64,000 bases of DNA, from the NCBI RefSeq assembly GCF_003852425.1, contig NZ_QAJN01000010.1, positions 124,724 through 188,723 on the forward strand, written 5' to 3'. Source of the stretch: Paucibacter sp. KBW04. Its GTDB lineage: Bacteria; Pseudomonadota; Gammaproteobacteria; Burkholderiales; Burkholderiaceae_C. The stretch's first letter is position 1; each line of letters begins with the position of its first letter. Positions 1 to 64,000 of this stretch are shown here, piece by piece. The position numbers and the translations under genes are program-made. Under the pieces are notes generated by a model. It did no database searches. It was not told where the DNA came from and saw only the letters and a program-made list of their open reading frames with translations.

Positions 1-1581
1 AGCCTCAGCGATATCCGCGAGGCCAACAAGCTGCCCTATCGCTTTGAAGACACGCCGGGCATGGTCAGCCTGACGACCCGTCACGGCAGCAAGTCGCCGG
101 TGGAAATCTCGGCCGAGATCCTGGCGACCCTGCGCTTCCGTGCCGAAGACTCGTTTGCCGATGATGTGTTTGGCGCGGTGATCACCGTGCCGGCCTACTT
201 CGACGACGCCCAGCGTCAGGCTACCAAAGATGCCGCTCAGCTGGCGGGTTTGAATGTGCTACGCCTGATCAACGAGCCCACGGCGGCGGCGATTGCTTAC
301 GGCCTCGATAACGCCAGTGAAGGCCTCTACGCGGTCTACGACTTGGGTGGTGGCACCTTTGATATCTCGCTGCTGCGCTTGAGTCGAGGTGTTTTTGAGG
401 TGGTGGCCACGGGGGGCGACGCGGCCCTGGGTGGCGACGACTTTGATCGCGTTCTTGCCGACTGGGCCTTGGCGCAATCGGGTTTGCAGGCCGAGAGCAG
501 CCACGACAAGCGCGCGGTGCTGGTGGCGGCACGTGCGGCCAAGGAGGCTTTGTCCGATGCGCAAGAAGTGCAGCTGGCAGCCCAGCTGAATGCCGGGGGA
601 CTCAGCGTCACGATCAGCCGTCAAAAGTTTGACGAACTCGCCCAGCCCTTGTTGGAAAAGACTCTGACCGCCGTGCGTCGCGTGCTGCGCGATGCCCGGG
701 TCAAGGCCGAGGAGGTGCAGGGCACGGTGATGGTGGGCGGCTCGACCCGCATGCCTTGCGTGCGCCAAGCCGTCAGCGCCCTGTTTGGTCGCGAGGTGCT
801 GGTCAATCTGAACCCCGACGAAGTGGTGGCTCAGGGCGCCGCCATCCAGGCCAATCAGCTGGCAGGCAATGCCTCGGACGGCGAAATCCTCTTGCTGGAT
901 GTGATCCCCTTGTCCCTGGGTCTGGAAACCATGGGTGGCCTGGTGGAGCGGGTGATTGAGCGCAATGCCACCATCCCTGTCGCCCAGGCTCAGGACTTCA
1001 CCACCTTCAAAGACGGGCAGACGGCCATGGCTGTGCACGTCTTGCAAGGCGAGCGAGAGTTGGTCAGTGAGTGTAGATCCTTAGCCCGATTTGAGTTGCG
1101 CGGCATTCCGCCCATGGTGGCCGGTGCGGCGCGCATTCGCGTGACCTTCCAGGTTGATGCCGACGGCTTGCTGAGTGTGTCGGCCAAGGAGCTGGGTTCC
1201 GGCGTCGAGGCGGCCATCACGGTCAAGCCCAGCTACGGCTTGTCGGACGACCAGATCGCCGAGATGCTGAAGGACGGCTTTGCCAGCGCCGAGACCGATA
1301 TGGCGGCCCGCAAACTGCGCGAGGCGCGGGTTGAGGCTGAACGCATGACTCTGGCCACTCAAAGCGCTCTGGCCGCCGATGGTGACCTGCTCACCGAGGA
1401 CGAGCGCGGCGATTTGCAGGCCTTGTTGCAGGCCTTGGCATTGAGCGCCGAGGCTGAAGATGCGGATGCCATCGACGCCGCCGTCGAGGCCTTGGCCAAG
1501 GGAACCGAAAGCTTTGCCGCCGCGCGTATGAATCGCGGCATCCACAAGGCCTTGACCGGCCGCAGCGTCGACCAAATCTGA
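1..1581 (+). CDS. hscA: Fe-S protein assembly chaperone HscA (5'-truncated by window edge)
   Basis: Hsp70-family ATPase that works with HscB and IscU to hand nascent Fe-S clusters to apoproteins in the cytoplasm. The reading frame is open from base 1, and about 526 residues are visible of a family length near 620, so roughly the first 90 residues lie outside the window. Visible Hsp70 signatures are the phosphate-2 loop [10 protein letters not shown], the [11 protein letters not shown] segment and the VGGSTRMP motif, followed by the substrate-binding domain. It is 12 nt upstream of the ferredoxin gene fdx, the usual isc operon order. No internal ATG needs to be invoked as a start. Confidence 0.96.
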
Positions 1582-1593
1582 GGCCGCATCATC

Positions 1594-1932
1594 ATGCCCA
1601 TCATCAAAATCCTTCCCCACGCCGAGTATTGCCCTGAGGGCGCGACGGTGTCTGTGCCGGCTGGCACTTCCATCTGTGAGGCCTTGCTGGACAACAAGAT
1701 CGCCATCGAGCACGCCTGCGATATGGTCTGCGCCTGCACGACCTGCCACGTCATCGTGCGCGAAGGCATGCGTTCGCTCTCCGAGATGGAGGAGGAGGAA
1801 GAAGATATGCTGGATCGCGCCTGGGGCCTGGAGCCCGATTCGCGCCTGAGCTGCCAAGCCATTCTGGGCCAGCAGGATGTGACCATCGAGATCCCCAAGT
1901 ACTCGATCAATCACGCCAAAGAAAATCACTGA
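1594..1932 (+). CDS. fdx: ISC-system [2Fe-2S] ferredoxin
   Basis: Adrenodoxin-type [2Fe-2S] ferredoxin, 112 aa, that supplies electrons for Fe-S cluster assembly on IscU. The ligand cysteines are visible at residues 42, 48, 51 and 87 (pattern C-x5-C-x2-C-x35-C, around HACDMVCACTTCHV), with an acidic loop (MEEEEED, about 65-71) typical of the partner-binding face. It follows hscA by 12 nt and precedes tsaD by 15 nt, so all three are probably co-transcribed. The small iscX gene that often follows fdx is absent here. Confidence 0.96.
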   Translation: MPIIKILPHAEYCPEGATVSVPAGTSICEALLDNKIAIEHACDMVCACTTCHVIVREGMRSLSEMEEEEEDMLDRAWGLEPDSRLSCQAILGQQDVTIEIPKYSINHAKENH

Positions 1933-1947
1933 GAGGGCGTAAGCGCG

Positions 1948-2988
1948 ATGTTGGTCCTGGGTTTTGAATCCTCTTGCGATGAAACAGGCGTGGCCCTGGT
2001 GCGGGTGCCCGAGCAGGGCGCGCCGCAGCTCCTGGCCCAGGCCTTGCACAGCCAGATCAGCATGCACCAAGCCTATGGCGGGGTGGTGCCTGAGTTGGCC
2101 TCGCGGGACCATATCCGCCGCGTCTTGCCACTGACGCGCGAGGTTCTGGCGCAGGCCGATGTGGATCTGGCCGAGCTTGACGTGGTGGCCTATACCCAGG
2201 GCCCGGGTCTGGCCGGTGCTCTGCTGGTGGGGGCGGGTGTGGCGGTTGCCTTGGCATCGGCGCTGGACAAGCCCACGCTGGGCATCCACCACCTGGAAGG
2301 GCATTTGCTCTCGCCCTTTCTCTCGGCCGATGCGCCGGAGTTCCCCTTTGTGGCCTTGCTGGTCTCGGGCGGGCATACCCAGCTGATGCGCGTCACCGAG
2401 GTGGGGCAGTACGAGATCCTGGGTGAGACGATTGATGACGCCGCGGGCGAAGCCTTTGACAAGAGTGCGAAGCTGCTGGGCCTGCCTTACCCGGGCGGTC
2501 CGCATCTGTCGCGCTTGGCGCAAAGCGGCAATGCGGCCGCTTTTGATCTGCCGCGCCCGCTCTTGCACAGCGGCAAGCCGGACTTCAGCTTTGCCGGCTT
2601 GAAGACGGCGGTGCTGACCCAGGTCAAGCGCCTGGGCGAGGCTCCGACGGAACAACAAAAAGCCGATCTGGCCGCGGCCACGCAGGAGGCCATCGTCGAG
2701 GTCTTGGTGAAGAAGTCCTTGCTGGCCCTCAAGCTGACCGGGCTCAAGCGTCTGGTCGTGGCGGGTGGTGTGGGGGCTAATAGTTTGCTGCGTGAGCAAC
2801 TCAACACGGCTTGCGCCAAGCGTGGCGTGCGGGTGCATTACCCGGAGTTGAGTCTGTGCACCGACAACGGCGCCATGATCGCCATGGCCGCCGCCATGCG
2901 TTTGCAGCGCGGTATGGCCGTTCTGCAATCCGGGCCAGACGCGGGTGGCTTCGAGGTGCGCCCGCGCTGGCCGCTCGGTTCAATCTAG
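1948..2988 (+). CDS. tsaD: tRNA N6-adenosine threonylcarbamoyltransferase TsaD
   Basis: Catalytic subunit that transfers the threonylcarbamoyl group to A37 of ANN-decoding tRNAs (t6A), acting with TsaB and TsaE. At 346 aa it has the family length. The N-terminal [11 protein letters not shown] phosphate-binding motif, the metal-binding pair in HLEGHLLSP, the VSGGHTQL motif and the C-terminal [10 protein letters not shown] and CTDNGAMIA motifs are all present, so the ASKHA fold looks intact. It starts 15 nt after fdx and ends 3 nt before the convergent Hsp20 gene stops, leaving no room for a separate terminator between them. Confidence 0.97.
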
Positions 2989-2991
2989 CTT

Positions 2992-3456
2992 TTAGCTGAC
3001 CTTCAAATGGCTAGGGCCGCTGGGCTGGCGTTTCACCAGGGTCAGGGTCAGCACGCCGTTTTCAAGCCGGGCCGTGGAGTCCTGTTGATTGACCTCTTGC
3101 GGCAAGGCAATGCTGCGTGAGAAGCGGGTCAGGGCGCGTTCGCGGTAGAGGCTGCGCGGGGCGGCAGGGGCTTCGGCTTCTGGCTTGGGGGCTTCTGTCG
3201 CACGGGCTTGTTCGGCATCGACGCTGACGCGGCGGCCTTCGATGCTGATCTTCACCGCCTCCTTGCTCACACCCGGCAGGTCCATCAGCAGGATGTAGGC
3301 GCTGTCGGTCTCGCTCACATCCAGGGCAGGGCTGCGCAGGGCCAGGGCTTGCTCCGCGGGCTCGGCCTGAAACATGCGTTCAATGCGCTGAGCGATATCG
3401 CTGGCTTGGCGGGCTTGGGCTTGGCGGGCGATGCTGTTGACGGGGAAAACAAACAT
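2992..3456 (-). CDS. Hsp20/alpha-crystallin family small heat-shock protein
   Basis: ATP-independent holdase of 154 aa. The alpha-crystallin domain spans about residues 55-150, with AYILLMDLPGVSKEAVKISI near its start and the closing strand segment LENGVLTLTLVKR; an alanine/proline-rich insert near residues 95-110 is visible. The start at 3456 (MFVFPVNSIARQ) is chosen over an upstream in-frame ATG at 3567 because AAAGGAG lies just before it and because a sigma-32-like promoter lies between the two ATGs. The gene is convergent with tsaD. It could be called ibpA or hspA, but the class is not resolvable from sequence alone. Confidence 0.9.
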   Translation of the reverse strand: MFVFPVNSIARQAQARQASDIAQRIERMFQAEPAEQALALRSPALDVSETDSAYILLMDLPGVSKEAVKISIEGRRVSVDAEQARATEAPKPEAEAPAAPRSLYRERALTRFSRSIALPQEVNQQDSTARLENGVLTLTLVKRQPSGPSHLKVS

Positions 3457-3521
3457 GGTGGCTCCTTTGGGTCTGGGAAGAATCGTTGGAATGCTTTGCT
3501 GTGCAAGCCTCACATCTCCAA

Positions 3522-3549
3522 AAATTGGACTCTTGCCTCCGTCTTCAAG
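3522..3549 (-). promoter_or_regulatory. Candidate sigma-32 (heat-shock) promoter of the Hsp20 gene
   Basis: On the minus strand CTTGAAG (3549-3543) and TCCAATTT (3529-3522) are separated by 13 nt. This resembles the sigma-32 consensus CTTGAAA-N13/14-CCCCATNT, with 5 of 7 informative -10 positions matching. A transcript starting near 3515 would have a leader of about 60 nt before the ATG at 3456. This is pattern recognition, not a scored search. Confidence 0.6.
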
Positions 3550-3648
3550 CCCCGAAAAAAACTTCAAACCCTAGCTTGGAACTGGCGCGATCATCTCCAA
3601 GTGCGTCGGCTGGCCGAAAGCTTCTCGCCGCCGCCCTGGCTCGCACTT

Positions 3649-3677
3649 TTGGGAGTGCAGGCAATCTGGTCTATAAT
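3649..3677 (+). promoter_or_regulatory. Sigma-70-type promoter of rpsO
   Basis: TTGGGA at 3649-3654 and a perfect TATAAT at 3672-3677 are separated by 17 nt. Transcription from about 3684 gives an rpsO leader of roughly 180 nt, which contains a small hairpin (CGGGT/ACCCG around 3757-3773) and ends in AAGGA before the ATG. A long structured leader fits the known translational autoregulation of S15, but the E. coli pseudoknot cannot be recognised here. Confidence 0.7.
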
Positions 3678-3862
3678 CAGCAGGTTTTGTGACTCGAGGC
3701 ATCGCCGGGCTCGTTCTGGCAAGGTTTGGGGTCGCAAGATTTGAAAGAGCACGGCTCGGGTCGGTTTCACCCGTGTCCGCAAGTTAAAACCTTTGGAAAC
3801 CGTTTGTGTGCTGCCGCTGACTGGCGCAGCCCGGCGGCTTCCATCATGCAAGGAACGCAAAC

Positions 3863-4132
3863 ATGTCAGTCGCCGACATCAACAAGGCAGAAATCGTCAA
3901 GTCCAACGCACGTAGCGCCAACGACACCGGCTCGCCGGAAGTCCAGGTTGCTCTGCTGACCGCACGTATCAATGGCCTGATGCCTCACTTCAAGGCCAAT
4001 ATGAAGGATCACCACAGCCGCCGTGGTCTGCTGAAGATGGTCAACACTCGCAAGAGCCTGCTGGCCTATCTGAAGTCCAAGGACGCAGCGCGTTACACCG
4101 ACCTGATTCAAAAGCTGGGTCTGCGTAAGTAA
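3863..4132 (+). CDS. rpsO: 30S ribosomal protein S15
   Basis: Primary 16S rRNA-binding protein of the small-subunit platform. It is 89 aa, the usual length. The conserved block [17 protein letters not shown], the HHSRRGLL motif and the C-terminal LIQKLGLRK are all present. It is preceded by its own promoter and followed by a strong intrinsic terminator, with pnp next downstream, the order conserved across proteobacteria. Confidence 0.98.
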
Positions 4133-4150
4133 TTCACGCGTGAAATCAAG

Positions 4151-4194
4151 GAGCCTGTCTGGGTATTGACGCCTGCACAGGCTCTTTGTTTTTT
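4151..4194 (+). terminator. Intrinsic terminator between rpsO and pnp
   Basis: GAGCCTGT (4151-4158) pairs perfectly with ACAGGCTC (4177-4184), and the run TTTGTTTTTT follows at 4185-4194. It lies 18 nt past the rpsO stop. Partial read-through into pnp is known for this gene pair in E. coli. Confidence 0.85.
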
Positions 4195-4293
4195 CTGCGA
4201 TCGGATTTGTAGTCTTTTTTTGAAGTTGTAGTTCCTTGGTCTGTTGTTGGGCCGAGTTTTAGATTTCGGAGTTGAGCTGACGTGGCGCTGCTG

Positions 4294-4352
4294 TGTCATT
4301 CCAAAGCTTCTGCGGCTTGTTGTTTATCGAATGCAGACGCACTGGAATGGCA
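4294..4352 (+). promoter_or_regulatory. Stem-loop in the pnp leader (possible RNase III/PNPase autoregulation site)
   Basis: In the 264-nt non-coding stretch after the rpsO terminator, TGTCATTCCA (4294-4303) can pair with TGGAATGGCA (4343-4352), ten pairs including one G-U. An inner stem TCTGC/GCAGA lies at 4309-4313 and 4333-4337. E. coli pnp is autoregulated through an RNase III-cleaved leader hairpin, and this structure occupies the comparable place about 100 nt before the pnp start. Function is inferred from position only. No convincing pnp promoter was found in 4195-4458. Confidence 0.45.
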
Positions 4353-4458
4353 TCCCGCCAAACCCAGACTCACTCCCGGTCAAGAGGCGGGCCGCAAGCC
4401 GCTTCGCTAAAAAGGCCTGGGCACCGGTGTGTCCGGGCTGAGCAAAAAGGAGAGACGT

Positions 4459-6612
4459 ATGAGCTTGTTCAATAAAGTCACCAAGACCTTCCAATGGGGC
4501 CCCCATTCCGTCACGATGGAAACGGGCGAGATCGCTCGTCAGTCCAGCGGTGCCGTGGTCGTGAACATCGAAGGCACCGTGGTCCTGGCGACCGTGGTGG
4601 CCAAGACCGAAGCCAAGGCCGGCCAGGATTTCTTCCCGCTGACCGTGGACTATCTGGAGAAGACCTATGCCGCCGGCAAGATCCCCGGCAGCTTCTTCAA
4701 GCGTGAAGGCCGCCCCAGCGAGCTGGAGACCCTGACCAGCCGCCTGATCGACCGCCCCATCCGCCCGCTGTTCCCCGAAGGCTTCTACAACGAAGTCCAG
4801 GTCGTCGTGCATGTGCTGTCGCTGAACCCCGAAGTTCAGGCCGACATCGCCGCCCTGATCGCTTCCAGCGCCGCGTTGGCCGTGTCCGGCATCCCCTTCA
4901 ACGGTCCCATCGGTGCGGCTCGCGTGGGCTATGTCAATGGCGAGTACATCTTGAACCCTGGCAAGACCGAGCTGGCCAATAGCAAGATGGACCTGGTCGT
5001 CGCCGGTACCCAAGCCGCCGTGCTGATGGTGGAATCGGAAGCCGATGCGCTGTCCGAAGAGGTCATGCTGGGCGCCGTGGTCTTCGGTCATGAGCAGGGC
5101 AATATCGCCATTGCCGCCATCAATGAATTGGTGCGCGACGCTGGCAAGCCGGCCTGGGACTGGAAGGCGCCAGCCAAGAACGAACCCTTGATCGCCAAGG
5201 TTGGCGCTCTGGCCGACGAAGCTCTGGCTGCCGCCTACCAAATCCGCAACAAGCAGGCTCGTACGCAAGCTTGCCGCGCTGTGACCGCTAACGTCTTCAA
5301 GGCGCTGAGCGATGAAGGCGTCGAGTTCGACAAGGTCGAAGTGGAAAGCCTGCTGTTCGAGATCGAAGCCCGCATCGTGCGCGGCCAGATCCTGGCTGGC
5401 GAGCCCCGCATCGACGGCCGCGACACCCGCACCGTTCGCCCCATCGAAATCAGCAACAGCATCCTGCCGCGTACCCACGGCTCGGCCCTGTTCACCCGTG
5501 GTGAGACGCAGGCCCTGGTCGTGGCGACCTTGGGCACGGACCGCGACGCTCAGCGCATCGATGCGCTGGCCGGCGAGTTCGAAGACCGCTTCATGCTGCA
5601 CTACAACATGCCTCCCTTCGCTACCGGCGAAACCGGTCGCGTGGGTAGCCCCAAGCGTCGCGAAATCGGCCACGGCCGCCTGGCCAAGCGTGCGCTGATC
5701 GCCGCGCTGCCCAGCAAGGAAGATTTCCCCTACACCATGCGTGTGGTGTCGGAAATCACCGAATCCAACGGCTCTTCGTCCATGGCTTCGGTCTGCGGCG
5801 GCTGCCTGGCTTTGATGGACGCCGGTGTGCCGATGAAGGCCCATGTGGCCGGCATCGCCATGGGTCTGATCAAGGACGGCAACCGTTTCGCCGTGTTGAC
5901 CGACATCTTGGGTGACGAAGATCATCTGGGCGATATGGACTTCAAGGTGGCAGGCACCACCGGTGGCATCACCGCCCTGCAGATGGACATCAAGATCCAG
6001 GGCATCACCAAGGAAATCATGCAAGTGGCCCTGGCGCAAGCCAAGGAGGCGCGCCTGCACATCCTCTCCAAGATGGTTGAAGCCATGGGCACGGCCAATA
6101 CCGAGGTGTCGCAGTTCGCGCCGCGTCTGTACACCATGAAGATCAACCCCGAGAAGATCCGTGATGTGATCGGCAAGGGCGGCGCCACCATCCGTGCGCT
6201 GACCGAAGAAACTGGCACCACCATCGACATCGGCGAAGACGGCACCATCACCATCGCTTCGACCGACGGCGAGAAGGCTGAGTACGCGAAGAAGCGCATC
6301 CAGGAGATCACCGCCGAAGTCGAAATCGGCAAGGTCTACGAAGGCCCGATCACCAAGATCTTGGACTTCGGTGCCCTGGTCAACCTGCTGCCCGGCAAGG
6401 ACGGTTTGCTGCACATCAGCCAGATCGCCCATCAGCGCGTCGAGAAGGTGACCGACTTCCTGAAGGAAGGCCAGATCGTCAAGGTCAAGGTCATGGAAAC
6501 CGACGAGAAGGGTCGCATCAAGCTGTCGATGAAGGCTTTGATCGACCGTGATGCAGCGCCTGCCGCGGCGCCCGCTGCTGTGTCGGCCCCTGCCGACGAA
6601 GCTCAGCAGTAA
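4459..6612 (+). CDS. pnp: Polyribonucleotide nucleotidyltransferase (PNPase)
   Basis: Phosphorolytic 3'-5' exoribonuclease and degradosome component, 717 aa. Two RNase PH domains (about 10-230 and 310-540) are joined by the all-helical linker, then a KH domain with the GKGG motif ([12 protein letters not shown], near 570) and an S1 domain ([19 protein letters not shown], near 625-695). The start at 4459 (MSLFNKVTK) is chosen over an in-frame ATG 30 nt upstream because AAAAAGGAGAG precedes it. The alanine-rich C-terminal tail is short. Confidence 0.97.
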
Positions 6613-6640
6613 TCCGCTGAGCGCCTGATTTGAGATCGGC

Positions 6641-7627
6641 ATGAAAGCCATTGCCATCAGCCGCACTGGCGGCCCTGAGGTTCTGCAGCTGATCGAGCGT
6701 CCCGACCCCCAGCCGGGGGCAGGGGAGTGCTTGATCGCGGTAGAGGCTTACGGCATCAACCGCCCCGATGTCTTGCAGCGCAAGGGTGTGTATCCGCCGC
6801 CTCCCGGTGCCAGCGATCTGCCGGGCCTGGAAGTGGCGGGGCGCATTGTTGCGGGTGATGCCGCGGCCTTGGCGGCGGCGGGTTTCAAATTGGGTGACGC
6901 GGTTTGTGCTTTGACACCTGGCGGCGCCTATGCGCAGCTGTGCGTCACGCCCGTGGGGCAGTGCTTGCCGCTGCCCAAGGGCTGGAGCATGGCTGAAGCG
7001 GCGAGCCTGCCGGAGACCTTCTTCACCGTCTGGTCCAATGTGTTTGTGCGGGCGGCCTTGCAGCCTGGCGAAACCCTCTTGGTGCATGGCGGCAGCAGTG
7101 GCATCGGCGTGGCGGCCATTCAGTTGGCCAAGGCCTTGGGTTCGCGGGTCATCGTGACCGTGGGCAATGAAGCCAAGGCGCAGGCCTGCTTGGCCTTGGG
7201 TGCCGATGTGGCGATCAACTACAAGAGCCAGGACTTTGTGGCCGAGGTGAAAGCTGCCACTGGCAATCGCGGCGTGGACGTCATTTTGGACATGGTGGCC
7301 GGCGCCTATATCGAGCGCGGCGTGCAATGCTTGGCGGACGATGGTCGCATGGTCATCATCGGGGTGCAGGGCGGCGTGGACGCCAAGTTCGATGCTGGTG
7401 CTGTGCTGCGTCGACGCTTGACGATCAGCGGTTCCACCTTGCGTCCGCGTTCCCTGGAGTTCAAGGCCTCGGTCGCCCGCGCGCTGCGCGAGCGGGTCTG
7501 GCCTTTGCTCGAGGCGCGCCAAGTGCTGCCGGTGATCTATCGTCAGCTGCCTGCTGAAGAAGCGGCGGCGGCACATGCTTTGATGGAATCCGGCGAGCAT
7601 GTCGGCAAGATTGTTTTGAGCTGGTGA
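6641..7627 (+). CDS. NAD(P)H-quinone oxidoreductase, zinc-independent MDR family (PIG3-like)
   Basis: Medium-chain dehydrogenase/reductase of 328 aa. The N-terminal GroES-like fold begins MKAIAISRTGGPEVL and continues with GINRPDVLQRKGVYPPPPG. The nucleotide-binding motif is HGGSSGIGVAAIQLAKALG, near residue 150. The catalytic zinc ligands of alcohol dehydrogenases are not evident, which fits quinone/enone reduction with NADPH. It lies between pnp and tpiA, 28 nt after pnp, and probably belongs to the same transcript. The exact substrate cannot be read from the sequence. Confidence 0.9.
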   Translation: MKAIAISRTGGPEVLQLIERPDPQPGAGECLIAVEAYGINRPDVLQRKGVYPPPPGASDLPGLEVAGRIVAGDAAALAAAGFKLGDAVCALTPGGAYAQLCVTPVGQCLPLPKGWSMAEAASLPETFFTVWSNVFVRAALQPGETLLVHGGSSGIGVAAIQLAKALGSRVIVTVGNEAKAQACLALGADVAINYKSQDFVAEVKAATGNRGVDVILDMVAGAYIERGVQCLADDGRMVIIGVQGGVDAKFDAGAVLRRRLTISGSTLRPRSLEFKASVARALRERVWPLLEARQVLPVIYRQLPAEEAAAAHALMESGEHVGKIVLSW

Positions 7628-7651
7628 TAAAGAGATTTGGGGGATTGGGCA

Positions 7652-8392
7652 ATGCGTAAGAAATTGGTCGTCGGCAACTGGAAGATGCATGGCAACCGCA
7701 GTGCCAACGCGGCGCTGTTGGCCGGCCTGAAAGAGGCGGGCCCGTGGAATGCGGATGTGGCAGTTTGTGTGCCTTTCCCTTACATCGCTGAAACCGCCTT
7801 GGCTTTGACCGGCCAGGCCATCGCTTTTGGCGCGCAAGACTGCTCGGCGCAAGAGCAGGGTGCCTTCACCGGTGAGGTGTCCTCGGCCATGTTGGCCGAT
7901 CTGGGTTGCCGTTATGTGATCGTCGGTCACTCCGAGCGTCGGGCCTATCACCATGAAAGCGATCAGCTGGTGGCCGACAAGGCCAAGGCGGCCTTGGCGC
8001 ATGGCGTGACCCCGATTGTCTGTGTGGGTGAAACGCTGGCCGAGCGCGAGGCGGGTCAGACCGAGTTGGTGGTCAAGCGCCAACTGGCTGCGGTGATTCA
8101 CACCTTGACGCATTGCATCGGTGAAATCGTGCTGGCCTATGAGCCGGTGTGGGCCATCGGCACCGGCTTGACGGCCTCGCCCGAGCAGGCTCAAGCCGTG
8201 CACGCCGTGCTGCGCAAGCAGCTGCAGGCGGCCACGCAGAAGGCCGATGCCATGCGCATTCTTTACGGCGGCAGCGTCAAGCCCGATAACGCGGCGCAGC
8301 TGTTTGCTTGTGCCGATATCGATGGTGGCTTGATTGGTGGCGCGGCCTTGAAGGCGGCGGATTTCAGCGTCATTTGCCGCGCTGCGAGCTGA
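7652..8392 (+). CDS. tpiA: Triose-phosphate isomerase
   Basis: Interconverts dihydroxyacetone phosphate and glyceraldehyde 3-phosphate in glycolysis. It is a TIM barrel of 246 aa. The active-site lysine is in GNWKMHGN, the catalytic histidine in VGHSERR, and the catalytic glutamate in [11 protein letters not shown]; the phosphate-binding loop YGGSVKPDN is near the end. The start at 7652 ([11 protein letters not shown]) is preferred to an in-frame ATG 15 nt upstream because the GGGGGA box is correctly spaced for it. It is followed by secG after 66 nt. Confidence 0.97.
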
Positions 8393-8458
8393 ACTTTTTA
8401 GACCTGTTCGCCCGTTGGCGAAGGGTCGATTCGTAGAAGATTTTTTGGAGCTTTTGAG

Positions 8459-8842
8459 ATGCAATTTTGGATGAATTTGGTGTTGGTGGTTCAGCTGCTG
8501 AGCGCCTTGGTGATGATTGGTTTGGTCTTGGTGCAGCATGGCAAGGGGGCCGATATGGGCGCCTCCTTCGGTAGCGGCGCCTCGGGCAGCTTGTTCGGTG
8601 CCACCGGCAGTGCTAACTTCCTGTCGCGTAGCACGGCCGTTTGCGCCACCGTCTTCTTTGTCTGCACTCTGGCCTTGGCGTATATGTCCAATAGCCGTAG
8701 CGGTCAGACTGGCAACGAAACCATTCTGGACAAGGCCGCGCCCGCTGCTGCCGCCGCGTCTGGTGCGGCAGCTATCCCCGGTGCTGCGCCTGCAGTGATT
8801 GCCCCGGCTGCGACGCCCGCAGCTTCTGCTGCCTCGAAATAA
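8459..8842 (+). CDS. secG: Preprotein translocase subunit SecG
   Basis: Small accessory subunit of the SecYEG channel, 127 aa. It shows two hydrophobic helices (about 3-24 and 53-73) flanking the conserved loop QHGKGADMGASFGSGASGS. The tail is alanine/proline-rich and low in complexity, common in Burkholderiales SecG. It lies directly upstream of a tRNA-Leu gene, a widespread proteobacterial arrangement. Confidence 0.95.
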   Translation: MQFWMNLVLVVQLLSALVMIGLVLVQHGKGADMGASFGSGASGSLFGATGSANFLSRSTAVCATVFFVCTLALAYMSNSRSGQTGNETILDKAAPAAAAASGAAAIPGAAPAVIAPAATPAASAASK

Positions 8843-8950
8843 GGCCTGGCCGTTGTAGGTGCTTGAGCAGCGAGCTTTGGGTGCCTGCATCTGAAGCTTG
8901 GATGCCGCTTTGATGCGGCAACTCAAAAAACGCTGAGAAATTGTTGCGAA

Positions 8951-8983
8951 TTGGCCAAGAGAGCAAAAATTTCAGTATAGAAT
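8951..8983 (+). promoter_or_regulatory. Weak candidate promoter for tRNA-Leu
   Basis: An AT-rich patch carries TTGGCC (8951-8956) and TATAGAAT (8976-8983), with a long 19-nt spacer to TATAGA. It is the only promoter-like pair in the 213-nt gap between secG and the tRNA. The tRNA may instead be transcribed from upstream of secG. Confidence 0.3.
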
Positions 8984-9055
8984 TTGAGGCTGGCTAGATA
9001 GCAAGACGCAAGTCATTCCTCAGGCAAATCTAGTCGCAATTGAGATTAAATAATA

Positions 9056-9140
9056 GCCGTCGTGGTGAAATTGGTAGACACGCTATCTTGAGGGGGTAGT
9101 GGCGAAAGCTGTGCGAGTTCGAGTCTCGCCGACGGCACCA
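9056..9140 (+). tRNA. tRNA-Leu (anticodon GAG)
   Basis: An 85-nt class II tRNA. The acceptor stem GCCGTCG (9056-9062) pairs with CGACGGC (9130-9136), followed by A and an encoded CCA at 9138-9140. The anticodon stem CTATC/GGTAG encloses TTGAGGG, giving anticodon GAG, which reads CTC and CTT. A long variable arm and the T-arm GCGAG-TTCGAGT-CTCGC are present. Confidence 0.96.
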
Positions 9141-9248
9141 GATCATCGGTTAGTATTCTCGGGTTGGAGCCCGTGAACAACTTGCCAAAGCGCCTCATCG
9201 CAGAGTTTGCTTGAACGTAGTTTGAGTCTGCTCTGCAGGGGACCCGAG

Positions 9249-9300
9249 CGGGCGCAGTCCGTAAGCGAGAATTCGCTGGCGGCGCGCCCGTTGCTTTTTT
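9249..9300 (+). terminator. Intrinsic terminator or attenuator between tRNA-Leu and nuoA
   Basis: CGGGCGC (9249-9255) pairs with GCGCCCG (9284-9290). The loop contains a second small hairpin (AGCGA/TCGCT), and six T residues follow at 9295-9300. It probably ends the tRNA transcript. Only 56 nt separate it from the nuoA start and no clear promoter is visible there, so it could also act as an attenuator inside a longer nuo leader. Confidence 0.65.
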
Positions 9301-9356
9301 GTGGTAACTGCTGTGAATCGCCTGGAGGCGTAAGACAGCTTTAGAGAGCGTCACCC

Positions 9357-9716
9357 ATGAACTTGGATCAGTACCTACCCGTCATCCTCTTCATCCTGGT
9401 CGGCGCAGGCGTCGGCGTGGCGCCTCAAGTGCTCGGCGCATTGCTCGGGCCGCATCGGCCGGATCAGGCCAAAAACTCCCCCTATGAATGTGGCTTCGAG
9501 GCCTTTGAAGACGCGCGAATGAAATTCGACGTCCGCTATTACCTCGTGGCCATTTTGTTTATTTTGTTTGATCTGGAAATTGCATTCCTGTTCCCCTGGG
9601 CGGTTTCGCTCAAGGAGATCGGCGCGGCAGGCTTCTGGTCGATGATGATTTTCCTGGGCATTCTGGTCGTGGGTTTCGCCTACGAATGGAAAAAGGGCGC
9701 CCTGGACTGGGAGTGA
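9357..9716 (+). CDS. nuoA: NADH-quinone oxidoreductase subunit A
   Basis: Membrane subunit of proton-pumping complex I, 119 aa with three predicted transmembrane helices. The diagnostic loop [20 protein letters not shown], followed by the acidic helix [14 protein letters not shown], is intact. It is the first gene of a complete 14-gene nuo cluster in canonical order and the first after the tRNA-Leu terminator. A 143-nt non-coding gap separates it from nuoB. Confidence 0.97.
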
Positions 9717-9859
9717 TTTTGGATTTCTCGCCCGAGGTTGATCTTGGGTGATCCCCGGATGGGGCGCCGGCCCTGAGTTGACCTGGGCTGGCATTGCGGG
9801 CAGGCTGAAGAGCGGCCCGGCGCTCGGCCCGCGTGGCCTAGTCTGAATGGAAGCTCGAT

Positions 9860-10336
9860 ATGGGTATCGAAGGCGTTTTGAAAGAAGGCTTTGTCACCAC
9901 CTCGGTGGACAAGCTGATCAACTGGTCCAAGACCGGTTCCCTGTGGCCGATGACTTTCGGTCTTGCCTGCTGTGCGGTCGAAATGATGCACGCAGGCGCT
10001 GCGCGTTATGACATTGACCGTTTCGGCATGTTGTTCCGCCCCAGCCCGCGTCAGAGTGACCTGATGATTGTGGCTGGCACCCTGTGCAACAAGATGGCGC
10101 CCGCTCTGCGCAAGGTCTATGACCAGATGGCTGAGCCGCGTTGGGTCTTGTCCATGGGCTCCTGCGCCAACGGTGGTGGCTATTACCACTACAGCTATTC
10201 GGTCGTGCGTGGCTGCGATCGCATCGTGCCGGTCGACGTCTATGTGCCTGGCTGCCCGCCCACGGCCGAGGCCTTGCTCTACGGCATCTTGCAGCTGCAA
10301 GCCAAGATCCGCCGCGAAAACACCATCGCGCGTTGA
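9860..10336 (+). CDS. nuoB: NADH-quinone oxidoreductase subunit B
   Basis: Carries the terminal Fe-S cluster N2 that reduces quinone, 158 aa. The ligand cysteines are seen as the tandem pair in [13 protein letters not shown], then GSCANGGG and [14 protein letters not shown]. The N-terminus is short and amphipathic, with no signal peptide. It is 33 nt upstream of nuoC. Confidence 0.98.
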
Positions 10337-10369
10337 CCTGAACGTCACGGCTGAAAAGGTCCCTCACAG

Positions 10370-10963
10370 ATGAGCAAACTTGACACCCTCAAAGCAGCGC
10401 TCGAAGCAGCGCTTGGCGAGAAGATTCAAAACCTGAAAACCGAGTTTGGCGAAATCACCGTTCAGGTGAGCGCAGCCAACTACGCCGCAGCAGCCAAGAT
10501 CCTGCGCGATCACTCGGAGCTGCGTTTCGATCAGCTGATCGATCTTTGCGGCCTGGACTACAGCAGCTACAAAGACGGCGCTTATGACGGTCCGCGCTAT
10601 GCCGTGGCCGTGCACCTGCTGTCGGTAAACAAGAACTGGCGCGTGCGCCTGAAGGTTTTCTGCCCGGATGACGATTTCCCCTGCGTCGCTGCGCTGACGC
10701 CGCTGTGGACTTCGGCCAACTGGTTCGAGCGTGAGGCCTTTGACCTGTTTGGCATCATCTTTGATGGCCACGAAGACCTGCGCCGCATCCTGACCGACTA
10801 CGGTTTCATCGGTCACCCCATGCGCAAGGATTTCCCCACCACGGGCAATGTGGAAATGCGTTACGACGCCGAAGCGCGTCGCGTGATCTACCAAGCGGTC
10901 ACGATCGAGCAGCGTGAGATCACGCCGCGCATCATCCGTGAAGACAACTACGGCGGACACTGA
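10370..10963 (+). CDS. nuoC: NADH-quinone oxidoreductase subunit C
   Basis: Peripheral-arm subunit (30-kDa type) of 197 aa, next to the quinone chamber. The signature segment [20 protein letters not shown] and the following RRILTDYGF are present. NuoC and NuoD are separate here, with only 3 nt between them, unlike the fused NuoCD of enterobacteria. The start follows CAC AG spacing typical of this operon rather than a strong ribosome-binding site. Confidence 0.97.
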
Positions 10964-10966
10964 ACG

Positions 10967-12220
10967 ATGGCCGAGATCAAAAACTACACCCTGAACTTCG
11001 GCCCGCAGCACCCAGCCGCCCACGGCGTGCTGCGTCTGGTGCTGGAGTTGGACGGCGAAGTGATTCAACGCGCCGACCCGCATATCGGCCTGCTGCACCG
11101 CGCGACTGAAAAGTTAGCTGAGAGCAAGACCTATATTCAGTCGCTGCCCTATATGGATCGTCTGGACTATGTGTCCATGATGGCCAATGAGCATGCTTAC
11201 TGCCTGGCCATCGAGAAGATGCTGGGCGTGCAAGTGCCGCTGCGCGCGCAATACATCCGCGTGATGTTTGCCGAGATCACCCGTTTGCTCAACCACCTGC
11301 TGTGGTTGGGCGCGCACGGCATTGACTGCGGCGCGATGAACATCCTGATCTACGCCTTCCGCGAGCGCGAAGATCTGTTCGATATGTACGAGGCCGTCTC
11401 CGGCGCGCGCATGCATGCGGCCTACTTCCGCCCGGGTGGTGTCTACCGTGATCTGCCGGATTCGATGCCGCAATACCAGGTCAGCAAGATCAAGAACGCC
11501 AAGACCATTGCGATGCTCAATGAGAATCGCTCGGGCTCTTTGCTGGACTTCATCGACGACTTCTGCAAACGCTTCCCCAAGAACGTCGACGACTACGAGA
11601 CCCTGCTGACCGACAACCGCATCTGGAAGCAGCGTACCGTGGGCATCGGCGTGGTTTCGCCCGATCGTGCGCTGAACCTGGGCTTTACCGGCGCCATGTT
11701 GCGCGGCAGTGGCGTGGCTTGGGACCTGCGCAAGAAGCAGCCCTACGACGTCTACGACAAGATGGATTTCGATGTGCCCGTCGGCACCAATGGTGATACC
11801 TACGACCGCTATCTGGTGCGCGTCGAGGAAATGCGTCAAAGCAATCGCATCATCAAGCAATGCGTGGACTGGTTGCGCGCCAATCCCGGCGCCGTCATCA
11901 CCGATGACCACAAGGTGGCGCCTCCTTCGCGTGTCGACATGAAGTCGAATATGGAAGAGCTGATCCACCACTTCAAGCTCTTCACCGAAGGCTTCCACGT
12001 GCCCGAAGGCGAGGCCTATGCCGCCGTCGAGCATCCCAAGGGCGAGTTCGGCATCTACATCGTCAGCGATGGCGCCAACAAGCCTTACCGCCTGAAGATC
12101 CGTGCGCCGGGCTTCTCGCATCTGGCTGCGCTGGACGAGATGTCGCGCGGCCACATGATTGCTGACGCGGTGGCCGTGATCGGCACCATGGACATTGTTT
12201 TCGGCGAGATTGATCGTTGA
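10967..12220 (+). CDS. nuoD: NADH-quinone oxidoreductase subunit D
   Basis: 49-kDa-type subunit of 417 aa that forms the quinone-binding cavity with NuoB. The N-terminal [14 protein letters not shown] motif, which contains the quinone-contacting histidine, and the LHRATEKL segment are visible, as is the C-terminal DIVFGEIDR. No nickel-ligand cysteines of the ancestral hydrogenases remain, as expected. It is tightly linked to nuoC upstream and nuoE 15 nt downstream. Confidence 0.98.
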
Positions 12221-12235
12221 TTTGGACACCTTGCG

Positions 12236-12745
12236 ATGAGCACTGACACCTATCATTTGAGCGAAGCGACCGCCGCGCGTTTTGCTCGCGAAGTCGCCAA
12301 GTACCCGGCCGACCAAAAGCAGTCGGCCGTGATGGCTTGCCTGGCTATCGTGCAGCAGGAGATTGGCTTCGTCTCGCGCGCCAGCGAGGACGCCATTGCC
12401 GAGTACCTCGGCATGCCGCCCATCGCCGTGTACGAGGTCACGACCTTCTACAACATGTACAACCAGCGCAAGCTTGGTAAGTTCAAGTTGAACGTTTGCA
12501 CCAATCTGCCCTGCCAGTTGCGTGACGGCCAATCTGCGCTGAACCATCTGTGCAGCAAGCTGGGCGTGGAAGAGGGCGGCACCACGGCCGACGGCCTGTT
12601 CACCGTGCAAAAGAGCGAATGCTTGGGTGCCTGCGCCGACTCGCCGGTGATGCTGGTGAATGATCGCCAGATGTGCAGTTTCATGAGCCCTCAGCGTCTC
12701 GACGAATTGGTCGACACCCTGCGCGCCCATGCTGGCAAGAACTGA
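12236..12745 (+). CDS. nuoE: NADH-quinone oxidoreductase subunit E
   Basis: 24-kDa-type subunit carrying the [2Fe-2S] cluster N1a, 169 aa, with a thioredoxin-like fold. The four ligands are in [11 protein letters not shown] (C-x4-C) and [11 protein letters not shown] (C-x3-C). The N-terminal helical part includes [10 protein letters not shown], the segment that contacts NuoF. The stop is 14 nt before the preferred nuoF start. Confidence 0.97.
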
Positions 12746-12759
12746 AGGACGAGCACACG

Positions 12760-14112
12760 ATGTTGGATCTCTCCAAATTTCAGTCCACGGGCCAAGAAAC
12801 CTGCTTCCATGACCGTCATATCGGCGCGCAAATCTACGCCGGTCTGGATGGCAAGAACTGGGGTCTGAAGGACTACGAAGCACGCGGTGGCTATGCAGCC
12901 CTGCGCAAGATCTTGAAGGGCGAGGGCGCTCCCGAAGGCGCGCCGCTGACTCAGGATCAGGTGATTGCCGAAGTCAAGGCTTCCGGCCTGCGGGGACGCG
13001 GCGGTGCGGGCTTCCCCACCGGCCTGAAGTGGAGCTTCATGCCCCGCCAGTTCCCTGGCCACAAGTATCTGGTTTGCAACTCAGATGAGGGCGAGCCCGG
13101 CACTTGCAAGGACCGCGACATCCTGATGTTCAACCCGCACATCGTCATCGAAGGCATGATCATCGCCGCCTTCGCGATGGGCATTCGGGTGGGCTACAAC
13201 TACATCCACGGCGAGATCTTCGAGGTCTATGAACGCTTCGAGGCCGCCCTGGAAGAGGCGCGCGCTGCCGGCTATCTGGGTGAGGACATTCTGGGTTCAG
13301 GCTTTAGCTTCCAGCTGCATGCCCACCACGGTTTTGGCGCCTATATCTGCGGCGAGGAAACCGCCTTGCTGGAGTCGCTGGAAGGCAAGAAGGGCCAACC
13401 GCGCTTCAAGCCACCGTTCCCGGCCAGCTTCGGCCTCTACGGCCGCCCGACCACCATCAACAACACCGAGACTTTTGCCGCGGTGCCCTGGATCATCCGC
13501 AACGGTGGCCAGCCCTATCTCGAGATCGGCAAGCCCAATAACGGCGGCACCAAGATTTTCTCGGTCTCCGGCGATGTGGAGCGTCCCGGCAATTACGAGA
13601 TCCCACTGGGCACGCCTTTCTCCAAGCTCTTGGAACTGGCCGGTGGCGTGCGCAAGGGTCGCAAGCTCAAGGCGGTCATCCCTGGTGGTTCTTCCTCGCC
13701 CGTGCTGACGGCCGACGTCATCATGGACTGCACCATGGACTACGACTCCATCGCCAAGGCCGGCTCCATGCTGGGCTCGGGCGCGGTGATCGTGATGGAC
13801 GACAGCCGTTGCATGGTCAAGAGCCTGCTGCGTCTGACCTACTTCTACTCGCATGAGTCTTGCGGTCAGTGCACGCCTTGCCGCGAAGGCACGGGCTGGA
13901 TGCACCGCGTGGTCGAGCGCATCGCCACGGGTCACGGCAAGCCGGAGGACATCGATCTGCTGAACTCGGTGGCAGACAACATCCAGGGCCGCACCATCTG
14001 CGCGCTGGGTGACGCGGCGGCCATGCCGGTGCGCGCCATGATCAAGAATTTCAAACAAGAGTTCGTTCATCTGATCGAACACAAAAGCCCCCTAGTGCCG
14101 GCTGCAGTCTGA
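12760..14112 (+). CDS. nuoF: NADH-quinone oxidoreductase subunit F (NADH-binding)
   Basis: Binds NADH and FMN and holds cluster N3, 450 aa. The [13 protein letters not shown] nucleotide/FMN loop, [14 protein letters not shown], and the N3 ligands in [12 protein letters not shown] plus the cysteine of [11 protein letters not shown] are all present. The start at 12760 (MLDLSKFQ) is chosen because it follows the nuoE stop; an in-frame ATG at 12673 would lie inside nuoE and add 29 atypical residues. Confidence 0.97.
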
Positions 14113-14138
14113 AGTAGCAGGACAGGACAGGACACGAC

Positions 14139-16472
14139 ATGATTGAAATCGAACTGGACGGACAAAAGGTAGAGGTCTTGGAAGGCAGCATGGTCATGCA
14201 TGCCGCCGAGAAGGCCGGTACCTATATCCCGCATTTCTGTTATCACAAAAAGCTCTCCATCGCCGCCAACTGCCGCATGTGCTTGGTCGATGTGGAGAAG
14301 GCGCCCAAGCCCATGCCTGCCTGCGCGACGCCGGTCACGCAAGGCATGATCGTGCGCACCAAGAGCGACAAGGCACTGAAGGCCCAGCAGGGCGTGATGG
14401 AGTTCTTGCTGATCAACCACCCCCTGGATTGCCCCATTTGCGACCAAGGCGGCGAGTGCCAGCTGCAAGACCTGGCCGTGGGCTATGGTGGCAGCAAGTC
14501 GCGCTACACCGAAGAAAAGCGTGTGGTGTTCCAGAAGAATGTGGGCCCGCTGATTTCCATGCAGGAAATGAGCCGCTGCATTCATTGCACCCGCTGCGTG
14601 CGCTTCGGCCAAGAGATCGCCGGCGTGATGGAGCTGGGCATGGCGCACCGCGGTGAGCATGCCGAGATTCAGACCTTTGTCGGCCGCTCGGTGGACTCCG
14701 AACTGTCGGGCAATATGATTGACATCTGCCCGGTCGGCGCCCTGACCAGCAAGCCCTTCCGTTACAGCGCCCGCACCTGGGAGCTGTCGCGTCGCAAGAG
14801 CGTCAGCCCGCATGATTCGACCGGCGCCAATCTGGTCGTCCAGGTCAAGAACAACCAGGTGATGCGTGTCGTTCCCTTGGAGAACGATGCTGTCAACGAA
14901 TGCTGGATTTCCGACCGCGATCGCTTCTCCTACGAAGCCCTGAACAGCGACGCCCGCCTGACCCAGCCCATGATCAAGCAGGGTGGGGCCTGGAAGACCG
15001 TCGACTGGACCACGGCCCTGGAGTACGTGGCCAATGGCATCAAGGTCATCAAGGCCGAGCATGGCGCCGCTGGTTTCGGCGCCCTGGCTTCTGCGCAGAG
15101 CACGGTGGAAGAGTTGCACCTGCTGGCCGCCCTGGTGCGCGGCATCGGCAGTGAGAACATCGACTACCGTCTGCGCCACGCCGACTTCGCTAACGTGGCA
15201 CCCGCAGGCCAGGCCCAATGGCTGGGTACGTCGATCGCTTCGCTGTCCGAGTTGGACCGCGCCCTGGTCATCGGCTCCTTCCTGCGCAAGGACCATCCGC
15301 TGTTTGCTCAGCGTCTGCGCCAAGCCACTCGCCGTGGCGCGCAGATCAGCCGCATCGGCGCCAGCGCCGACGACTGGCTGCTGCCCATCAAGGCGGAAAT
15401 CACCGGCGCACCCAGCGCCTGGCTGCAGGAACTGGCAGCCGTCGCGGCATCGGTTGCCGGTGCTAACAGCGTGAGCGCGCCGGTTGCAGGCCAGGCCAGC
15501 GAGGCTTCAAACGCCATCGCCGCCTCCTTGCTGTCGGGTCAGCGCAAGGCCATTCTGCTGGGCAACGCTGCCGCCCAGCATCCGCAAGCCGCTGCACTGC
15601 TGAGCCTGGCGAACTGGATTGCGGCACAGACCGGCGCCACCGTGGGCTATCTGAGCGAAGCGGCCAACACCGTCGGCGCTCAACTGGCCGGCGCGCTGCC
15701 GCGCGCAGGCGGCCTGAACGCAGCTCAAATGCTGAGTGGCGAAGGCAAGGCCGTGAAGGGCTTGCTGCTCTTGAACACCGACCCGGTGCTGGACAGCGCC
15801 AATGCCGCTGCCGCCGCCAAGGCCCTGGCTGCTACCGATATGGTCGTGGTGATGAGCCCCTTCAAGACCGGTTTGGAATACGCCGACGTGCTGCTGCCGA
15901 CCGCGCCTTTCACCGAGACCTCGGGCACCTTCGTCAATGCCGAAGGTCGTGCGCAGAGCTTTGTGGGCGTGGCCAAGGCCCTGGGCGAAACCCGTCCGGG
16001 CTGGAAGATTCTGCGCGTGCTGGCCAATCTGCTGGCTCTGGACGGTTTCCAGCAAGAAAGCTCGGAGCAAGTCCGCAACGCAGCGCTGGGCGTCGATGCA
16101 GATCTGTCGGCCAAGCTGAGCAATGCGTCTAACGCCGCTATCGAGCTGCGTGCCGCCACTGAAGGCTTGGAACGCCTGGCTGATCTGCCCATCTACGCGG
16201 CCGATCTGCTGGTGCGCCACGCCAGCTCGCTGCAGCTGACGAGCGACGCTCGCCAAGCGGCCGTGGCGACCCTGCCGCAGGCGCTGTGGACTCAGCTGGG
16301 CCTGAGCGCTGGCGACAGCGTGCGCATCAGCCAGGACGGCGCCGGTTCGGTGCAAGTGCCGGCCAAATTGGATGCCAAGTTGCCGGCCAATGTCGTGCGC
16401 GTGCCGCAAGGCCTGCCCGAAACGGCGGCCCTGGGCGCGGCGTTTGCCAGCCTGAACGTGACCAAGGTGTGA
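14139..16472 (+). CDS. nuoG: NADH-quinone oxidoreductase subunit G
   Basis: 75-kDa-type subunit of 777 aa. The N-terminal ferredoxin-like domain has ligands for N1b ([18 protein letters not shown] and CATPV), then N5 ([18 protein letters not shown]) and N4 ([10 protein letters not shown] and CPVGALTS). The extra cysteines for cluster N7, found in E. coli and Thermus, are absent: the corresponding stretch reads [14 protein letters not shown]. The C-terminal molybdopterin-oxidoreductase-like domain is alanine-rich and divergent and is presumably non-catalytic, as known for this subunit. Confidence 0.97.
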
Positions 16473-16485
16473 GGCGAGAACAGCA

Positions 16486-17544
16486 ATGATTGAAACCCTC
16501 TACCAAACTGGTGCCGGCCTGCTGGGCGGCGCATGGCCCGTGGTGTGGACCCTGATCAAGATCATCGCGGTCGTCGCACCGCTGATGGGTTGTGTGGCCT
16601 ACCTGACTCTGTGGGAACGCAAGGCCATTGGCTGGACACAGATCCGCCCCGGTCCGAATCGCGTGGGCCCTTACGGCTTGCTGACGCCCATCGCTGACGC
16701 GGTGAAGCTGATCTTCAAGGAAATCATTCTTCCTTCGGCGGCGAACAAGGGCCTGTTCTTCCTGGGCCCCATCATGACCATCATGCCGGCTCTGGCCGCA
16801 TGGGCCGTCGTGCCTTTCGGTCCCGAAGTCGCGCTGGCCAACGTCAATGCCGGTCTGCTGCTCTTGATGGCCATCACCTCCATCGAGGTCTATGGCGTGA
16901 TCATCGCCGGCTGGGCATCGAACTCCAAGTACGCCTTCTTGGGCGCGCTGCGTGCTTCCGCACAGATGGTCAGTTACGAAATCGCCATGGGCTTCTGCCT
17001 GGTCGTCGTGCTGATGGTCAGCGGCACCATGAATATGAGCGAGATCGTGCTGGCTCAGGGCCGTGGCATGTTCGCCGATATGGGCCTGAGCTTCCTGTCC
17101 TGGAACTGGCTGCCCTTGTTGCCCATCTTCGTGGTGTTCTTCATCTCGGGCCTGGCTGAAACCAACCGTCACCCCTTCGACGTGGTGGAAGGCGAGTCGG
17201 AAATCGTGGCCGGCCATATGGTCGAGTACTCGGGCATGTCTTTCGCCATGTTCTTCCTGGCTGAGTACGCCAACATGATTCTGGTCTCCATCCTGACCGT
17301 GACCCTGTTCCTGGGTGGTTGGATGTCGCCGGTGGCCTTCCTGGACTTCATCCCTGGCTGGATCTGGCTGGGTATCAAGACCTTTGTTGTTGTGACCATG
17401 TTCCTGTGGGTGCGTGCCACGTTCCCGCGCTACCGCTATGACCAGATCATGCGTCTGGGTTGGAAGATCTTCATCCCCGTGACCCTGGTTTGGCTCGTTG
17501 TGATCGGCCTGTGGATCCAGTCCCCATTCAATATCTGGAAGTGA
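16486..17544 (+). CDS. nuoH: NADH-quinone oxidoreductase subunit H
   Basis: Membrane subunit at the junction of the two arms, 352 aa with about eight transmembrane helices, lining the quinone tunnel. The conserved loop [20 protein letters not shown] and the acidic segment [17 protein letters not shown] are intact. It starts 13 nt after nuoG and is followed by nuoI after 13 nt. Confidence 0.98.
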
Positions 17545-17557
17545 GCAGAGGAAACCC

Positions 17558-18055
17558 ATGTCTGCAGTGAGCTCCTTCAAAGACACGCTCAAGAGCTTCA
17601 TGCTTCTTGAGCTGTTCAAAGGCATGGCCCTAACCGGCCGGCACTTTTTCTCGCGCAATATCACCGTGCAATTCCCGGAAGAGAAGACGCCGCTGTCGCC
17701 TCGCTTCCGTGGTCTGCATGCCTTGCGCCGCTATGAGAACGGCGAAGAGCGTTGCATCGCCTGCAAGCTCTGTGAGGCCGTTTGCCCGGCCATGGCCATC
17801 ACCATCGAGTCCGAAGTGCGGGATGACGGTTCGCGCCGCACCACCCGCTACGACATCGATCTGACCAAGTGCATCTTCTGCGGCTTCTGCGAAGAGAGCT
17901 GCCCGGTGGACTCGATCGTCGAGACCAATATTTTTGAGTACCACGGCGAAAAGCGCGGTGACCTCTACTTCACCAAGGACATGCTCCTGGCGGTGGGTGA
18001 TCGTTACGAGCCCCAGATCGCTGCCCAAAAGGAGGCCGATGCCAAATATCGTTGA
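17558..18055 (+). CDS. nuoI: NADH-quinone oxidoreductase subunit I
   Basis: 23-kDa-type subunit of 165 aa with two [4Fe-4S] clusters, N6a and N6b. The ligands are seen as [16 protein letters not shown] and [16 protein letters not shown]. The amphipathic N-terminal helix carries the heel contact with NuoH. The next gene, nuoJ, is unusually far away (145 nt), and the gap is filled by a palindromic element. Confidence 0.98.
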
Positions 18056-18059
18056 CCTC

Positions 18060-18165
18060 TCGTCCGGGAGTACCCGGCCGGTCCCCCGAGGGGACGCAGA
18101 TGAAGGCCGGCATGGGCCGACCTTCACATCTGCAAGCGTCGTCCTTGGGGCGGCCCGGCGGACGA
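18060..18165. repeat. Long imperfect palindrome in the nuoI-nuoJ spacer
   Basis: The arms TCGTCCG (18060-18066) and CGGACGA (18159-18165) close a structure whose two halves stay similar inward. Both contain a CCGG-rich block, a CCCC/AGG block, CAGATG and AAGG-CGGC, with the centre near 18110. Each half also has local hairpins: CCGGG/CCCGG at 18064-18077, GTCCCC/GGGGAC at 18081-18095, and GTCGTCC/GGACGAC at 18138-18166. The spacer is the only large gap after nuoB in the cluster. It resembles a dispersed palindromic repeat, but copy number cannot be judged from this window. Confidence 0.65.
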
Positions 18166-18200
18166 CTCCAATCCCTGAGTGACGTATTTGCAGGAATCGC

Positions 18201-18848
18201 ATGGAAATCACCACCGTTCTGTTCTACCTGTTCTCAGCCGTGTTGCTGGGTTCGGCCTTCCGGGTCATCACGGCGCAAAGCACCGTGCATGCCGCACTGT
18301 TCCTGATCCTGGGCTTCTTCAATGCCGCTTGTATCTGGATGCTGTTGAAGGCCGAGTTCCTGGCCATCACCCTGGTCCTGGTCTATATCGGCGCCGTCAT
18401 GGTGCTGTTCCTTTTCGTCGTGATGATGTTGGACATCAATAGCGACAAGGTACGCCAAGGTTTCTGGCGCCATCTGCCGCTGGCCGGCTTGGTGGGTGCC
18501 TTTGCCGCGCTGGAAATGTCCTTTGTGCTGATGGGCGGCTTCCGACTGAACGCGGCCCCCGAAGCCAGCGCTGTGGCCCTGCAAATGGGCAATAGCAAGC
18601 TGCTGGGCATCGCGATCTACACCCAGTATCTGTACCCGCTGGAAATCGCGGCAGTGTTGCTGCTGGTGGCCATCATCGCTGCCATCGCCTTGACCTTGCG
18701 TGAGCGCAAGGACTCGCGCAGCCAGGACGCCGGCGTGCAGGTCCGCACCAAGAAGGCCGACCGACTGCGCATCATCAAGATGGCGCCGACCGTTGAAGTG
18801 CCTGCTGCCGATGCAGCGGCCGCCGAGAACAATAAGGGAGCTGCATGA
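18201..18848 (+). CDS. nuoJ: NADH-quinone oxidoreductase subunit J
   Basis: Membrane subunit with five predicted helices, 215 aa. The conserved third helix region with [18 protein letters not shown] is clear. The C-terminal 50 residues after the last helix are charged and alanine-rich, as in other betaproteobacterial NuoJ. The stop codon overlaps the nuoK start region (ATGATG), suggesting translational coupling. Confidence 0.97.
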
Positions 18849-19159
18849 TGGCTGCAATTACTCTGGGCCATTTCCTGACCCTGGGCGCGATTTTGTTCGC
18901 CCTGTCGGTGGTCGGTATTTTCATGAACCGCAAGAACCTGATCGTGCTGCTGATGGCGATCGAGTTGATGCTTCTGGCGGTCAATCTGAACTTCGTGGCC
19001 TTCTCCCACTATCTGGGCGATATGGCAGGTCAGGTGTTTGTGTTCTTCATCCTGACCGTGGCCGCGGCGGAGTCGGCGATTGGCTTGGCCATTCTCGTCG
19101 TGCTGTTCCGTAACCGCGCCACCATCAATGTCGATGAACTTGACGCGCTGAAGGGCTGA
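18848..19159 (+). CDS. nuoK: NADH-quinone oxidoreductase subunit K
   Basis: Antiporter-like (MrpC type) membrane subunit of 103 aa with three helices. The conserved buried glutamates are in [15 protein letters not shown] and [13 protein letters not shown]. Two adjacent ATG codons exist (18845 and 18848). The second is preferred because AGGGAG ends 7 nt before it rather than 4 nt, and it overlaps the nuoJ stop by one base. Confidence 0.96.
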
Positions 19160-19166
19160 TCGCCAT

Positions 19167-21224
19167 ATGTCTGCACAACTCTCTCAAAACATGCTGCTGG
19201 CGGTGCCCATGGCGCCGCTGGTCGGCGCGGTGGTGGCCGGCTTCTTCGGCAAGCAAGTGGGCCGCCGTGGCGCCCACAGCGTCACCATTCTCGGCGTCCT
19301 GATTTCTTTCATCATCTCGGTGATGACGCTCAATGCCGTCGTCAATGACGGCGCTCACTTCAACCAGACCATTTACGAATGGATGGTGGTGGGCGGCCTG
19401 AAGATGGAAGTCGGCTTCCTGGTCGACGGCCTGACGGCCATGATGATGTGCGTGGTGACCTTTGTGTCCCTGATGGTGCACATCTACACCATCGGCTATA
19501 TGGAAGAAGACCCGGGCTATCAGCGCTTCTTCAGCTATATCTCGCTGTTCACCTTCTCCATGTTGATGCTCGTCATGAGCAATAACATGCTGCAGCTGTT
19601 CTTCGGCTGGGAAGCCGTGGGCCTGGTGTCCTATCTGCTGATCGGTTTCTGGTACACCAAGCCGACCGCCATCTTCGCCAATATGAAGGCCTTCTTGGTC
19701 AACCGCGTGGGTGACTTTGGCTTCATCCTGGGCATCGGCCTGCTGGTGGCTTACAGCGGCTCGCTGAACTACGGCGAAGTGTTCGCCAAGAAGGACGAGC
19801 TGGCTCAAATCGCCTTCACCGCCCCGCTGTGGGGCAGTGATTGGATGATGTTGTCGGTGGCTTGTATCTGCTTGTTCATCGGCGCCATGGGCAAGAGCGC
19901 GCAGTTCCCTCTGCACGTCTGGCTGCCGGACTCGATGGAAGGCCCGACGCCTATCTCCGCGCTGATCCATGCCGCCACCATGGTGACGGCCGGCATCTTC
20001 ATGGTCTCGCGCATGAGCCCCTTGTTCGAGCTCTCGGACACCGCGCTGAACTTCGTGCTGGTCATCGGTGCCATCACCGCACTGTTCATGGGCTTCATGG
20101 GCATCATCCAGAACGACATCAAGCGCGTCGTGGCTTACTCGACCTTGTCGCAGCTGGGCTATATGACCGTGGCCCTGGGTGTGTCGGCCTACTCGGTCGC
20201 CGTCTTCCACCTGATGACGCACGCCTTCTTCAAGGCGCTGCTGTTCCTCGGCGCGGGCTCGGTCATCATCGGCATGCACCATGACCAGGACATCCGCAAT
20301 ATGGGCGGCCTGCGCAAATACATGCCCATCACCTGGATCACTTCCTTGCTGGGTTCGCTGGCTCTGATCGGCACGCCTTTGTTCTCGGGTTTCTACTCCA
20401 AGGACAGCATCATCTTGGCTGTGCACGCCAGCAATTTGCCCGGCGCAAGCTTTGCTTACTTTGCCGTAGTGGCCGGTGTGTTTGTCACCGCCTTCTACAG
20501 CTTCCGCATGTACTTCCTGGTCTTCCATGGCAAGGAGAACTTCCGCCACAAGCCATTCCCCGGCGAGCATGACCATCATGATGACCACGGTCACCATGAG
20601 CCCCATGTGCCGCACGAATCGCCTTGGGTGGTGACGGCGCCGCTGGTCCTGCTGGCCATTCCTTCGGTGGCTATCGGTTATCTGACGATTGATGCCATGT
20701 TGTTTGGCGACTTCTTCAAGTCCTCCATCTTCGTCAACGAGACCTTGCACCCCGCCATGCATGAGTTGGAGCATCACTTCCACGGTGCTTGGGCCATGGC
20801 CTTGCACGGCTTGCAGAGTCTGCCTTTCTGGCTGGCCCTGGGTGGTGTGGTGACGGCCTATGTCTTCTATATGGTGGCGCCTGTCATCCCCGCGACCTTG
20901 GCACGCGTGCTGCGTCCCCTGGCTGTGGTGCTGGAGAACAAGTACTACATGGACTGGTTCAACGAGAACGTGCTGGCCAAGCTGGCTCGCGGTCTGGGCC
21001 TGGCCTTCTGGAAGGGTGGCGACGTTGCCCTGATCGACGGCGTGCTGGTGAACGGTTCGGCGCGTACCGTCGGCGGTGTCGCCGGCCTGGTTCGACTGGT
21101 GCAAACAGGCCATCTGTACTGGTACGCCCTGGTGATGATGCTGGGTGTGATTGGCTTGATGACTTGGCAGTTGTGGCCCTTCATCGGCCCCCAACTCAAG
21201 GCCCTCCTGGGTCTGGGCCTGTGA
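19167..21224 (+). CDS. nuoL: NADH-quinone oxidoreductase subunit L
   Basis: Largest antiporter-like proton-pumping subunit (MrpA/ND5 type), 685 aa with about 16 helices including the long lateral helix at the C-terminus. The conserved motifs FFGWEAVGLVSYLLIGFW, the lysine region MGKSAQFPLHVWLPDSMEGP and SALIHAATMVTAGIF are intact. A histidine-rich loop (HDHHDDHGHHEPHVPH, near residues 467-482) sits between two C-terminal helices. It is 7 nt after nuoK. Confidence 0.98.
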   Translation: MSAQLSQNMLLAVPMAPLVGAVVAGFFGKQVGRRGAHSVTILGVLISFIISVMTLNAVVNDGAHFNQTIYEWMVVGGLKMEVGFLVDGLTAMMMCVVTFVSLMVHIYTIGYMEEDPGYQRFFSYISLFTFSMLMLVMSNNMLQLFFGWEAVGLVSYLLIGFWYTKPTAIFANMKAFLVNRVGDFGFILGIGLLVAYSGSLNYGEVFAKKDELAQIAFTAPLWGSDWMMLSVACICLFIGAMGKSAQFPLHVWLPDSMEGPTPISALIHAATMVTAGIFMVSRMSPLFELSDTALNFVLVIGAITALFMGFMGIIQNDIKRVVAYSTLSQLGYMTVALGVSAYSVAVFHLMTHAFFKALLFLGAGSVIIGMHHDQDIRNMGGLRKYMPITWITSLLGSLALIGTPLFSGFYSKDSIILAVHASNLPGASFAYFAVVAGVFVTAFYSFRMYFLVFHGKENFRHKPFPGEHDHHDDHGHHEPHVPHESPWVVTAPLVLLAIPSVAIGYLTIDAMLFGDFFKSSIFVNETLHPAMHELEHHFHGAWAMALHGLQSLPFWLALGGVVTAYVFYMVAPVIPATLARVLRPLAVVLENKYYMDWFNENVLAKLARGLGLAFWKGGDVALIDGVLVNGSARTVGGVAGLVRLVQTGHLYWYALVMMLGVIGLMTWQLWPFIGPQLKALLGLGL

Positions 21225-21245
21225 CACGCGGCGGAGAAAAGAAAT

Positions 21246-22778
21246 ATGTTGCTTAGTCTTTCGATTTTTCTGCCCATCGTTTGCGGGCTGGTGCTTCTGG
21301 CACTGGGCCGTGACGATCAGGCCAAGGCCGTGCGTTGGCTGGCCTTGATTGCCGCCCTGGCAAGCTTTGCCGTCACGCTGCCTCTGATTGGCGGTTTTGA
21401 TACCTCCACGGCTGCCATGCAGTTTGTGGAGAACCAGCCCTGGATCGAGCGCTTCAATGTGCGCTACCACCTCGGGGTGGACGGCATCTCCATGTGGTTT
21501 GTGCCGCTGACGGCCTTTATCACGGTGATCGTGGTCATCGCTGCCTGGGAAGTCATCGAGAAGCGCGTCAACCAGTACATGGGTGCCTTCCTGGTGCTGT
21601 CCGGTCTGATGATCGGCGTGTTCTCGGCCCTGGACGGCCTGCTGTTCTACGTCTTCTTCGAAGCGACCCTGATCCCGATGTACATCATCATCGGCGTCTG
21701 GGGTGGCCCGCGTCGGGTTTACGCGGCCTTCAAGTTCTTCCTCTACACCCTGGCCGGTTCGCTCTTGATGCTGATCGCCTTGCTCTACCTGTACTTCAGT
21801 TCAGGTGGCAGCTTTGACATCCAGACCTGGCACAAGCTGCCGCTGCCGATGAGCACGCAGACCCTGCTGTTCTTCGCCTTCCTGGCCGCGTTCTCGGTCA
21901 AGGTGCCGATGTGGCCGGTGCACACCTGGCTGCCGGACGCCCACGTGGAAGCGCCCACCGGCGGCTCCGTCGTGCTGGCCGCCATCATGCTGAAGCTGGG
22001 TGCCTATGGCTTCCTGCGTTTCTCCCTGCCCATCGCGCCCGATGCCGCACACCACTGGTCTTGGCTGATCATTGCCATGTCTTTGATCGGTGTGGTTTAC
22101 ATCGGTCTGGTGGCCCTGGTGCAGCAGGACATGAAGAAGCTGGTGGCTTACTCCTCCATCGCGCACATGGGTTTCGTCACCCTGGGCTTCTTCATCTTCA
22201 ACGAGCTGGGCGTGTCTGGCGGCCTGGTGCAGATGATCTCGCACGGCTTTGTGTCGGGCGCCATGTTCCTGTCCATCGGCGTGCTCTACGACCGCGTTCA
22301 CTCGCGTGAAATCGCGGCCTACGGTGGCGTGGTCAACACCATGCCCAAGTTCGCAGCCTTTGCTCTGTTCTTCACCATGGCCAATTGCGGCCTGCCTGCC
22401 ACCGCCGGTTTCGTCGGTGAGTGGATGGTGATTCTGGGCACCGTCAAGTACAGCTTCTGGCTGGGCGCGATTGCCGCGACGGCCCTGATCTTCGGCGCGG
22501 CCTATTCGCTGTGGATGTACAAGCGTGTTTACTTCGGCCCGGTGACGAACGACAACGTCAAGGCGCTGAAGGACATTAACGCACGTGAATTCCTGATGAT
22601 GGCGGTGCTGGCGATTGCCGTGCTGTGGATGGGCATCTATCCCAAGCCCTTCACCGACGTGATGGACAAGTCGGTCAGCCATTTGCTCCAGCATGTGGGC
22701 ACGTCCAAGCTGCCGGTGCTGGTCCAACCCGCGGCCCCCGCCGTGACTGAAACGTCGGCCCAGCCGACTGCCAACTGA
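21246..22778 (+). CDS. nuoM: NADH-quinone oxidoreductase subunit M
   Basis: Antiporter-like subunit (MrpD/ND4 type), 510 aa with 14 helices. The key glutamate motif is in YVFFEATLIPMYIIIGVWGG, the lysine helix in SVKVPMWPVHTWLPDAHVEA, and the second half has AYSSIAHMGFVTLG. The C-terminal tail is short and proline/alanine-rich. It is 21 nt downstream of nuoL and 16 nt upstream of nuoN. Confidence 0.98.
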   Translation: MLLSLSIFLPIVCGLVLLALGRDDQAKAVRWLALIAALASFAVTLPLIGGFDTSTAAMQFVENQPWIERFNVRYHLGVDGISMWFVPLTAFITVIVVIAAWEVIEKRVNQYMGAFLVLSGLMIGVFSALDGLLFYVFFEATLIPMYIIIGVWGGPRRVYAAFKFFLYTLAGSLLMLIALLYLYFSSGGSFDIQTWHKLPLPMSTQTLLFFAFLAAFSVKVPMWPVHTWLPDAHVEAPTGGSVVLAAIMLKLGAYGFLRFSLPIAPDAAHHWSWLIIAMSLIGVVYIGLVALVQQDMKKLVAYSSIAHMGFVTLGFFIFNELGVSGGLVQMISHGFVSGAMFLSIGVLYDRVHSREIAAYGGVVNTMPKFAAFALFFTMANCGLPATAGFVGEWMVILGTVKYSFWLGAIAATALIFGAAYSLWMYKRVYFGPVTNDNVKALKDINAREFLMMAVLAIAVLWMGIYPKPFTDVMDKSVSHLLQHVGTSKLPVLVQPAAPAVTETSAQPTAN

Positions 22779-22794
22779 GAGGGGCCAGGAACAA

Positions 22795-24276
22795 ATGAAC
22801 AATATGAATTGGCTCGCGGTTTATCCCGAAATCATTCTTCTGGCCATGACTTGCGTGGTGGCCATGGTGGATCTGTGGGTCACCGACCCAGCCCGTCGCC
22901 CGACCTATTGGCTGACTCAGCTGACGCTGGGCTTGGTGGGGGCTATCCACCTGAGCTACTTCCATGACGGCCTGACCGTCTACGCCATGCAAGGCATGGT
23001 GGTGGCCGACCCCATGGGGCATCTGCTGGCATTCTTCGCCTGTGTGGCCACCATCGTGACCCTGGTCTATGCCCGCCCTTATGCTGCCTCGCGCGAGATG
23101 CTCAAAGGTGAGTTGTTCACCCTGACGCTGTTCTCCATGCTGGGTATCAGCGTGATGGTCTCGGCCAATAACTTCCTGGTTGTGTACCTGGGCCTGGAGC
23201 TGATGAGCTTGTCGCTCTACGCCTTGGTGGCCTTGCGTCGCGACAACGCGAACGCGACCGAAGCGGCGATGAAGTACTTTGTGCTGGGCGCTCTGGCCAG
23301 CGGCTTCTTGCTCTACGGCCTGTCCATGATGTATGGCGCTACCGGTTCGCTGTCGATTCCACGCGTGTTCGAAGTGATCAGCCTGGGTGAAGCCAACAAG
23401 TCCGTGCTGGTGTTCGGCGTGGTCTTTGTGGTGGCCGGCCTGGCCTTCAAGCTGGGTGCTGCTCCCTTCCATATGTGGGTGCCCGACGTCTATCACGGCG
23501 CGCCCACGGCAACGACCCTGCTGATCGGCGCTGCGCCCAAGCTGGCAGCCTTCGCCATCACCATCCGCCTGCTGGTGGAAGGCATGATTGGCCTGGCCGT
23601 CGACTGGCAGCAGATGTTGATCGTGCTGGCCATCGCCTCGCTGCTGGTCGGTAACTTGGCGGCGATCGCGCAGACCAATCTGAAGCGCATGCTGGCCTAC
23701 TCGACCATCGCGCAGATGGGCTTCATGCTCCTGGGCCTGGCCTCGGGCGTGGTCAACGACAACACCTTGTCGGCTGCCAACGCCTACAGCTCGGCCATGT
23801 TCTACGCCGTCACCTATGTGATGACGACGCTGGGCAGCTTCGGCATGATCTTGCTGCTCTCGCGCCAGGGTCACGAAGCCGAAGAGATCAAAGACATGGC
23901 CGGTCTGGCCAAGCGCAGCCCCTGGTACGCCGCCGTCATGACCATCTTCATGCTGTCGCTGGCGGGTATTCCGCCTACGGCTGGCTTCTACGCCAAGCTG
24001 TCGGTGCTGCAAGCCATGATCTCGACCAACAATCCGCTCTACCTGATGCTGGCCATCGCAGCCGTGGTGGTCTCCCTGATCGGTGCCTACTACTATCTGC
24101 GCGTCATCAAGGTGATGTTCTTTGACGAGCCCACCGACAGCTCGCCCCTGGGTGCCCCCACCGATGTGCGCGTGGTGATGAGCCTGAACGGCGTGGCCGT
24201 GCTGGTCTTCGGTCTGCTGCCTGGCGGCCTGATGGCCTGGTGCGCTCAAGCCATCGTCAAGACCTTGGCCACCTAA
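22795..24276 (+). CDS. nuoN: NADH-quinone oxidoreductase subunit N
   Basis: Third antiporter-like subunit (ND2 type), 493 aa with 14 helices. The conserved glutamate is in YLGLELMSLSLYALVALRRD, the lysine motif in AFKLGAAPFHMWVPDVYHGAP, and AYSTIAQMGFMLLG follows. It is the last of the 14 nuo genes and is followed after 13 nt by DUF2818. A second in-frame ATG three codons in is an alternative start. Confidence 0.98.
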   Translation: MNNMNWLAVYPEIILLAMTCVVAMVDLWVTDPARRPTYWLTQLTLGLVGAIHLSYFHDGLTVYAMQGMVVADPMGHLLAFFACVATIVTLVYARPYAASREMLKGELFTLTLFSMLGISVMVSANNFLVVYLGLELMSLSLYALVALRRDNANATEAAMKYFVLGALASGFLLYGLSMMYGATGSLSIPRVFEVISLGEANKSVLVFGVVFVVAGLAFKLGAAPFHMWVPDVYHGAPTATTLLIGAAPKLAAFAITIRLLVEGMIGLAVDWQQMLIVLAIASLLVGNLAAIAQTNLKRMLAYSTIAQMGFMLLGLASGVVNDNTLSAANAYSSAMFYAVTYVMTTLGSFGMILLLSRQGHEAEEIKDMAGLAKRSPWYAAVMTIFMLSLAGIPPTAGFYAKLSVLQAMISTNNPLYLMLAIAAVVVSLIGAYYYLRVIKVMFFDEPTDSSPLGAPTDVRVVMSLNGVAVLVFGLLPGGLMAWCAQAIVKTLAT

Positions 24277-24289
24277 AGCCGGACCCACG

Positions 24290-24598
24290 ATGGATCAGAG
24301 CGCAGCCGTTTGGTTGGTGTTATTGGCCGCCGTGGCGGCGGCCAATCTGCCTTACTTCAGCGAGCGGGTGCTGTTCTTCGGCCCGCTGCAAAGCCCCAAG
24401 TCTGTGGCCTGGCGTTTGCTGGAGCTTGTGCTGCTGGCCCTGGCCTGCTTGGGCCTGGGTTTTGCGCTGGAGGCCCGCATCGGCCAACGCCAGCCGCAGG
24501 GCTGGGAGTTCTACGCCGCTGCCGCCTGCCTCTTCGTGACCCTGGGCTTCCCCGGCTTTGTCTGGCGTTATCTGCGCCGAGGTCGGCATGCCGATTGA
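24290..24598 (+). CDS. DUF2818 family small membrane protein
   Basis: A 102-aa protein of unknown function. Hydrophobic segments at about 5-22, 41-63 and 74-93 suggest three membrane helices, with a basic C-terminus (RYLRRGRHAD). The family is known mainly from betaproteobacteria, where it typically follows nuoN. Here it starts 13 nt after nuoN and overlaps the NUDIX gene, so it is presumably co-transcribed with complex I. A role as an accessory subunit or assembly factor of complex I is a reasonable guess, but nothing in the sequence proves it. Confidence 0.88.
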   Translation: MDQSAAVWLVLLAAVAAANLPYFSERVLFFGPLQSPKSVAWRLLELVLLALACLGLGFALEARIGQRQPQGWEFYAAAACLFVTLGFPGFVWRYLRRGRHAD

Positions 24599-25184
24599 AA
24601 AGCCGGTGGCCGAGGATCTGCACCTGCGTGAGCAGGCCCTGCAGCAAGACACGGTGTTCAGCGGCTCCTTTTTGAAGGTGCAACGCGACACGGTTCGTTT
24701 GCCCGACGGCAAGACTGCTACCCGCGAGTTCATACGTCATCCCGGCGCGGTGATGATTGTTCCCCTGCTGGACGATGGCCGCCTGCTCCTGGAGCGCCAA
24801 TTCCGCTACCCCATGGGCCGCGTGATGCTGGAGTTCCCAGCGGGCAAGCTGGATGCCGGTGAGGTCCCCCTGCATTGCGCGCAGCGCGAGCTGCTGGAAG
24901 AGACCGGTTATCGGGCCCGCGAATGGGCCCATGCCGGTGTCTTGCACAACGCCATCGCCTATTCGGATGAAGGCATAGAAATCTTTTTTGCCCGCGGCCT
25001 GAGCGCCGGCAAGCAGGCGCTGGATGAAGGCGAGTTTCTGGACCTGGTGACGCATAGCGTCGAGGAACTGGAGCGTTACTCCGCCCAGGGCGAACTCACC
25101 GATGCCAAAACCCTGGTCGGCCTGCTGTGGCTGAGCCGTTGGCAAAACGGCGCCTGGGCGCTGAACTGGCAAGCGGCTGCTTGA
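24588..25184 (+). CDS. NUDIX hydrolase, ADP-ribose pyrophosphatase type
   Basis: Hydrolyses nucleoside diphosphate-X compounds, probably ADP-ribose to AMP and ribose 5-phosphate. It is 198 aa. The complete NUDIX box GKLDAGEVPLHCAQRELLEE, continuing TGY, is present near residue 85. The start at 24588 (MPIEKPVAEDL) overlaps the end of the DUF2818 gene by 11 nt and has GAGGT upstream; an ATG 30 nt earlier is less likely. ADP-ribose arises from NAD turnover, which gives a loose link to the neighbouring NADH dehydrogenase. Confidence 0.92.
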   Translation: MPIEKPVAEDLHLREQALQQDTVFSGSFLKVQRDTVRLPDGKTATREFIRHPGAVMIVPLLDDGRLLLERQFRYPMGRVMLEFPAGKLDAGEVPLHCAQRELLEETGYRAREWAHAGVLHNAIAYSDEGIEIFFARGLSAGKQALDEGEFLDLVTHSVEELERYSAQGELTDAKTLVGLLWLSRWQNGAWALNWQAAA

Positions 25185-25222
25185 AACCCTGCTGATCCCG
25201 GCCCAATTCCAAACACTCCCTC

Positions 25223-25783
25223 ATGCTGGTTCTCAATCTGGCTTGCAGCTTAGACCATCGTTTTGAAGGTTGGTTTGGCTCCCACGGCGATTTTCAGTCT
25301 CAGACCGAACGTGGCCTGCTGAGCTGCCCCGTCTGCGCCGATGCCAAGGTCAAGCGCATGCCCAGCGCACCTCATCTGAACGTATCCCATCTGCGTCAGG
25401 AAGCGCCAGCACCGGCCCGCCGGGAGGCAAAGCGCGCAGAGCAGGGCGCTGCCGCGGCAGCGGGCTCAAAACTCTCTGCGCCGGCCCTGGCTGCGCCCGC
25501 GCCTCCAGCCGCCTTGCAGCCCATCGAGGCCGGGCTGGATCCGCGCGAGCAGTTGCAGGTTTTGCAGGCCAAGCTGATGCAGGCGGTGCAGCAGGTGATA
25601 GCCAATACCGAGGACGTCGGCACCCAGTTTGCCGAGGAGGCTCGCCGCATTCACTATGGTGAGTCGCCGGAACGCGACATCCGTGGCCAAGCCACGATGG
25701 ATGAGGCCGCGGCGTTGGAGGACGAAGGTATCTCCGTCATCGCCTTGCCCTCGGCCCTCGGGCATAAGGGCCCGCTGCAGTAG
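25223..25783 (+). CDS. DUF1178 family protein (putative zinc-ribbon)
   Basis: A 186-aa cytoplasmic protein of unknown function. The N-terminus has the family pattern CSLDHRFEGWFGSHGDFQSQ followed by LLSCPVCADAKVKRMPSAP, a likely C-x2-C metal knuckle. The middle is an alanine/proline-rich low-complexity linker, and the C-terminus contains a conserved helical region (GTQFAEEARRIHYGESPERD IRGQA). Together with NUDIX it forms the usual tail of the nuo neighbourhood in Burkholderiales. The 197 nt that follow hold no recognised feature. Confidence 0.88.
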   Translation: MLVLNLACSLDHRFEGWFGSHGDFQSQTERGLLSCPVCADAKVKRMPSAPHLNVSHLRQEAPAPARREAKRAEQGAAAAAGSKLSAPALAAPAPPAALQPIEAGLDPREQLQVLQAKLMQAVQQVIANTEDVGTQFAEEARRIHYGESPERDIRGQATMDEAAALEDEGISVIALPSALGHKGPLQ

Positions 25784-25980
25784 TTGGCGGTCTCCCCTCG
25801 GGCGCTACTTTTTGTTGGTAATCCACCCGTAATTTCTGCCCCTTGATCGCCTGCACGGCCCGGCCAGGGCGGCAATCTGAAGGGCGGATGAAGAGTGGCA
25901 ACATGACCAACGGCAGGGGCTTGGTTTCAGGATAAGCTGGCGCGCTTCCCAAAAGATCGCCCTGTTCTGGAGTCCCTTCG

Positions 25981-27186
25981 ATGTTGCGTGCCCCTTCGCC
26001 GTCTTCCTCTCTTCGATTCACACAAGGCCCCCTACGCTTGGCCCTGGCAACAGCGCTCACCTGTGCTGTCGCTCTGAGCTTGACGGCCTGTGGCAAGGAC
26101 AAGGCCAAGACCGAGGCAGCCGCCACCACCGAGCCCTTGCAGATTGCGCCGGAAGACTTGCGCCATATGAGCGTCGGCGCCTATGCCGTGGGCCCGGTGA
26201 TCACCGGCTCCATCCAGCCCGAGAAGCGCGCCGATTTGCGCGCCGAGGTTTCGGCCGTGGTCCAGCAGGTGCTGAAGGAAAACGGCCAGCAGGTGAAAAA
26301 GGGCGAACTCCTGGTGCGCCTGGACGACACCTCCATCCGCGACGGCCTGGCCTCGGCCGATGAAGCCGCCCGCGCCTCGGCCCAGACTTTTGAGCAGGCC
26401 GAGCGCCAGTACCAACGCCTCAAGACCTTGCAGGCTCAGGGCATGAGCTCCTTGCAAGCCTTGGAGGATGCCGAGCTGCGCCGCAATGGCGCGCAAAGCG
26501 ATCTGGTGGCGGCCAAGGCTCGGGTGGTCACGGCCCGCCAATTGCTGCAACGCACCGAGGTGCGCGCACCTTTCGACGGCGTGGTCAGCGAGCGCAAGGT
26601 TTCCATCGGCGACACGGCCCAGGTTGGCAAGGAATTGGTCAAGGTGATCGACCCCCGCAGCATGCGCTTTGAGGGCCTGGTCTCGGCCGATCGCATGCAT
26701 GAATTGAAGGTGGGCCAGCAGGTCAACTTCCGCGTCAACGGCTACTCGCAAAGCGAGTTCGTCGGCAAGATTCGCCGCGTCGATGCGGCGGCCAATGCCA
26801 CCAGCCGTCAGGTCGAAGTCTTGGTGGATTTCGCCGATGGCAAGGGCCCCGATGTGGCCGGCCTGTATGCCGAAGGCCGGGTCGAGTCGGGCACGGTGCG
26901 CAGCCTGATGCTGCCCGAAGCCTCGCTGCTGCGTTCGGGTGACGAGGCCTATGCCTGGCGCGTCAAAGACGGCAAGCTGGCCAAGGTCAAGCTGGACCTG
27001 GGCGAGCGTGACGCCAGGCGCGGCGAATATGCGGTGCGCAATGGCTTGAATGAAGGCGACCAGGTGCTGCGCAGCCCGGGCTCCAATCTCAAAGACGGTC
27101 AGGCGGTCAAGCTGGTGGCCACGCCGCCGGTGAATGCGGCTTCCGTGGTCAAGCCCGCGGCTTCCTCTACTGCGTCGGGGAAGTGA
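25981..27186 (+). CDS. RND efflux periplasmic adaptor (membrane fusion protein), lipoprotein
   Basis: Links an inner-membrane RND pump to an outer-membrane channel, 401 aa. A signal peptide ends in the lipobox LTAC (cysteine near residue 38), so it is probably anchored by lipid. The biotinyl-lipoyl-like half-motifs (RADLRAEVSAVVQQVLKENGQ and RTEVRAPFDGVVSERKVSIG) flank a coiled-coil hairpin of about 60 residues, and the beta-barrel domain follows. It is 6 nt upstream of its permease. No outer-membrane factor gene is nearby, so a TolC-type partner encoded elsewhere is required. Confidence 0.93.
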   Translation: MLRAPSPSSSLRFTQGPLRLALATALTCAVALSLTACGKDKAKTEAAATTEPLQIAPEDLRHMSVGAYAVGPVITGSIQPEKRADLRAEVSAVVQQVLKENGQQVKKGELLVRLDDTSIRDGLASADEAARASAQTFEQAERQYQRLKTLQAQGMSSLQALEDAELRRNGAQSDLVAAKARVVTARQLLQRTEVRAPFDGVVSERKVSIGDTAQVGKELVKVIDPRSMRFEGLVSADRMHELKVGQQVNFRVNGYSQSEFVGKIRRVDAAANATSRQVEVLVDFADGKGPDVAGLYAEGRVESGTVRSLMLPEASLLRSGDEAYAWRVKDGKLAKVKLDLGERDARRGEYAVRNGLNEGDQVLRSPGSNLKDGQAVKLVATPPVNAASVVKPAASSTASGK

Positions 27187-27192
27187 GTCGCC

Positions 27193-30100
27193 ATGTTCCT
27201 GTCCGACTTCGCCATCAAAAAGCCCATCGCGGCCATCGTCATCATCATCTCCTTGATGTGCTTGGGGCTCTTGGCGCTCAAGAAGCTGCGCGTCAATCAA
27301 ATCCCTGATGTTCAACAGCCTTTCCTAGTCGTCAACATCAACTATCCCGGCGCCTCACCCGAGACGGTGGAGCGCGAGGTCATCAACCGCATCGAGAAAT
27401 CTCTACAAAGCATCTCGGGCATCGACCGGGTGCGCTCGACCGCCGGCGAGGGCAATGCCAGCCTCTTTCTGATCTTCAATTTCAATAAGAACATGATCGA
27501 GGCCTCGGACGAGGTGCGCAATGCCATCTCGACCGTGCGCTACAAGCTGCCGACCGAGATCCGCGAGCCGGTGATCGAGCGCATCGACCCCAGCGCCGAG
27601 CCCGTCATGCAGCTGGCCCTGTCCAGCACTTCGCTCAGCCATGCCGAGATTTCGCGCCTGGCCGAGGACAAGCTGGCCGACAAGTTTCGCGGCATCCCTG
27701 GTGTCTCGGTGGTCAATGTCAACGGCGCACTCAAGCGTGAGCTGAGCGTCTTGCTGCGGGCCGAGAAGCTTCGCGAGTACAACGTCTCGGTGACCGAGGT
27801 GGTGGCCGCGCTGCGCAGCCAGAACGTCACCGCCCCCGTGGGCAAGGTACGTGGTGGCCTGGAGGATCAAAGCATCCGCCTGCTGGGCCGCATCGAGAAC
27901 CCTTCGGAGTTCCAGCAAATCGTCATCAAGCGCAGTGGCAGCGAGGTCATTCGTCTGGGCCAGGTTGCCAGCATTGCCGACGGCTTTGCCGAGGTGAATA
28001 GCTTCAGCGTGCGCAATGGTCACCCCAATGTGGGCATGTCCATCAACCGTGCCCGCGATGCTTCGACCGTCACCGTCGCTAACAAGGTGCGCAAGCTGAC
28101 CGAGGAGATCAGCGCCGGCCTGCCTCCCGGCACCACCTTGGAGGTGACCCGGGACGGCGGCAAGGAGGCCGAAGACAATCTCAACAACGTCATCCACGCC
28201 CTGGTCTTTGGCGCGGGTCTGACGATTTTTGTGGTGTACGTCTTCCTCAATTCCTGGCGCTCGACCCTGATCACGGCGCTCAGCCTGCCGACCTCGGTGA
28301 TCGCGGCCTTTATCGCCGTCTGGCTGTGCGGCTTCACGCTCAACTTCATGAGCTTGTTGGGCCTGTCTCTGGCCATCGGCGTGCTGATCGACGACGCCAT
28401 CGTGGTGCGCGAGAACATCGTTCGCCATATGGAACGCGGCTCGGATCGCCGTACCGCCGCGCTTGAGGGCACGGCCGAGATCGGCCTGGCCGTGGCGGCC
28501 ACCACTTTTTCCATCGTGGCGGTGTTCATTCCCGTGGCTTTTATGCCCGGCATCTCGGGCGAATGGTTCCGGCCTTTTGCCCTGACCGTGGTGGCCTCGG
28601 TGCTGGTGAGCTTGTTCATCTCCTTCACGCTCGACCCCATGCTCTCGGCCTACTGGGGCGACCCACCGGGTCACCACGAAGCGCCCAAGACCGGCATTAG
28701 CAAGCAGTTGGCCCGTTTCAACACCTGGTTTGACCACCAAAGCGACCGCTATGGCCATGTGATCGCCTGGGCCTTGCACCATCGTCGCTGGATGGCTGTG
28801 TTTGCCGTGGCCAGCCTGGTGGGCGCAATCGTCTTGCAAGCCAAATTGGGTGGCTCCAGCTTCCTGCCTTCCTCGGACAACGGCATGCTGGCCATCGATG
28901 TGCGCACGCCTGCCAGCAGCAATCTGGAGTATTCACGCCGCAAGCTGGAATCCGCCGCCATCCTGGCGCGCAGCATCCCAGAGACCGAGGCGACCAATAG
29001 CTATGTGAATCCGGGTGGCGGTCGCATCTATGTGGACATTGGCAAGAGCAGCAAGCGCAAGCGCTCGGCCATCGAGATCGGCGTGGAGCTGCGCAAGAAG
29101 ATCGCCACCCTGGTGGGCGCCGAGTACACGGTGCTGGATGACTTCAATAACGGCGCGCAAAAGCCGGTGCAGATCCGTTTCTCCGGCCCCGATTCGCGCA
29201 AGCTGCTGGAGATCACCAATGACTTCATGGTCAAGCTGCGCAGCGTGCCCGGTGCGGTGGACGTCGGCTTGTCCGAGCAAGATCCGCAGAACGAGTTGCA
29301 GATCGAGCTGAACCGGGGTCTGGCGAATTCATTGGGCATCTCGGTGGGCGACGCCGCCAACTCCCTTCGCGTGGCTTTTGCTGGTGTGGAAGTGGGCGAC
29401 TGGGTGGACCCCACCGGCGAGGCCCGCGATGTGGCCGTGCGCCTGCATCCCGATGACCGGGTGGACCTGAGCAATATCGAGCGCCTGCCCATCGCCATCA
29501 GCGGCGCGAACCAGATGGTGCCGCTGGAGCAGATTGCCAAGGTCAGCATGGGGCGCGGCCCCTCGCAGATCCAGCATGCCGACGGCAAGCGCACCATCAC
29601 CGTGGCCGCCAATGCCCAGGGCCGTTCCGACGGCGAGGTGACGGCCGACGCGGTCAAGATCGCCAAGGCAATGAACTTCCCGCCCGGCTACGGCATCGAC
29701 CTGGAAGGCTCCTCGCGCGATCAGCAAGAGGTCTTCGGCGAGATGGGCATTGCCCTGGTCAGCGGCATTGGCCTGATGTACCTGATCCTGGTGATGCAGT
29801 TCGGCTCCTTTACCGCGCCGCTGGCGGTGATGCTGTCTCTGCCCCTGTCCTTGATCGGTGTGGTCCTGGCCTTGCTGATGACCAAGGGCACGCTGAATCT
29901 GATGAGTTTCATCGGCGTCATCATGCTGATGGGCTTGGTAGCCAAGAACGCCATCCTCTTGCTGGATGCCGCCCGGCAGCTGGAGAAGGAAGGCGTGGAC
30001 CGCGAAGAGGCCTTGATGCAAGCTGGCCGCAAGCGCCTGCGTCCGATTCTGATGACCACCTTCGCCCTGATCGCCGGCATGTTGCCGGTGGCCATAGGCG

Positions 30101-30393
30101 TGGGTGAGGGCGGTGAGTTCTACCGCCCCATGGCCGTGGCCATCATCGGCGGCACCATCACCTCGACGCTCTTGACCCTGCTGGTCGTGCCCAGCTTCTA
30201 CGACAGCATCGAGCAGGCCCGCGACCGCGCCATCGCCAAGTTCCATCGCCGCGAGACGCGTTGGGGCAGCTTCCTGGCCTTTGTGCTGACCTTGGTCGAA
30301 GCTGTTCTGGCCTTGATTTTGGTCCGCCTGGTGTGGCGCTTGTTGGCCAAGGTCTATGCCTTGGCGACGGGGCCTCGGGTGAAGTCGGCCTGA
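27193..30393 (+). CDS. RND efflux permease, HAE1 family (pair 1)
   Basis: Proton-driven inner-membrane exporter of 1066 aa with the duplicated 12-helix architecture and two large periplasmic loops. The N-terminus (FAIKKPIAAIVIIISL) and the helix-4 motif IGVLIDDAIVVRENIVRH, with the proton-relay aspartates, are intact; the second half has GLVAKNAILLLDAARQ. It pairs with the adaptor immediately upstream. The substrate (drug, dye, solvent or metabolite) cannot be told from sequence. A strong terminator follows 28 nt after the stop. Confidence 0.95.
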   Translation: MFLSDFAIKKPIAAIVIIISLMCLGLLALKKLRVNQIPDVQQPFLVVNINYPGASPETVEREVINRIEKSLQSISGIDRVRSTAGEGNASLFLIFNFNKNMIEASDEVRNAISTVRYKLPTEIREPVIERIDPSAEPVMQLALSSTSLSHAEISRLAEDKLADKFRGIPGVSVVNVNGALKRELSVLLRAEKLREYNVSVTEVVAALRSQNVTAPVGKVRGGLEDQSIRLLGRIENPSEFQQIVIKRSGSEVIRLGQVASIADGFAEVNSFSVRNGHPNVGMSINRARDASTVTVANKVRKLTEEISAGLPPGTTLEVTRDGGKEAEDNLNNVIHALVFGAGLTIFVVYVFLNSWRSTLITALSLPTSVIAAFIAVWLCGFTLNFMSLLGLSLAIGVLIDDAIVVRENIVRHMERGSDRRTAALEGTAEIGLAVAATTFSIVAVFIPVAFMPGISGEWFRPFALTVVASVLVSLFISFTLDPMLSAYWGDPPGHHEAPKTGISKQLARFNTWFDHQSDRYGHVIAWALHHRRWMAVFAVASLVGAIVLQAKLGGSSFLPSSDNGMLAIDVRTPASSNLEYSRRKLESAAILARSIPETEATNSYVNPGGGRIYVDIGKSSKRKRSAIEIGVELRKKIATLVGAEYTVLDDFNNGAQKPVQIRFSGPDSRKLLEITNDFMVKLRSVPGAVDVGLSEQDPQNELQIELNRGLANSLGISVGDAANSLRVAFAGVEVGDWVDPTGEARDVAVRLHPDDRVDLSNIERLPIAISGANQMVPLEQIAKVSMGRGPSQIQHADGKRTITVAANAQGRSDGEVTADAVKIAKAMNFPPGYGIDLEGSSRDQQEVFGEMGIALVSGIGLMYLILVMQFGSFTAPLAVMLSLPLSLIGVVLALLMTKGTLNLMSFIGVIMLMGLVAKNAILLLDAARQLEKEGVDREEALMQAGRKRLRPILMTTFALIAGMLPVAIGVGEGGEFYRPMAVAIIGGTITSTLLTLLVVPSFYDSIEQARDRAIAKFHRRETRWGSFLAFVLTLVEAVLALILVRLVWRLLAKVYALATGPRVKSA

Positions 30394-30421
30394 TTGCTGG
30401 GACGAGACGAATTTAGAAAAG

Positions 30422-30453
30422 AAATGGCGATCTCCTGATCGCCATTTGTCTTT
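30422..30453 (+). terminator. Intrinsic terminator after RND pair 1
   Basis: AAATGGCGATC (30422-30432) and GATCGCCATTT (30437-30447) form a perfect 11-bp stem with a TCCT loop, followed by GTCTTT. It lies 28 nt after the permease stop, with no gene in between. Confidence 0.85.
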
Positions 30454-30522
30454 CAGGGAACCCGAGCTTCAATTGCCACAGTGCTGTCCTGACCAAGATC
30501 CATCACCTACTCAAGCTTGCCC

Positions 30523-31173
30523 ATGAGTCCTGATCCAAAACACCCGCTCACAAACCAGATCATTCGTGACGAGGCGCAGCTGCGCGCCCTGATCGGCAGC
30601 CCCACAGACTTGGTTTGCAGCAAGATCAGCGATCGCCTCAACGCTATGACACGCCTGTTCGTCGAGCGTTCGCCCTTTGTGTGCTTGGCCACCAGCGACC
30701 GGGCCGGCCATTGCGACTTGAGCCCCCGTGGTGACCCGGTCGGCTTTGTGCGCATTCTTGATGAGCGCACCTTGCTCATGCCCGAGCGTCCCGGCAATCG
30801 CATTGCGGATTCACTGCGCAATATCTTGGCCAATCCGTATATCGGCCTGCTCTTCGTCGTGCCAGGCAGCACCGACACTTTTCGCGTCAATGGCCGGGCC
30901 ACCCTCACCACCGATGCCGAGCTCTTGGCGCCCAGCGCCGTCGAAGGCAAGCCGCCCTTGCTCGGCATCCTGGTCGACATCGATGAAGCCTATACCCAGT
31001 GCTCCAAAGCCTTGCTGCGCTCACAACTCTGGGACCCGCAGCGCCACGTCGCGCCAGCCAGCATGCCCACTGGGGGGCAGGTGATGCGCGCCATTCACGG
31101 CGAGCCCTTTGATGCCGAACAGTACGACAAGGAGCGCGCGGAGCGCTATCGGCGCCGAGTGGGGTTTTACTGA
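30523..31173 (+). CDS. PPOX-type flavoprotein, MSMEG_1061 family
   Basis: Predicted FMN- or F420-type split-barrel flavoprotein of 216 aa related to pyridoxamine 5'-phosphate oxidase. Visible signatures are FVCLATSDRAGHCDLSPRGD in the first barrel strands, LLMPERPGNRIADSLRNI, and the C-terminal family segment with ALLRSQLWDP and ERYRRRVGFY. The substrate is unknown. An in-frame TTG at 30517 is a possible alternative start; no clear ribosome-binding site precedes either. Its stop overlaps the decayed oxidase fragment on the other strand. Confidence 0.87.
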   Translation: MSPDPKHPLTNQIIRDEAQLRALIGSPTDLVCSKISDRLNAMTRLFVERSPFVCLATSDRAGHCDLSPRGDPVGFVRILDERTLLMPERPGNRIADSLRNILANPYIGLLFVVPGSTDTFRVNGRATLTTDAELLAPSAVEGKPPLLGILVDIDEAYTQCSKALLRSQLWDPQRHVAPASMPTGGQVMRAIHGEPFDAEQYDKERAERYRRRVGFY

Positions 31174-31240
31174 TTTTGGGCCGCGGCCTGCGCGTTGTAG
31201 TGCAGATGGCCGTCGCCAAGATGGCCCAACTCGTTAACCC
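31167..31240 (-). pseudogene. Remnant of an FAD-linked oxidase C-terminal coding region
   Basis: On the minus strand this stretch translates to VNELGHLGDGHLHYNAQA, then reaches a stop after six more codons. It matches the segment VNFGHLGDGNLHYNVQA of the intact FAD-linked dehydrogenase at 33121-34527. By hand alignment, 36 of 41 bases agree between 31186-31229 and 33354-33397. Only this conserved patch is left; upstream the frame runs into the 3' end of an unrelated hypothetical gene. It is best read as a decayed partial copy, with the two hypothetical genes lying between it and the intact copy. Confidence 0.6.
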
Positions 31241-32178
31241 AGTCGCTGGGTTGTGGTCGCGCAATGCTCATCCATCGGCTGTGAATTTGAATTCGAGCGA
31301 GCCGGGAGAGACATTAGCCAACCGCGCAAGTTTCGTAGCAACACGCGACCGCAGTCGCTCTTGATGAATTGACCTCGTTCAATCGAGTCTTCTCGTCCAT
31401 CGGTAAACGGAACCGATCGCTGCGGTAGTGCGGGGTCGACAAATGCATCGGCCAGACCAATCTCCAAGCCTTCGGCCACCAAGCCGACTAGTGTGGCCCG
31501 CAGTCGCTTCCCCTCATCCTGCTTCCAGACAGATTCAGGCACCTCCGCCTTGATTGGCGTGGACATCACCTGCACCTGGCGCAAGGCCTTCGGCCGATCA
31601 GACCCGGAGCTGGGCCAAAAAGCGATCCAAATGTGGGCAGAAATCGTCCTGGCGTCTGCCGCCAAGACGAAGGCCGGTCTCACCTCAACGAGCCAATCGT
31701 TTTTCAGCTTTGCATTTCCGCTTGGCAGAAAAGTCTCTCCTAGAGGAGGCCAAGCCGTGGTGAGGTCTCCCATCAAGGAGTTCAAATCCAATTGACTTAG
31801 CAACTCTCGATACGGAGCCACGATCTTGTTGGCCCGGCGTGTGGCGCTTTGTTCCTTGACTTGATTCGCCGTGGAATTGATCAAAGCATGGGTCATTACC
31901 GAGGCTAAAAAGATGAGGCCATTGCCGCCCGGGTAGAGCATGGTTCCCGGTTTACCTTGGCTGTCATTGGCTTCAGCTCCGCTCAGCTGGAATTCAAAGC
32001 CGACGGGAACGCTCCATTGCCAATTTGATTCAGACAGACTTGGCAAGGGGGCTTGCAGGAGTTCCTTGTCGCCTTCTGCGCTGGCGTTGACGTGCAGGCC
32101 GAGGACGGATAGGGCGAGAACAAAGATACCCGTCCTCTTGTTCCTCGCGTACGTCGAAAAAAGCCTTACCCAAGTCAT
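31234..32178 (-). CDS. Hypothetical exported protein
   Basis: A 314-aa protein that I do not recognise. The N-terminus has a basic start, a hydrophobic stretch (IFVLALSVLGL) and an ASA cleavage-like site near residue 34, so export to the periplasm is likely. The remainder is soluble-looking, with an alanine/leucine helix (GLIFLASVMTHALINSTA, near 87-104) and a C-terminal region containing two cysteines. It starts 12 nt after the stop of the lipoprotein gene at 32191-32874, so the two form a probable operon. Base composition is lower in GC than the surroundings. Confidence 0.7.
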   Translation of the reverse strand: MTWVRLFSTYARNKRTGIFVLALSVLGLHVNASAEGDKELLQAPLPSLSESNWQWSVPVGFEFQLSGAEANDSQGKPGTMLYPGGNGLIFLASVMTHALINSTANQVKEQSATRRANKIVAPYRELLSQLDLNSLMGDLTTAWPPLGETFLPSGNAKLKNDWLVEVRPAFVLAADARTISAHIWIAFWPSSGSDRPKALRQVQVMSTPIKAEVPESVWKQDEGKRLRATLVGLVAEGLEIGLADAFVDPALPQRSVPFTDGREDSIERGQFIKSDCGRVLLRNLRGWLMSLPARSNSNSQPMDEHCATTTQRLG

Positions 32179-32190
32179 TTGCAGAGCGAG

Positions 32191-32874
32191 TTACTGCAAG
32201 GGAGTAACGATGGTCTTTCGTGCAGCCTCAATCGCTTGGAAATAAGCATTGGTTAAACCTGGAAAGGAGGGGGGCTCGTCCCAGTTTTTATTGGTGACCT
32301 TCTTCACACTGAAAGGCAAGTACCACTCCAATGCATTGCTCGACAGATTGACGATATAGCTTTGACCCTGGACTGTGGCCGATGGTAGGCCCTGCGGAAC
32401 GTAGGCCTTGAAATTTCGCTCAAAGCCCAGTTGCTCAATATGAACAATCATCAGCCGCTCTATCTGGAATCGAGACTTCAAGGTCGAAAAGTCTCGAGGC
32501 GATTTTTGGGGTTCGTTCAAATTGGAAAATGCTTCCAAGTTGGAGGCGTCGGGAAGCTCAATGACTTCTAACTTCTTGTCTTTGAGTACATCCATCAGGC
32601 TGGTCTTTATCTCCAGCACTTCGGCCTTGGACAGCGTGGCTGTGTAAGCGTTCAAGCTCGAATGCATCAGATTTGCAGTCGCGAGACACAGGAGACAGCT
32701 TGCGCCGGGAAAGTATGTGTCAGGTTTTTCTGGCAAAACCAGCATGAGGCCGATACGGCCCGCTGTTGCATCCACAGCTTTGGGTGATAAAGCGACGGGC
32801 AAGCGCTTGGGGCTTGCACAAGCCGCCACGACCATCAGCATTGCCAAGGCAAGTGCCAGCCTCAAGATCCTCAT
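32191..32874 (-). CDS. Hypothetical lipoprotein
   Basis: A 227-aa protein with a classic lipoprotein signal: MRILRLALALAMLMVVAACAS, lipobox VAAC. The start at 32874 is chosen over one 48 nt upstream because CTGGAG is well placed and the longer version would extend the signal peptide with a cysteine-containing leader. The mature part has alternating strands and helices (IGLMLVLP, LMIVHIEQLGF) that loosely recall periplasmic lipoproteins with a CsgG/TolB-N-like fold, but this is a guess. A counted line (32461-32520) is 27 of 60 GC, against 39 of 60 for a nuo line (12001-12060). Confidence 0.7.
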   Translation of the reverse strand: MRILRLALALAMLMVVAACASPKRLPVALSPKAVDATAGRIGLMLVLPEKPDTYFPGASCLLCLATANLMHSSLNAYTATLSKAEVLEIKTSLMDVLKDKKLEVIELPDASNLEAFSNLNEPQKSPRDFSTLKSRFQIERLMIVHIEQLGFERNFKAYVPQGLPSATVQGQSYIVNLSSNALEWYLPFSVKKVTNKNWDEPPSFPGLTNAYFQAIEAARKTIVTPLQ

Positions 32875-33120
32875 GCTCACTCCAGTTCTTGTTGTTTTGA
32901 GAAAACAAAAGGGCACCTGCAAGAGCAGTGCCTAGTGTCAGCTTGGCTTCAATGAGGCGCATTCTTTCGGGCTTTGCGACGCTAGTTGCCGAGGACAAAC
33001 CCTTGATCAAGTGGAATTGGCAGAACTTCGCAAATTTGACAATGCTCCGCGAATTGCATGCTGGTCGCTAGATGGTGTTTCGGTGCGGTGCTTTGCAGGG
33101 AACCCAGCAATTCACTTCAA

Positions 33121-34527
33121 TCAGAGCATCCGCCCCGGGTTGAGTATTCCCTGGGGATCCAAGGCGGTTTTGATGGCCCGCATCAGGCCCAAGGCCACGG
33201 GGCTTTTGCGGGCGGCCAACTCTTCGCGCTTGAGTTGGCCAATGCCATGCTCGGCCGAAATCGAGCCCTCATAACGCTGCACCGCCTCGTACACGATTTG
33301 GTTGATGGCAGCCTCATGTCGGCTCAGGAACTCCGCGGGGGGCACGCCTTCCGGCGCCTGCACGTTGTAATGCAGATTGCCGTCGCCCAGATGACCGAAG
33401 TTGACCATGCGTATGCCTGCAAAGGCTTGGGTCAGGGCCGCATCGGTTTCACGCACAAAAGCGGGGATGCGGGACAGGGGCAGGGCGATGTCATGTTTGA
33501 CGTTGAGCCCCTCCTTGCTCTGCGCCAGCGGGATGGACTCGCGCAAATGCCACATGGTCTGCGACTGGGCCAGACTTTGCGCCACGGCGGCGTCCGTGAT
33601 CAAGCCCTGAGTCAAGGCCTCGCTCAGAATCGCCTCGAACTGAGCTTGCGCATGAGCTTCACCCTCGCTGTCCGAAAGCTCCAGCAGCACCGTCCAGGGG
33701 CAGGGTGGCAGGGCTTGTTGCAGCTGCGGGAAGTGGCGGCGCACGAGGCTTAGCGAGAAAGCATTCATCAGCTCAAAGCCGGTCAAGGCCGCTGCGGCTT
33801 GGCCGCGCGCCAGGCTGAGCAGCCCTAAGGCCGAGTCCAGATCGGGGCAGGCGGCCAAGGCCGTCATCTGCGCGCGCGGGCGGGCAAAGAGCTTGAGGGT
33901 GGCGGCGGTGATGATGCCCAAGGTGCCTTCGCTGCCGATGAAAAGATCGCGCAGGTCGTAGCCGGTGTTGTCCTTGCGCAGGCCGCTCAGGCCCTGCCAG
34001 ATTTCGCCCTGGGCCGTCACCACCTCCAGGCCCAGGCACAACTCGCGCGCATTGCCATAACGCAGTACCTGGGTGCCGCCGGCATTGGTCGCCAGATTGC
34101 CGCCTATGGTGCAGGTGCCTTGCGAGGCCAGGCTCAAAGGGAAGAGCAGACCGTGTGCCTCGGCCGCGTCCTGCACGGCTTGCAAGGTACAGCCGGCTTC
34201 TACCGTGAGGGTGAGGTTGTGGGCATCGACACCGCGCACCGCTTGCATGCGCTGCAGGCTCAGCAGAATTTGCTGGCCGCTCCCATCGGGCACGCCGCCA
34301 CCGACCAGGCCGGTATTGCCTCCTTGCGGGACGAGGCTGAGACCATGCTTGGCGCAGCAGCGCAGCACAGCGGCCACTTGCTCGGTGTTGGCGGGTCGGG
34401 CCACGGCCAGGGCGCGGCCTTGATAGCGGCCCCGCCAGTCGTTCTCATAGGCCGACAAATCATGGGCCGGGCTTTGCAGCAGGCCGCCCTCGCCGAGCAG
34501 GGCTTGCAGTTCGGCCAGGGCACTCAT
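33121..34527 (-). CDS. FAD-linked 2-hydroxyacid dehydrogenase (GlcD/DLD/D2HGDH type)
   Basis: Flavoprotein of 468 aa that oxidises a 2-hydroxyacid such as D-lactate, glycolate or D-2-hydroxyglutarate. The FAD-binding-4 domain has VPQGGNTGLVGGGVPDGSG and IGGNLATNAGGTQVLRYGN. The C-terminal cap domain ends with VNFGHLGDGNLHYN, which holds the metal- and substrate-site histidines, and ISAEHGIGQLKREEL. The GGNTGLVGG form resembles D-2-hydroxyglutarate dehydrogenases. The start at 34527 overlaps the stop of DUF2069 (ATGA), so the two are probably translationally coupled; longer in-frame versions would run through that gene. Confidence 0.92.
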   Translation of the reverse strand: MSALAELQALLGEGGLLQSPAHDLSAYENDWRGRYQGRALAVARPANTEQVAAVLRCCAKHGLSLVPQGGNTGLVGGGVPDGSGQQILLSLQRMQAVRGVDAHNLTLTVEAGCTLQAVQDAAEAHGLLFPLSLASQGTCTIGGNLATNAGGTQVLRYGNARELCLGLEVVTAQGEIWQGLSGLRKDNTGYDLRDLFIGSEGTLGIITAATLKLFARPRAQMTALAACPDLDSALGLLSLARGQAAAALTGFELMNAFSLSLVRRHFPQLQQALPPCPWTVLLELSDSEGEAHAQAQFEAILSEALTQGLITDAAVAQSLAQSQTMWHLRESIPLAQSKEGLNVKHDIALPLSRIPAFVRETDAALTQAFAGIRMVNFGHLGDGNLHYNVQAPEGVPPAEFLSRHEAAINQIVYEAVQRYEGSISAEHGIGQLKREELAARKSPVALGLMRAIKTALDPQGILNPGRML

Positions 34528-34961
34528 GCCTCGGTATGCGCCTTCGCTGCGGCTAGGCGTTGGCGCACATGCAGGGCGCAGGCGGTGAAGATCAAGACAC
34601 TGAGCAAGACCTCCGCCGTAGCCAGCCAGGCCGACAGGCCTTTCTCGCTGGTGGCGCGCACGGCGCCCTCGGCGAAGTAAAGCCAGATCATCAGGCTCAG
34701 CCAGCGGAAGGTGTAGAGCCGGTAGCGCCACAGGCCAGCCATGGGAATCAGCAAGGGCAGGGCTTTGATGGCCAGGGTGCCACGGCCGGTGGGAGCCAGC
34801 CACAACTCCCAGGCCAGGCAGAGCAGGAAGAGGGCAATCAAGCCGCCCAGAGCCAGCCAGCGGCTCAGGGCTTCGCGCGCATCGGCCTGCGTTCTTTGGG
34901 CATGGTTGCTTGCCGAGTTGAGGGGGGGCGTGGGGGCGTTCATGGGAGCGGGTGCGGACAT
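34524..34961 (-). CDS. DUF2069 family membrane protein
   Basis: A 145-aa protein of unknown function. After a proline/alanine-rich N-terminus it shows four hydrophobic helices (from LGGLIALFLLCLAWELWLAP to LSVLIFTACALHV), with the family-typical core YTFRWLSLMIWLYFAEGAVR. The start at 34961 is preferred to one 144 nt upstream that would extend across the divergent YihY gene. It is coupled by an ATGA overlap to the FAD-linked dehydrogenase downstream. Confidence 0.88.
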   Translation of the reverse strand: MSAPAPMNAPTPPLNSASNHAQRTQADAREALSRWLALGGLIALFLLCLAWELWLAPTGRGTLAIKALPLLIPMAGLWRYRLYTFRWLSLMIWLYFAEGAVRATSEKGLSAWLATAEVLLSVLIFTACALHVRQRLAAAKAHTEA

Positions 34962-34980
34962 GCTGGCATCATAGCCAGCA
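34961..34980. promoter_or_regulatory. Inverted repeat between divergent DUF2069 and YihY starts
   Basis: TGCTGGC-ATCATA-GCCAGCA is a perfect 7-bp inverted repeat filling the whole 18-nt gap between the two predicted ATG codons. It could be an operator or a hairpin at the 5' ends. Because promoters must then lie within the opposite genes, one of the two starts may instead be further downstream. Confidence 0.35.
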
Positions 34981-36233
34981 TGACAAATTCCTCTCCCACC
35001 GATCTGGTCCAAGCCAGCCCGGCACCCATGAAGTTCGCCCAAGTTCGCCAAAGCCGTTTGTGGCTGGTCCTGGTCAATCTGCATGCCCGTTTCAAGGAAG
35101 AACATCTGGGCCTGACGGCCGGCAGCCTGACCTTCACCACCCTGATCTCCCTGGTGCCCTTGCTGACGGTGATGCTGGCTTTGTTCACCGTCTTCCCCAT
35201 GTTCTCGTCCTTCCAGGTGGCGCTGGAAAAGTATTTTTTACAGAACCTGATTCCGGCCAATATCGCTCGCCCAGTGCTGACCGGCCTGACCCAGTTCGCT
35301 GCCAAGGCCAAGGGCTTAGGCAGCATGGGTGTGGCCTTGCTGGGCTTTACCGCCCTGGCCCTGATGCTGACCATTGACCGCACGCTGAATCTGATTTGGC
35401 GGGTCAAGCGGCCCCGGCCCATCGCCCAGCGGGTGCTGGTGTATTGGTTTGCCCTGACCCTGGGCCCGCTGATTCTCGGCGGTAGCATTGTGCTGACCAG
35501 CTATGCCGTCACCACCGGTCAGGACCTGCTGGGCGATCTGCCCGGCAACTGGTCCTTCTTTCTGTCCCTGGTGCAGGTGCTGATCATGGCGGCCGCCGTG
35601 TCGGGCTTGTTCCACTATGTGCCCAACACCCATGTGCGTTGGCGCCATGCGGCTTTTGGCGGACTCTTTGTGGCCCTGGCCCTGAGCTTGGCCAAATGGG
35701 GGCTGGCCTGGTATCTGAAACATGTGCCGACCTACTCGACGCTGTATGGCGCGTTCGCCGTCGTGCCGGTGTTTCTGATCTGGCTTTACCTGGGCTGGGT
35801 GATTGTGCTGATCGGGGCCGTGCTCTCTGCTAACGCGCCCAGCTTGGCGGGAGGCATGCCGCGCCGCCCCGAGGCCCCGGGTGTGCAACTGGAATTGGCC
35901 TTGGATGTCTTGCGGGCCTTGTGGCGTGCCCAGCGCGAGGGGCGCGGGGGCTTGAGCAGCTCGGCCCTGGCCTTGACGCTGCGGGTGGACCCCCTGCAGC
36001 TGGAGGCGGTGCTGGACAGCTTGGTCGGGCTGGACTGGGTGGGCAGGCTGGAGGAGGGCGGCGTGCAGCGTCTGGTGCTGCTGTGCGCGCCCGAGCAGGT
36101 GCCGGCCCAGGCCCTGCTGCAAGCCACCGTGGCCCAGCGAACACCCGGCTTGCAACAGCTCTGGGCGCGCAGCGATTGGGATCGCTTGCGCCTGGTCGAT
36201 CTGCTGGAGCCTGCTTCGACCTCAGCTGTGTAA
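34980..36233 (+). CDS. YihY/virulence factor BrkB family membrane protein
   Basis: Polytopic inner-membrane protein of 417 aa with six helices. The signature AGSLTFTTLISLVPLLTVML near residue 45 and PVFLIWLYLGWVIVLIGAV near 260 mark the family. The C-terminal 130 residues are soluble and look like a winged-helix module (LSSSALALTLRVDPLQLEAV, then WVGRLEEGG), common in betaproteobacterial members. Historically annotated as ribonuclease BN, which is incorrect. An alternative start is the ATG at 35028. It overlaps the convergent XRE-cupin gene by 12 nt. Confidence 0.88.
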   Translation: MTNSSPTDLVQASPAPMKFAQVRQSRLWLVLVNLHARFKEEHLGLTAGSLTFTTLISLVPLLTVMLALFTVFPMFSSFQVALEKYFLQNLIPANIARPVLTGLTQFAAKAKGLGSMGVALLGFTALALMLTIDRTLNLIWRVKRPRPIAQRVLVYWFALTLGPLILGGSIVLTSYAVTTGQDLLGDLPGNWSFFLSLVQVLIMAAAVSGLFHYVPNTHVRWRHAAFGGLFVALALSLAKWGLAWYLKHVPTYSTLYGAFAVVPVFLIWLYLGWVIVLIGAVLSANAPSLAGGMPRRPEAPGVQLELALDVLRALWRAQREGRGGLSSSALALTLRVDPLQLEAVLDSLVGLDWVGRLEEGGVQRLVLLCAPEQVPAQALLQATVAQRTPGLQQLWARSDWDRLRLVDLLEPASTSAV

Positions 36234-36800
36234 AACCACCAGCAGCGCCACGGCGGGCTGCTGGCTTTGATTGCGGATGGCGTGGGGCCCGTCCACCGCG
36301 TAGCGCGCTGTCTCACCCGTGTTGAGGGTCTGTGCGGCGCCGCCTGCATTCACCACCAGGCTGCCGCTGAGCACACTCAGATGCTCACGCGAGCCGGGCT
36401 CGTGCGCGGCCGACTCCAGTGCGCCGCCGGGCTGCACGCTCAGCTCATACCACTCGAACTGGCCGGCCAGATCGATGGGCCCCAGGATGCGCAGCTGGCA
36501 CAGGCCGTCCGGGCTGCTCATCGAGGGTGTTCCGTGGGCCGGCACGGTCTCGATGGCCGGTGGGCTTGTGCGTTCACCGCCCAGCAGTTCGGCCAATTCC
36601 ACCCGCAAGGCATTGGCCAGACGCCAGACCACGGCAACTGTCGGATTGGCCTGATTGCGCTCTATCTGCGACAACATGGACTTGGAAACCCCGGCGCGCC
36701 GCGACAACTCGTCCAAGGACAAGCCCTGGGCTTGCCTCAAGGCTTGCAAGGTGGCGCCCACCTTGGGGGGCTCGAGTGCGTCCAAATTCGCTGCAGACAT
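36222..36800 (-). CDS. XRE-family regulator with C-terminal cupin domain
   Basis: Transcription regulator of 192 aa. The helix-turn-helix ([20 protein letters not shown], then [14 protein letters not shown]) spans about residues 17-72, and a cupin barrel (about 110-190, with [16 protein letters not shown]) probably senses a small ligand. The start at 36800 ([12 protein letters not shown]) is preferred to an ATG 39 nt upstream. It is divergent from kbl-tdh with 94 nt between, where a palindrome overlaps the predicted kbl transcription start, so it most likely controls threonine catabolism. Confidence 0.9.
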
Positions 36801-36802
36801 GC

Positions 36803-36831
36803 TTGACCTTGAAAATGAAATCCTAGATACT
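36803..36831 (+). promoter_or_regulatory. Candidate sigma-70 promoter of kbl-tdh
   Basis: TTGACC (36803-36808) and GATACT (36826-36831) are spaced 17 nt apart, matching the consensus at 5 and 4 of 6 positions. The transcript would begin near 36838, inside the adjacent palindrome. Confidence 0.55.
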
Positions 36832-36833
36832 GC

Positions 36834-36860
36834 ACGCAAATTCGATATATCGAACTGCGT
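36834..36860. promoter_or_regulatory. Palindromic operator candidate for the XRE-cupin regulator
   Basis: The 14-bp perfect palindrome TTCGATATATCGAA (36841-36854) is flanked by ACGCA (36834-36838) and TGCGT (36856-36860), extending the dyad with a one-base offset. It sits at the predicted transcription start of kbl, 33 nt from the regulator's own start codon, as expected for a repressor site that also allows autoregulation. Confidence 0.6.
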
Positions 36861-36894
36861 TCAATTTAGTGAATTGTGCACCAGGAGACACCAC

Positions 36895-38100
36895 ATGGCT
36901 ACCGCGCAAAACTTCTACGACCACATCAATGCCGAACTCGCTGGCATCCGTGAGGCAGGCCTCTACAAAAGCGAGCGCATCATCACCGGCGCCCAGAGCG
37001 CGGTGGTGCACACGAATGACGGCCGGGAGGTGATCAATCTCTGCGCCAACAACTATCTGGGCCTGTCCTCTCATCCCGAGGTGATTGAGGCCGCCCACGA
37101 GGCCCTGCGCACGCACGGCTACGGCCTGTCCTCCGTGCGTTTTATCTGCGGCACCCAAGACCTGCACAAAACCCTGGAAGCGCGCCTGTCCAAATTCCTG
37201 GGCACCGAGGACACCATTCTTTACGCCGCGGCTTTTGACGCCAACGGCGGCCTGTTCGAGCCCCTGCTGGGCGAGCAAGACGCCATCATCAGCGACGAGC
37301 TGAACCACGCTTCTATCATTGACGGCATCCGTCTGTGCAAGGCCAAGCGCTTCCGTTACAAGCACAATGATCTGGCCGATCTGCAAGCCCAGCTGGAAGC
37401 CGCAAAGGCGGCCGGCGCCCGCCACACCCTGGTGTTCACCGACGGCGTGTTCTCCATGGACGGCACCATCGCCCAGCTGGACAAGATCCGCGCTCTGTGC
37501 GATCAGTACGGTGCCTTGCTGGGCATCGACGAATGCCATGCCAGCGGCTTCCTGGGCCAGACCGGCCGCGGCACGCATGAGTACCGGGGTGTGTTCGGCA
37601 AGATTGACATCATCACCGGCACCCTGGGCAAGGCCCTGGGCGGCGCCTCGGGTGGTTTCACCAGCGGCCGCAAGGAAGTGATCGAGCTGCTGCGTCAGCG
37701 TTCGCGCCCCTATCTGTTCTCCAACACCGTGGCCCCCAGCATCGTCGGCGCCTCCATCAAAGTGCTGGACCTGCTGGAAGCCTCCACCGCCTTGCGCGAC
37801 AAGCTGGAAGCCAACACCGCCTACTTCCGCGCCGCCATCCAGGCGGCCGGCTTCGAGATCAAGCCTGGCACCCATCCCATCGTGCCCATCATGGTGTACG
37901 ACGCGGTGATGGCGCAAAAACTCAGCGCCCGCATTCTGGAACTGGGCATCTACGCCGTGGGCTTCTTCTTCCCCGTCGTTCCCAAAGGCCAGGCCCGCAT
38001 CCGTGTGCAGGTTTCGGCCGGCCACGAGCGCGAACATTTGGAAAAAGCCGTGGCCGCCTTCACCCAGGCGGGCCGCGAACTGGGCCTCATCAAGGCCTAA
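36895..38100 (+). CDS. kbl: Glycine C-acetyltransferase (2-amino-3-ketobutyrate CoA ligase)
   Basis: PLP enzyme of 401 aa that cleaves 2-amino-3-oxobutanoate with CoA into glycine and acetyl-CoA, the second step of threonine catabolism. The alpha-oxoamine synthase fold is clear: [31 protein letters not shown], the aspartate in [12 protein letters not shown], and the PLP lysine in [13 protein letters not shown]. The start at 36895 ([10 protein letters not shown]) has AGGAG upstream. It is 25 nt upstream of the threonine dehydrogenase gene. Confidence 0.96.
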
Positions 38101-38125
38101 GCAGAGACTTCAGCAGACTTTCGAC

Positions 38126-39073
38126 ATGACCACCAAGATTCTCATCATCGGCGCCAACGGCCAAATCGGCTCGGAACTGGCCGCAGAACTGGCCCTGCGC
38201 CATGGCAATGCCAACGTCATCACCAGCGATCTGGCCCCGCAAGGCCGGGTGCCCCAGCTCAATCACGAGATGCTGGACGTGACCGACGCGGCCGCCCTGG
38301 CCGCCGTGGTCAAGCGCCATGGCATCACCCAGATCTACCATCTGGCGGCGGCCCTCTCGGCCACCGGTGAGAAGCACCCGATGTGGGCTTGGGACCTGAA
38401 TATGAAGGGTCTGCTGAACGTCCTGGAACTGGCCCGGGTGCAAAAGCTGGAACGCATTTTCTGGCCCAGCTCCATCGCCGCTTTCGGCCCCTCGACGCCG
38501 ACGCTGGACACGCCGCAGACCACCGTGATGGACCCCACCACCATCTACGGCATCTCGAAGTTAGCCGGCGAGCGCTGGTGCGCCTGGTACCACGCCAACC
38601 ATGGTGTGGACGTGCGCAGCATCCGCTACCCCGGCCTGATCAGCCACAAGACCCCGCCCGGTGGCGGCACCACTGACTATGCGGTCGACATCTTCTATCA
38701 CGCCCTCAAGACCGGCAGCTACAACTGCTTCCTGGAAGAAAAGCAGGGCCTGCCCATGATGTATATGCCCGACGCGCTGCGCGCCACCATCGAGCTGATG
38801 GAAGCGCCCGCCGAATCCGTCAAGCAGCGCGGCTCCTACAACCTGGGCGGCGTGAGCTTCACCCCGGCCGAGATTGCCGCCGCCATCCGCGCCCATCTGC
38901 CCGATTTCAAAATCAGCTACGCGCCCGACTTCCGCCAGGCCATCGCCGCCAGCTGGCCGCAGCGCATCGACGACAGCGAGGCCCACAAGGATTGGGGCTG
39001 GAAGCTGGAGTACGACCTGCGCGCCATCGTGGCCGATATGCTCAAGGAAATAGCCCGCAAAGAGGCGGTTTAA
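38126..39073 (+). CDS. L-threonine 3-dehydrogenase, SDR/epimerase-like type
   Basis: NAD-dependent extended short-chain dehydrogenase of 315 aa, predicted to oxidise L-threonine to 2-amino-3-oxobutanoate, which KBL then cleaves. The nucleotide-binding motif is IIGANGQIGSELAAEL at the N-terminus. The catalytic tyrosine/lysine pair is in IYGISKLAGE, with an upstream serine in WPSSIAAFGPSTP. This is the bacterial SDR-type enzyme rather than the zinc-dependent Tdh of E. coli. The function is supported by adjacency to kbl in one transcript. Confidence 0.9.
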   Translation: MTTKILIIGANGQIGSELAAELALRHGNANVITSDLAPQGRVPQLNHEMLDVTDAAALAAVVKRHGITQIYHLAAALSATGEKHPMWAWDLNMKGLLNVLELARVQKLERIFWPSSIAAFGPSTPTLDTPQTTVMDPTTIYGISKLAGERWCAWYHANHGVDVRSIRYPGLISHKTPPGGGTTDYAVDIFYHALKTGSYNCFLEEKQGLPMMYMPDALRATIELMEAPAESVKQRGSYNLGGVSFTPAEIAAAIRAHLPDFKISYAPDFRQAIAASWPQRIDDSEAHKDWGWKLEYDLRAIVADMLKEIARKEAV

Positions 39074-39114
39074 GCCGGGATGGCTTCGGGGGCTGCTGCT
39101 AAGCTGGGTTCATC

Positions 39115-40002
39115 ATGCCCAAGCCCATTCAGCGCCTCCTTCCTGTCGCTCTCTGCCTGAGCTTGTGGGCGGCCGCCGCCTCGGTATCGGCCGCCGAGCC
39201 GAGCGCGGAAGAGCCCAAACGACCCGTAGCCGAACCGTCTTGGTTTGATCTGCCCGGTGATGATTTGCGTTATCTGCTGGGTGCCAGCCTGAGCTATTCG
39301 CCGTCCTATCCCGGTGCCCGCATCATGGAGACCTCCCTCAAGCCCATGTGGGCGGCGCGCTGGGGCAAGTGGCGTTTGTCCAGCTCCGGCGGCGCCGGTC
39401 TGATGGGTTTTGGCGTGGAGTCCATTGGCCCAGGCTCGGGCGCCAGCCGCGATTTATTCCGCTCGGACACGCTGCGTTTGGGCCTCACTCTGCGTCTGGA
39501 CAATGGCCGCCGCAGCAGCGATGCCGCCTACACCGAGGGCCTGCCCGATATCGGCCGCACCCTGCGTCTGCGTCTTTACGCCAGCAAGACTCTGGCCCCG
39601 CAATGGCAGCTTTCTGCCGCCTGGAGCCAGGATGCGCTGGGCCGCCAAGGCGGGGCGATCTGGAATGCCGACCTGGCACACCGTCTCTATCGCTCTGCCA
39701 ACGGCGCGGGCGAGCTGATGGCGGGCGTGGGCCTGTCCGGTGGTGATGGGCGTTATTTGCTCAGCTACTACGGCGTGCCGCCAGACAGCGCGGCGGCCCA
39801 GCGCCTGGGGCGCAGCTTTGTGCCTGGCGCGGGCTTTAGCGAGGTCAATCTGGGCCTGTCTTACACCCGCGCGCTAAGCCCCCACTGGGTGTTCAATAGC
39901 AGCGCGGGCTGGAGTCATTTGCTAGGCCCCGCGGCGGCCAGCCCGCTGACCGAAAGGCTGAGCAATTTCAGCCTGGGCTTCAGTCTGGGCTGGCGGAACT
40001 GA
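39115..40002 (+). CDS. MipA/OmpV family outer-membrane protein
   Basis: A 295-aa protein with a signal peptide (cleavage near ASVSAAEP, about residue 27) and a beta-barrel-like pattern of alternating strands. Family marks are LLGASLSYSPSYPGA near the start, GFGVESIGPGSGASRDLF, and the closing strand FSLGFSLGWRN with a penultimate aromatic/polar end. MipA is described as a scaffold between murein synthases, and OmpV members as porin-like; which applies here is unknown. It is convergent with the alpha/beta hydrolase gene, 11 nt away. Confidence 0.87.
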   Translation: MPKPIQRLLPVALCLSLWAAAASVSAAEPSAEEPKRPVAEPSWFDLPGDDLRYLLGASLSYSPSYPGARIMETSLKPMWAARWGKWRLSSSGGAGLMGFGVESIGPGSGASRDLFRSDTLRLGLTLRLDNGRRSSDAAYTEGLPDIGRTLRLRLYASKTLAPQWQLSAAWSQDALGRQGGAIWNADLAHRLYRSANGAGELMAGVGLSGGDGRYLLSYYGVPPDSAAAQRLGRSFVPGAGFSEVNLGLSYTRALSPHWVFNSSAGWSHLLGPAAASPLTERLSNFSLGFSLGWRN

Positions 40003-40013
40003 GAGTTAGGCGC

Positions 40014-40817
40014 TCAGGTGCCCAAGATTTGCCGCAAGCTCGCCAGCATTTCTTCCGGCGCCTCGCCCATCAGGGAATGGCCTGAAGGCAGGAGGTAGGT
40101 CTTGGCCTTGAGCGCTGCGGCCAGGCTCTGGCTCTGCTTGGGCGCCGTCATCTGGTCGCGCTCGCCCAGCAGCAGGCTGACGGGGCATTGCACTTTGGCC
40201 GCCGCCTCCATGCCTTGATCGTAGGCATCGCAGACGCGGAAGTCGTGCTCAAACAGGTTCAAAGCCGTCTGCTTGGCTTGGACGCGCTCCATCAGGGCGC
40301 GGCTACCGCCCTGCAGCCAGGCACCGGGGCCGGGATAGCTAGGCTTGCTGGCCCAAGTGGAGATGGAGAAGCTATTGACCATGGCGATGGCTTTCAGAGG
40401 TTGATCACGCGCCGTGCTCAGCAAGGCCTCGGACACCTTCATCGGGTAGGCCGTGCCCACCATCACCAGCTGGCGCACCCGCGCGGGCGCCTGGGCGGCG
40501 GCTTCCAAGGCGATCAAGGAACCCATGCTATGGCCCACCAGGCTGGCTTGCTGCACGCCCGCGGCATCCAGCAACTCCAGCAACCAAGTGCCTAGCTCGG
40601 GCACGCCGCCCAGCACAGGATTGCCGCTGCGGCCATGGCCGGGCAGATCCACGGCCAAGACGCTATGGCCATGGTGAGCGAACCAGCGTGCCAGCAAGGT
40701 CCAGACGCTATGGTCGTTCAGCGCCCCATGCACGAACACGAGGCAGGGCAGGGCGGGGTTGAAGGGCTTGCCGCCGGTGTAGGCATAGGCTTGCGTGCCT
40801 TTGACATTGAGTTCCAT
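40014..40817 (-). CDS. Alpha/beta-fold hydrolase
   Basis: A 267-aa cytoplasmic hydrolase. The oxyanion region is in LVFVHGALNDHSVW, the nucleophile elbow is GHSMGSL, and the catalytic histidine is in LPSGHSLMGE near the C-terminus; an acid in the LLGERDQMTAP segment completes the triad. The lid region and substrate are not recognisable. It lies 18 nt downstream of the sulfhydrylase gene with GGGAGGA before the ATG, so the two are probably co-transcribed. Confidence 0.9.
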   Translation of the reverse strand: MELNVKGTQAYAYTGGKPFNPALPCLVFVHGALNDHSVWTLLARWFAHHGHSVLAVDLPGHGRSGNPVLGGVPELGTWLLELLDAAGVQQASLVGHSMGSLIALEAAAQAPARVRQLVMVGTAYPMKVSEALLSTARDQPLKAIAMVNSFSISTWASKPSYPGPGAWLQGGSRALMERVQAKQTALNLFEHDFRVCDAYDQGMEAAAKVQCPVSLLLGERDQMTAPKQSQSLAAALKAKTYLLPSGHSLMGEAPEEMLASLRQILGT

Positions 40818-40835
40818 CGCTTCAGTCCTCCCGGC

Positions 40836-42140
40836 TTATTTGCTGGCGCGCTTGAGCGCTTGTTTCAGATCGGCGATCAAATCGTCGGCATCTTCCAGGC
40901 CGATAGACAGGCGCAAGGTGCCGGCCGTGATGCCGGCTTGCGCCAGCGCTGCATCATCCATGCGGCTGTGGGTGGTGGAGGCGGGATGGATGACCAGGGA
41001 GCGGCAGTCCCCCACATTGGCCAGGTGGGAGAAGATCTTCAAGGCCTCGACAAAGGCTCGGCCTTGTTCGCGCGAGCCCTTCAGATCGAAGCTGAATACC
41101 GAGCCGCAGCCGCGTGGCAAGAGCTCTTGCGCCAGCGCATGACTGAGGTGGCTGGCAAGACCGGGATAGCCCACCTGGGCCACTTGCGGCTGGGCGGCCA
41201 GAAACTCCGCCACCTTCTGCGCGTTCTGCACATGGCGCTGCATGCGCAGAGACAAGGTCTCGATGCCTTGCAGAATCAGCCAAGCCGTGTGTGGGCTCAT
41301 GCAGGCGCCGAAATCGCGCAGCCCCTCGCGGCGTGCGCGAAGCAAAAAGGCACCCACCGTGCTTTCCTCGCTGAAGACCATGTCGTGGAAGCCGGCATAG
41401 GGCTCGCACAGTTCGGGGAAGAGGCCGTGTTTGGCATGGGCCGCGTCCCAGTCGAAGCGGCCGCTGTCCACCAGCACGCCGCCCACCACCGTGCCGTGGC
41501 CGCTCAGGAATTTGGTGGCCGAGTGGTAGACCAGATCGGCACCATGCTCGAAAGGTCGCAAGAGGTAAGGGGTAGTGAGGGTGGAGTCCACCAGCAAGGG
41601 CAGCTTGGCCTGATGGGCGATTTCCGCCACCTGCGGGATGTCCAGCACATCGAGGCCGGGGTTGCCCAGGGTCTCGCCAAACAGCAGCTTGGTATTGGGG
41701 CGGATGGCGGCGCGCCAGGCCGCGAAATCACCTGGCCGCACAAACGTCGTCTCGATGCCAAAGCGCCTGAGGGTGTAGTGCAGCAGATTGTGCGAGCCAC
41801 CGTAGAGCGCGCCGCTGGCCACGATGTGCGAGCCCGCGCCCGCCAAGGTGGCGATGGCCAGATGCAGGGCCGCCTGGCCGCTGCTGGTCGCGATCGCACC
41901 GACGCCGCCTTCCAAGGCTGCGACCCGTTCCTCGAAGACGGCCGTGGTTGGGTTGGACAAGCGCGAGTAAACATGGCCGGCGCGTTCCATATTGAAAAGC
42001 GAGGCCGCGTGTTCAGAGCTTTCAAACACAAAGGACGTGCTCAGATGCAGTGGCGTGACCCGGGCGCCCGTGCTGGGGTCTGGGGCGGCGCCCGCATGCA
42101 GGGCCAAGGTGTCGAAAGAGGGGTCGGCGTAGCCAGCCAT
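40836..42140 (-). CDS. metY: O-acetylhomoserine aminocarboxypropyltransferase (sulfhydrylase)
   Basis: PLP-dependent Cys/Met-metabolism enzyme of 434 aa, predicted to make homocysteine (or methionine) from O-acetylhomoserine and sulfide or methanethiol. The N-terminus FDTLALHAG, the PLP lysine in YHSATKFLSGHGTVVGG and the length above 420 aa favour the MetY subgroup over the shorter cystathionine synthases. The start at 42140 (MAGYADPSF) has GGGAGA upstream; an ATG 60 nt earlier lies in the divergent promoter region. It could also act on O-succinylhomoserine. Confidence 0.9.
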   Translation of the reverse strand: MAGYADPSFDTLALHAGAAPDPSTGARVTPLHLSTSFVFESSEHAASLFNMERAGHVYSRLSNPTTAVFEERVAALEGGVGAIATSSGQAALHLAIATLAGAGSHIVASGALYGGSHNLLHYTLRRFGIETTFVRPGDFAAWRAAIRPNTKLLFGETLGNPGLDVLDIPQVAEIAHQAKLPLLVDSTLTTPYLLRPFEHGADLVYHSATKFLSGHGTVVGGVLVDSGRFDWDAAHAKHGLFPELCEPYAGFHDMVFSEESTVGAFLLRARREGLRDFGACMSPHTAWLILQGIETLSLRMQRHVQNAQKVAEFLAAQPQVAQVGYPGLASHLSHALAQELLPRGCGSVFSFDLKGSREQGRAFVEALKIFSHLANVGDCRSLVIHPASTTHSRMDDAALAQAGITAGTLRLSIGLEDADDLIADLKQALKRASK

Positions 42141-42247
42141 GGTGTCTCCCAGGTGTTTGATGCGCGAATTGTGTGCTATGTTTCCATGCAGTCGTATCAA
42201 GTGGGATCTGCATCTCGTTTCAGGCCCAGCATCAAGAGGAGAGAGTC

Positions 42248-42718
42248 ATGAAAGTCGTCGACATCCTGCGTGTCAAAGGCGGTACTTTGTTCACCGTCAC
42301 GCCCGACGAAAGCCTGGCCCAGGCCGTGGCCACCATGTCCGAGCGCGATATCGGCTCCCTGGTGGTGATGGAGCATGGTGACCTGGTCGGTATGTTGACC
42401 TTTCGTGAGGTGATTGCCGCCATCGCCCGCAACGGCGGTTCGGTCGGAACCTCGCTGGTGCGTAGCGTGATGGACGATCACCCCTTGACCTGCACGCCCG
42501 AGACCGAGATCGATGAAGTCCGCCGCATGATGCTGGGCCGTCATGCCCGCTATATGCCCGCGCTGAACGGCCGCACCTTGATGGGCGTGATCTCGTTCTA
42601 CGACGTGGCCAAGGCCGTGGTTGATGGCCAGGACTTCGAGAACCGCATGCTCAAAGCCTATATCCGCGACTGGCCGGTGGAAGAAAACGCCAGCACCGCG
42701 GGCGAGTCCAAGCTGTGA
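42248..42718 (+). CDS. CBS-domain pair protein
   Basis: A stand-alone Bateman module of 156 aa. The first CBS domain includes ESLAQAVATMSERDIGSLVV with GMLTFREVI, and the second TEIDEVRRMMLGRHARYMPA with GVISFYDVAK. Such modules bind adenosine nucleotides and regulate partner proteins; the partner is unknown. The start at 42248 (MKVVDILRVKGG) has GAGGAGAG upstream. It is divergent from metY and followed by an intrinsic terminator. Confidence 0.92.
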   Translation: MKVVDILRVKGGTLFTVTPDESLAQAVATMSERDIGSLVVMEHGDLVGMLTFREVIAAIARNGGSVGTSLVRSVMDDHPLTCTPETEIDEVRRMMLGRHARYMPALNGRTLMGVISFYDVAKAVVDGQDFENRMLKAYIRDWPVEENASTAGESKL

Positions 42719-42775
42719 AGCCCAAGCGGGCGGCGGCCTGAGCCATGCCTTCATGCCAGTTCCTGGCATCCAGCG

Positions 42776-42802
42776 AAAGCGGCCCGATGGCCGCTTTTTC
42801 TT
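42776..42802 (+). terminator. Intrinsic terminator after the CBS gene
   Basis: AAAGCGGCC (42776-42784) pairs with GGCCGCTTT (42789-42797) around CGAT, followed by further T residues. Its position argues that the next gene starts downstream, at 42811, rather than at the in-frame ATG 42745. Confidence 0.8.
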
Positions 42803-42810
42803 CGCCGACG

Positions 42811-43989
42811 ATGCAGGCCACGACCTTGCTGTCTTGCCGTCGCCGCAGTTGGCCGCTTGCCGCCTACCTGCTTTTCAGCCCTGTTGCCATGATGCCTGTC
42901 AGCCCTAGCTTCGCAGCAGCGGGTGGGCCGCAGATTCAGCGCCTGAGCCTGGCAGCCGGCCAGGCTCAGCAAGAGCTTTTGTTTGAGGTCACGGGTGAGC
43001 CGGGCGGCGGGGAGAGTCGCCTGGTCTTCGCCGCCTTGCGCAGCACCGTGGCCTTGGCCGCGATCGAGTTATTGGACCCTGAGCAGCGTCGCGTCTGGCG
43101 CCGCACGCCTGCTCAGCTGGGCTTCACGCCGCAGGCACTGGCCCAACACCCCGAGTTGGGTGATGCGATCGGCCTGCCCGAACTGCGTCGGCCCCAGCCT
43201 GGCCGCTGGCGATTGAGGCTTGAGCGGGCCCAGCCCTTGCGCCAGGCCGGGCAGCTCTTGTTTTCGTTCCGTCAACTGCCCCGGTTTGAGCTCAGCCTCA
43301 CGGCCCTCAGTGCCGAGCCGGCCGTGGGCCAGGTGCAGAACTATGTGCTGCGCCCGGCCGACTTTGGGGCGCCGATCTTGGGCCTGGGTGCCCTGGCCCT
43401 GGTCTTGCAGGACGCGGCCGGACAATCGTTTCCCGTACCTGCTGCACAAGAGCAGCTGCGCAGCCCGGCCGGGCTTTTGATCAGCGACGAGCCCGGCGCC
43501 TATATCAGCCGCTTCGCTTTGCCCGCTCCTGGCGAGTACCGCGTGCGAGCGCGTCAGCAGTTCCCTGGCGGCCAGTTCGCCGAGGCCGAGATCAAGCTGG
43601 TGGCACGCGGCGTTGCGGCCTTGGCGGGCTCACCCCTGCGTTTGGAAGGCATCCGTTTTGAGCGCCAGGCGGGCTGCTTGCAGGCCGCGGTGCTGGAACT
43701 CGGCCTGGACATCGCCAGCCCCGGGCTGTATGCCGTGACTGTGCAGTTGGTGCTGGGCGCCAACTCGCGCCAGCTCAGTCGCTCCGCCCAGCTGCAAGCC
43801 GGCAAGGCCAGTTTGCAGCTGGCCCTGCCCGCCAGCACTTTGCGCGAATTGGGTGGCGCGCCCAAGCGCATTGCTCGCCTAGGCCTGCTTCGCTTTGGGC
43901 CCGACAAAGCCGGTCCGGTGGCGGAGTTGCTGGACATTGCCCTCAGCGCCGAGCAGCAAGCGCAATTGATATCGCTGTGCGCCGGCTGA
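42811..43989 (+). CDS. Hypothetical exported beta-sandwich protein
   Basis: A 392-aa protein with a signal peptide (RRRSWPLAAYLLFSP, cleavage near PSFAAAGG, about residue 35). The mature part is strand-rich. The stretches ELLDP, a PGRW segment and GEYRVRARQQFPGG resemble parts of the dockerin protein encoded convergently at 44053, as does the C-terminal pattern GLDIASPGLYAVTVQLVLG compared with that protein's NNAGSYQVSFKILDAQG. The two are probably paralogues, but this one lacks a dockerin. The start at 42811 is chosen because a terminator hairpin lies between it and the upstream ATG. Function unknown. Confidence 0.72.
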   Translation: MQATTLLSCRRRSWPLAAYLLFSPVAMMPVSPSFAAAGGPQIQRLSLAAGQAQQELLFEVTGEPGGGESRLVFAALRSTVALAAIELLDPEQRRVWRRTPAQLGFTPQALAQHPELGDAIGLPELRRPQPGRWRLRLERAQPLRQAGQLLFSFRQLPRFELSLTALSAEPAVGQVQNYVLRPADFGAPILGLGALALVLQDAAGQSFPVPAAQEQLRSPAGLLISDEPGAYISRFALPAPGEYRVRARQQFPGGQFAEAEIKLVARGVAALAGSPLRLEGIRFERQAGCLQAAVLELGLDIASPGLYAVTVQLVLGANSRQLSRSAQLQAGKASLQLALPASTLRELGGAPKRIARLGLLRFGPDKAGPVAELLDIALSAEQQAQLISLCAG

Positions 43990-44020
43990 TCGGGTCTACA
44001 AGCCAAGAAGGGTGGCCATG

Positions 44021-44042
44021 AAAAAAGCCCCTTGCGGGGCTT
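44021..44042 (-). terminator. Intrinsic terminator of the dockerin gene
   Basis: AAGCCCC (44025-44031) and GGGGCTT (44036-44042) form a perfect stem with a 4-nt loop. Read on the minus strand it is followed by a run of T residues (complement of the A run at 44021-44026). It also separates the convergent gene that ends at 43989. Confidence 0.8.
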
Positions 44043-44052
44043 GCTTCAACTC

Positions 44053-45759
44053 TCAATTCTTGGGGCAGTTGGGCGCGGTGCAGGCCTTCAGGATCAAGAG
44101 TCGGGAGTCCTGCAGATCGATCTTGCCGTCACCGTTGAGGTCGCGCCTATCGCCAGGGATCAGCGGGCTTTGACTGCGGTACTGCAAGAGCAGATCGCGG
44201 TCGGCCGAGTTGACACTGCCATCGCCGTTCAGGTCACCGGTGATGGTGGGAAAGATCTGCCAGCGTGACAAGCTGCTGCCGCTGACCGGGATGCGTGAGG
44301 CCTGGGCCGTGCTGCCGCCACCGACCACCAGCACCGACTCGATGCGGTAAGGCCCATCGCTGCGCTGCAGCTTGTCGGCCATCACGGTGGCCGTCACCCG
44401 GTTGTCACCGGCATTGAGGAAGTTGTTGAGGCCGAACTGACCCACTTCCAGGCCTTGAGCGTCCAAGATCTTGAAGGAGACCTGGTAGCTGCCCGCGTTG
44501 TTGACGCGGATGGGCAGGCTGAAGTCCAGCTGACCGACAAAGCCCATGCGCAGCACCGGATTGACCGAGGCACCGGCCGCCAGCTCGATCGGATCGGAGC
44601 AGAACTGAGAAAGCGTCAGGCCACTGAAACTGGTGGCGGCCTGCTTGCGCATCTCCAAGCGAGGCGATTGGCCCGAGAAAGCCAGCACGTCCAGCGGGTC
44701 GATGATGAAGTCACCGTCGGCGGCAAAGGTCTTGCGGATCTCGCTGGCGGTGTAGGACAGCTTGGCATTGAGGGCGCCCGGGCCACTCAAGACCACATTG
44801 CTGCGCTTGAGCAGGCTGCCGGGGCCGCCGCTGCTGAGCAAGGTGCCGGCGGTGGAGTAGGTGCCGGCGCTGGCCACTGTGCCGCTTAAATTGACGTCCA
44901 GCTGGCGCACGCAGCCCGAGGCCTCGCGTATCACCGTGCCGCTGACCGAGCCGAAGCTGAAGTTGGCCGGCACGATGTCCACAAAGCCGGTGGCGCTGCG
45001 CTGGATGCTGCCACCTCCCGGCGCCGGGATGTTGACCTTGCCGTCGATCTGGTAGCGGCCCGTCTGGCCAAAGCGATAGCCTTGGCTGTAGATGCCGTCA
45101 TCGGCCAGGCCGTCAAAATCGGCCGCCTGGCCGCTGTCCACGGCGGCCAGCGTGGCGACGGGATTGCCGTCCTTGCTGATGCTCAGGCTGGGCGCAACGC
45201 CCTTGATCGGCAGGCCTTGGTGTACCACCAGCAAGCCCAGGGGCACGGGCTGGCCCACGCGGAAGGTTTGGCCGCTGATCACCAGGCCGACCTGGTAGGG
45301 CGACTGGGCATAGCTACTCAGAATCGCCACCGTGGGCACGGGCGCGGCGGGGAAGGTGGCTTGCAGCGTCCACACCCCATCGGCCGGATTGGCGATGCTG
45401 GGCGTGATGAAGACGCCGCCCGGCAGTGGCGGGTTCAGCTGGGCACCGTCCAGAAAGCTGACGCGCGGGTCGTTGGCCGCGATCACCTCCTGGCCTTGCG
45501 GGTCCAGTAGGCTGATATGGGCGCCGCTGACCGGCAAGACCAGTTGCAGGCGCAAGTCGCTGAGGGCCGCGACCGGCAGCGGCAGGCGCAGCTGGGTGCT
45601 GCCGGCCGCGATGGGCTGGGCCCAGGTATTGGTGGGCGAGGTGTTGATCAGGCCAGAGTTCTGGGCCAGGGCGAGGGGCGTGGGGCCCGCAAAGCCCAGG
45701 GCAATTCCCAGGGCCAGGGCGCTCAGGCGCAGGGTTTGGTGGAGTCGAACAAAGCTCAT
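44053..45759 (-). CDS. Exported protein with C-terminal type I dockerin
   Basis: A 568-aa protein with a signal peptide (cleavage near PLALAQNS). The N-terminal region resembles choice-of-anchor/macroglobulin-like beta-sandwiches (the segment ADDGIYSQGYRFGQTGRYQI is typical), followed by a second beta-rich region with NNAGSYQVSFKILDAQG. The last 60 residues carry two F-hand calcium repeats, DLNGDGSVNSADRDLLLQYR and DLNGDGKIDLQDSRLLILKA, the hallmark of type I dockerins. The start at 45759 has AGGAG upstream. It lies 16 nt downstream of the lipase-like gene and near a cohesin-like PEP-CTERM gene. It may dock onto that protein; this is inference. Confidence 0.82.
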   Translation of the reverse strand: MSFVRLHQTLRLSALALGIALGFAGPTPLALAQNSGLINTSPTNTWAQPIAAGSTQLRLPLPVAALSDLRLQLVLPVSGAHISLLDPQGQEVIAANDPRVSFLDGAQLNPPLPGGVFITPSIANPADGVWTLQATFPAAPVPTVAILSSYAQSPYQVGLVISGQTFRVGQPVPLGLLVVHQGLPIKGVAPSLSISKDGNPVATLAAVDSGQAADFDGLADDGIYSQGYRFGQTGRYQIDGKVNIPAPGGGSIQRSATGFVDIVPANFSFGSVSGTVIREASGCVRQLDVNLSGTVASAGTYSTAGTLLSSGGPGSLLKRSNVVLSGPGALNAKLSYTASEIRKTFAADGDFIIDPLDVLAFSGQSPRLEMRKQAATSFSGLTLSQFCSDPIELAAGASVNPVLRMGFVGQLDFSLPIRVNNAGSYQVSFKILDAQGLEVGQFGLNNFLNAGDNRVTATVMADKLQRSDGPYRIESVLVVGGGSTAQASRIPVSGSSLSRWQIFPTITGDLNGDGSVNSADRDLLLQYRSQSPLIPGDRRDLNGDGKIDLQDSRLLILKACTAPNCPKN

Positions 45760-45775
45760 GATGTGGGCTCCTGGC

Positions 45776-47302
45776 TCAGCGAAGTTTGATCGATTGGTCA
45801 AGCAGCTTGCGCACGTTGTCGCCGTTCTTGACCGTCGAGTGATTGGTATTGCTCTGATTGCCCATGGGGGTGCCCCAGCCGGGGTTGGCGCTGTTCAGGC
45901 CCACCACCACATCGTTGGGGTTGAGCTGGGCATTGAGCACCGTTTTGTAGGTCAGCACGGTGATGGGGGGCGACTGCGGATCGAGGCTTGGGATGACCTC
46001 GAAGCTCAGTTGCACCGCCGAGCTGAAGTTGCAGATGCCCATATAGGCCAGGCGCAGGGCGTTGTAGGTGTAGCTGCCGACAAAAGGCACGCTGGAAACG
46101 GGGTTCATGGGGTCGATCTCGCCATCGGTGGGCTCGCGGCTGCAGTTGGGGCCGGCATCCGCACCGATGGTGAAGGTGTTGGCCACATTGCCGCGCAGGC
46201 CGGCAGGGATGGCTTCGTTGGCGACCTGGGTGGTTAGGTCGATCAGGCCGGGAGGCTGGGGGCCGGCGCCAAAGCCGCTGGCAATGCCCGCCACCGTGCT
46301 GTCGATGAATTTGCGCGCATAGCCATTGGGGTCCTGGCCATTGCCCTCGTAAATCGTGGCCAGGCTGCGTTGCAGCATCGTCAGGTCGGCCACGACCGAG
46401 CCGCGGTGCGGGGTCGACAAGGTGCCCAGGGACAGCACTTCGAAGTCCGGTGGGCTCAGCACCGCCAGGGCTTGTGAATCCAGGCCGCCCTTGCTGTGCA
46501 CGATCAGATTGACCTTGCTGGCTTTGACCGTGTCCAGGAAACCCTTGATCTTGGTCTTCAGGTCCTGGGCATTCGTCATCACCGCGCCGTTCTTGTTGGC
46601 GGTGGAGAAGCGATCGAAGAGCACACCGCTTTCATTCATGGTCTTCAACACGCCAGGGGCGGCACCGTCTTCCCAGGTGCTGCGATCCGCCGCGATGCCG
46701 TGCGCCAGCACATAGGGGAAGGCAGCGTCGAACTCGATGCCCACCCAGTCCACGGCCATGCACCAGTATTCGCCGTTGCCGACATTGCCGGTGTCGATAT
46801 CGACCTGGAACTCATTGACCACGCCGGGGTTGCCAGGGCTGGCGAACTTGACCTGGGAGATGTCGACCTCGAAGGAGTCATTCACCCAGGTGTTGTTGAA
46901 GCCTGACAAGGTCTTGATGAAGCTGCCGTTCCAGGACAGGCGATCGATCTCGGGCGCGTAAGTGCCGTCGGTCACGGCCTTGTCGTCGATGTCATAGACC
47001 GGGAAGGATATCTTCGCCTTGGCGCCCACCACCTTGTCGGCGATCAGCTTGCTCGGGTCCTTCAGTGTGCCGTCGGGATTGAGCTGGGTCTCGTTGACGG
47101 GGGCGGGTACCTTGAAGCGCACCACCAGCGGGCCGCCGCTGCGATAGGTGCAGCCGGTATCCAGGCCGCCGCCCGAATTCATCACGTATTTGCCCATATC
47201 CTCCTTGGGCGGAGGGAAGGGCGAGCTGGTCTGAGCCTGGCTCCAAAGGCTGCAAACGCCCAGGGCCAAGCCAACGCCGAAGCGAAGCAAGGGTGTCTTC
47301 AT
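45776..47302 (-). CDS. Exported lipase-like alpha/beta hydrolase
   Basis: A 508-aa protein with a signal peptide (LRFGVGLALGVCSLWSQAQ). The first 200 residues form an unrecognised beta-rich domain. The hydrolase part begins with VLAHGIAADRSTWED, the oxyanion region, and has the nucleophile serine in LIVHSKGGLDSQA; STPHRGS follows, as in bacterial triacylglycerol lipases and PGAP1-like esterases. A histidine in NQSNTNHSTVKNG near the C-terminus could be catalytic. It is encoded between the cohesin-like and dockerin genes on one strand, so it may be the enzymatic part of the same export system. Confidence 0.78.
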   Translation of the reverse strand: MKTPLLRFGVGLALGVCSLWSQAQTSSPFPPPKEDMGKYVMNSGGGLDTGCTYRSGGPLVVRFKVPAPVNETQLNPDGTLKDPSKLIADKVVGAKAKISFPVYDIDDKAVTDGTYAPEIDRLSWNGSFIKTLSGFNNTWVNDSFEVDISQVKFASPGNPGVVNEFQVDIDTGNVGNGEYWCMAVDWVGIEFDAAFPYVLAHGIAADRSTWEDGAAPGVLKTMNESGVLFDRFSTANKNGAVMTNAQDLKTKIKGFLDTVKASKVNLIVHSKGGLDSQALAVLSPPDFEVLSLGTLSTPHRGSVVADLTMLQRSLATIYEGNGQDPNGYARKFIDSTVAGIASGFGAGPQPPGLIDLTTQVANEAIPAGLRGNVANTFTIGADAGPNCSREPTDGEIDPMNPVSSVPFVGSYTYNALRLAYMGICNFSSAVQLSFEVIPSLDPQSPPITVLTYKTVLNAQLNPNDVVVGLNSANPGWGTPMGNQSNTNHSTVKNGDNVRKLLDQSIKLR

Positions 47303-47329
47303 GATGGTGTTCCTTTTGACTCAGGATTC

Positions 47330-47347
47330 GGCCAAGGCTTTGGCCGC
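47330..47347 (-). promoter_or_regulatory. Hairpin between cohesin-like and lipase-like genes
   Basis: CGGCCAA (47330-47336) and TTGGCCG (47341-47347) form a perfect 7-bp stem with a 4-nt loop in the 104-nt gap. There is no T-run after it on the minus strand, so it is more likely an mRNA-stability or processing hairpin than a terminator. Confidence 0.4.
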
Positions 47348-47406
47348 TGAAGGAGGCTGGAGGCCTGTCTGCCCGGGCCCACTGGCCTCTGCGCAAGCCT
47401 TGTTCG

Positions 47407-48375
47407 TCAAAGCTTGCTGAAGCTGGGCGAGCCGACATGGATGCTGTCGCCCCGGGCTTGCGCCAAACCTTGAATGCGTTGGCCTACCTTGTCGGCACTC
47501 AGGGCGCTGGAGGTGGTGATCCAGAACACCCGGCCGTCATCCACCGCCTTCAGCTTGGCTCGGCTGCCCGCAATTTCCAAGACCACCGCATCTATCGGTG
47601 TGCCCTTGCTGGTGGCGGCAGGCGTGGGGCTGCTGAGCGTAGCTTGGGCCTGGGTCGCGGTGCTGAAGCTAAGGGCGCCCAGCAGCAAGGCCAGCACCGC
47701 CGTCGCACTGCGCAGCAAACCCGCATTCTTTCCCAGACTCAGTCCCATGGCTGCCAGGGCCAGCAGGGCCAGGGCGAGCGCGCCTGGCTCGGGGACTTGG
47801 CCGTTGTTGGGGGTGATTTCGACGAAGGCTTGCGTGGTCTGCAACTCGATCGGCAGTAGCGCGCCTTGGCTGTCCAGGAAGAGTAGACCGGGATCAGTCA
47901 AATCAATGCTGAACTCCGCGCCGCTGCTGGCAGCCATGGCCGTGAACATCAGGCTTAAGAAGCGGAAGCCGTTGGCCTGATCGGCGTCCAGCAGGGCTGC
48001 ACCATTGCCGGAAAGTCCGTAAGCATCGATCATCCCGCTGCTCAAGCTCGCATCGCCGACAAAGCCCAGTGAGTCTGGGTCTGGCAAATCGAGCTGATTG
48101 AGGCCGCTGGCAGGGTCGGTGAAGCTAAAGCCATTCAAGCTCGCCAGGGCCGGGTTGAGCAAGACATTGATGTCGAAGCCGCTCAGCGAATTGCCATTTG
48201 CAGCACTCAAGCCCGCAATCGCGAAGTTGATGGAAAAACTCTCGCCTACATGCACGCTGGACTGTGAGGCGCTGACGATCACCACCGGGGCGGCTTGGGC
48301 CGTGACTCCGCCCAGCATGCCGGCCACCAAGCTGCTCGCGCACAGTGCTTGTTTGCACAAGAGACCAAGATTCAT
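47407..48375 (-). CDS. Cohesin-like PEP-CTERM protein with extra C-terminal domain
   Basis: A 322-aa exported protein. The signal peptide ends near TAQAAP (residue 28). Residues 30-190 form a cohesin-like beta-sandwich, with the typical opening SASQSSVHVGESFSINFAI and GFDINVLLNPALASL. A PEP-CTERM-type motif VPEP at 194-197 is followed by a hydrophobic helix and a basic residue. Normally such a motif ends the protein, but here a second hydrophobic stretch (224-240) with an AQA cleavage-like site and about 78 more residues follow. The start at 48375 has AGGGAG upstream. It leads the three-gene strand with the lipase-like and dockerin genes. Confidence 0.78.
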   Translation of the reverse strand: MNLGLLCKQALCASSLVAGMLGGVTAQAAPVVIVSASQSSVHVGESFSINFAIAGLSAANGNSLSGFDINVLLNPALASLNGFSFTDPASGLNQLDLPDPDSLGFVGDASLSSGMIDAYGLSGNGAALLDADQANGFRFLSLMFTAMAASSGAEFSIDLTDPGLLFLDSQGALLPIELQTTQAFVEITPNNGQVPEPGALALALLALAAMGLSLGKNAGLLRSATAVLALLLGALSFSTATQAQATLSSPTPAATSKGTPIDAVVLEIAGSRAKLKAVDDGRVFWITTSSALSADKVGQRIQGLAQARGDSIHVGSPSFSKL

Positions 48376-48826
48376 AAATCACTCCCTGAACATCAACGAT
48401 TCGACAATCAAACCCAGGCCAGCCTTCGGCGCCTACTAGAGCGCCAGACGGCCACAAGGTTTGGCGATGAGGAAGGGAACCGCATCCTCAAGGGCAGGCC
48501 AATCGCAAGCCCCCAGAGCGAAGTGTTCCGACGCGATCAGTTTGTTCTTGGTGTTAGCACGCAGACCCGCGTGATTCAATCGATGGGCCTGCCGGGGCTT
48601 GAGCTTTTCAGGCCAAACTCCTGCTCTGATCTGTCGCCCAGTCTAGGGACGCGGCTCTAGCAGCGCAATTTGGAAGCTAGGGGGGCGCTTGTGTTTTGAG
48701 TGCACTGTTTTGACATCAAAAGCTGTTAGCGCGCGGGGATTGCCTGCTGCGGCCAGAGGCAGCCAGGCAGCGCCGATAGAATCAAGCCCAGGCCACGGCC
48801 TTTCTTTCAGATCAACCGGATTCCCC
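48376..48826. other. Intergenic region between cohesin-like gene and aroC
   Basis: About 450 nt separate the divergent cohesin-like and aroC genes. Short open frames occur but none has a ribosome-binding site or recognisable protein, and I see no convincing promoter pair. It must hold the promoters of both transcription units. Confidence 0.6.
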
Positions 48827-49933
48827 ATGTCAGGCAGCACCTTCGGCGACTTGTTCCGCGTCACCAATTTCGGCGAGAGCCACGGCCCCGCCATCGGCTG
48901 CGTGATCGACGGCTGCCCACCCGGCCTGGCTTTGAGCGAGGCCGATATCCAGCCCGAGCTGGACCGCCGCCGCCCCGGCACCTCACGCCATGTGACTCAG
49001 CGCAACGAGCCCGACGCGGTGGAGATCCTCTCCGGCGTTTACGAGGGCTTCACCACCGGCACCCCCATCTGCCTCTTGATCAAGAACACCGATCAGCGCA
49101 GCAAGGACTACGGCAACATCCTCGACACCTTCCGCCCCGGCCATGCCGACTACAGCTATTGGCGCAAATACGGCTTGCGCGACCCGCGCGGCGGCGGCCG
49201 CAGCTCTGCCCGCTTGACGGCGCCCATGGTGGGCGCGGGCGCAGTGGCGCGCAAATGGCTGAAGGAGAAATTCGGCACAGAGTTCCGCGGCTGCATGACC
49301 CATTTGGGCGAGCTGGCGATTCCTTTCGAGGGCTGGCAGCACGTGGGTCAGAACCCTTTCTTTGCCGCCAATAGCAGCAAGATTGCCGAGCTGGAGGCTT
49401 ATATGGACGAGCTGCGCCGTGCCGGTGATTCGGTGGGCGCGCGCATCCTGGTCGAGGCCACGGGCGTGCCGGTGGGCCTGGGTGAGCCCTTGTTTGACAA
49501 GCTGGATGCCGACATCGCCTACGCCCTGATGGGCATCAATGCGGTCAAGGGCGTGGAGATCGGTTCGGGCTTTGATGTGGTGGCCCAGCGTGGCAGCCAG
49601 CATGGGGATGAGCTCACACCCCTGGGCTTTGCCAGCAATAACGCGGGCGGCGTCCTCGGTGGCATTTCCACCGGCCAGGACATCGTCGCCTCTATCGCCA
49701 TCAAGCCGACCAGCTCCATCCGCACACCCAAAGCCTCGATCAACCGCGCCGGCGAGCCGGCCGTGGTCGAGACCTTCGGGCGCCACGACCCTTGTGTGGG
49801 CATACGTGCCACGCCTATTGCCGAGGCCATGCTGGCCCTGGTGCTGATGGATCATGCCCTGCGTCACCGTGCCCAATGTGGGGATGTAGAGCTGAGCCAG
49901 CCCGCCATCGCGGGCGCAGCGCCACAAGCTTGA
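48827..49933 (+). CDS. aroC: Chorismate synthase
   Basis: Converts 5-enolpyruvylshikimate 3-phosphate to chorismate using reduced FMN, the last common step of aromatic amino-acid synthesis. It is 368 aa. Signature motifs are [39 protein letters not shown] and [18 protein letters not shown]. The start at 48827 ([10 protein letters not shown]) is used rather than an upstream in-frame ATG that would add 46 atypical residues. The stop codon overlaps a TTG start of the following transporter gene. Confidence 0.97.
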
Positions 49934-51135
49934 GTACGCCCACCGCCGCCAACTCGGCCGAGGCCTCCAGCAAGACTCTGAGTGCCTGCGCGGTCCTGTC
50001 CTGCGCCTACTTCGCGGCCATCGGGGGCTTCAACCCGTTTGCGCCGCTTTGGTACAAGGAGCTGGGCTTGCCGGTGGTGGCCATCGGCGTGCTGGTGTCG
50101 CTGCAAAGCTGGACCCGTTTGTTTGCGCCCTATGCCTGGGGCGCCTTGGCCGATCGCACGGGAAAACGGGTGCGCATCATCCGCTATGCGGCCCTGGCGA
50201 GTTTTATCGTGGCCCTGGGCTTTTTGCTGCCCGTGCATTTTGGCAGCCTGGCCGTGGCCATCTTTTTGATGTTCAGCTTCAACGCCGCCATCGTGCCCTT
50301 GACCGAGACCGTGGTGGCGGCCCAGCTGACCACCGCAAGCGGTGGCATGGATGCCAAGCGTTATGGGCGGGTGCGGGTCTGGGGCTCGGTGGGTTTTTTG
50401 GCCGCTGTGGTGTTGATGGGCTGGTGGTTCCAGCACTTCGGCATGCAGGCTTTTGCGTGGACGACCTTGGCTCTGCTGGGCGCTGTCGTTTGGGCCGCTT
50501 GGCGCCTGCCTCTGCAGCCGCCAGTCATCCATCCACACAGCGATCAGCCCAGCCCCGCCATTCGCGCGGTGCTGATGGAGCCCCGCGTGCGCTGGTTCTT
50601 TGCCGGCATTTTTCTGACCGTGCTCGCGCACTCGGCGCTCTACGCCTTCTACAGTCTCTATCTGGATTCTCTGGGCTATGGCAAGCAGACGGTGGGCATG
50701 TTGTGGGCCGTCTCGGTGGTGGTGGAGATCATCTGGTTTGCTTTTCAGGGCCGCATGCTGGAGCGGGGCAGCTTGCATCACTGGCTTTTGGCTGCGGCCC
50801 TGCTGTCGGTGTTGCGCTTTGGGCTGACGGCGGCCTTTGGCGCCAGCCTGAGCATCTTGTTGCTGGCGCAGCTCAGCCATGCCCTGACCTTTGCGGCCCA
50901 GCACACGGCCTGTATCGCCTTGGTCACCCGCTACTTTCCGGGCCGCTTGCGAGGCCGCGGCCAGGCCTTGTACTCGGTGCTGGGCTACGGCTTTTCCGGC
51001 GTATTGGGCGGGATTGGCGGCGCCTGGCTGGTTTCGCACCAGGGCTATCCGGCGGTGTTCTGGGCGGCGGCCGTGGCGGCCTTGGGCGGCGCGTTTTGCG
51101 CCTGGCGCAGCTTGAAGCTGGACCCCGGCGTCTGA
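49930..51135 (+). CDS. MFS transporter, PPP/HcaT-like
   Basis: A 12-helix major facilitator of 401 aa. [20 protein letters not shown] in the first helices, the loop [19 protein letters not shown] and the second-half [20 protein letters not shown] resemble the phenylpropionate-permease-like group. No ATG is available between the aroC stop and the first helix. The best start is TTG at 49930, overlapping the aroC TGA as TTGA, which suggests translational coupling. The transported compound is unknown. Confidence 0.85.
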
Positions 51136-51284
51136 GCCCAAAGCCGATTCTTTGACTGCGGCCAGTCGGTGGCCGCTGCAGCCCAGGCGCGGCTTTCCGC
51201 AGTTCGTCGCAGCGGCCCTGGCAATGCCAAAAGCCATCCCTACACTGCGCCCAATTTCAGACCACAGGAATTGGGAGACAAGAG

Positions 51285-52481
51285 ATGGCTGCAATCCGAT
51301 TGACGAATTCCCGGCGCAAGCTCTGGCTTATGGGCGCCGTGGCTGCCGCGGTCCTGGCAGCGGGCGCCGGTGTGACGGTGTTTGCCAGCAAGGGCGATGA
51401 GGGCAAGAAGCCCGACGACAAACCGGGGCAAGCGGTGCTGGAGTTTGTGCCCAGCGAGGTGGTGACGCCCAAGCGGGTCAGCATGCCGGGCCTGATCGAG
51501 TTCTCCGGGCCCCTGGTGGCGCCGGGCACGGTGATTGTGCGGGCCAAGAGCACGGGCAGCTTGCTAAGCCTGTCGGTGGCCGAGGGCAGCCGGGTCAAGG
51601 CCGGCCAGGTGCTGGGCCAGATCGATCTGGAGGAGCTGCGCTACCGCATCGCCGAGCGCAGCGCGGCGGTGGAATCGGCTCGCGCCCAGCTGGACCAAGC
51701 AGAGCGTCATTACAAGGCCAGCCAAGGCCTGGCCGCACAGAACTTCATCGCCTCTACGGCGCTGGACACCTCGCGCGCATCCATGGAATCGGCACGCGCC
51801 CAGCTGCTGAGCGCCAAGGCCCAGCTGGACACCAGCCAGGTGACTTTGCGGCAGGCCGCCTTGATCTCGCCCATCAACGGCATCGTGGCCAAGCGCCACG
51901 CCTTGCCCGGCGAGAAGCTGGCGCCCGAGCAGCAAATCCTCAGCATCATAGACCTGAGTCGGCTGGAGCTGGCCGGCCTGGTGGGCACGCATGAGGTCAG
52001 CCGGCTCAAGCCCGGCATGGCGGTGCAGGTGAGGGTGGAGGGCGTGGAAGCGCCGGTGGAAGCGCGCATCGCCCGCATCGCGCCGGCCGCCGAGCCCGGC
52101 ACCCGCTCCATCGGCGTGACCCTGGAGTTGAGCAACCCGCAGGAAAGCCTGCGCGCCGGCCAATACGCCTTGGCCCGGGTGCAACTGCCCGACGAGACCC
52201 AGCGCCTGAGCCTGCCCGAGACGGCGCTCAGCAGCAATAGCGGCCAGGAGCAGGTCTGGTTGATCGAGAACGGCGCCTTGCTGCGCCGCATCGTCACGAC
52301 AGGCCGCCGCGATGTGCGTGAGGGTCGGGTGGAAATTCTGAATGGCCTGAACGAGCAAGCCCAGGTGCTGGGCGCGCGTTTCGACAATCTGCGTGAAGGC
52401 GCCAAGGCCACGGTGGTGCAGACCAAGAGCGCACCGGCCAAGGTCGCGGCCGCCGCGAGCCCCAAGAGCCAGGCCAACTGA
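51285..52481 (+). CDS. RND efflux periplasmic adaptor (pair 2)
   Basis: Membrane-fusion protein of 398 aa with an uncleaved N-terminal anchor (LMGAVAAAVLAAGAGVTVF, residues 15-33). Lipoyl-like half-motifs (IVRAKSTGSLLSLSVAEGSR and ALISPINGIVAKRHALPGE) flank a coiled-coil hairpin (about 115-190), followed by the barrel domain. GGGAGA precedes the ATG. It is 11 nt upstream of its permease. Unlike the adaptor of pair 1 it has no lipobox. Confidence 0.93.
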   Translation: MAAIRLTNSRRKLWLMGAVAAAVLAAGAGVTVFASKGDEGKKPDDKPGQAVLEFVPSEVVTPKRVSMPGLIEFSGPLVAPGTVIVRAKSTGSLLSLSVAEGSRVKAGQVLGQIDLEELRYRIAERSAAVESARAQLDQAERHYKASQGLAAQNFIASTALDTSRASMESARAQLLSAKAQLDTSQVTLRQAALISPINGIVAKRHALPGEKLAPEQQILSIIDLSRLELAGLVGTHEVSRLKPGMAVQVRVEGVEAPVEARIARIAPAAEPGTRSIGVTLELSNPQESLRAGQYALARVQLPDETQRLSLPETALSSNSGQEQVWLIENGALLRRIVTTGRRDVREGRVEILNGLNEQAQVLGARFDNLREGAKATVVQTKSAPAKVAAAASPKSQAN

Positions 52482-52492
52482 GGATCGCCCCC

Positions 52493-55400
52493 ATGTGGAT
52501 GACAAAAGTTTCGATTCAAAACCCGGTCTTCGCGACCATGGTCATGGTGGCCTTGTGCGTGCTGGGCCTGTTCTCGTACGCCAAGCTGGGCGTGGAGAAT
52601 ATGCCCGACATCTCCATCCCCGTCGCCTCGGTGGATGTGCGCTACCCCGGTGCCTCGCCCGAGGCGGTGGAGCGCGAGGTGGCCAAGCCCTTGGAAGAAG
52701 CGCTGAACACCGTCGCCGGTGTGGAACGGGTGCTGTCGCGCAGCTTTGAGGGCCGGGTGCAGGCGCAAGTCGAGTTCAGCCTGAACGCCGATATGAACCG
52801 CGCCATGCAAGATGTGCGCGACCGCGTGGCCGCCGTGCAAGCGGTCTTCCCCAAGGATGTGAAAGCGCCTTCCATCGCCCGCCAGGAGATGGACAACGCC
52901 CAGCCCGTGGTGGTGATGGCCTTGATGAGCAAGACCCGGCCGGCGCGCGAGCTGTCCATGATCAGTGAGTTGATCATCGCCAAGCGCCTCTCGCGGGTTG
53001 AAGGCGTGGCCCGGGTTGATGTGGGCGGCATGGTTTCGCGCGAGGTGCGCATTGATCTGGACCCCCTGCGTCTGCGCGCCTATGGCGTCACGCCGGCGGA
53101 AATCGCCACCGCCTTGCGCGAGGCCAATGCCGACCAGCCTGTGGGCCTGCTGTCCGACCGCTACGCCGACGCCGTCTTGCGTGTCGAGGGCCGGGTGCGC
53201 GATCCCAAGCAATTCGCCAATATCGTGGTGGCGCGGCGCGGCAATCTGGTGCTGACCCTGGGCGACTTGGGACAGCTGGTGGAGCGCGAACGCGAGCCCG
53301 ACAGCATCGCCCGCATCAATGGCGCTCAGGCCGTGACCTTCAATGTCTTCAAGCAGCAAGACGCCAATGTGGTGAAGAGCGGCGAGGCCGTCAAGGAGGC
53401 CATGGCCGAGCTGAAGAAGACCCTGCCGGCCGATGTGGAGCTGAACCTGATCTATGCCAGCAGCGATTTCGTCAAAAGCTCGCTGGATGGCCTGACCCAC
53501 ACCTTGATCGAAGGCGCTTTGCTGACCGTGGCCATCGTCTTCCTGTTCCTGCACAGCTGGCGTTCCACCATCATCACCGGCCTCACGCTGCCGATCTCGG
53601 TGATCTCCAGCTTCATCGCCGTCCATGCCTTCGGCTTCACGCTGAACTTCATGACCATGATGGCCCTGAGCCTGTGCATTGGCTTGCTGATCGACGATGC
53701 CATCGTGGTGCGCGAGAACATCGTGCGCCATGTGGGCCTGGGCAAGAGCCATCGCCAGGCCGCGTTTGACGGCACCAACGAGATCGGACTGGCTGTCATG
53801 GCCACCACCTTCGCCATCTGCGCGGTCTTCGTGCCCGTGGCCTTTATGGGCGGCATCATCGGCAAGTTCTTCTACCCCTTCGGCATCACGGTGGCGGTGG
53901 CAGTGCTGGTGAGCTTGTTCGTCAGCTTCACGCTCGACCCCATGCTGTCCTCGGTCTGGAAGGATCCGCCGAGCGAATCGCTCAAGCGCGTGCCGGTGAT
54001 TGGTCACATGATTCGCGGCACCGATCGCGCCATGGACAAGCTGCATAGCGGCTACGAGCGCCTGATCCGCTGGGCCTTCTCGGCGCGTCGCTACCGCGTC
54101 CTCGTGCCGCCGCTGCCTGCTTTTGGCCGGCCTTTCGATGCCCAAGGTCAGCGCGATACGGCGCAAAAGCGCCGCCTGCGTTGGGCCACCATCACGCCGC
54201 GCGGCCTGGTGATGGCCGCCGGGGGCCTGAGCTTTGTCATCGCTCTCGGCCTGGTGCCTTTTGTGGGCAGCGAGTTCGCGCCAGAAACCGACCAAAGCTT
54301 CACCCAGGTGAATCTGCGCATGCCGGTGGCCTCCAGCCTGGAGCGCTCCAACGCCAAGGTGGCGCAGGTGGAGGAGATCCTCGCCAAATACCCCGAGATC
54401 AAGATGCTGTCCACCGTGGTGGGCAGCACCGGTGAGGGCATGGCTACCGGTCGCAACCAGGCCTCGCTGAGCATTTCGCTGACCGATCGCAAAGACCGCA
54501 AGCGCACCCAAAAACAGGTGGAGGACGCCATCCGCGCCGACATTGCCAAGATCCCTGGCATCGAGGTCAGCGTGGGCTTTAACCGCCCGATCTGGATCAC
54601 CATCCTGGGCTCCGACCCCGAGGTGCTGACCCGTGTCACCCAGGAGTTCGCCGCCAAGCTCAAGAAGATCAAGGGCGCCGTCGATGTGGACACCACCGTC
54701 AAGCCCGGCCTGCCGGCCTATGCGGTGCGGCTGAAGGAGTCCGCCATCCGCGAGCTGGGCCTGACCGCCCCGCAGGTCGCCGCTTCGCTAAGAGCTTATG
54801 TCAACGGCGAGGTCGCCACCTACTGGACCACGCCGGACGGCAATCAGGTGGAGGTGCTCTTGCGCCTGCCGCGTGAACAGCGGGAACGCATCGAGCAGAT
54901 GAACAAGCTGCCAGTGGCTTTTGCCAAGGACGGCTCGCCCATCTCGCTGGACCAGGTGGCCACCATGGAGCCGGTGTTCAATCCCGAGGTGATTCGTCGT
55001 CAGAATCTGCAGCGTCGCGAGGCCGTGTTTGCCGGCGTGCAAGGCCGTCCCTCGGGCGATGTCAACAAAGACGTGCAAAAACTCATCAAGGAGACCGAGT
55101 TGCCCCCCGGCATCAGCTTCAATGTGGACGGTGCGGGCAAGCAGCAGGCCGATGCCTTCAAGGGCTTGCTGGCGGCCATGGGCCTGGCGGTGATCTTTAT
55201 CTACATCGTGCTGGCCAGCCAGTTCGGCAGCTTTGTGCAACCCATCGCCATCATGGCTTCCCTGCCGCTGGCCTTGATCGGAGTGATGCTGGCCTTGCTG
55301 CTGTGGGGCTCGACGCTCAACGTCTTCTCCATGATTGGCTTGGTGATGCTGATGGGCTTGGTGACCAAGAACGCGATTTTGCTGGTGGACTTTGCCAACC

Positions 55401-55732
55401 ATGCCCGCAAGGCCGGGGCCACGGTGGCCGAGGCCTTGCTGGAGGCAGGCCTGATCCGTATGCGGCCCATCATCATGACGACGGCGGCCATGGTGTTCGG
55501 CATGCTGCCCATGGCGATTGCCCTGAATGACGGCGGCGAGATCCAGGCGCCCATGGGCCGGGCCATCATCGGCGGGGTCATCACCTCGACCCTGCTGACC
55601 CTGGTGGTGGTGCCGGTGCTGTACTCCTATCTGGTGCGCGATCGCAAGCCCAAGGCCAAGGCGAGCGAGCCTGCCATGGGCGGTGTCGCCAGCCCCGGCA
55701 GCGACTTCGACGCGGCCTTGCCAGCCAAGTAA
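52493..55732 (+). CDS. RND efflux permease, HAE1 family (pair 2)
   Basis: Proton-driven exporter of 1079 aa with two repeats of six helices and large periplasmic loops. The N-terminus VSIQNPVFATMVMVAL, the helix-4 motif IGLLIDDAIVVRENIVRH and the second-half GLVTKNAILLVDFANHARKA are intact. A basic cytoplasmic stretch of about 45 residues between the halves (near 540-560, with RRYRVLVPPLPAFGRP) is longer than in pair 1. It lacks an outer-membrane factor gene. An in-frame ATG at 52499 is an alternative start. A bidirectional terminator follows. Confidence 0.95.
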   Translation: MWMTKVSIQNPVFATMVMVALCVLGLFSYAKLGVENMPDISIPVASVDVRYPGASPEAVEREVAKPLEEALNTVAGVERVLSRSFEGRVQAQVEFSLNADMNRAMQDVRDRVAAVQAVFPKDVKAPSIARQEMDNAQPVVVMALMSKTRPARELSMISELIIAKRLSRVEGVARVDVGGMVSREVRIDLDPLRLRAYGVTPAEIATALREANADQPVGLLSDRYADAVLRVEGRVRDPKQFANIVVARRGNLVLTLGDLGQLVEREREPDSIARINGAQAVTFNVFKQQDANVVKSGEAVKEAMAELKKTLPADVELNLIYASSDFVKSSLDGLTHTLIEGALLTVAIVFLFLHSWRSTIITGLTLPISVISSFIAVHAFGFTLNFMTMMALSLCIGLLIDDAIVVRENIVRHVGLGKSHRQAAFDGTNEIGLAVMATTFAICAVFVPVAFMGGIIGKFFYPFGITVAVAVLVSLFVSFTLDPMLSSVWKDPPSESLKRVPVIGHMIRGTDRAMDKLHSGYERLIRWAFSARRYRVLVPPLPAFGRPFDAQGQRDTAQKRRLRWATITPRGLVMAAGGLSFVIALGLVPFVGSEFAPETDQSFTQVNLRMPVASSLERSNAKVAQVEEILAKYPEIKMLSTVVGSTGEGMATGRNQASLSISLTDRKDRKRTQKQVEDAIRADIAKIPGIEVSVGFNRPIWITILGSDPEVLTRVTQEFAAKLKKIKGAVDVDTTVKPGLPAYAVRLKESAIRELGLTAPQVAASLRAYVNGEVATYWTTPDGNQVEVLLRLPREQRERIEQMNKLPVAFAKDGSPISLDQVATMEPVFNPEVIRRQNLQRREAVFAGVQGRPSGDVNKDVQKLIKETELPPGISFNVDGAGKQQADAFKGLLAAMGLAVIFIYIVLASQFGSFVQPIAIMASLPLALIGVMLALLLWGSTLNVFSMIGLVMLMGLVTKNAILLVDFANHARKAGATVAEALLEAGLIRMRPIIMTTAAMVFGMLPMAIALNDGGEIQAPMGRAIIGGVITSTLLTLVVVPVLYSYLVRDRKPKAKASEPAMGGVASPGSDFDAALPAK

Positions 55733-55780
55733 GACAGCGGCCGGCCTCGCTCGGGGCCGGCCCGCAAGCCAGGACGCAAG

Positions 55781-55807
55781 TAAAAAACCCGTTCGAGGCG
55801 CAGGCGT

Positions 55808-55825
<18 letters not shown>
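55781..55825. terminator. Bidirectional intrinsic terminator between RND pair 2 and the hybrid kinase
   Basis: ACCCGTT (55787-55793) pairs with AACGGGT (55811-55817). On the plus strand a T run follows (55819-55825), and on the minus strand the A run 55782-55787 gives a T run. The right arm overlaps the last codons of the convergent kinase gene. Confidence 0.8.
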
Positions 55826-58183
<2,358 letters not shown>

Positions 58184-58191
58184 GCCGGCAC

Positions 58192-60549
58192 TCAAGCGGG
58201 GGAGGGCGCCTGCATCAGGGTTTGCGTCTCGGCAAAAGCCGCCAAACGGTCCAGCTGCAAATCGTCGAGCAGGGCTTGCAAGCGCAGGCTCAAGTCCTCG
58301 TGGCTGGCCGACAGCTTTTGAATCTGCTCCTGGATCAGCTGGGTGTCGCCGCTCAAGACCGCGGTCTGGAAGGGTTGAAGCCAATCCTCGGGCAGGGCCG
58401 GCAAGGCGCTCTGGCCGGATGCCAGATCGGGCAGCTGGCTCAGCGATTGAGCCAGGCTGCGGCTGCTGGCGTCGTAGACGAACTCCAGGCCCAGCAAGTC
58501 CTGCATCAGGCCGAAGATCTGCGGTTCGCGCAAGGGCTTGAACAAGACCTCATCGCAGCCGCTGGCCAGGATGCGGGTGCGGTCCTCCAGCAAGGCGCTG
58601 GCGGTGACGCAGACAATGCGCACGTCCTCGCCGCCGGGCAGCTCGCGGATGCGCCGGGCCGCTTCGTCACCATTCATCACCGGCATCACCAGATCGATCC
58701 AGATGAAGTCGGGCTTGAAGCTCTCGAACATCTGCACGGCCTCCTGGCCGTTCACCGCGCTGCGCACCTCAAAGCCCACGGCCGCCATCATGCGTTCCAG
58801 CAACAGGCGGTTGAGCAAGATGTCGTCCACCACCATCACCTTGATCTGGCGCTGGCCGGGCGCCAAGCCGGTGACCTGGCGCAGATTGTCGGCGGCCAGG
58901 CCGCTGGCGGCCACACTGAGCTTGATGCTGAAGGCAAAGGTGCTGCCCGCCCCGAGCTGGGAGCGCACCGAGATGCTGCCGCCCATCAGCTCCACAAAGC
59001 GTTTGCTCAGCACCAGGCCCAGGCCCGTGCCTTCTTGCGAGCTGCGGCCCGCATGGCCTTGCTGGAAGGGGGTGAACAGGCCGGCCAACTCCTCGGCGCT
59101 CATGCCGGGGCCGGTGTCGCTGATCTCGCATTGCAGCTCGCCCAGGCCGGCCTCGGCCAGGGCCGAGAAACGCACCCGCATGCGCACCTCGCCGGTCTGG
59201 GTGAACTTGACCGCATTGCTGAGCAGATTGAGCAGGATCTGGCGCAGCTTGAGCTCGTCGGTGCGCACAAAGCGGGGCAGCTCGGGCGCGAATTCGCGCA
59301 CCAGGCGCAGGTCTTTCTTTTCGGCCCGCACCGCGATCATGGAGGCGACGGTGTCCAAGAAGCTGGGCAGGTCGATATCGTGTTCCAGTAACTCCACCCG
59401 GCCGGACTCCACCTTGGCCATGTCCAGCACCTCGTTGATGAGGGACAACAGGTGGTTGCCGCTCTGGTTGATGATGCCCACATACTGCGCATTGTCCGGG
59501 GACAGCGAAGGGTCGTGCTGCATGATCTCGGCAAAGCCGATGATGGCGTTCAGCGGGGTGCGCAGCTCGTGGCTCATGCTGGCCAGAAAGCTGCTCTTGG
59601 CGCGCTCGGCAGCCTCGGCCGCATTCTTGGCTTCTAGCAAGGCCTCGCTGGCGCGGCGTTCCTCGGTCACGTCCCAGTTTGTGCCTAAGAGCCGGCAAGG
59701 CTGGCCTTGCTCGTTTTCATACACCTGGGCCAGGCTGCGCAAATAACGCACATCGCCATTGGCGAGCAGAACGCGGAACTCGCTCTCGAAGGCCGCCTTG
59801 CCGCTGACCGAGGCCTGCCAGGAGGACTGCACCCGTTCTCTGTCCTCGGGGTGGATCAAGGCCAGCCAGGCCTCGGGCGTGGCCTGAAACTCGCCCGGCT
59901 GGCAGCCGTAGAGCTGGTGCATCTGCTCGTCCCAGTCGAAACGCCCCAGCGCTAGGTCCAGGCCCCAGACGCCGATCTGCCCGGCCCTGACCGCCAGTTG
60001 CAGGCGTTCGCGGGCCTGCGCCACCTGCTGGCCCAGCTGGTCAATCTTGCGGGCGGCCAGGCGGACTTCCATCTGGTCCATCACCATCTGGGCCAGGCAC
60101 TGCAGATCCTGCATCTCCTCGGGTGAGACCTCGCGCGGCTTCTGGTCCAGGCAGCACAACATGCCCAGGTTGTAGCCGTCGTGGGTTTGCAGCGGTACCC
60201 CGGCGTAAAAGCGCAAGCCCATCTCGCCAGCGACCAAGGGGTTGGTCATGGAGCGGGGGTCGGCGATGGCATTGGTCAGCACATAAGGCACATCGCCCAG
60301 AATGCCGGAGGCGCACAGGCCGGGTTCACGGTCGATCTGCTGGGCATCGACCCCGTGATGAGACTTGAACCAGATGCGGTCGGTGTCCACCAGGCTGACG
60401 ATGGCGATGGGCACATCAAACAGCCGTGCCGCCAGCTTGGTGACATTGTCAAACGCGCCATCCGGCGGGGTGTCAAGAATCTCGTAGCGCCTCAGGGCGG
60501 CGAGGCGCCCCTCTTCATTGGCGGGGATGATGGCCGGATCGACGGGCAT
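58192..60549 (-). CDS. Hybrid sensor histidine kinase GAF-PAS-HisKA-HATPase-REC
   Basis: A soluble hybrid kinase of 785 aa. The GAF domain covers about residues 20-165 (the [20 protein letters not shown] type). A PAS-3 fold lies at about 185-300 ([31 protein letters not shown]). HisKA has the H-box [20 protein letters not shown] near 330, and the ATPase domain has [11 protein letters not shown] and [11 protein letters not shown]. The C-terminal receiver has [18 protein letters not shown] and the aspartate in [12 protein letters not shown], with a 90-residue helical tail. It is the first gene of a two-kinase unit; the second kinase carries an HPt and could pass phosphate on from this one. Confidence 0.9.
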
Positions 60550-60696
60550 GCTGAACTCCTCAAGGCCTGTGCATCTGGATCAAGCAGGGCCTGCGATGGG
60601 CGATATGCGCACCGCATCCTGAGCCAGAAGTAGAACCGCCGCGCCCCGGCTTGTCTATGCCAGTAACTGCCTAACTGGGCAGTAAAGCCCGCCGTT

Positions 60697-61224
60697 TCAA
60701 GGTTTTTCGGCCACTTGCTTGATCTGGCTCAAGCCTTTCTCAAAGTCCTTGCCCACCATGCTGTCCATGCTGATGAAGACGCCCATCAACTTCGTTAGGA
60801 AGTTGGCGGGGCCAAACATGGCCCAAGTCATGCGGGTGTTCTCGCCCTGACGGCTCAGCGTGTACTCGGCGGTGTTGTGGGCCTCGAAGGGGCTGAGAAA
60901 GTCCAGCTTGATGACGACCTTCTCCGGCGTGGCGGAGAGGATTTCCATGCGACCCTTGCCCACATCGTCATTGCCCTGCCAGGCATAGATGGCGCCTGGG
61001 CCGCTAGGGGCGCCGCTGAACTCGCGCTGCATCTTGGGGTCGAGATGCTCCCAAGGCGACCACTGGCCGAACTGTTTGAAGTCGGTCAGCAGGGGCATGA
61101 TTTTCTCGGGCGGCGCCTTGATCTCGATCTCGCGCTGCACCCGGAAATCGTCCGGCCGGGTGATGGTGAAAACCAAGAGGGCGGCAAGCAAAGCGCCGAC
61201 GATCAGAGCCAGTTTCTTGAGCAT
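60697..61224 (-). CDS. SRPBCC family protein (polyketide cyclase/START-like)
   Basis: A 175-aa protein with one N-terminal membrane anchor (LALIVGALLAALLVFTIT) and a START-like fold beginning FRVQREIEIKAPPEKIMPLL and including FGQWSPWEHLDPKMQREFSG, the common pattern of this group. Ligand unknown. The start at 61224 (MLKKLALIVG) has GGAGGAA upstream and is preferred to an ATG 96 nt earlier. No partner gene is adjacent: a palindromic element separates it from the TlpA fusion gene. Confidence 0.88.
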   Translation of the reverse strand: MLKKLALIVGALLAALLVFTITRPDDFRVQREIEIKAPPEKIMPLLTDFKQFGQWSPWEHLDPKMQREFSGAPSGPGAIYAWQGNDDVGKGRMEILSATPEKVVIKLDFLSPFEAHNTAEYTLSRQGENTRMTWAMFGPANFLTKLMGVFISMDSMVGKDFEKGLSQIKQVAEKP

Positions 61225-61331
61225 GATGGGTTCCTCCAGGGCCTGGGGCGAATTCAACGCGCCGCAGGGGCAGGCCATGCTAACCGGGCAGATTGCAAAA
61301 ATACCTGCGCTGCGGGCCACTCAGGGCATGT

Positions 61332-61504
61332 CCCTAGGAGTCTGCGCGGCAGAAGGCGTCGATAGCGAGAAGTGGCCCCAGCGAGACCAGTTTGCGCTGG
61401 ATTTGCAGCCCCATAGCCCGGCTATGGGGCAAGAAGCCGGTGCGAAATGGGCCGCTGCGGCCACTTCGCAGCCGACGCCTCTTCTGCCGCGCAGACTCCT
61501 AGGG
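61332..61504. repeat. 173-nt imperfect palindrome
   Basis: The outer arms (61332-61354 and 61482-61504) are perfectly complementary over about 23 bp, starting CCCTAGGAGTCTGCGCGGCA on the left. The inner halves remain similar (GTGGCC and CAGCG blocks), and the centre is a 10-bp hairpin GCCCCATAGC/GCTATGGGGC. The right arm contains the TAG stop codon of the TlpA-like gene. It has the build of a dispersed palindromic repeat; as RNA it would form one long hairpin. Copy number in the genome is unknown. Confidence 0.75.
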
Positions 61505-62335
61505 TGCGCTGGCGGCCCGCAAACGGCTCAGTTTTTCGCTCAAGCTGGCGTGCGAGAGTTCGCCCACACGGCTGAACTGCAGGCGGCCTTGCGCATCAAA
61601 GAACAAGGTGGTGGGCAGGGCGCGCTGCTTGAATGCAGTGCCGGCCTGGCCTTTGGGGTCGATCAGCACATGCTGGAGCTGCAATTGCTGGGCCTGCAAA
61701 AAACCTTGCACCACTTCGGCCGATTCGCCCTGGTTGAGAAAGACGATGTTCACATCGCGCTGCTCTTGCTGAGCTTTTTGCAGCACCGGCATTTCGCGCC
61801 GACAGGGTGGGCACCAAGAGGCCCAGAGATTGATCACCGTGGGCTTGCCTTGGAAGCTTTGCAAATCCACCCACCCGGGGCTTTGCGAGGCCGGGGCCAG
61901 ACTTTGTAGCTGCAGCTGAGGCATGGGCGCCAGCGCTGGCGCCGTCGCCGCCAGGATGATGGAACCCGCCACCCAGACGGCGCTGGCCAGACCCAGGCAG
62001 CTCAGCAAGGGCTTGCGCAAGGCCGGCTGACGCCGCGCGTAGACCAGGGCGCCTGCCCAGGCCGCGATGGCGCCGGCCTGGGCATCCCAGCCGCCGTCAC
62101 GGATGTCCAGCATGTCCAGCGGATGGGCCAGATAGCTCTGACGGAACTGCCAGACAAAAGCAAGCCGGGCGCCCAGCAAAGCGATCAAGAGCAGGCGAAA
62201 CAGCTGGGGCTCCACATCGGGCTGGCCGCGGCGGGCCAGCAGCTTGGCGCAGAGATTGGCCAGCAGCACGGCGGCCAGAATCAGCAGCAGGGAGTAGGGC
62301 AGGCTCAGAGGCCCGAGCTGCAATGTCTGGCTCAT
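61499..62335 (-). CDS. Membrane protein with Lgt-like domain fused to TlpA-like thioredoxin
   Basis: A 278-aa protein. The first 130 residues form about four helices and resemble part of prolipoprotein diacylglyceryl transferase (GARLAFVWQFRQSYLAHPLD, then MLDIRDGG). The usual Lgt MSFHGG catalytic motif reads WDAQAG, so transferase activity is unlikely. The C-terminal half (about 150-275) is a periplasmic thioredoxin fold with the redox motif WASWCPPCRREMPVL and the cis-proline in QRALPTTLFFD. It probably acts in disulfide exchange or reduction. Its stop codon lies in the palindrome downstream, and it begins 10 nt after the sdaA stop on the same strand. Confidence 0.88.
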   Translation of the reverse strand: MSQTLQLGPLSLPYSLLLILAAVLLANLCAKLLARRGQPDVEPQLFRLLLIALLGARLAFVWQFRQSYLAHPLDMLDIRDGGWDAQAGAIAAWAGALVYARRQPALRKPLLSCLGLASAVWVAGSIILAATAPALAPMPQLQLQSLAPASQSPGWVDLQSFQGKPTVINLWASWCPPCRREMPVLQKAQQEQRDVNIVFLNQGESAEVVQGFLQAQQLQLQHVLIDPKGQAGTAFKQRALPTTLFFDAQGRLQFSRVGELSHASLSEKLSRLRAASAP

Positions 62336-62345
62336 TGACCGCGAT

Positions 62346-63737
62346 TCAGCATTCGACGATGTTCACCGCCAGGCCGCCACGTGCGGTTTCCTTGTACTTG
62401 GTCATCATGTCGGCGCCGGTGTCGCGCATGGTTTTGATGACCTTGTCCAGGCTGACGAAGTGGGTGCCGTCGCCGCGCAAAGCCATGCGGGCGGCGTTGA
62501 TGGCCTTGACCGAGGCGATCGCATTGCGTTCGATGCAGGGGATCTGCACCAGGCCGCCAACCGGATCGCAGGTCAGACCCAGATGGTGTTCCATGCCGAT
62601 CTCGGCCGCGTTCTCCACCTGCTCGGGCGTGCCGCCCATCACCTGGCAGAGCGCGCCAGCGGCCATGGAGCAGGCCACGCCCACCTCGCCCTGGCAGCCG
62701 ACCTCGGCGCCGGAGATGGAGGCGTTTTCCTTGTAGAGAATGCCGATGGCGGCGGCGGTCAGCAAGAAGTCGATCACGCCGTCTTCGTTCGCGCCGTAGA
62801 CGAAGCGGGTGTAGTAATGCAGCACGGCGGGCACGATGCCGGCCGCGCCATTGGTGGGCGCCGTGACGACGCGGCCACCGGCGGCGTTCTCTTCGTTGAC
62901 GGCCAGGGCGTAGAGATTGACCCAGTCCATCACCTGCAGCGGGTCGCGCAGGGCGGCCTCGGGGTTGGCGGTGAGGTCACGGTGCAGCTGGGCGGCACGG
63001 CGTTTGACCTTGAAGCCGCCGGGCAGGATGCCCTCGGTCTTGCAGCCGCGGGTCACGCAGTCCTGCATCACCTGCCAGATCTTGAGCAGGCCGCTGCGGG
63101 TCTCTTCGTCCGTGCGCCAGTGGCGCTCGTTGCGACGCATGATCTCGGCAATGCTGATGCCATGGGTCTTGCTGAGCACCAGCAGATCGTCGCCGCTCTT
63201 GAAGGGGTAGGGCAGCACGGCCGCATCGGGGGCAATGACTTTTTGCTTGGAGCCGTCGGCGGCGATCTCGTCGCTGACCACAAAGCCGCCGCCCACCGAG
63301 TAATACGTCCGCTCGGCGATCTGTTGATCATTGGCGTCAAAAGCGATGAAGCGCATGCCGTTGGCATGGAAGGGCAGGCTTTGGCGGCGGAAGAAGACCA
63401 GGTCTTTCAGCTCGTTGAAGCCGATTTCCTTTTCGCCCAGCAAGCTGATTTTGTTGCCATCGCGGATCGCGTCCAGAATCGCCGGCACCTGCTCCACATC
63501 GACCGTGTCCGGCTCATGGCCGGCCAGGCCCAGGAGCACGGCCTTGTCGCTGCCGTGGCCCTTGCCTGTGGCCCCCAGCGAGCCGTAGAGCTGGGAGACC
63601 ACACGGGTGGTGGAGGCCAGCAGGCCGTCATGCTTCAGGCGCAGAGAAAACAGGCGGGCGGCGCGCATAGGCCCCACGGTGTGGGAGCTGGACGGGCCGA
63701 TGCCGATCTTGAACAGGTCGAAAACTGAGACGGCCAT
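62346..63737 (-). CDS. sdaA: L-serine ammonia-lyase (single-chain, Fe-S type)
   Basis: Deaminates L-serine to pyruvate and ammonia with a [4Fe-4S] cluster, 463 aa. The N-terminal half has [20 protein letters not shown]. The C-terminal half has the cluster-associated cysteines in [19 protein letters not shown] and in [20 protein letters not shown] precedes the ATG. It lies downstream of gcvP on the same strand but after a terminator. Together with the glycine cleavage system and kbl/tdh, it completes a path from threonine and glycine via serine to pyruvate. Confidence 0.96.
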
Positions 63738-63766
63738 GGGGCCTCCAATGCTGGTTGATTGGGTCT

Positions 63767-63811
63767 AAAAAAAGCCGGCGGCGCGGTGGATCAACACGCA
63801 CGCGGCCGGCT
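63767..63811 (-). terminator. Intrinsic terminator of gcvP
   Basis: AGCCGGC (63773-63779) pairs with GCCGGCT (63805-63811). On the minus strand the hairpin is followed by seven T residues (complement of 63767-63773). It lies between the gcvP stop and sdaA. Confidence 0.8.
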
Positions 63812-63857
63812 GTCGGGTTCAGCTGAGCTCAGGGCTTTGAGGGGCCCTTTGCCAAGC

Positions 63858-64000
63858 TCACTCGTAGTCGCTCATCGGAGGGCAAGAGCAGGACAGATTG
63901 CGGTCGCCCCAGACGTTGTCCACCCGACCCACCGGCACCCAATACTTCTGGCGGCGCAGCGAGGCCACGGGGTAGGCCGCCACTTCGCGGCTGTAGGCGT
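63858..64000 (-). CDS. gcvP: Glycine dehydrogenase (decarboxylating), C-terminal end, cut by window edge
   Basis: The minus strand from 64000 to the TGA at 63858-63860 encodes about 47 residues ending [19 protein letters not shown], then SCPPMSDYE, which is the conserved extreme C-terminus of the P-protein of the glycine cleavage system. The rest of the gene lies beyond the window. The C-terminal cysteine pair and acidic end are typical of this family. Its neighbour downstream is sdaA, a frequent arrangement. Confidence 0.93.

Follow-up and report, generated by a model that had tools for sequence, protein, structure and literature searches.

A predicted lipase-display locus in Paucibacter sp. 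KBW04 pairing a PEP-CTERM cohesin-like protein with a dockerin protein

A 64,000-nucleotide stretch of the Paucibacter sp. KBW04 genome (contig NZ_QAJN01000010.1; the window) contains three neighbouring genes which raise the question of whether a cohesin-like protein, a lipase-like hydrolase and a dockerin protein act together to hold an enzyme at the surface of a Gram-negative cell. A preliminary description of this DNA had placed the three frames on the minus strand in that order of transcription, and both coordinates and order agree with those found here (Table 1). The locus is probably a monovalent, exosortase-anchored cohesin–dockerin display operon, its binding and surface location being predictions. 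All three products begin with signal-peptide-like starts, and RBS-like stretches, judged by eye, precede the ATG codons at 48375, 47302 and 45759; for the dockerin protein, P0001, ATG 45759 is more likely to be the start than TTG 45801. The region contains two terminator-like sites against 3.6 expected by chance, and it is placement alone, directly behind the P0001 gene, that favours the hairpin given in Table 1. A counterpart of the convergent neighbour P0004 adjoins the cluster in four other loci (L024, L025, L026 and L035).

Table 1. Features of the locus, in window coordinates
Feature	Position	Strand	Evidence
P0003, cohesin-like PEP-CTERM protein, 322 aa	47407..48375	-	Pfam, model, Foldseek
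Cohesin-like domain, P0003 residues 29-188	47812..48291	-	AlphaFold/Foldseek; profile A6; Pfam in family members
PEP-CTERM motif, P0003 residues 193-213	47737..47799	-	Pfam PF07589, 21.2 bits (cut-off 20.7)
Second hydrophobic, signal-peptide-like segment near A-x-A, P0003 residues ~224-243	47647..47706	-	Hydropathy, 9/9 A4 members
Small C-terminal domain, P0003 residues ~259-320, all-beta in model	47416..47601	-	Model; conserved in A4
P0002, secreted lipase-like alpha/beta hydrolase, 508 aa	45776..47302	-	Profile A1 against PDB lipases
P0001, dockerin protein, 568 aa	44053..45759	-	Pfam, model
Type I dockerin, P0001 residues 508-556	44092..44238	-	Pfam PF00404, E 2.1e-7, 31.4 bits (cut-off 22.9)
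Terminator-like hairpin directly 3' of P0001 gene	44025..44042	-	Hairpin scan of region
P0004, secreted dockerin-less relative of P0001 body; convergent neighbour	42745..43989	+	Locus comparison

P0003 runs from a signal peptide through a cohesin fold, an internal PEP-CTERM motif and a second signal-like segment to a small C-terminal domain. Scanned alone, it has no Pfam Cohesin (PF00963) match at a limit of E 10, a setting at which HMMER filters discard most matches above 0.1, and no cohesin was returned for it by Pfam, NCBIfam or PDB sequence searches. A nine-sequence alignment of its family (A4, from which L027, cut by a contig edge, was omitted) gave no cohesin match among PDB sequences. 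Pfam Cohesin is found in five of the nine A4 members, P0003 not among them (best E 0.0012), and profile A6, built from 15 related domains of which P0003 is one row, ranks solved PDB cohesins first (E 1.5e-12). The model of residues 31-190 has pLDDT block means of 85-94, and the best 50 Foldseek rows for it are all cohesin or scaffoldin structures by title, with a TM of 0.79 by target length for 3ul4_A. The cohesin assignment is thus borne out across the family and at the level of the fold, although the Pfam comparison proposed in the preliminary description finds no cohesin in P0003 alone. From model and profile, P0003 is predicted to carry a cohesin fold.

An exosortase tail had also been proposed for this protein. 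The PEP-CTERM motif does exceed the Pfam cut-off, displaying PEP motif, hydrophobic segment and basic residues, and is present by Pfam in eight of the nine A4 members (L029 reads VSEP), but it is internal rather than terminal: about 110 residues, unmentioned in the preliminary description, follow it. All nine A4 members share this layout, but in L027 the motif is terminal. The second hydrophobic segment is preceded by basic residues in all nine and followed by A-x-A-like sites seen by eye, at which P0003 may be cleaved; the small domain behind it matches no family over cut-off. A frameshift or assembly fault was ruled out as the origin of the tail, since the tail is open in all nine members. 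In L027 the cohesin frame stops shortly behind the PEP-CTERM (RRRRALPV), and a second gene, equipped with a signal-like start and an RBS-like stretch, encodes the tail, so the two halves can work apart. Exosortases are at hand: the genome itself (G000) has two EpsH matches, and an exosortase scores over cut-off in nine of the ten genomes with the lipase cluster.

The assignment of the P0001 end as a type I dockerin stands over the Pfam cut-off, the whole-genome scan giving 36.8 bits. P0001 consists of a signal peptide, a tandem beta-sandwich (Ig-like) body resembling DUF4785 and the C-terminal dockerin, in which loop residues D509, D513, D520, D540, N542, D544 and D551 are invariant among ten aligned proteins. 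The dockerin portion of the model is of low confidence (pLDDT block means 49-58), and in the genome-wide scan some relatives (G540, G548) do not reach E 0.001 for Pfam Dockerin_1. P0002 yields only sub-threshold Pfam matches; the description of it as a lipase-like hydrolase is borne out by profile A1, which matches bacterial lipases in the PDB (1qge, E 1.8e-8). Ser270, Asp464 and His488 are invariant in 13 of 13 aligned sequences and are the likely catalytic triad, the roles of Asp464 and His488 being assigned by analogy. P0002 has no dockerin of its own. A link to P0001 may be inferred because genes like the two neighbour each other in 12 of the 15 loci and because hydrolase and Ig body form one polypeptide in L036 and L037, the former ending in CW_binding_2 repeats, another anchor.

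Unlinked genes in related genomes had been named beforehand as counting against a common system. The scan for the lipase returned 15 loci, in nine of which the cohesin–lipase–dockerin triple is kept in the same order and strand (L027 being cut at a contig edge); its flanks differ, at least in L014. The other six lack both the cohesin-like gene and the dockerin at the locus, and their Ig-like body has no dockerin match (L033, not covered by the single-protein Pfam scan, comes from a genome with no Dockerin_1 match); L038 matches the N-domain of the lipase only. Three Vibrio/Enterovibrio genomes retain lipase and Ig body and have no match to Cohesin (E<=0.1), Dockerin_1 (E<=0.001), exosortase or A6. 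In the same-genus genome G144 there is neither a dockerin nor an A6 match, and Pfam Cohesin gives a single match below threshold (E 0.056). G550, whose locus is fused, has no cohesin match but does have an exosortase and, at another site, one match to Dockerin_1. The lipase module is rare at order level, because the lipase profile matched one of 399 genomes at E<=1e-20, namely that of the window. As a gene set, with the cohesin recognised by family and fold and the genes linked in related genomes, the cohesin–dockerin reading is supported.

Similar pairs occur beyond the lipase cluster. The genome has a second one, a cohesin-PEP-CTERM protein (C31) with a dockerin-tailed M12B protease; P0003 and C31 are its two A6 cohesins, and a sub-threshold Pfam match lies in a 5515-aa frame. 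Across 20 chosen genomes, 24 cohesin-like places were recorded: 23 adjoin a dockerin gene or lie one gene away from it, and the remaining one is in a secretin-sized frame. Of the 24, 15 are training rows of the profile; eight of the nine others are dockerin-linked, including two pairs whose existence was first predicted from the cohesin and afterwards borne out. The dockerins of 19 linked places were found by Pfam at E<=0.001. Four (the lipase-type G540:C1 and G548:C23, and G077:C5 and G542:C5) neither reach E 0.001 in the genome-wide scan nor pass the cut-off in the protein scan and were recognised only by alignment or by a home-made profile with L026 and L035 among its seeds. The putative cargo of the pairs comprises the lipase module, M12B and C25 proteases, a GDSL lipase, a metallophosphoesterase and others. 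Several of these other pairs end in an ordinary terminal PEP-CTERM; in five (L139, L183, L191, L197, L207) the resemblance to a PEP tail is visible by eye only, with no Pfam PEP-CTERM over cut-off, and G339 has a pair and no exosortase match. Distances among the cohesins correlate with those among the dockerins (Mantel r 0.89 over 21 pairs and 0.80 over 12 non-lipase pairs, p 0.0001; L193, L207, L218, L219 and L027 omitted). Mirror-tree correlations may arise through linkage alone.

Most of the dockerin-like genes sampled stand without a cohesin-like gene beside them. This is so for 13 of the 19 places examined in the order sample (19 of 32 dockerin places, the 13 left out being mainly in very long frames) and for 34 of the 39 loci of the class sample. 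In these counts L203, where the weak cohesin-like neighbour lacks a PEP tail, and L216, where the neighbour is about 4 kb distant, were not scored as linked, and the PEP-CTERM-like neighbours in L179 (two), L180, L196, L199 and L201, which have no match in the cohesin searches, were not scored as cohesins. Cohesin domains also end secretin-sized proteins with no dockerin link. A Pfam Cohesin match alone was rejected as proof of a dockerin partner, many order-sample matches lying in frames of ~750-950 aa; three such loci examined, from other genomes (L072-L074), sit among pilin-like genes.

A mechanism may be proposed on this basis. P0003 would be exported and its PEP-CTERM processed by an exosortase, so that the cohesin would come to lie on the cell surface or within the exopolysaccharide, while signal peptidase, acting at the internal A-x-A site, would free the tail as a small periplasmic protein. 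P0002 and P0001 would likewise be exported, the Ig-like body of P0001 associating with the lipase. Where Ca2+ is present, the P0001 dockerin would bind the P0003 cohesin and so hold the lipase at the cell surface. The second pair would serve the M12B metalloprotease, so that each enzyme module would have its own socket.

The two partners might not bind at all: the cohesin-like domain could be a generic beta-sandwich and the EF-hands could merely stabilise P0001, leaving a lipase beside two unrelated surface proteins. The dockerin-free secretin-sized proteins and the many dockerin-like repeats lacking a cohesin neighbour fit such a view; nevertheless it appears distinctly unlikely given the 23 of 24 dockerin-linked places with their varied cargo enzymes (20 chosen genomes, 15 training rows), the parallel divergence of the two modules, and their joint absence from the three Vibrio/Enterovibrio genomes and from G144, with its sub-threshold Cohesin match. 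The P0001 dockerin might instead be promiscuous and bind mainly the C31 cohesin, or P0003 might receive the protease, gene order being incidental, as the presence of two cohesins and two dockerins in one genome would allow. This is very unlikely: each of the two dockerin types has a distinct spacer and sequence and, across several genomes, goes together with one of the two cohesin types, and in G543, G544 and G548 the only A6 cohesin belongs to the lipase cluster.

Location is a separate matter. The PEP-CTERM and second hydrophobic segment of P0003 could form an inner-membrane hairpin, with a periplasmic cohesin and a lipase acting inside the envelope. The long tail and the basic residues before the second segment in all nine members suit a hairpin, and Haft 2006 (PMC1569441) describes PEP-CTERM proteins with much longer tails as few and possibly non-functional. 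The separately encoded L027 tail, the terminal motif of other pairs and the A-x-A-like sites beyond the second segment point the other way and make the hairpin unlikely. Finally, P0002, lacking a dockerin, could be a freely secreted lipase, with P0001 alone on display. The conserved adjacency and the fusions in L036 and L037 weigh against this, as does the restriction of the L038 match to the N-domain, so that free secretion is doubtful, though worth keeping in mind.

Surface display of the lipase through one cohesin and one dockerin therefore remains the preferred reading. With somewhat less assurance, we lean towards a wider one: an undescribed one-socket-one-plug display toolkit across Pseudomonadota, in which small monovalent cohesins, anchored by exosortase, have genes next to those of dockerin-tailed hydrolases, orthogonal pairs coexist in one genome, and the lipase-type cohesin gene is a natural polyprotein cut at an internal signal peptide. 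Linked gene pairs that combine an exosortase-type tail with enzyme cargo make the function of noncellulosomal modules testable with two small proteins and suggest a concrete receptor set for the exosortase system. They would also supply short, possibly orthogonal cohesin–dockerin pairs from Gram-negative bacteria.

Single-cohesin anchoring proteins also exist in cellulosome systems. With the type I pairs of cellulosomes (the OlpA and OlpC cohesins of Clostridium thermocellum, PDB 3ul4 and 4dh2) the locus shares the cohesin fold and, at a C-terminus, a type I dockerin whose calcium loops are duplicated. It differs in its Gram-negative host, in the PEP-CTERM/exosortase anchor replacing SLH or LPxTG, and in having linked socket and plug genes and no polyvalent scaffoldin. 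Cellulosome identity was rejected, since P0003 has one cohesin domain and Pfam finds no CBM, cellulase or glycosidase family in the three genes. We read this as a variant of the cohesin–dockerin theme in Pseudomonadota, with one socket and one plug. P0002 aligns in its Ser motif (HSKGG) and TPHRGS region with the bacterial family I lipases 1qge and 1cvl, but has an extra N-terminal domain of ~170 aa and an Ig-like partner protein.

Noncellulosomal cohesin and dockerin modules were reportedly found in all domains of life by Peer et al. in 2009. Their function outside cellulosomes is called not known in PMC5244752; here, by contrast, the modules can be assigned a recurring arrangement as gene pairs, a type of anchor and enzyme cargo. 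With the PEP-CTERM/EpsH exosortase system (Haft 2006, PMC1569441), P0003 has in common the motif, hydrophobic segment, basic residues and genomic exosortases, but its motif is internal, with a second signal-like segment and a domain behind it. Closest in cargo to the second pair of this genome is the 'Planctosome' proposed for Planctomycetes, in which a cohesin–dockerin interaction holds M12B reprolysin-type peptidases (PMC6461901). As described there, that system relies on an adaptor together with an anchoring protein of 2,210 aa, whereas here a PEP-CTERM cohesin of ~200 aa meets a directly dockerin-tailed enzyme.

The three genes lie head-to-tail on one strand in contig 2 of the 5.6 Mb genome, and their transcription order of cohesin, lipase, dockerin is as the preliminary description gave it (see table). 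The stop codon of P0002, the lipase-like gene, is separated by 16 bases from the start of P0001, the gene of the Ig-domain dockerin protein, which is preceded by an AGGAG stretch. P0002 is, as judged from its sequence, an alpha/beta hydrolase. The suggestion of a lipase-like enzyme is upheld by a profile match to bacterial lipases, 1qge among them (E 1.8e-8), and by the invariance of Ser270, Asp464, His488 and an HG at 201-202 in 13 of 13 aligned sequences. The closest named relative of P0002 is the lipase of Roseateles oligotrophus S00239 (98% identity).

Genes of the cluster and dockerin proteins of further cohesin–dockerin pairs
Feature	Position	Strand	Character
P0003, cohesin-like PEP-CTERM protein	47407-48375	minus	signal-peptide-like start (by eye)
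P0002, lipase-like hydrolase	45776-47302	minus	signal-peptide-like start (by eye)
P0001, Ig-domain protein with dockerin	44053-45759	minus	signal-peptide-like start (by eye)
L068 pair			728-aa dockerin protein; phospholipase-C-like N-terminus by eye, without Pfam support
L067, L135 pairs			M12B protease
L134 pair			C25 protease
L138 pair			metallophosphoesterase
L139 pair			GDSL lipase
L219 pair			IgGFc-binding-domain protein

The dockerin proposed for the C-terminus of P0001 is recognized by Pfam (31.4 bits, cut-off 22.9), this portion of the structural model being of low confidence. The body of the protein falls just under the threshold of the NCBIfam family 'choice-of-anchor X' (24.7 bits, cut-off 25), and the predicted structure consists of beta sandwiches in a row, with a DUF4785 protein (4kh9) as its top Foldseek match. 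A Cys-x4-Cys tail (e.g. ACTAPNCPKN), possibly a disulphide clamp, closes the dockerins of P0001 (44053-44091) and of loci L024-L029, L035, L138, L139, L069, L218 and L219, and is absent from L030 and L031. The convergent neighbour P0004 (42745-43989) is a relative of the P0001 body without a dockerin; at L026 and L035 the corresponding gene directly follows the dockerin gene, in the same orientation, and overlaps its end.

The proposal that P0003 is a cohesin stands for its family and fold, but not by sequence for the protein alone, which matches neither Pfam Cohesin, even at an E limit of 10, nor any PDB sequence. Five of the nine members of its family alignment, P0003 being counted in the nine and not in the five, match Pfam Cohesin (best E 0.0012), and relatives in the genome scan score 18-20 bits, under the cut-off of 24.1. 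The AlphaFold model is confident across residues 31-190, and the best 50 Foldseek matches listed are all titled cohesin or scaffoldin structures. With a wider profile (A6), built from 15 related domains trimmed of signal peptide and PEP-CTERM, cellulosomal cohesins rank first in the PDB (3l8q, E 1.5e-12). We conclude that P0003 is a cohesin, albeit a distant one, by fold and family.

All nine aligned family members carry about 95-120 residues beyond PEP-CTERM, in which basic residues come first and a second hydrophobic stretch follows; next are a site of A-x-A type, judged by eye, and a small conserved domain. At L027 the cohesin frame terminates directly past PEP-CTERM (RRRRALPV), and the tail is encoded by a gene of its own, which has a signal-like start and an AAGGAG stretch. 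We infer that P0003 is two secreted proteins fused into one, which exosortase and signal peptidase would split. One account (PMC1569441) gives fewer than 10 residues past the motif in 87% of PEP-CTERM proteins, and considers that those with long tails may be non-functional.

The three-gene linkage recurs in related genomes. A lipase profile run over GTDB genomes returned 15 loci, nine of which have the cohesin, lipase and dockerin genes consecutive on one strand; their hosts are Roseateles, Pelomonas, a Rhodocyclaceae MAG, Massilia, Pseudoduganella and relatives, and at one (L027) the cohesin gene is cut by the contig edge. At three further loci (two Vibrio, one Enterovibrio) the lipase adjoins an Ig-like body whose protein differs at the C-terminus. 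No cohesin-like gene was found there, and the three genomes gave no match to Pfam Cohesin (E<=0.1), Dockerin_1 (E<=0.001), exosortase or A6. The remaining three have fused parts: hydrolase and Ig body are one protein in L036 and L037, whilst the L038 match is limited to the N-terminal domain of the lipase. These fused proteins have no dockerin match, and no cohesin-like gene was found at their loci. The L036 protein (Ornithinimicrobium) ends in CW_binding_2 repeats, a Gram-positive wall anchor, and its genome has no cohesin, dockerin or exosortase match; exosortase is present in the genomes of L037 and L038, the former with a Dockerin_1 match elsewhere. From comparison of the full, Vibrio/Enterovibrio and fused loci, the lipase module seems to swap its anchor according to host, and dockerin presence at the lipase locus tracks that of cohesin. 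Full-length lipase was found in 3 of 150 genomes of the family and, among 399 of the order, in the window's own genome only.

Dockerin_1 matches (E<=1e-4) occur at 32 places in 22 of the 399 order genomes. A linked cohesin-like gene was present at six of the 19 places inspected (the window, L015, L134, L135, L138 and L139) and not found at 13, some clipped by contig ends. In the class sample (E<=1e-5; 46 places in 31 of 369 genomes, 43 of them forming 39 new loci), the profile finds an adjoining cohesin-like gene whose tail is PEP-like at five of the 39 loci (L183, L191, L193, L197, L207), that of L193 at E 0.002 only and that of L207 from the second profile round onward. On these counts, most dockerin-like genes are without such a neighbour. 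Linkage is much tighter from cohesin to dockerin than in the reverse direction. In 20 chosen genomes A6 matches 24 places (16 genomes), 23 of which adjoin a dockerin gene or sit one gene away; 15 of the 24 are training rows picked from pairs, and eight of the nine others are linked. The remaining place lies in a 773-aa secretin-sized frame. Among the 23 neighbours, 19 match Dockerin_1 at E<=0.001, two (G540:C1, L026; G548:C23, L035) were counted by alignment with P0001, and two (G077:C5, G542:C5), unlinked at first sight, by a home-made profile (45 and 47 bits; Pfam 16 bits, under cut-off) after the DNA had revealed dockerin-type C-termini. The first-round profile (12 seeds, without PEP tails) recovered L134, L135, L138, L139, L183, L191 and L197 (E 6e-18 to 1e-4), and 2440 reversed frames gave no match at E<=1 in any round.

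Other arrangements were also seen. At L203, on a short contig, a 176-aa weakly cohesin-like protein without a PEP tail immediately precedes a dockerin gene, which another dockerin-like frame follows. Small proteins with VPVPA-type C-terminal tails near dockerin genes (L179, two copies; L199, L201, L180, L196) have no cohesin score by profile, and may be divergent sockets or another type of partner. L072, L073 and L074 each encode, amid pilin-like genes, a secretin-sized protein (735-791 aa) whose C-terminal domain is cohesin-like; here the fold is put to a different use, and no dockerin was seen at these loci. Dockerin and cohesin matches in equal-length frames on the same contig (G339:C1, G455:C277, G178:C2, G427:C17; 1110 to about 14,000 aa) suggest long surface proteins bearing both.

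At E<=0.001, Dockerin_1 matches twice in the window's genome. The second match, on contig C31, forms the C-terminal end of a reprolysin-type M12B protease of 1019 aa, and about 1 kb away, divergently oriented, lies the gene of a 202-aa protein that matches both Pfam Cohesin (53 bits) and PEP-CTERM. Between them is a small gene (L015, 3481-4056) whose DUF6438 match stays under threshold (26.3 bits against a cut-off of 30); L066 and L067 have a small gene at the equivalent position. In other genomes the cohesin partners are about 180-250 aa, with PEP-CTERM or PEP-CTERM-like tails, and pairs exist beyond those tabulated. The L134 cohesin matches Pfam weakly (16 bits) and that of L139 not at all; the tails in L139, L183, L191, L197 and L207 are under the Pfam PEP-CTERM cut-off or without match. 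Cohesin and dockerin distances correlate across 21 pairs (Mantel r 0.89, p 0.0001), across the 12 non-lipase pairs (r 0.80, p 0.0001) and across 13 representatives (r 0.77, p 0.0001). Part of this correlation could arise from linkage alone. The two pair types of one genome remain distinct, each grouping with its own kind from other genomes.

Two exosortase genes are present in the window's genome, and exosortase exceeds the cut-off in nine of the ten genomes that carry the lipase cluster; in the tenth, a MAG, the match is partial and falls under it. In the proposed mechanism, exosortase would put the P0003 cohesin on the surface, the Ig-like body of P0001 would hold the lipase, and with calcium the P0001 dockerin would plug the lipase into the cohesin. 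The scheme builds on observed genes, folds, linkage and covariation; the processing, the location and the two binding steps are its predicted parts.

PEP-CTERM together with cohesin was not found in the open-access literature searched. The searched text of a 2024 survey of cellulosome-displaying bacteria (PMC11557425) holds no words beginning Proteobacteria, Pseudomonadota or Burkholderia, a search that Gammaproteobacteria-type words would escape. Exosortase and dockerin occur together in one paper of the literature searched, on methanotrophic archaea, which calls the function of cohesin and dockerin modules outside the cellulosome not known (PMC5244752). Nearest in spirit to the cohesin–dockerin pairs described here is the planctosome, as proposed in PMC6461901.
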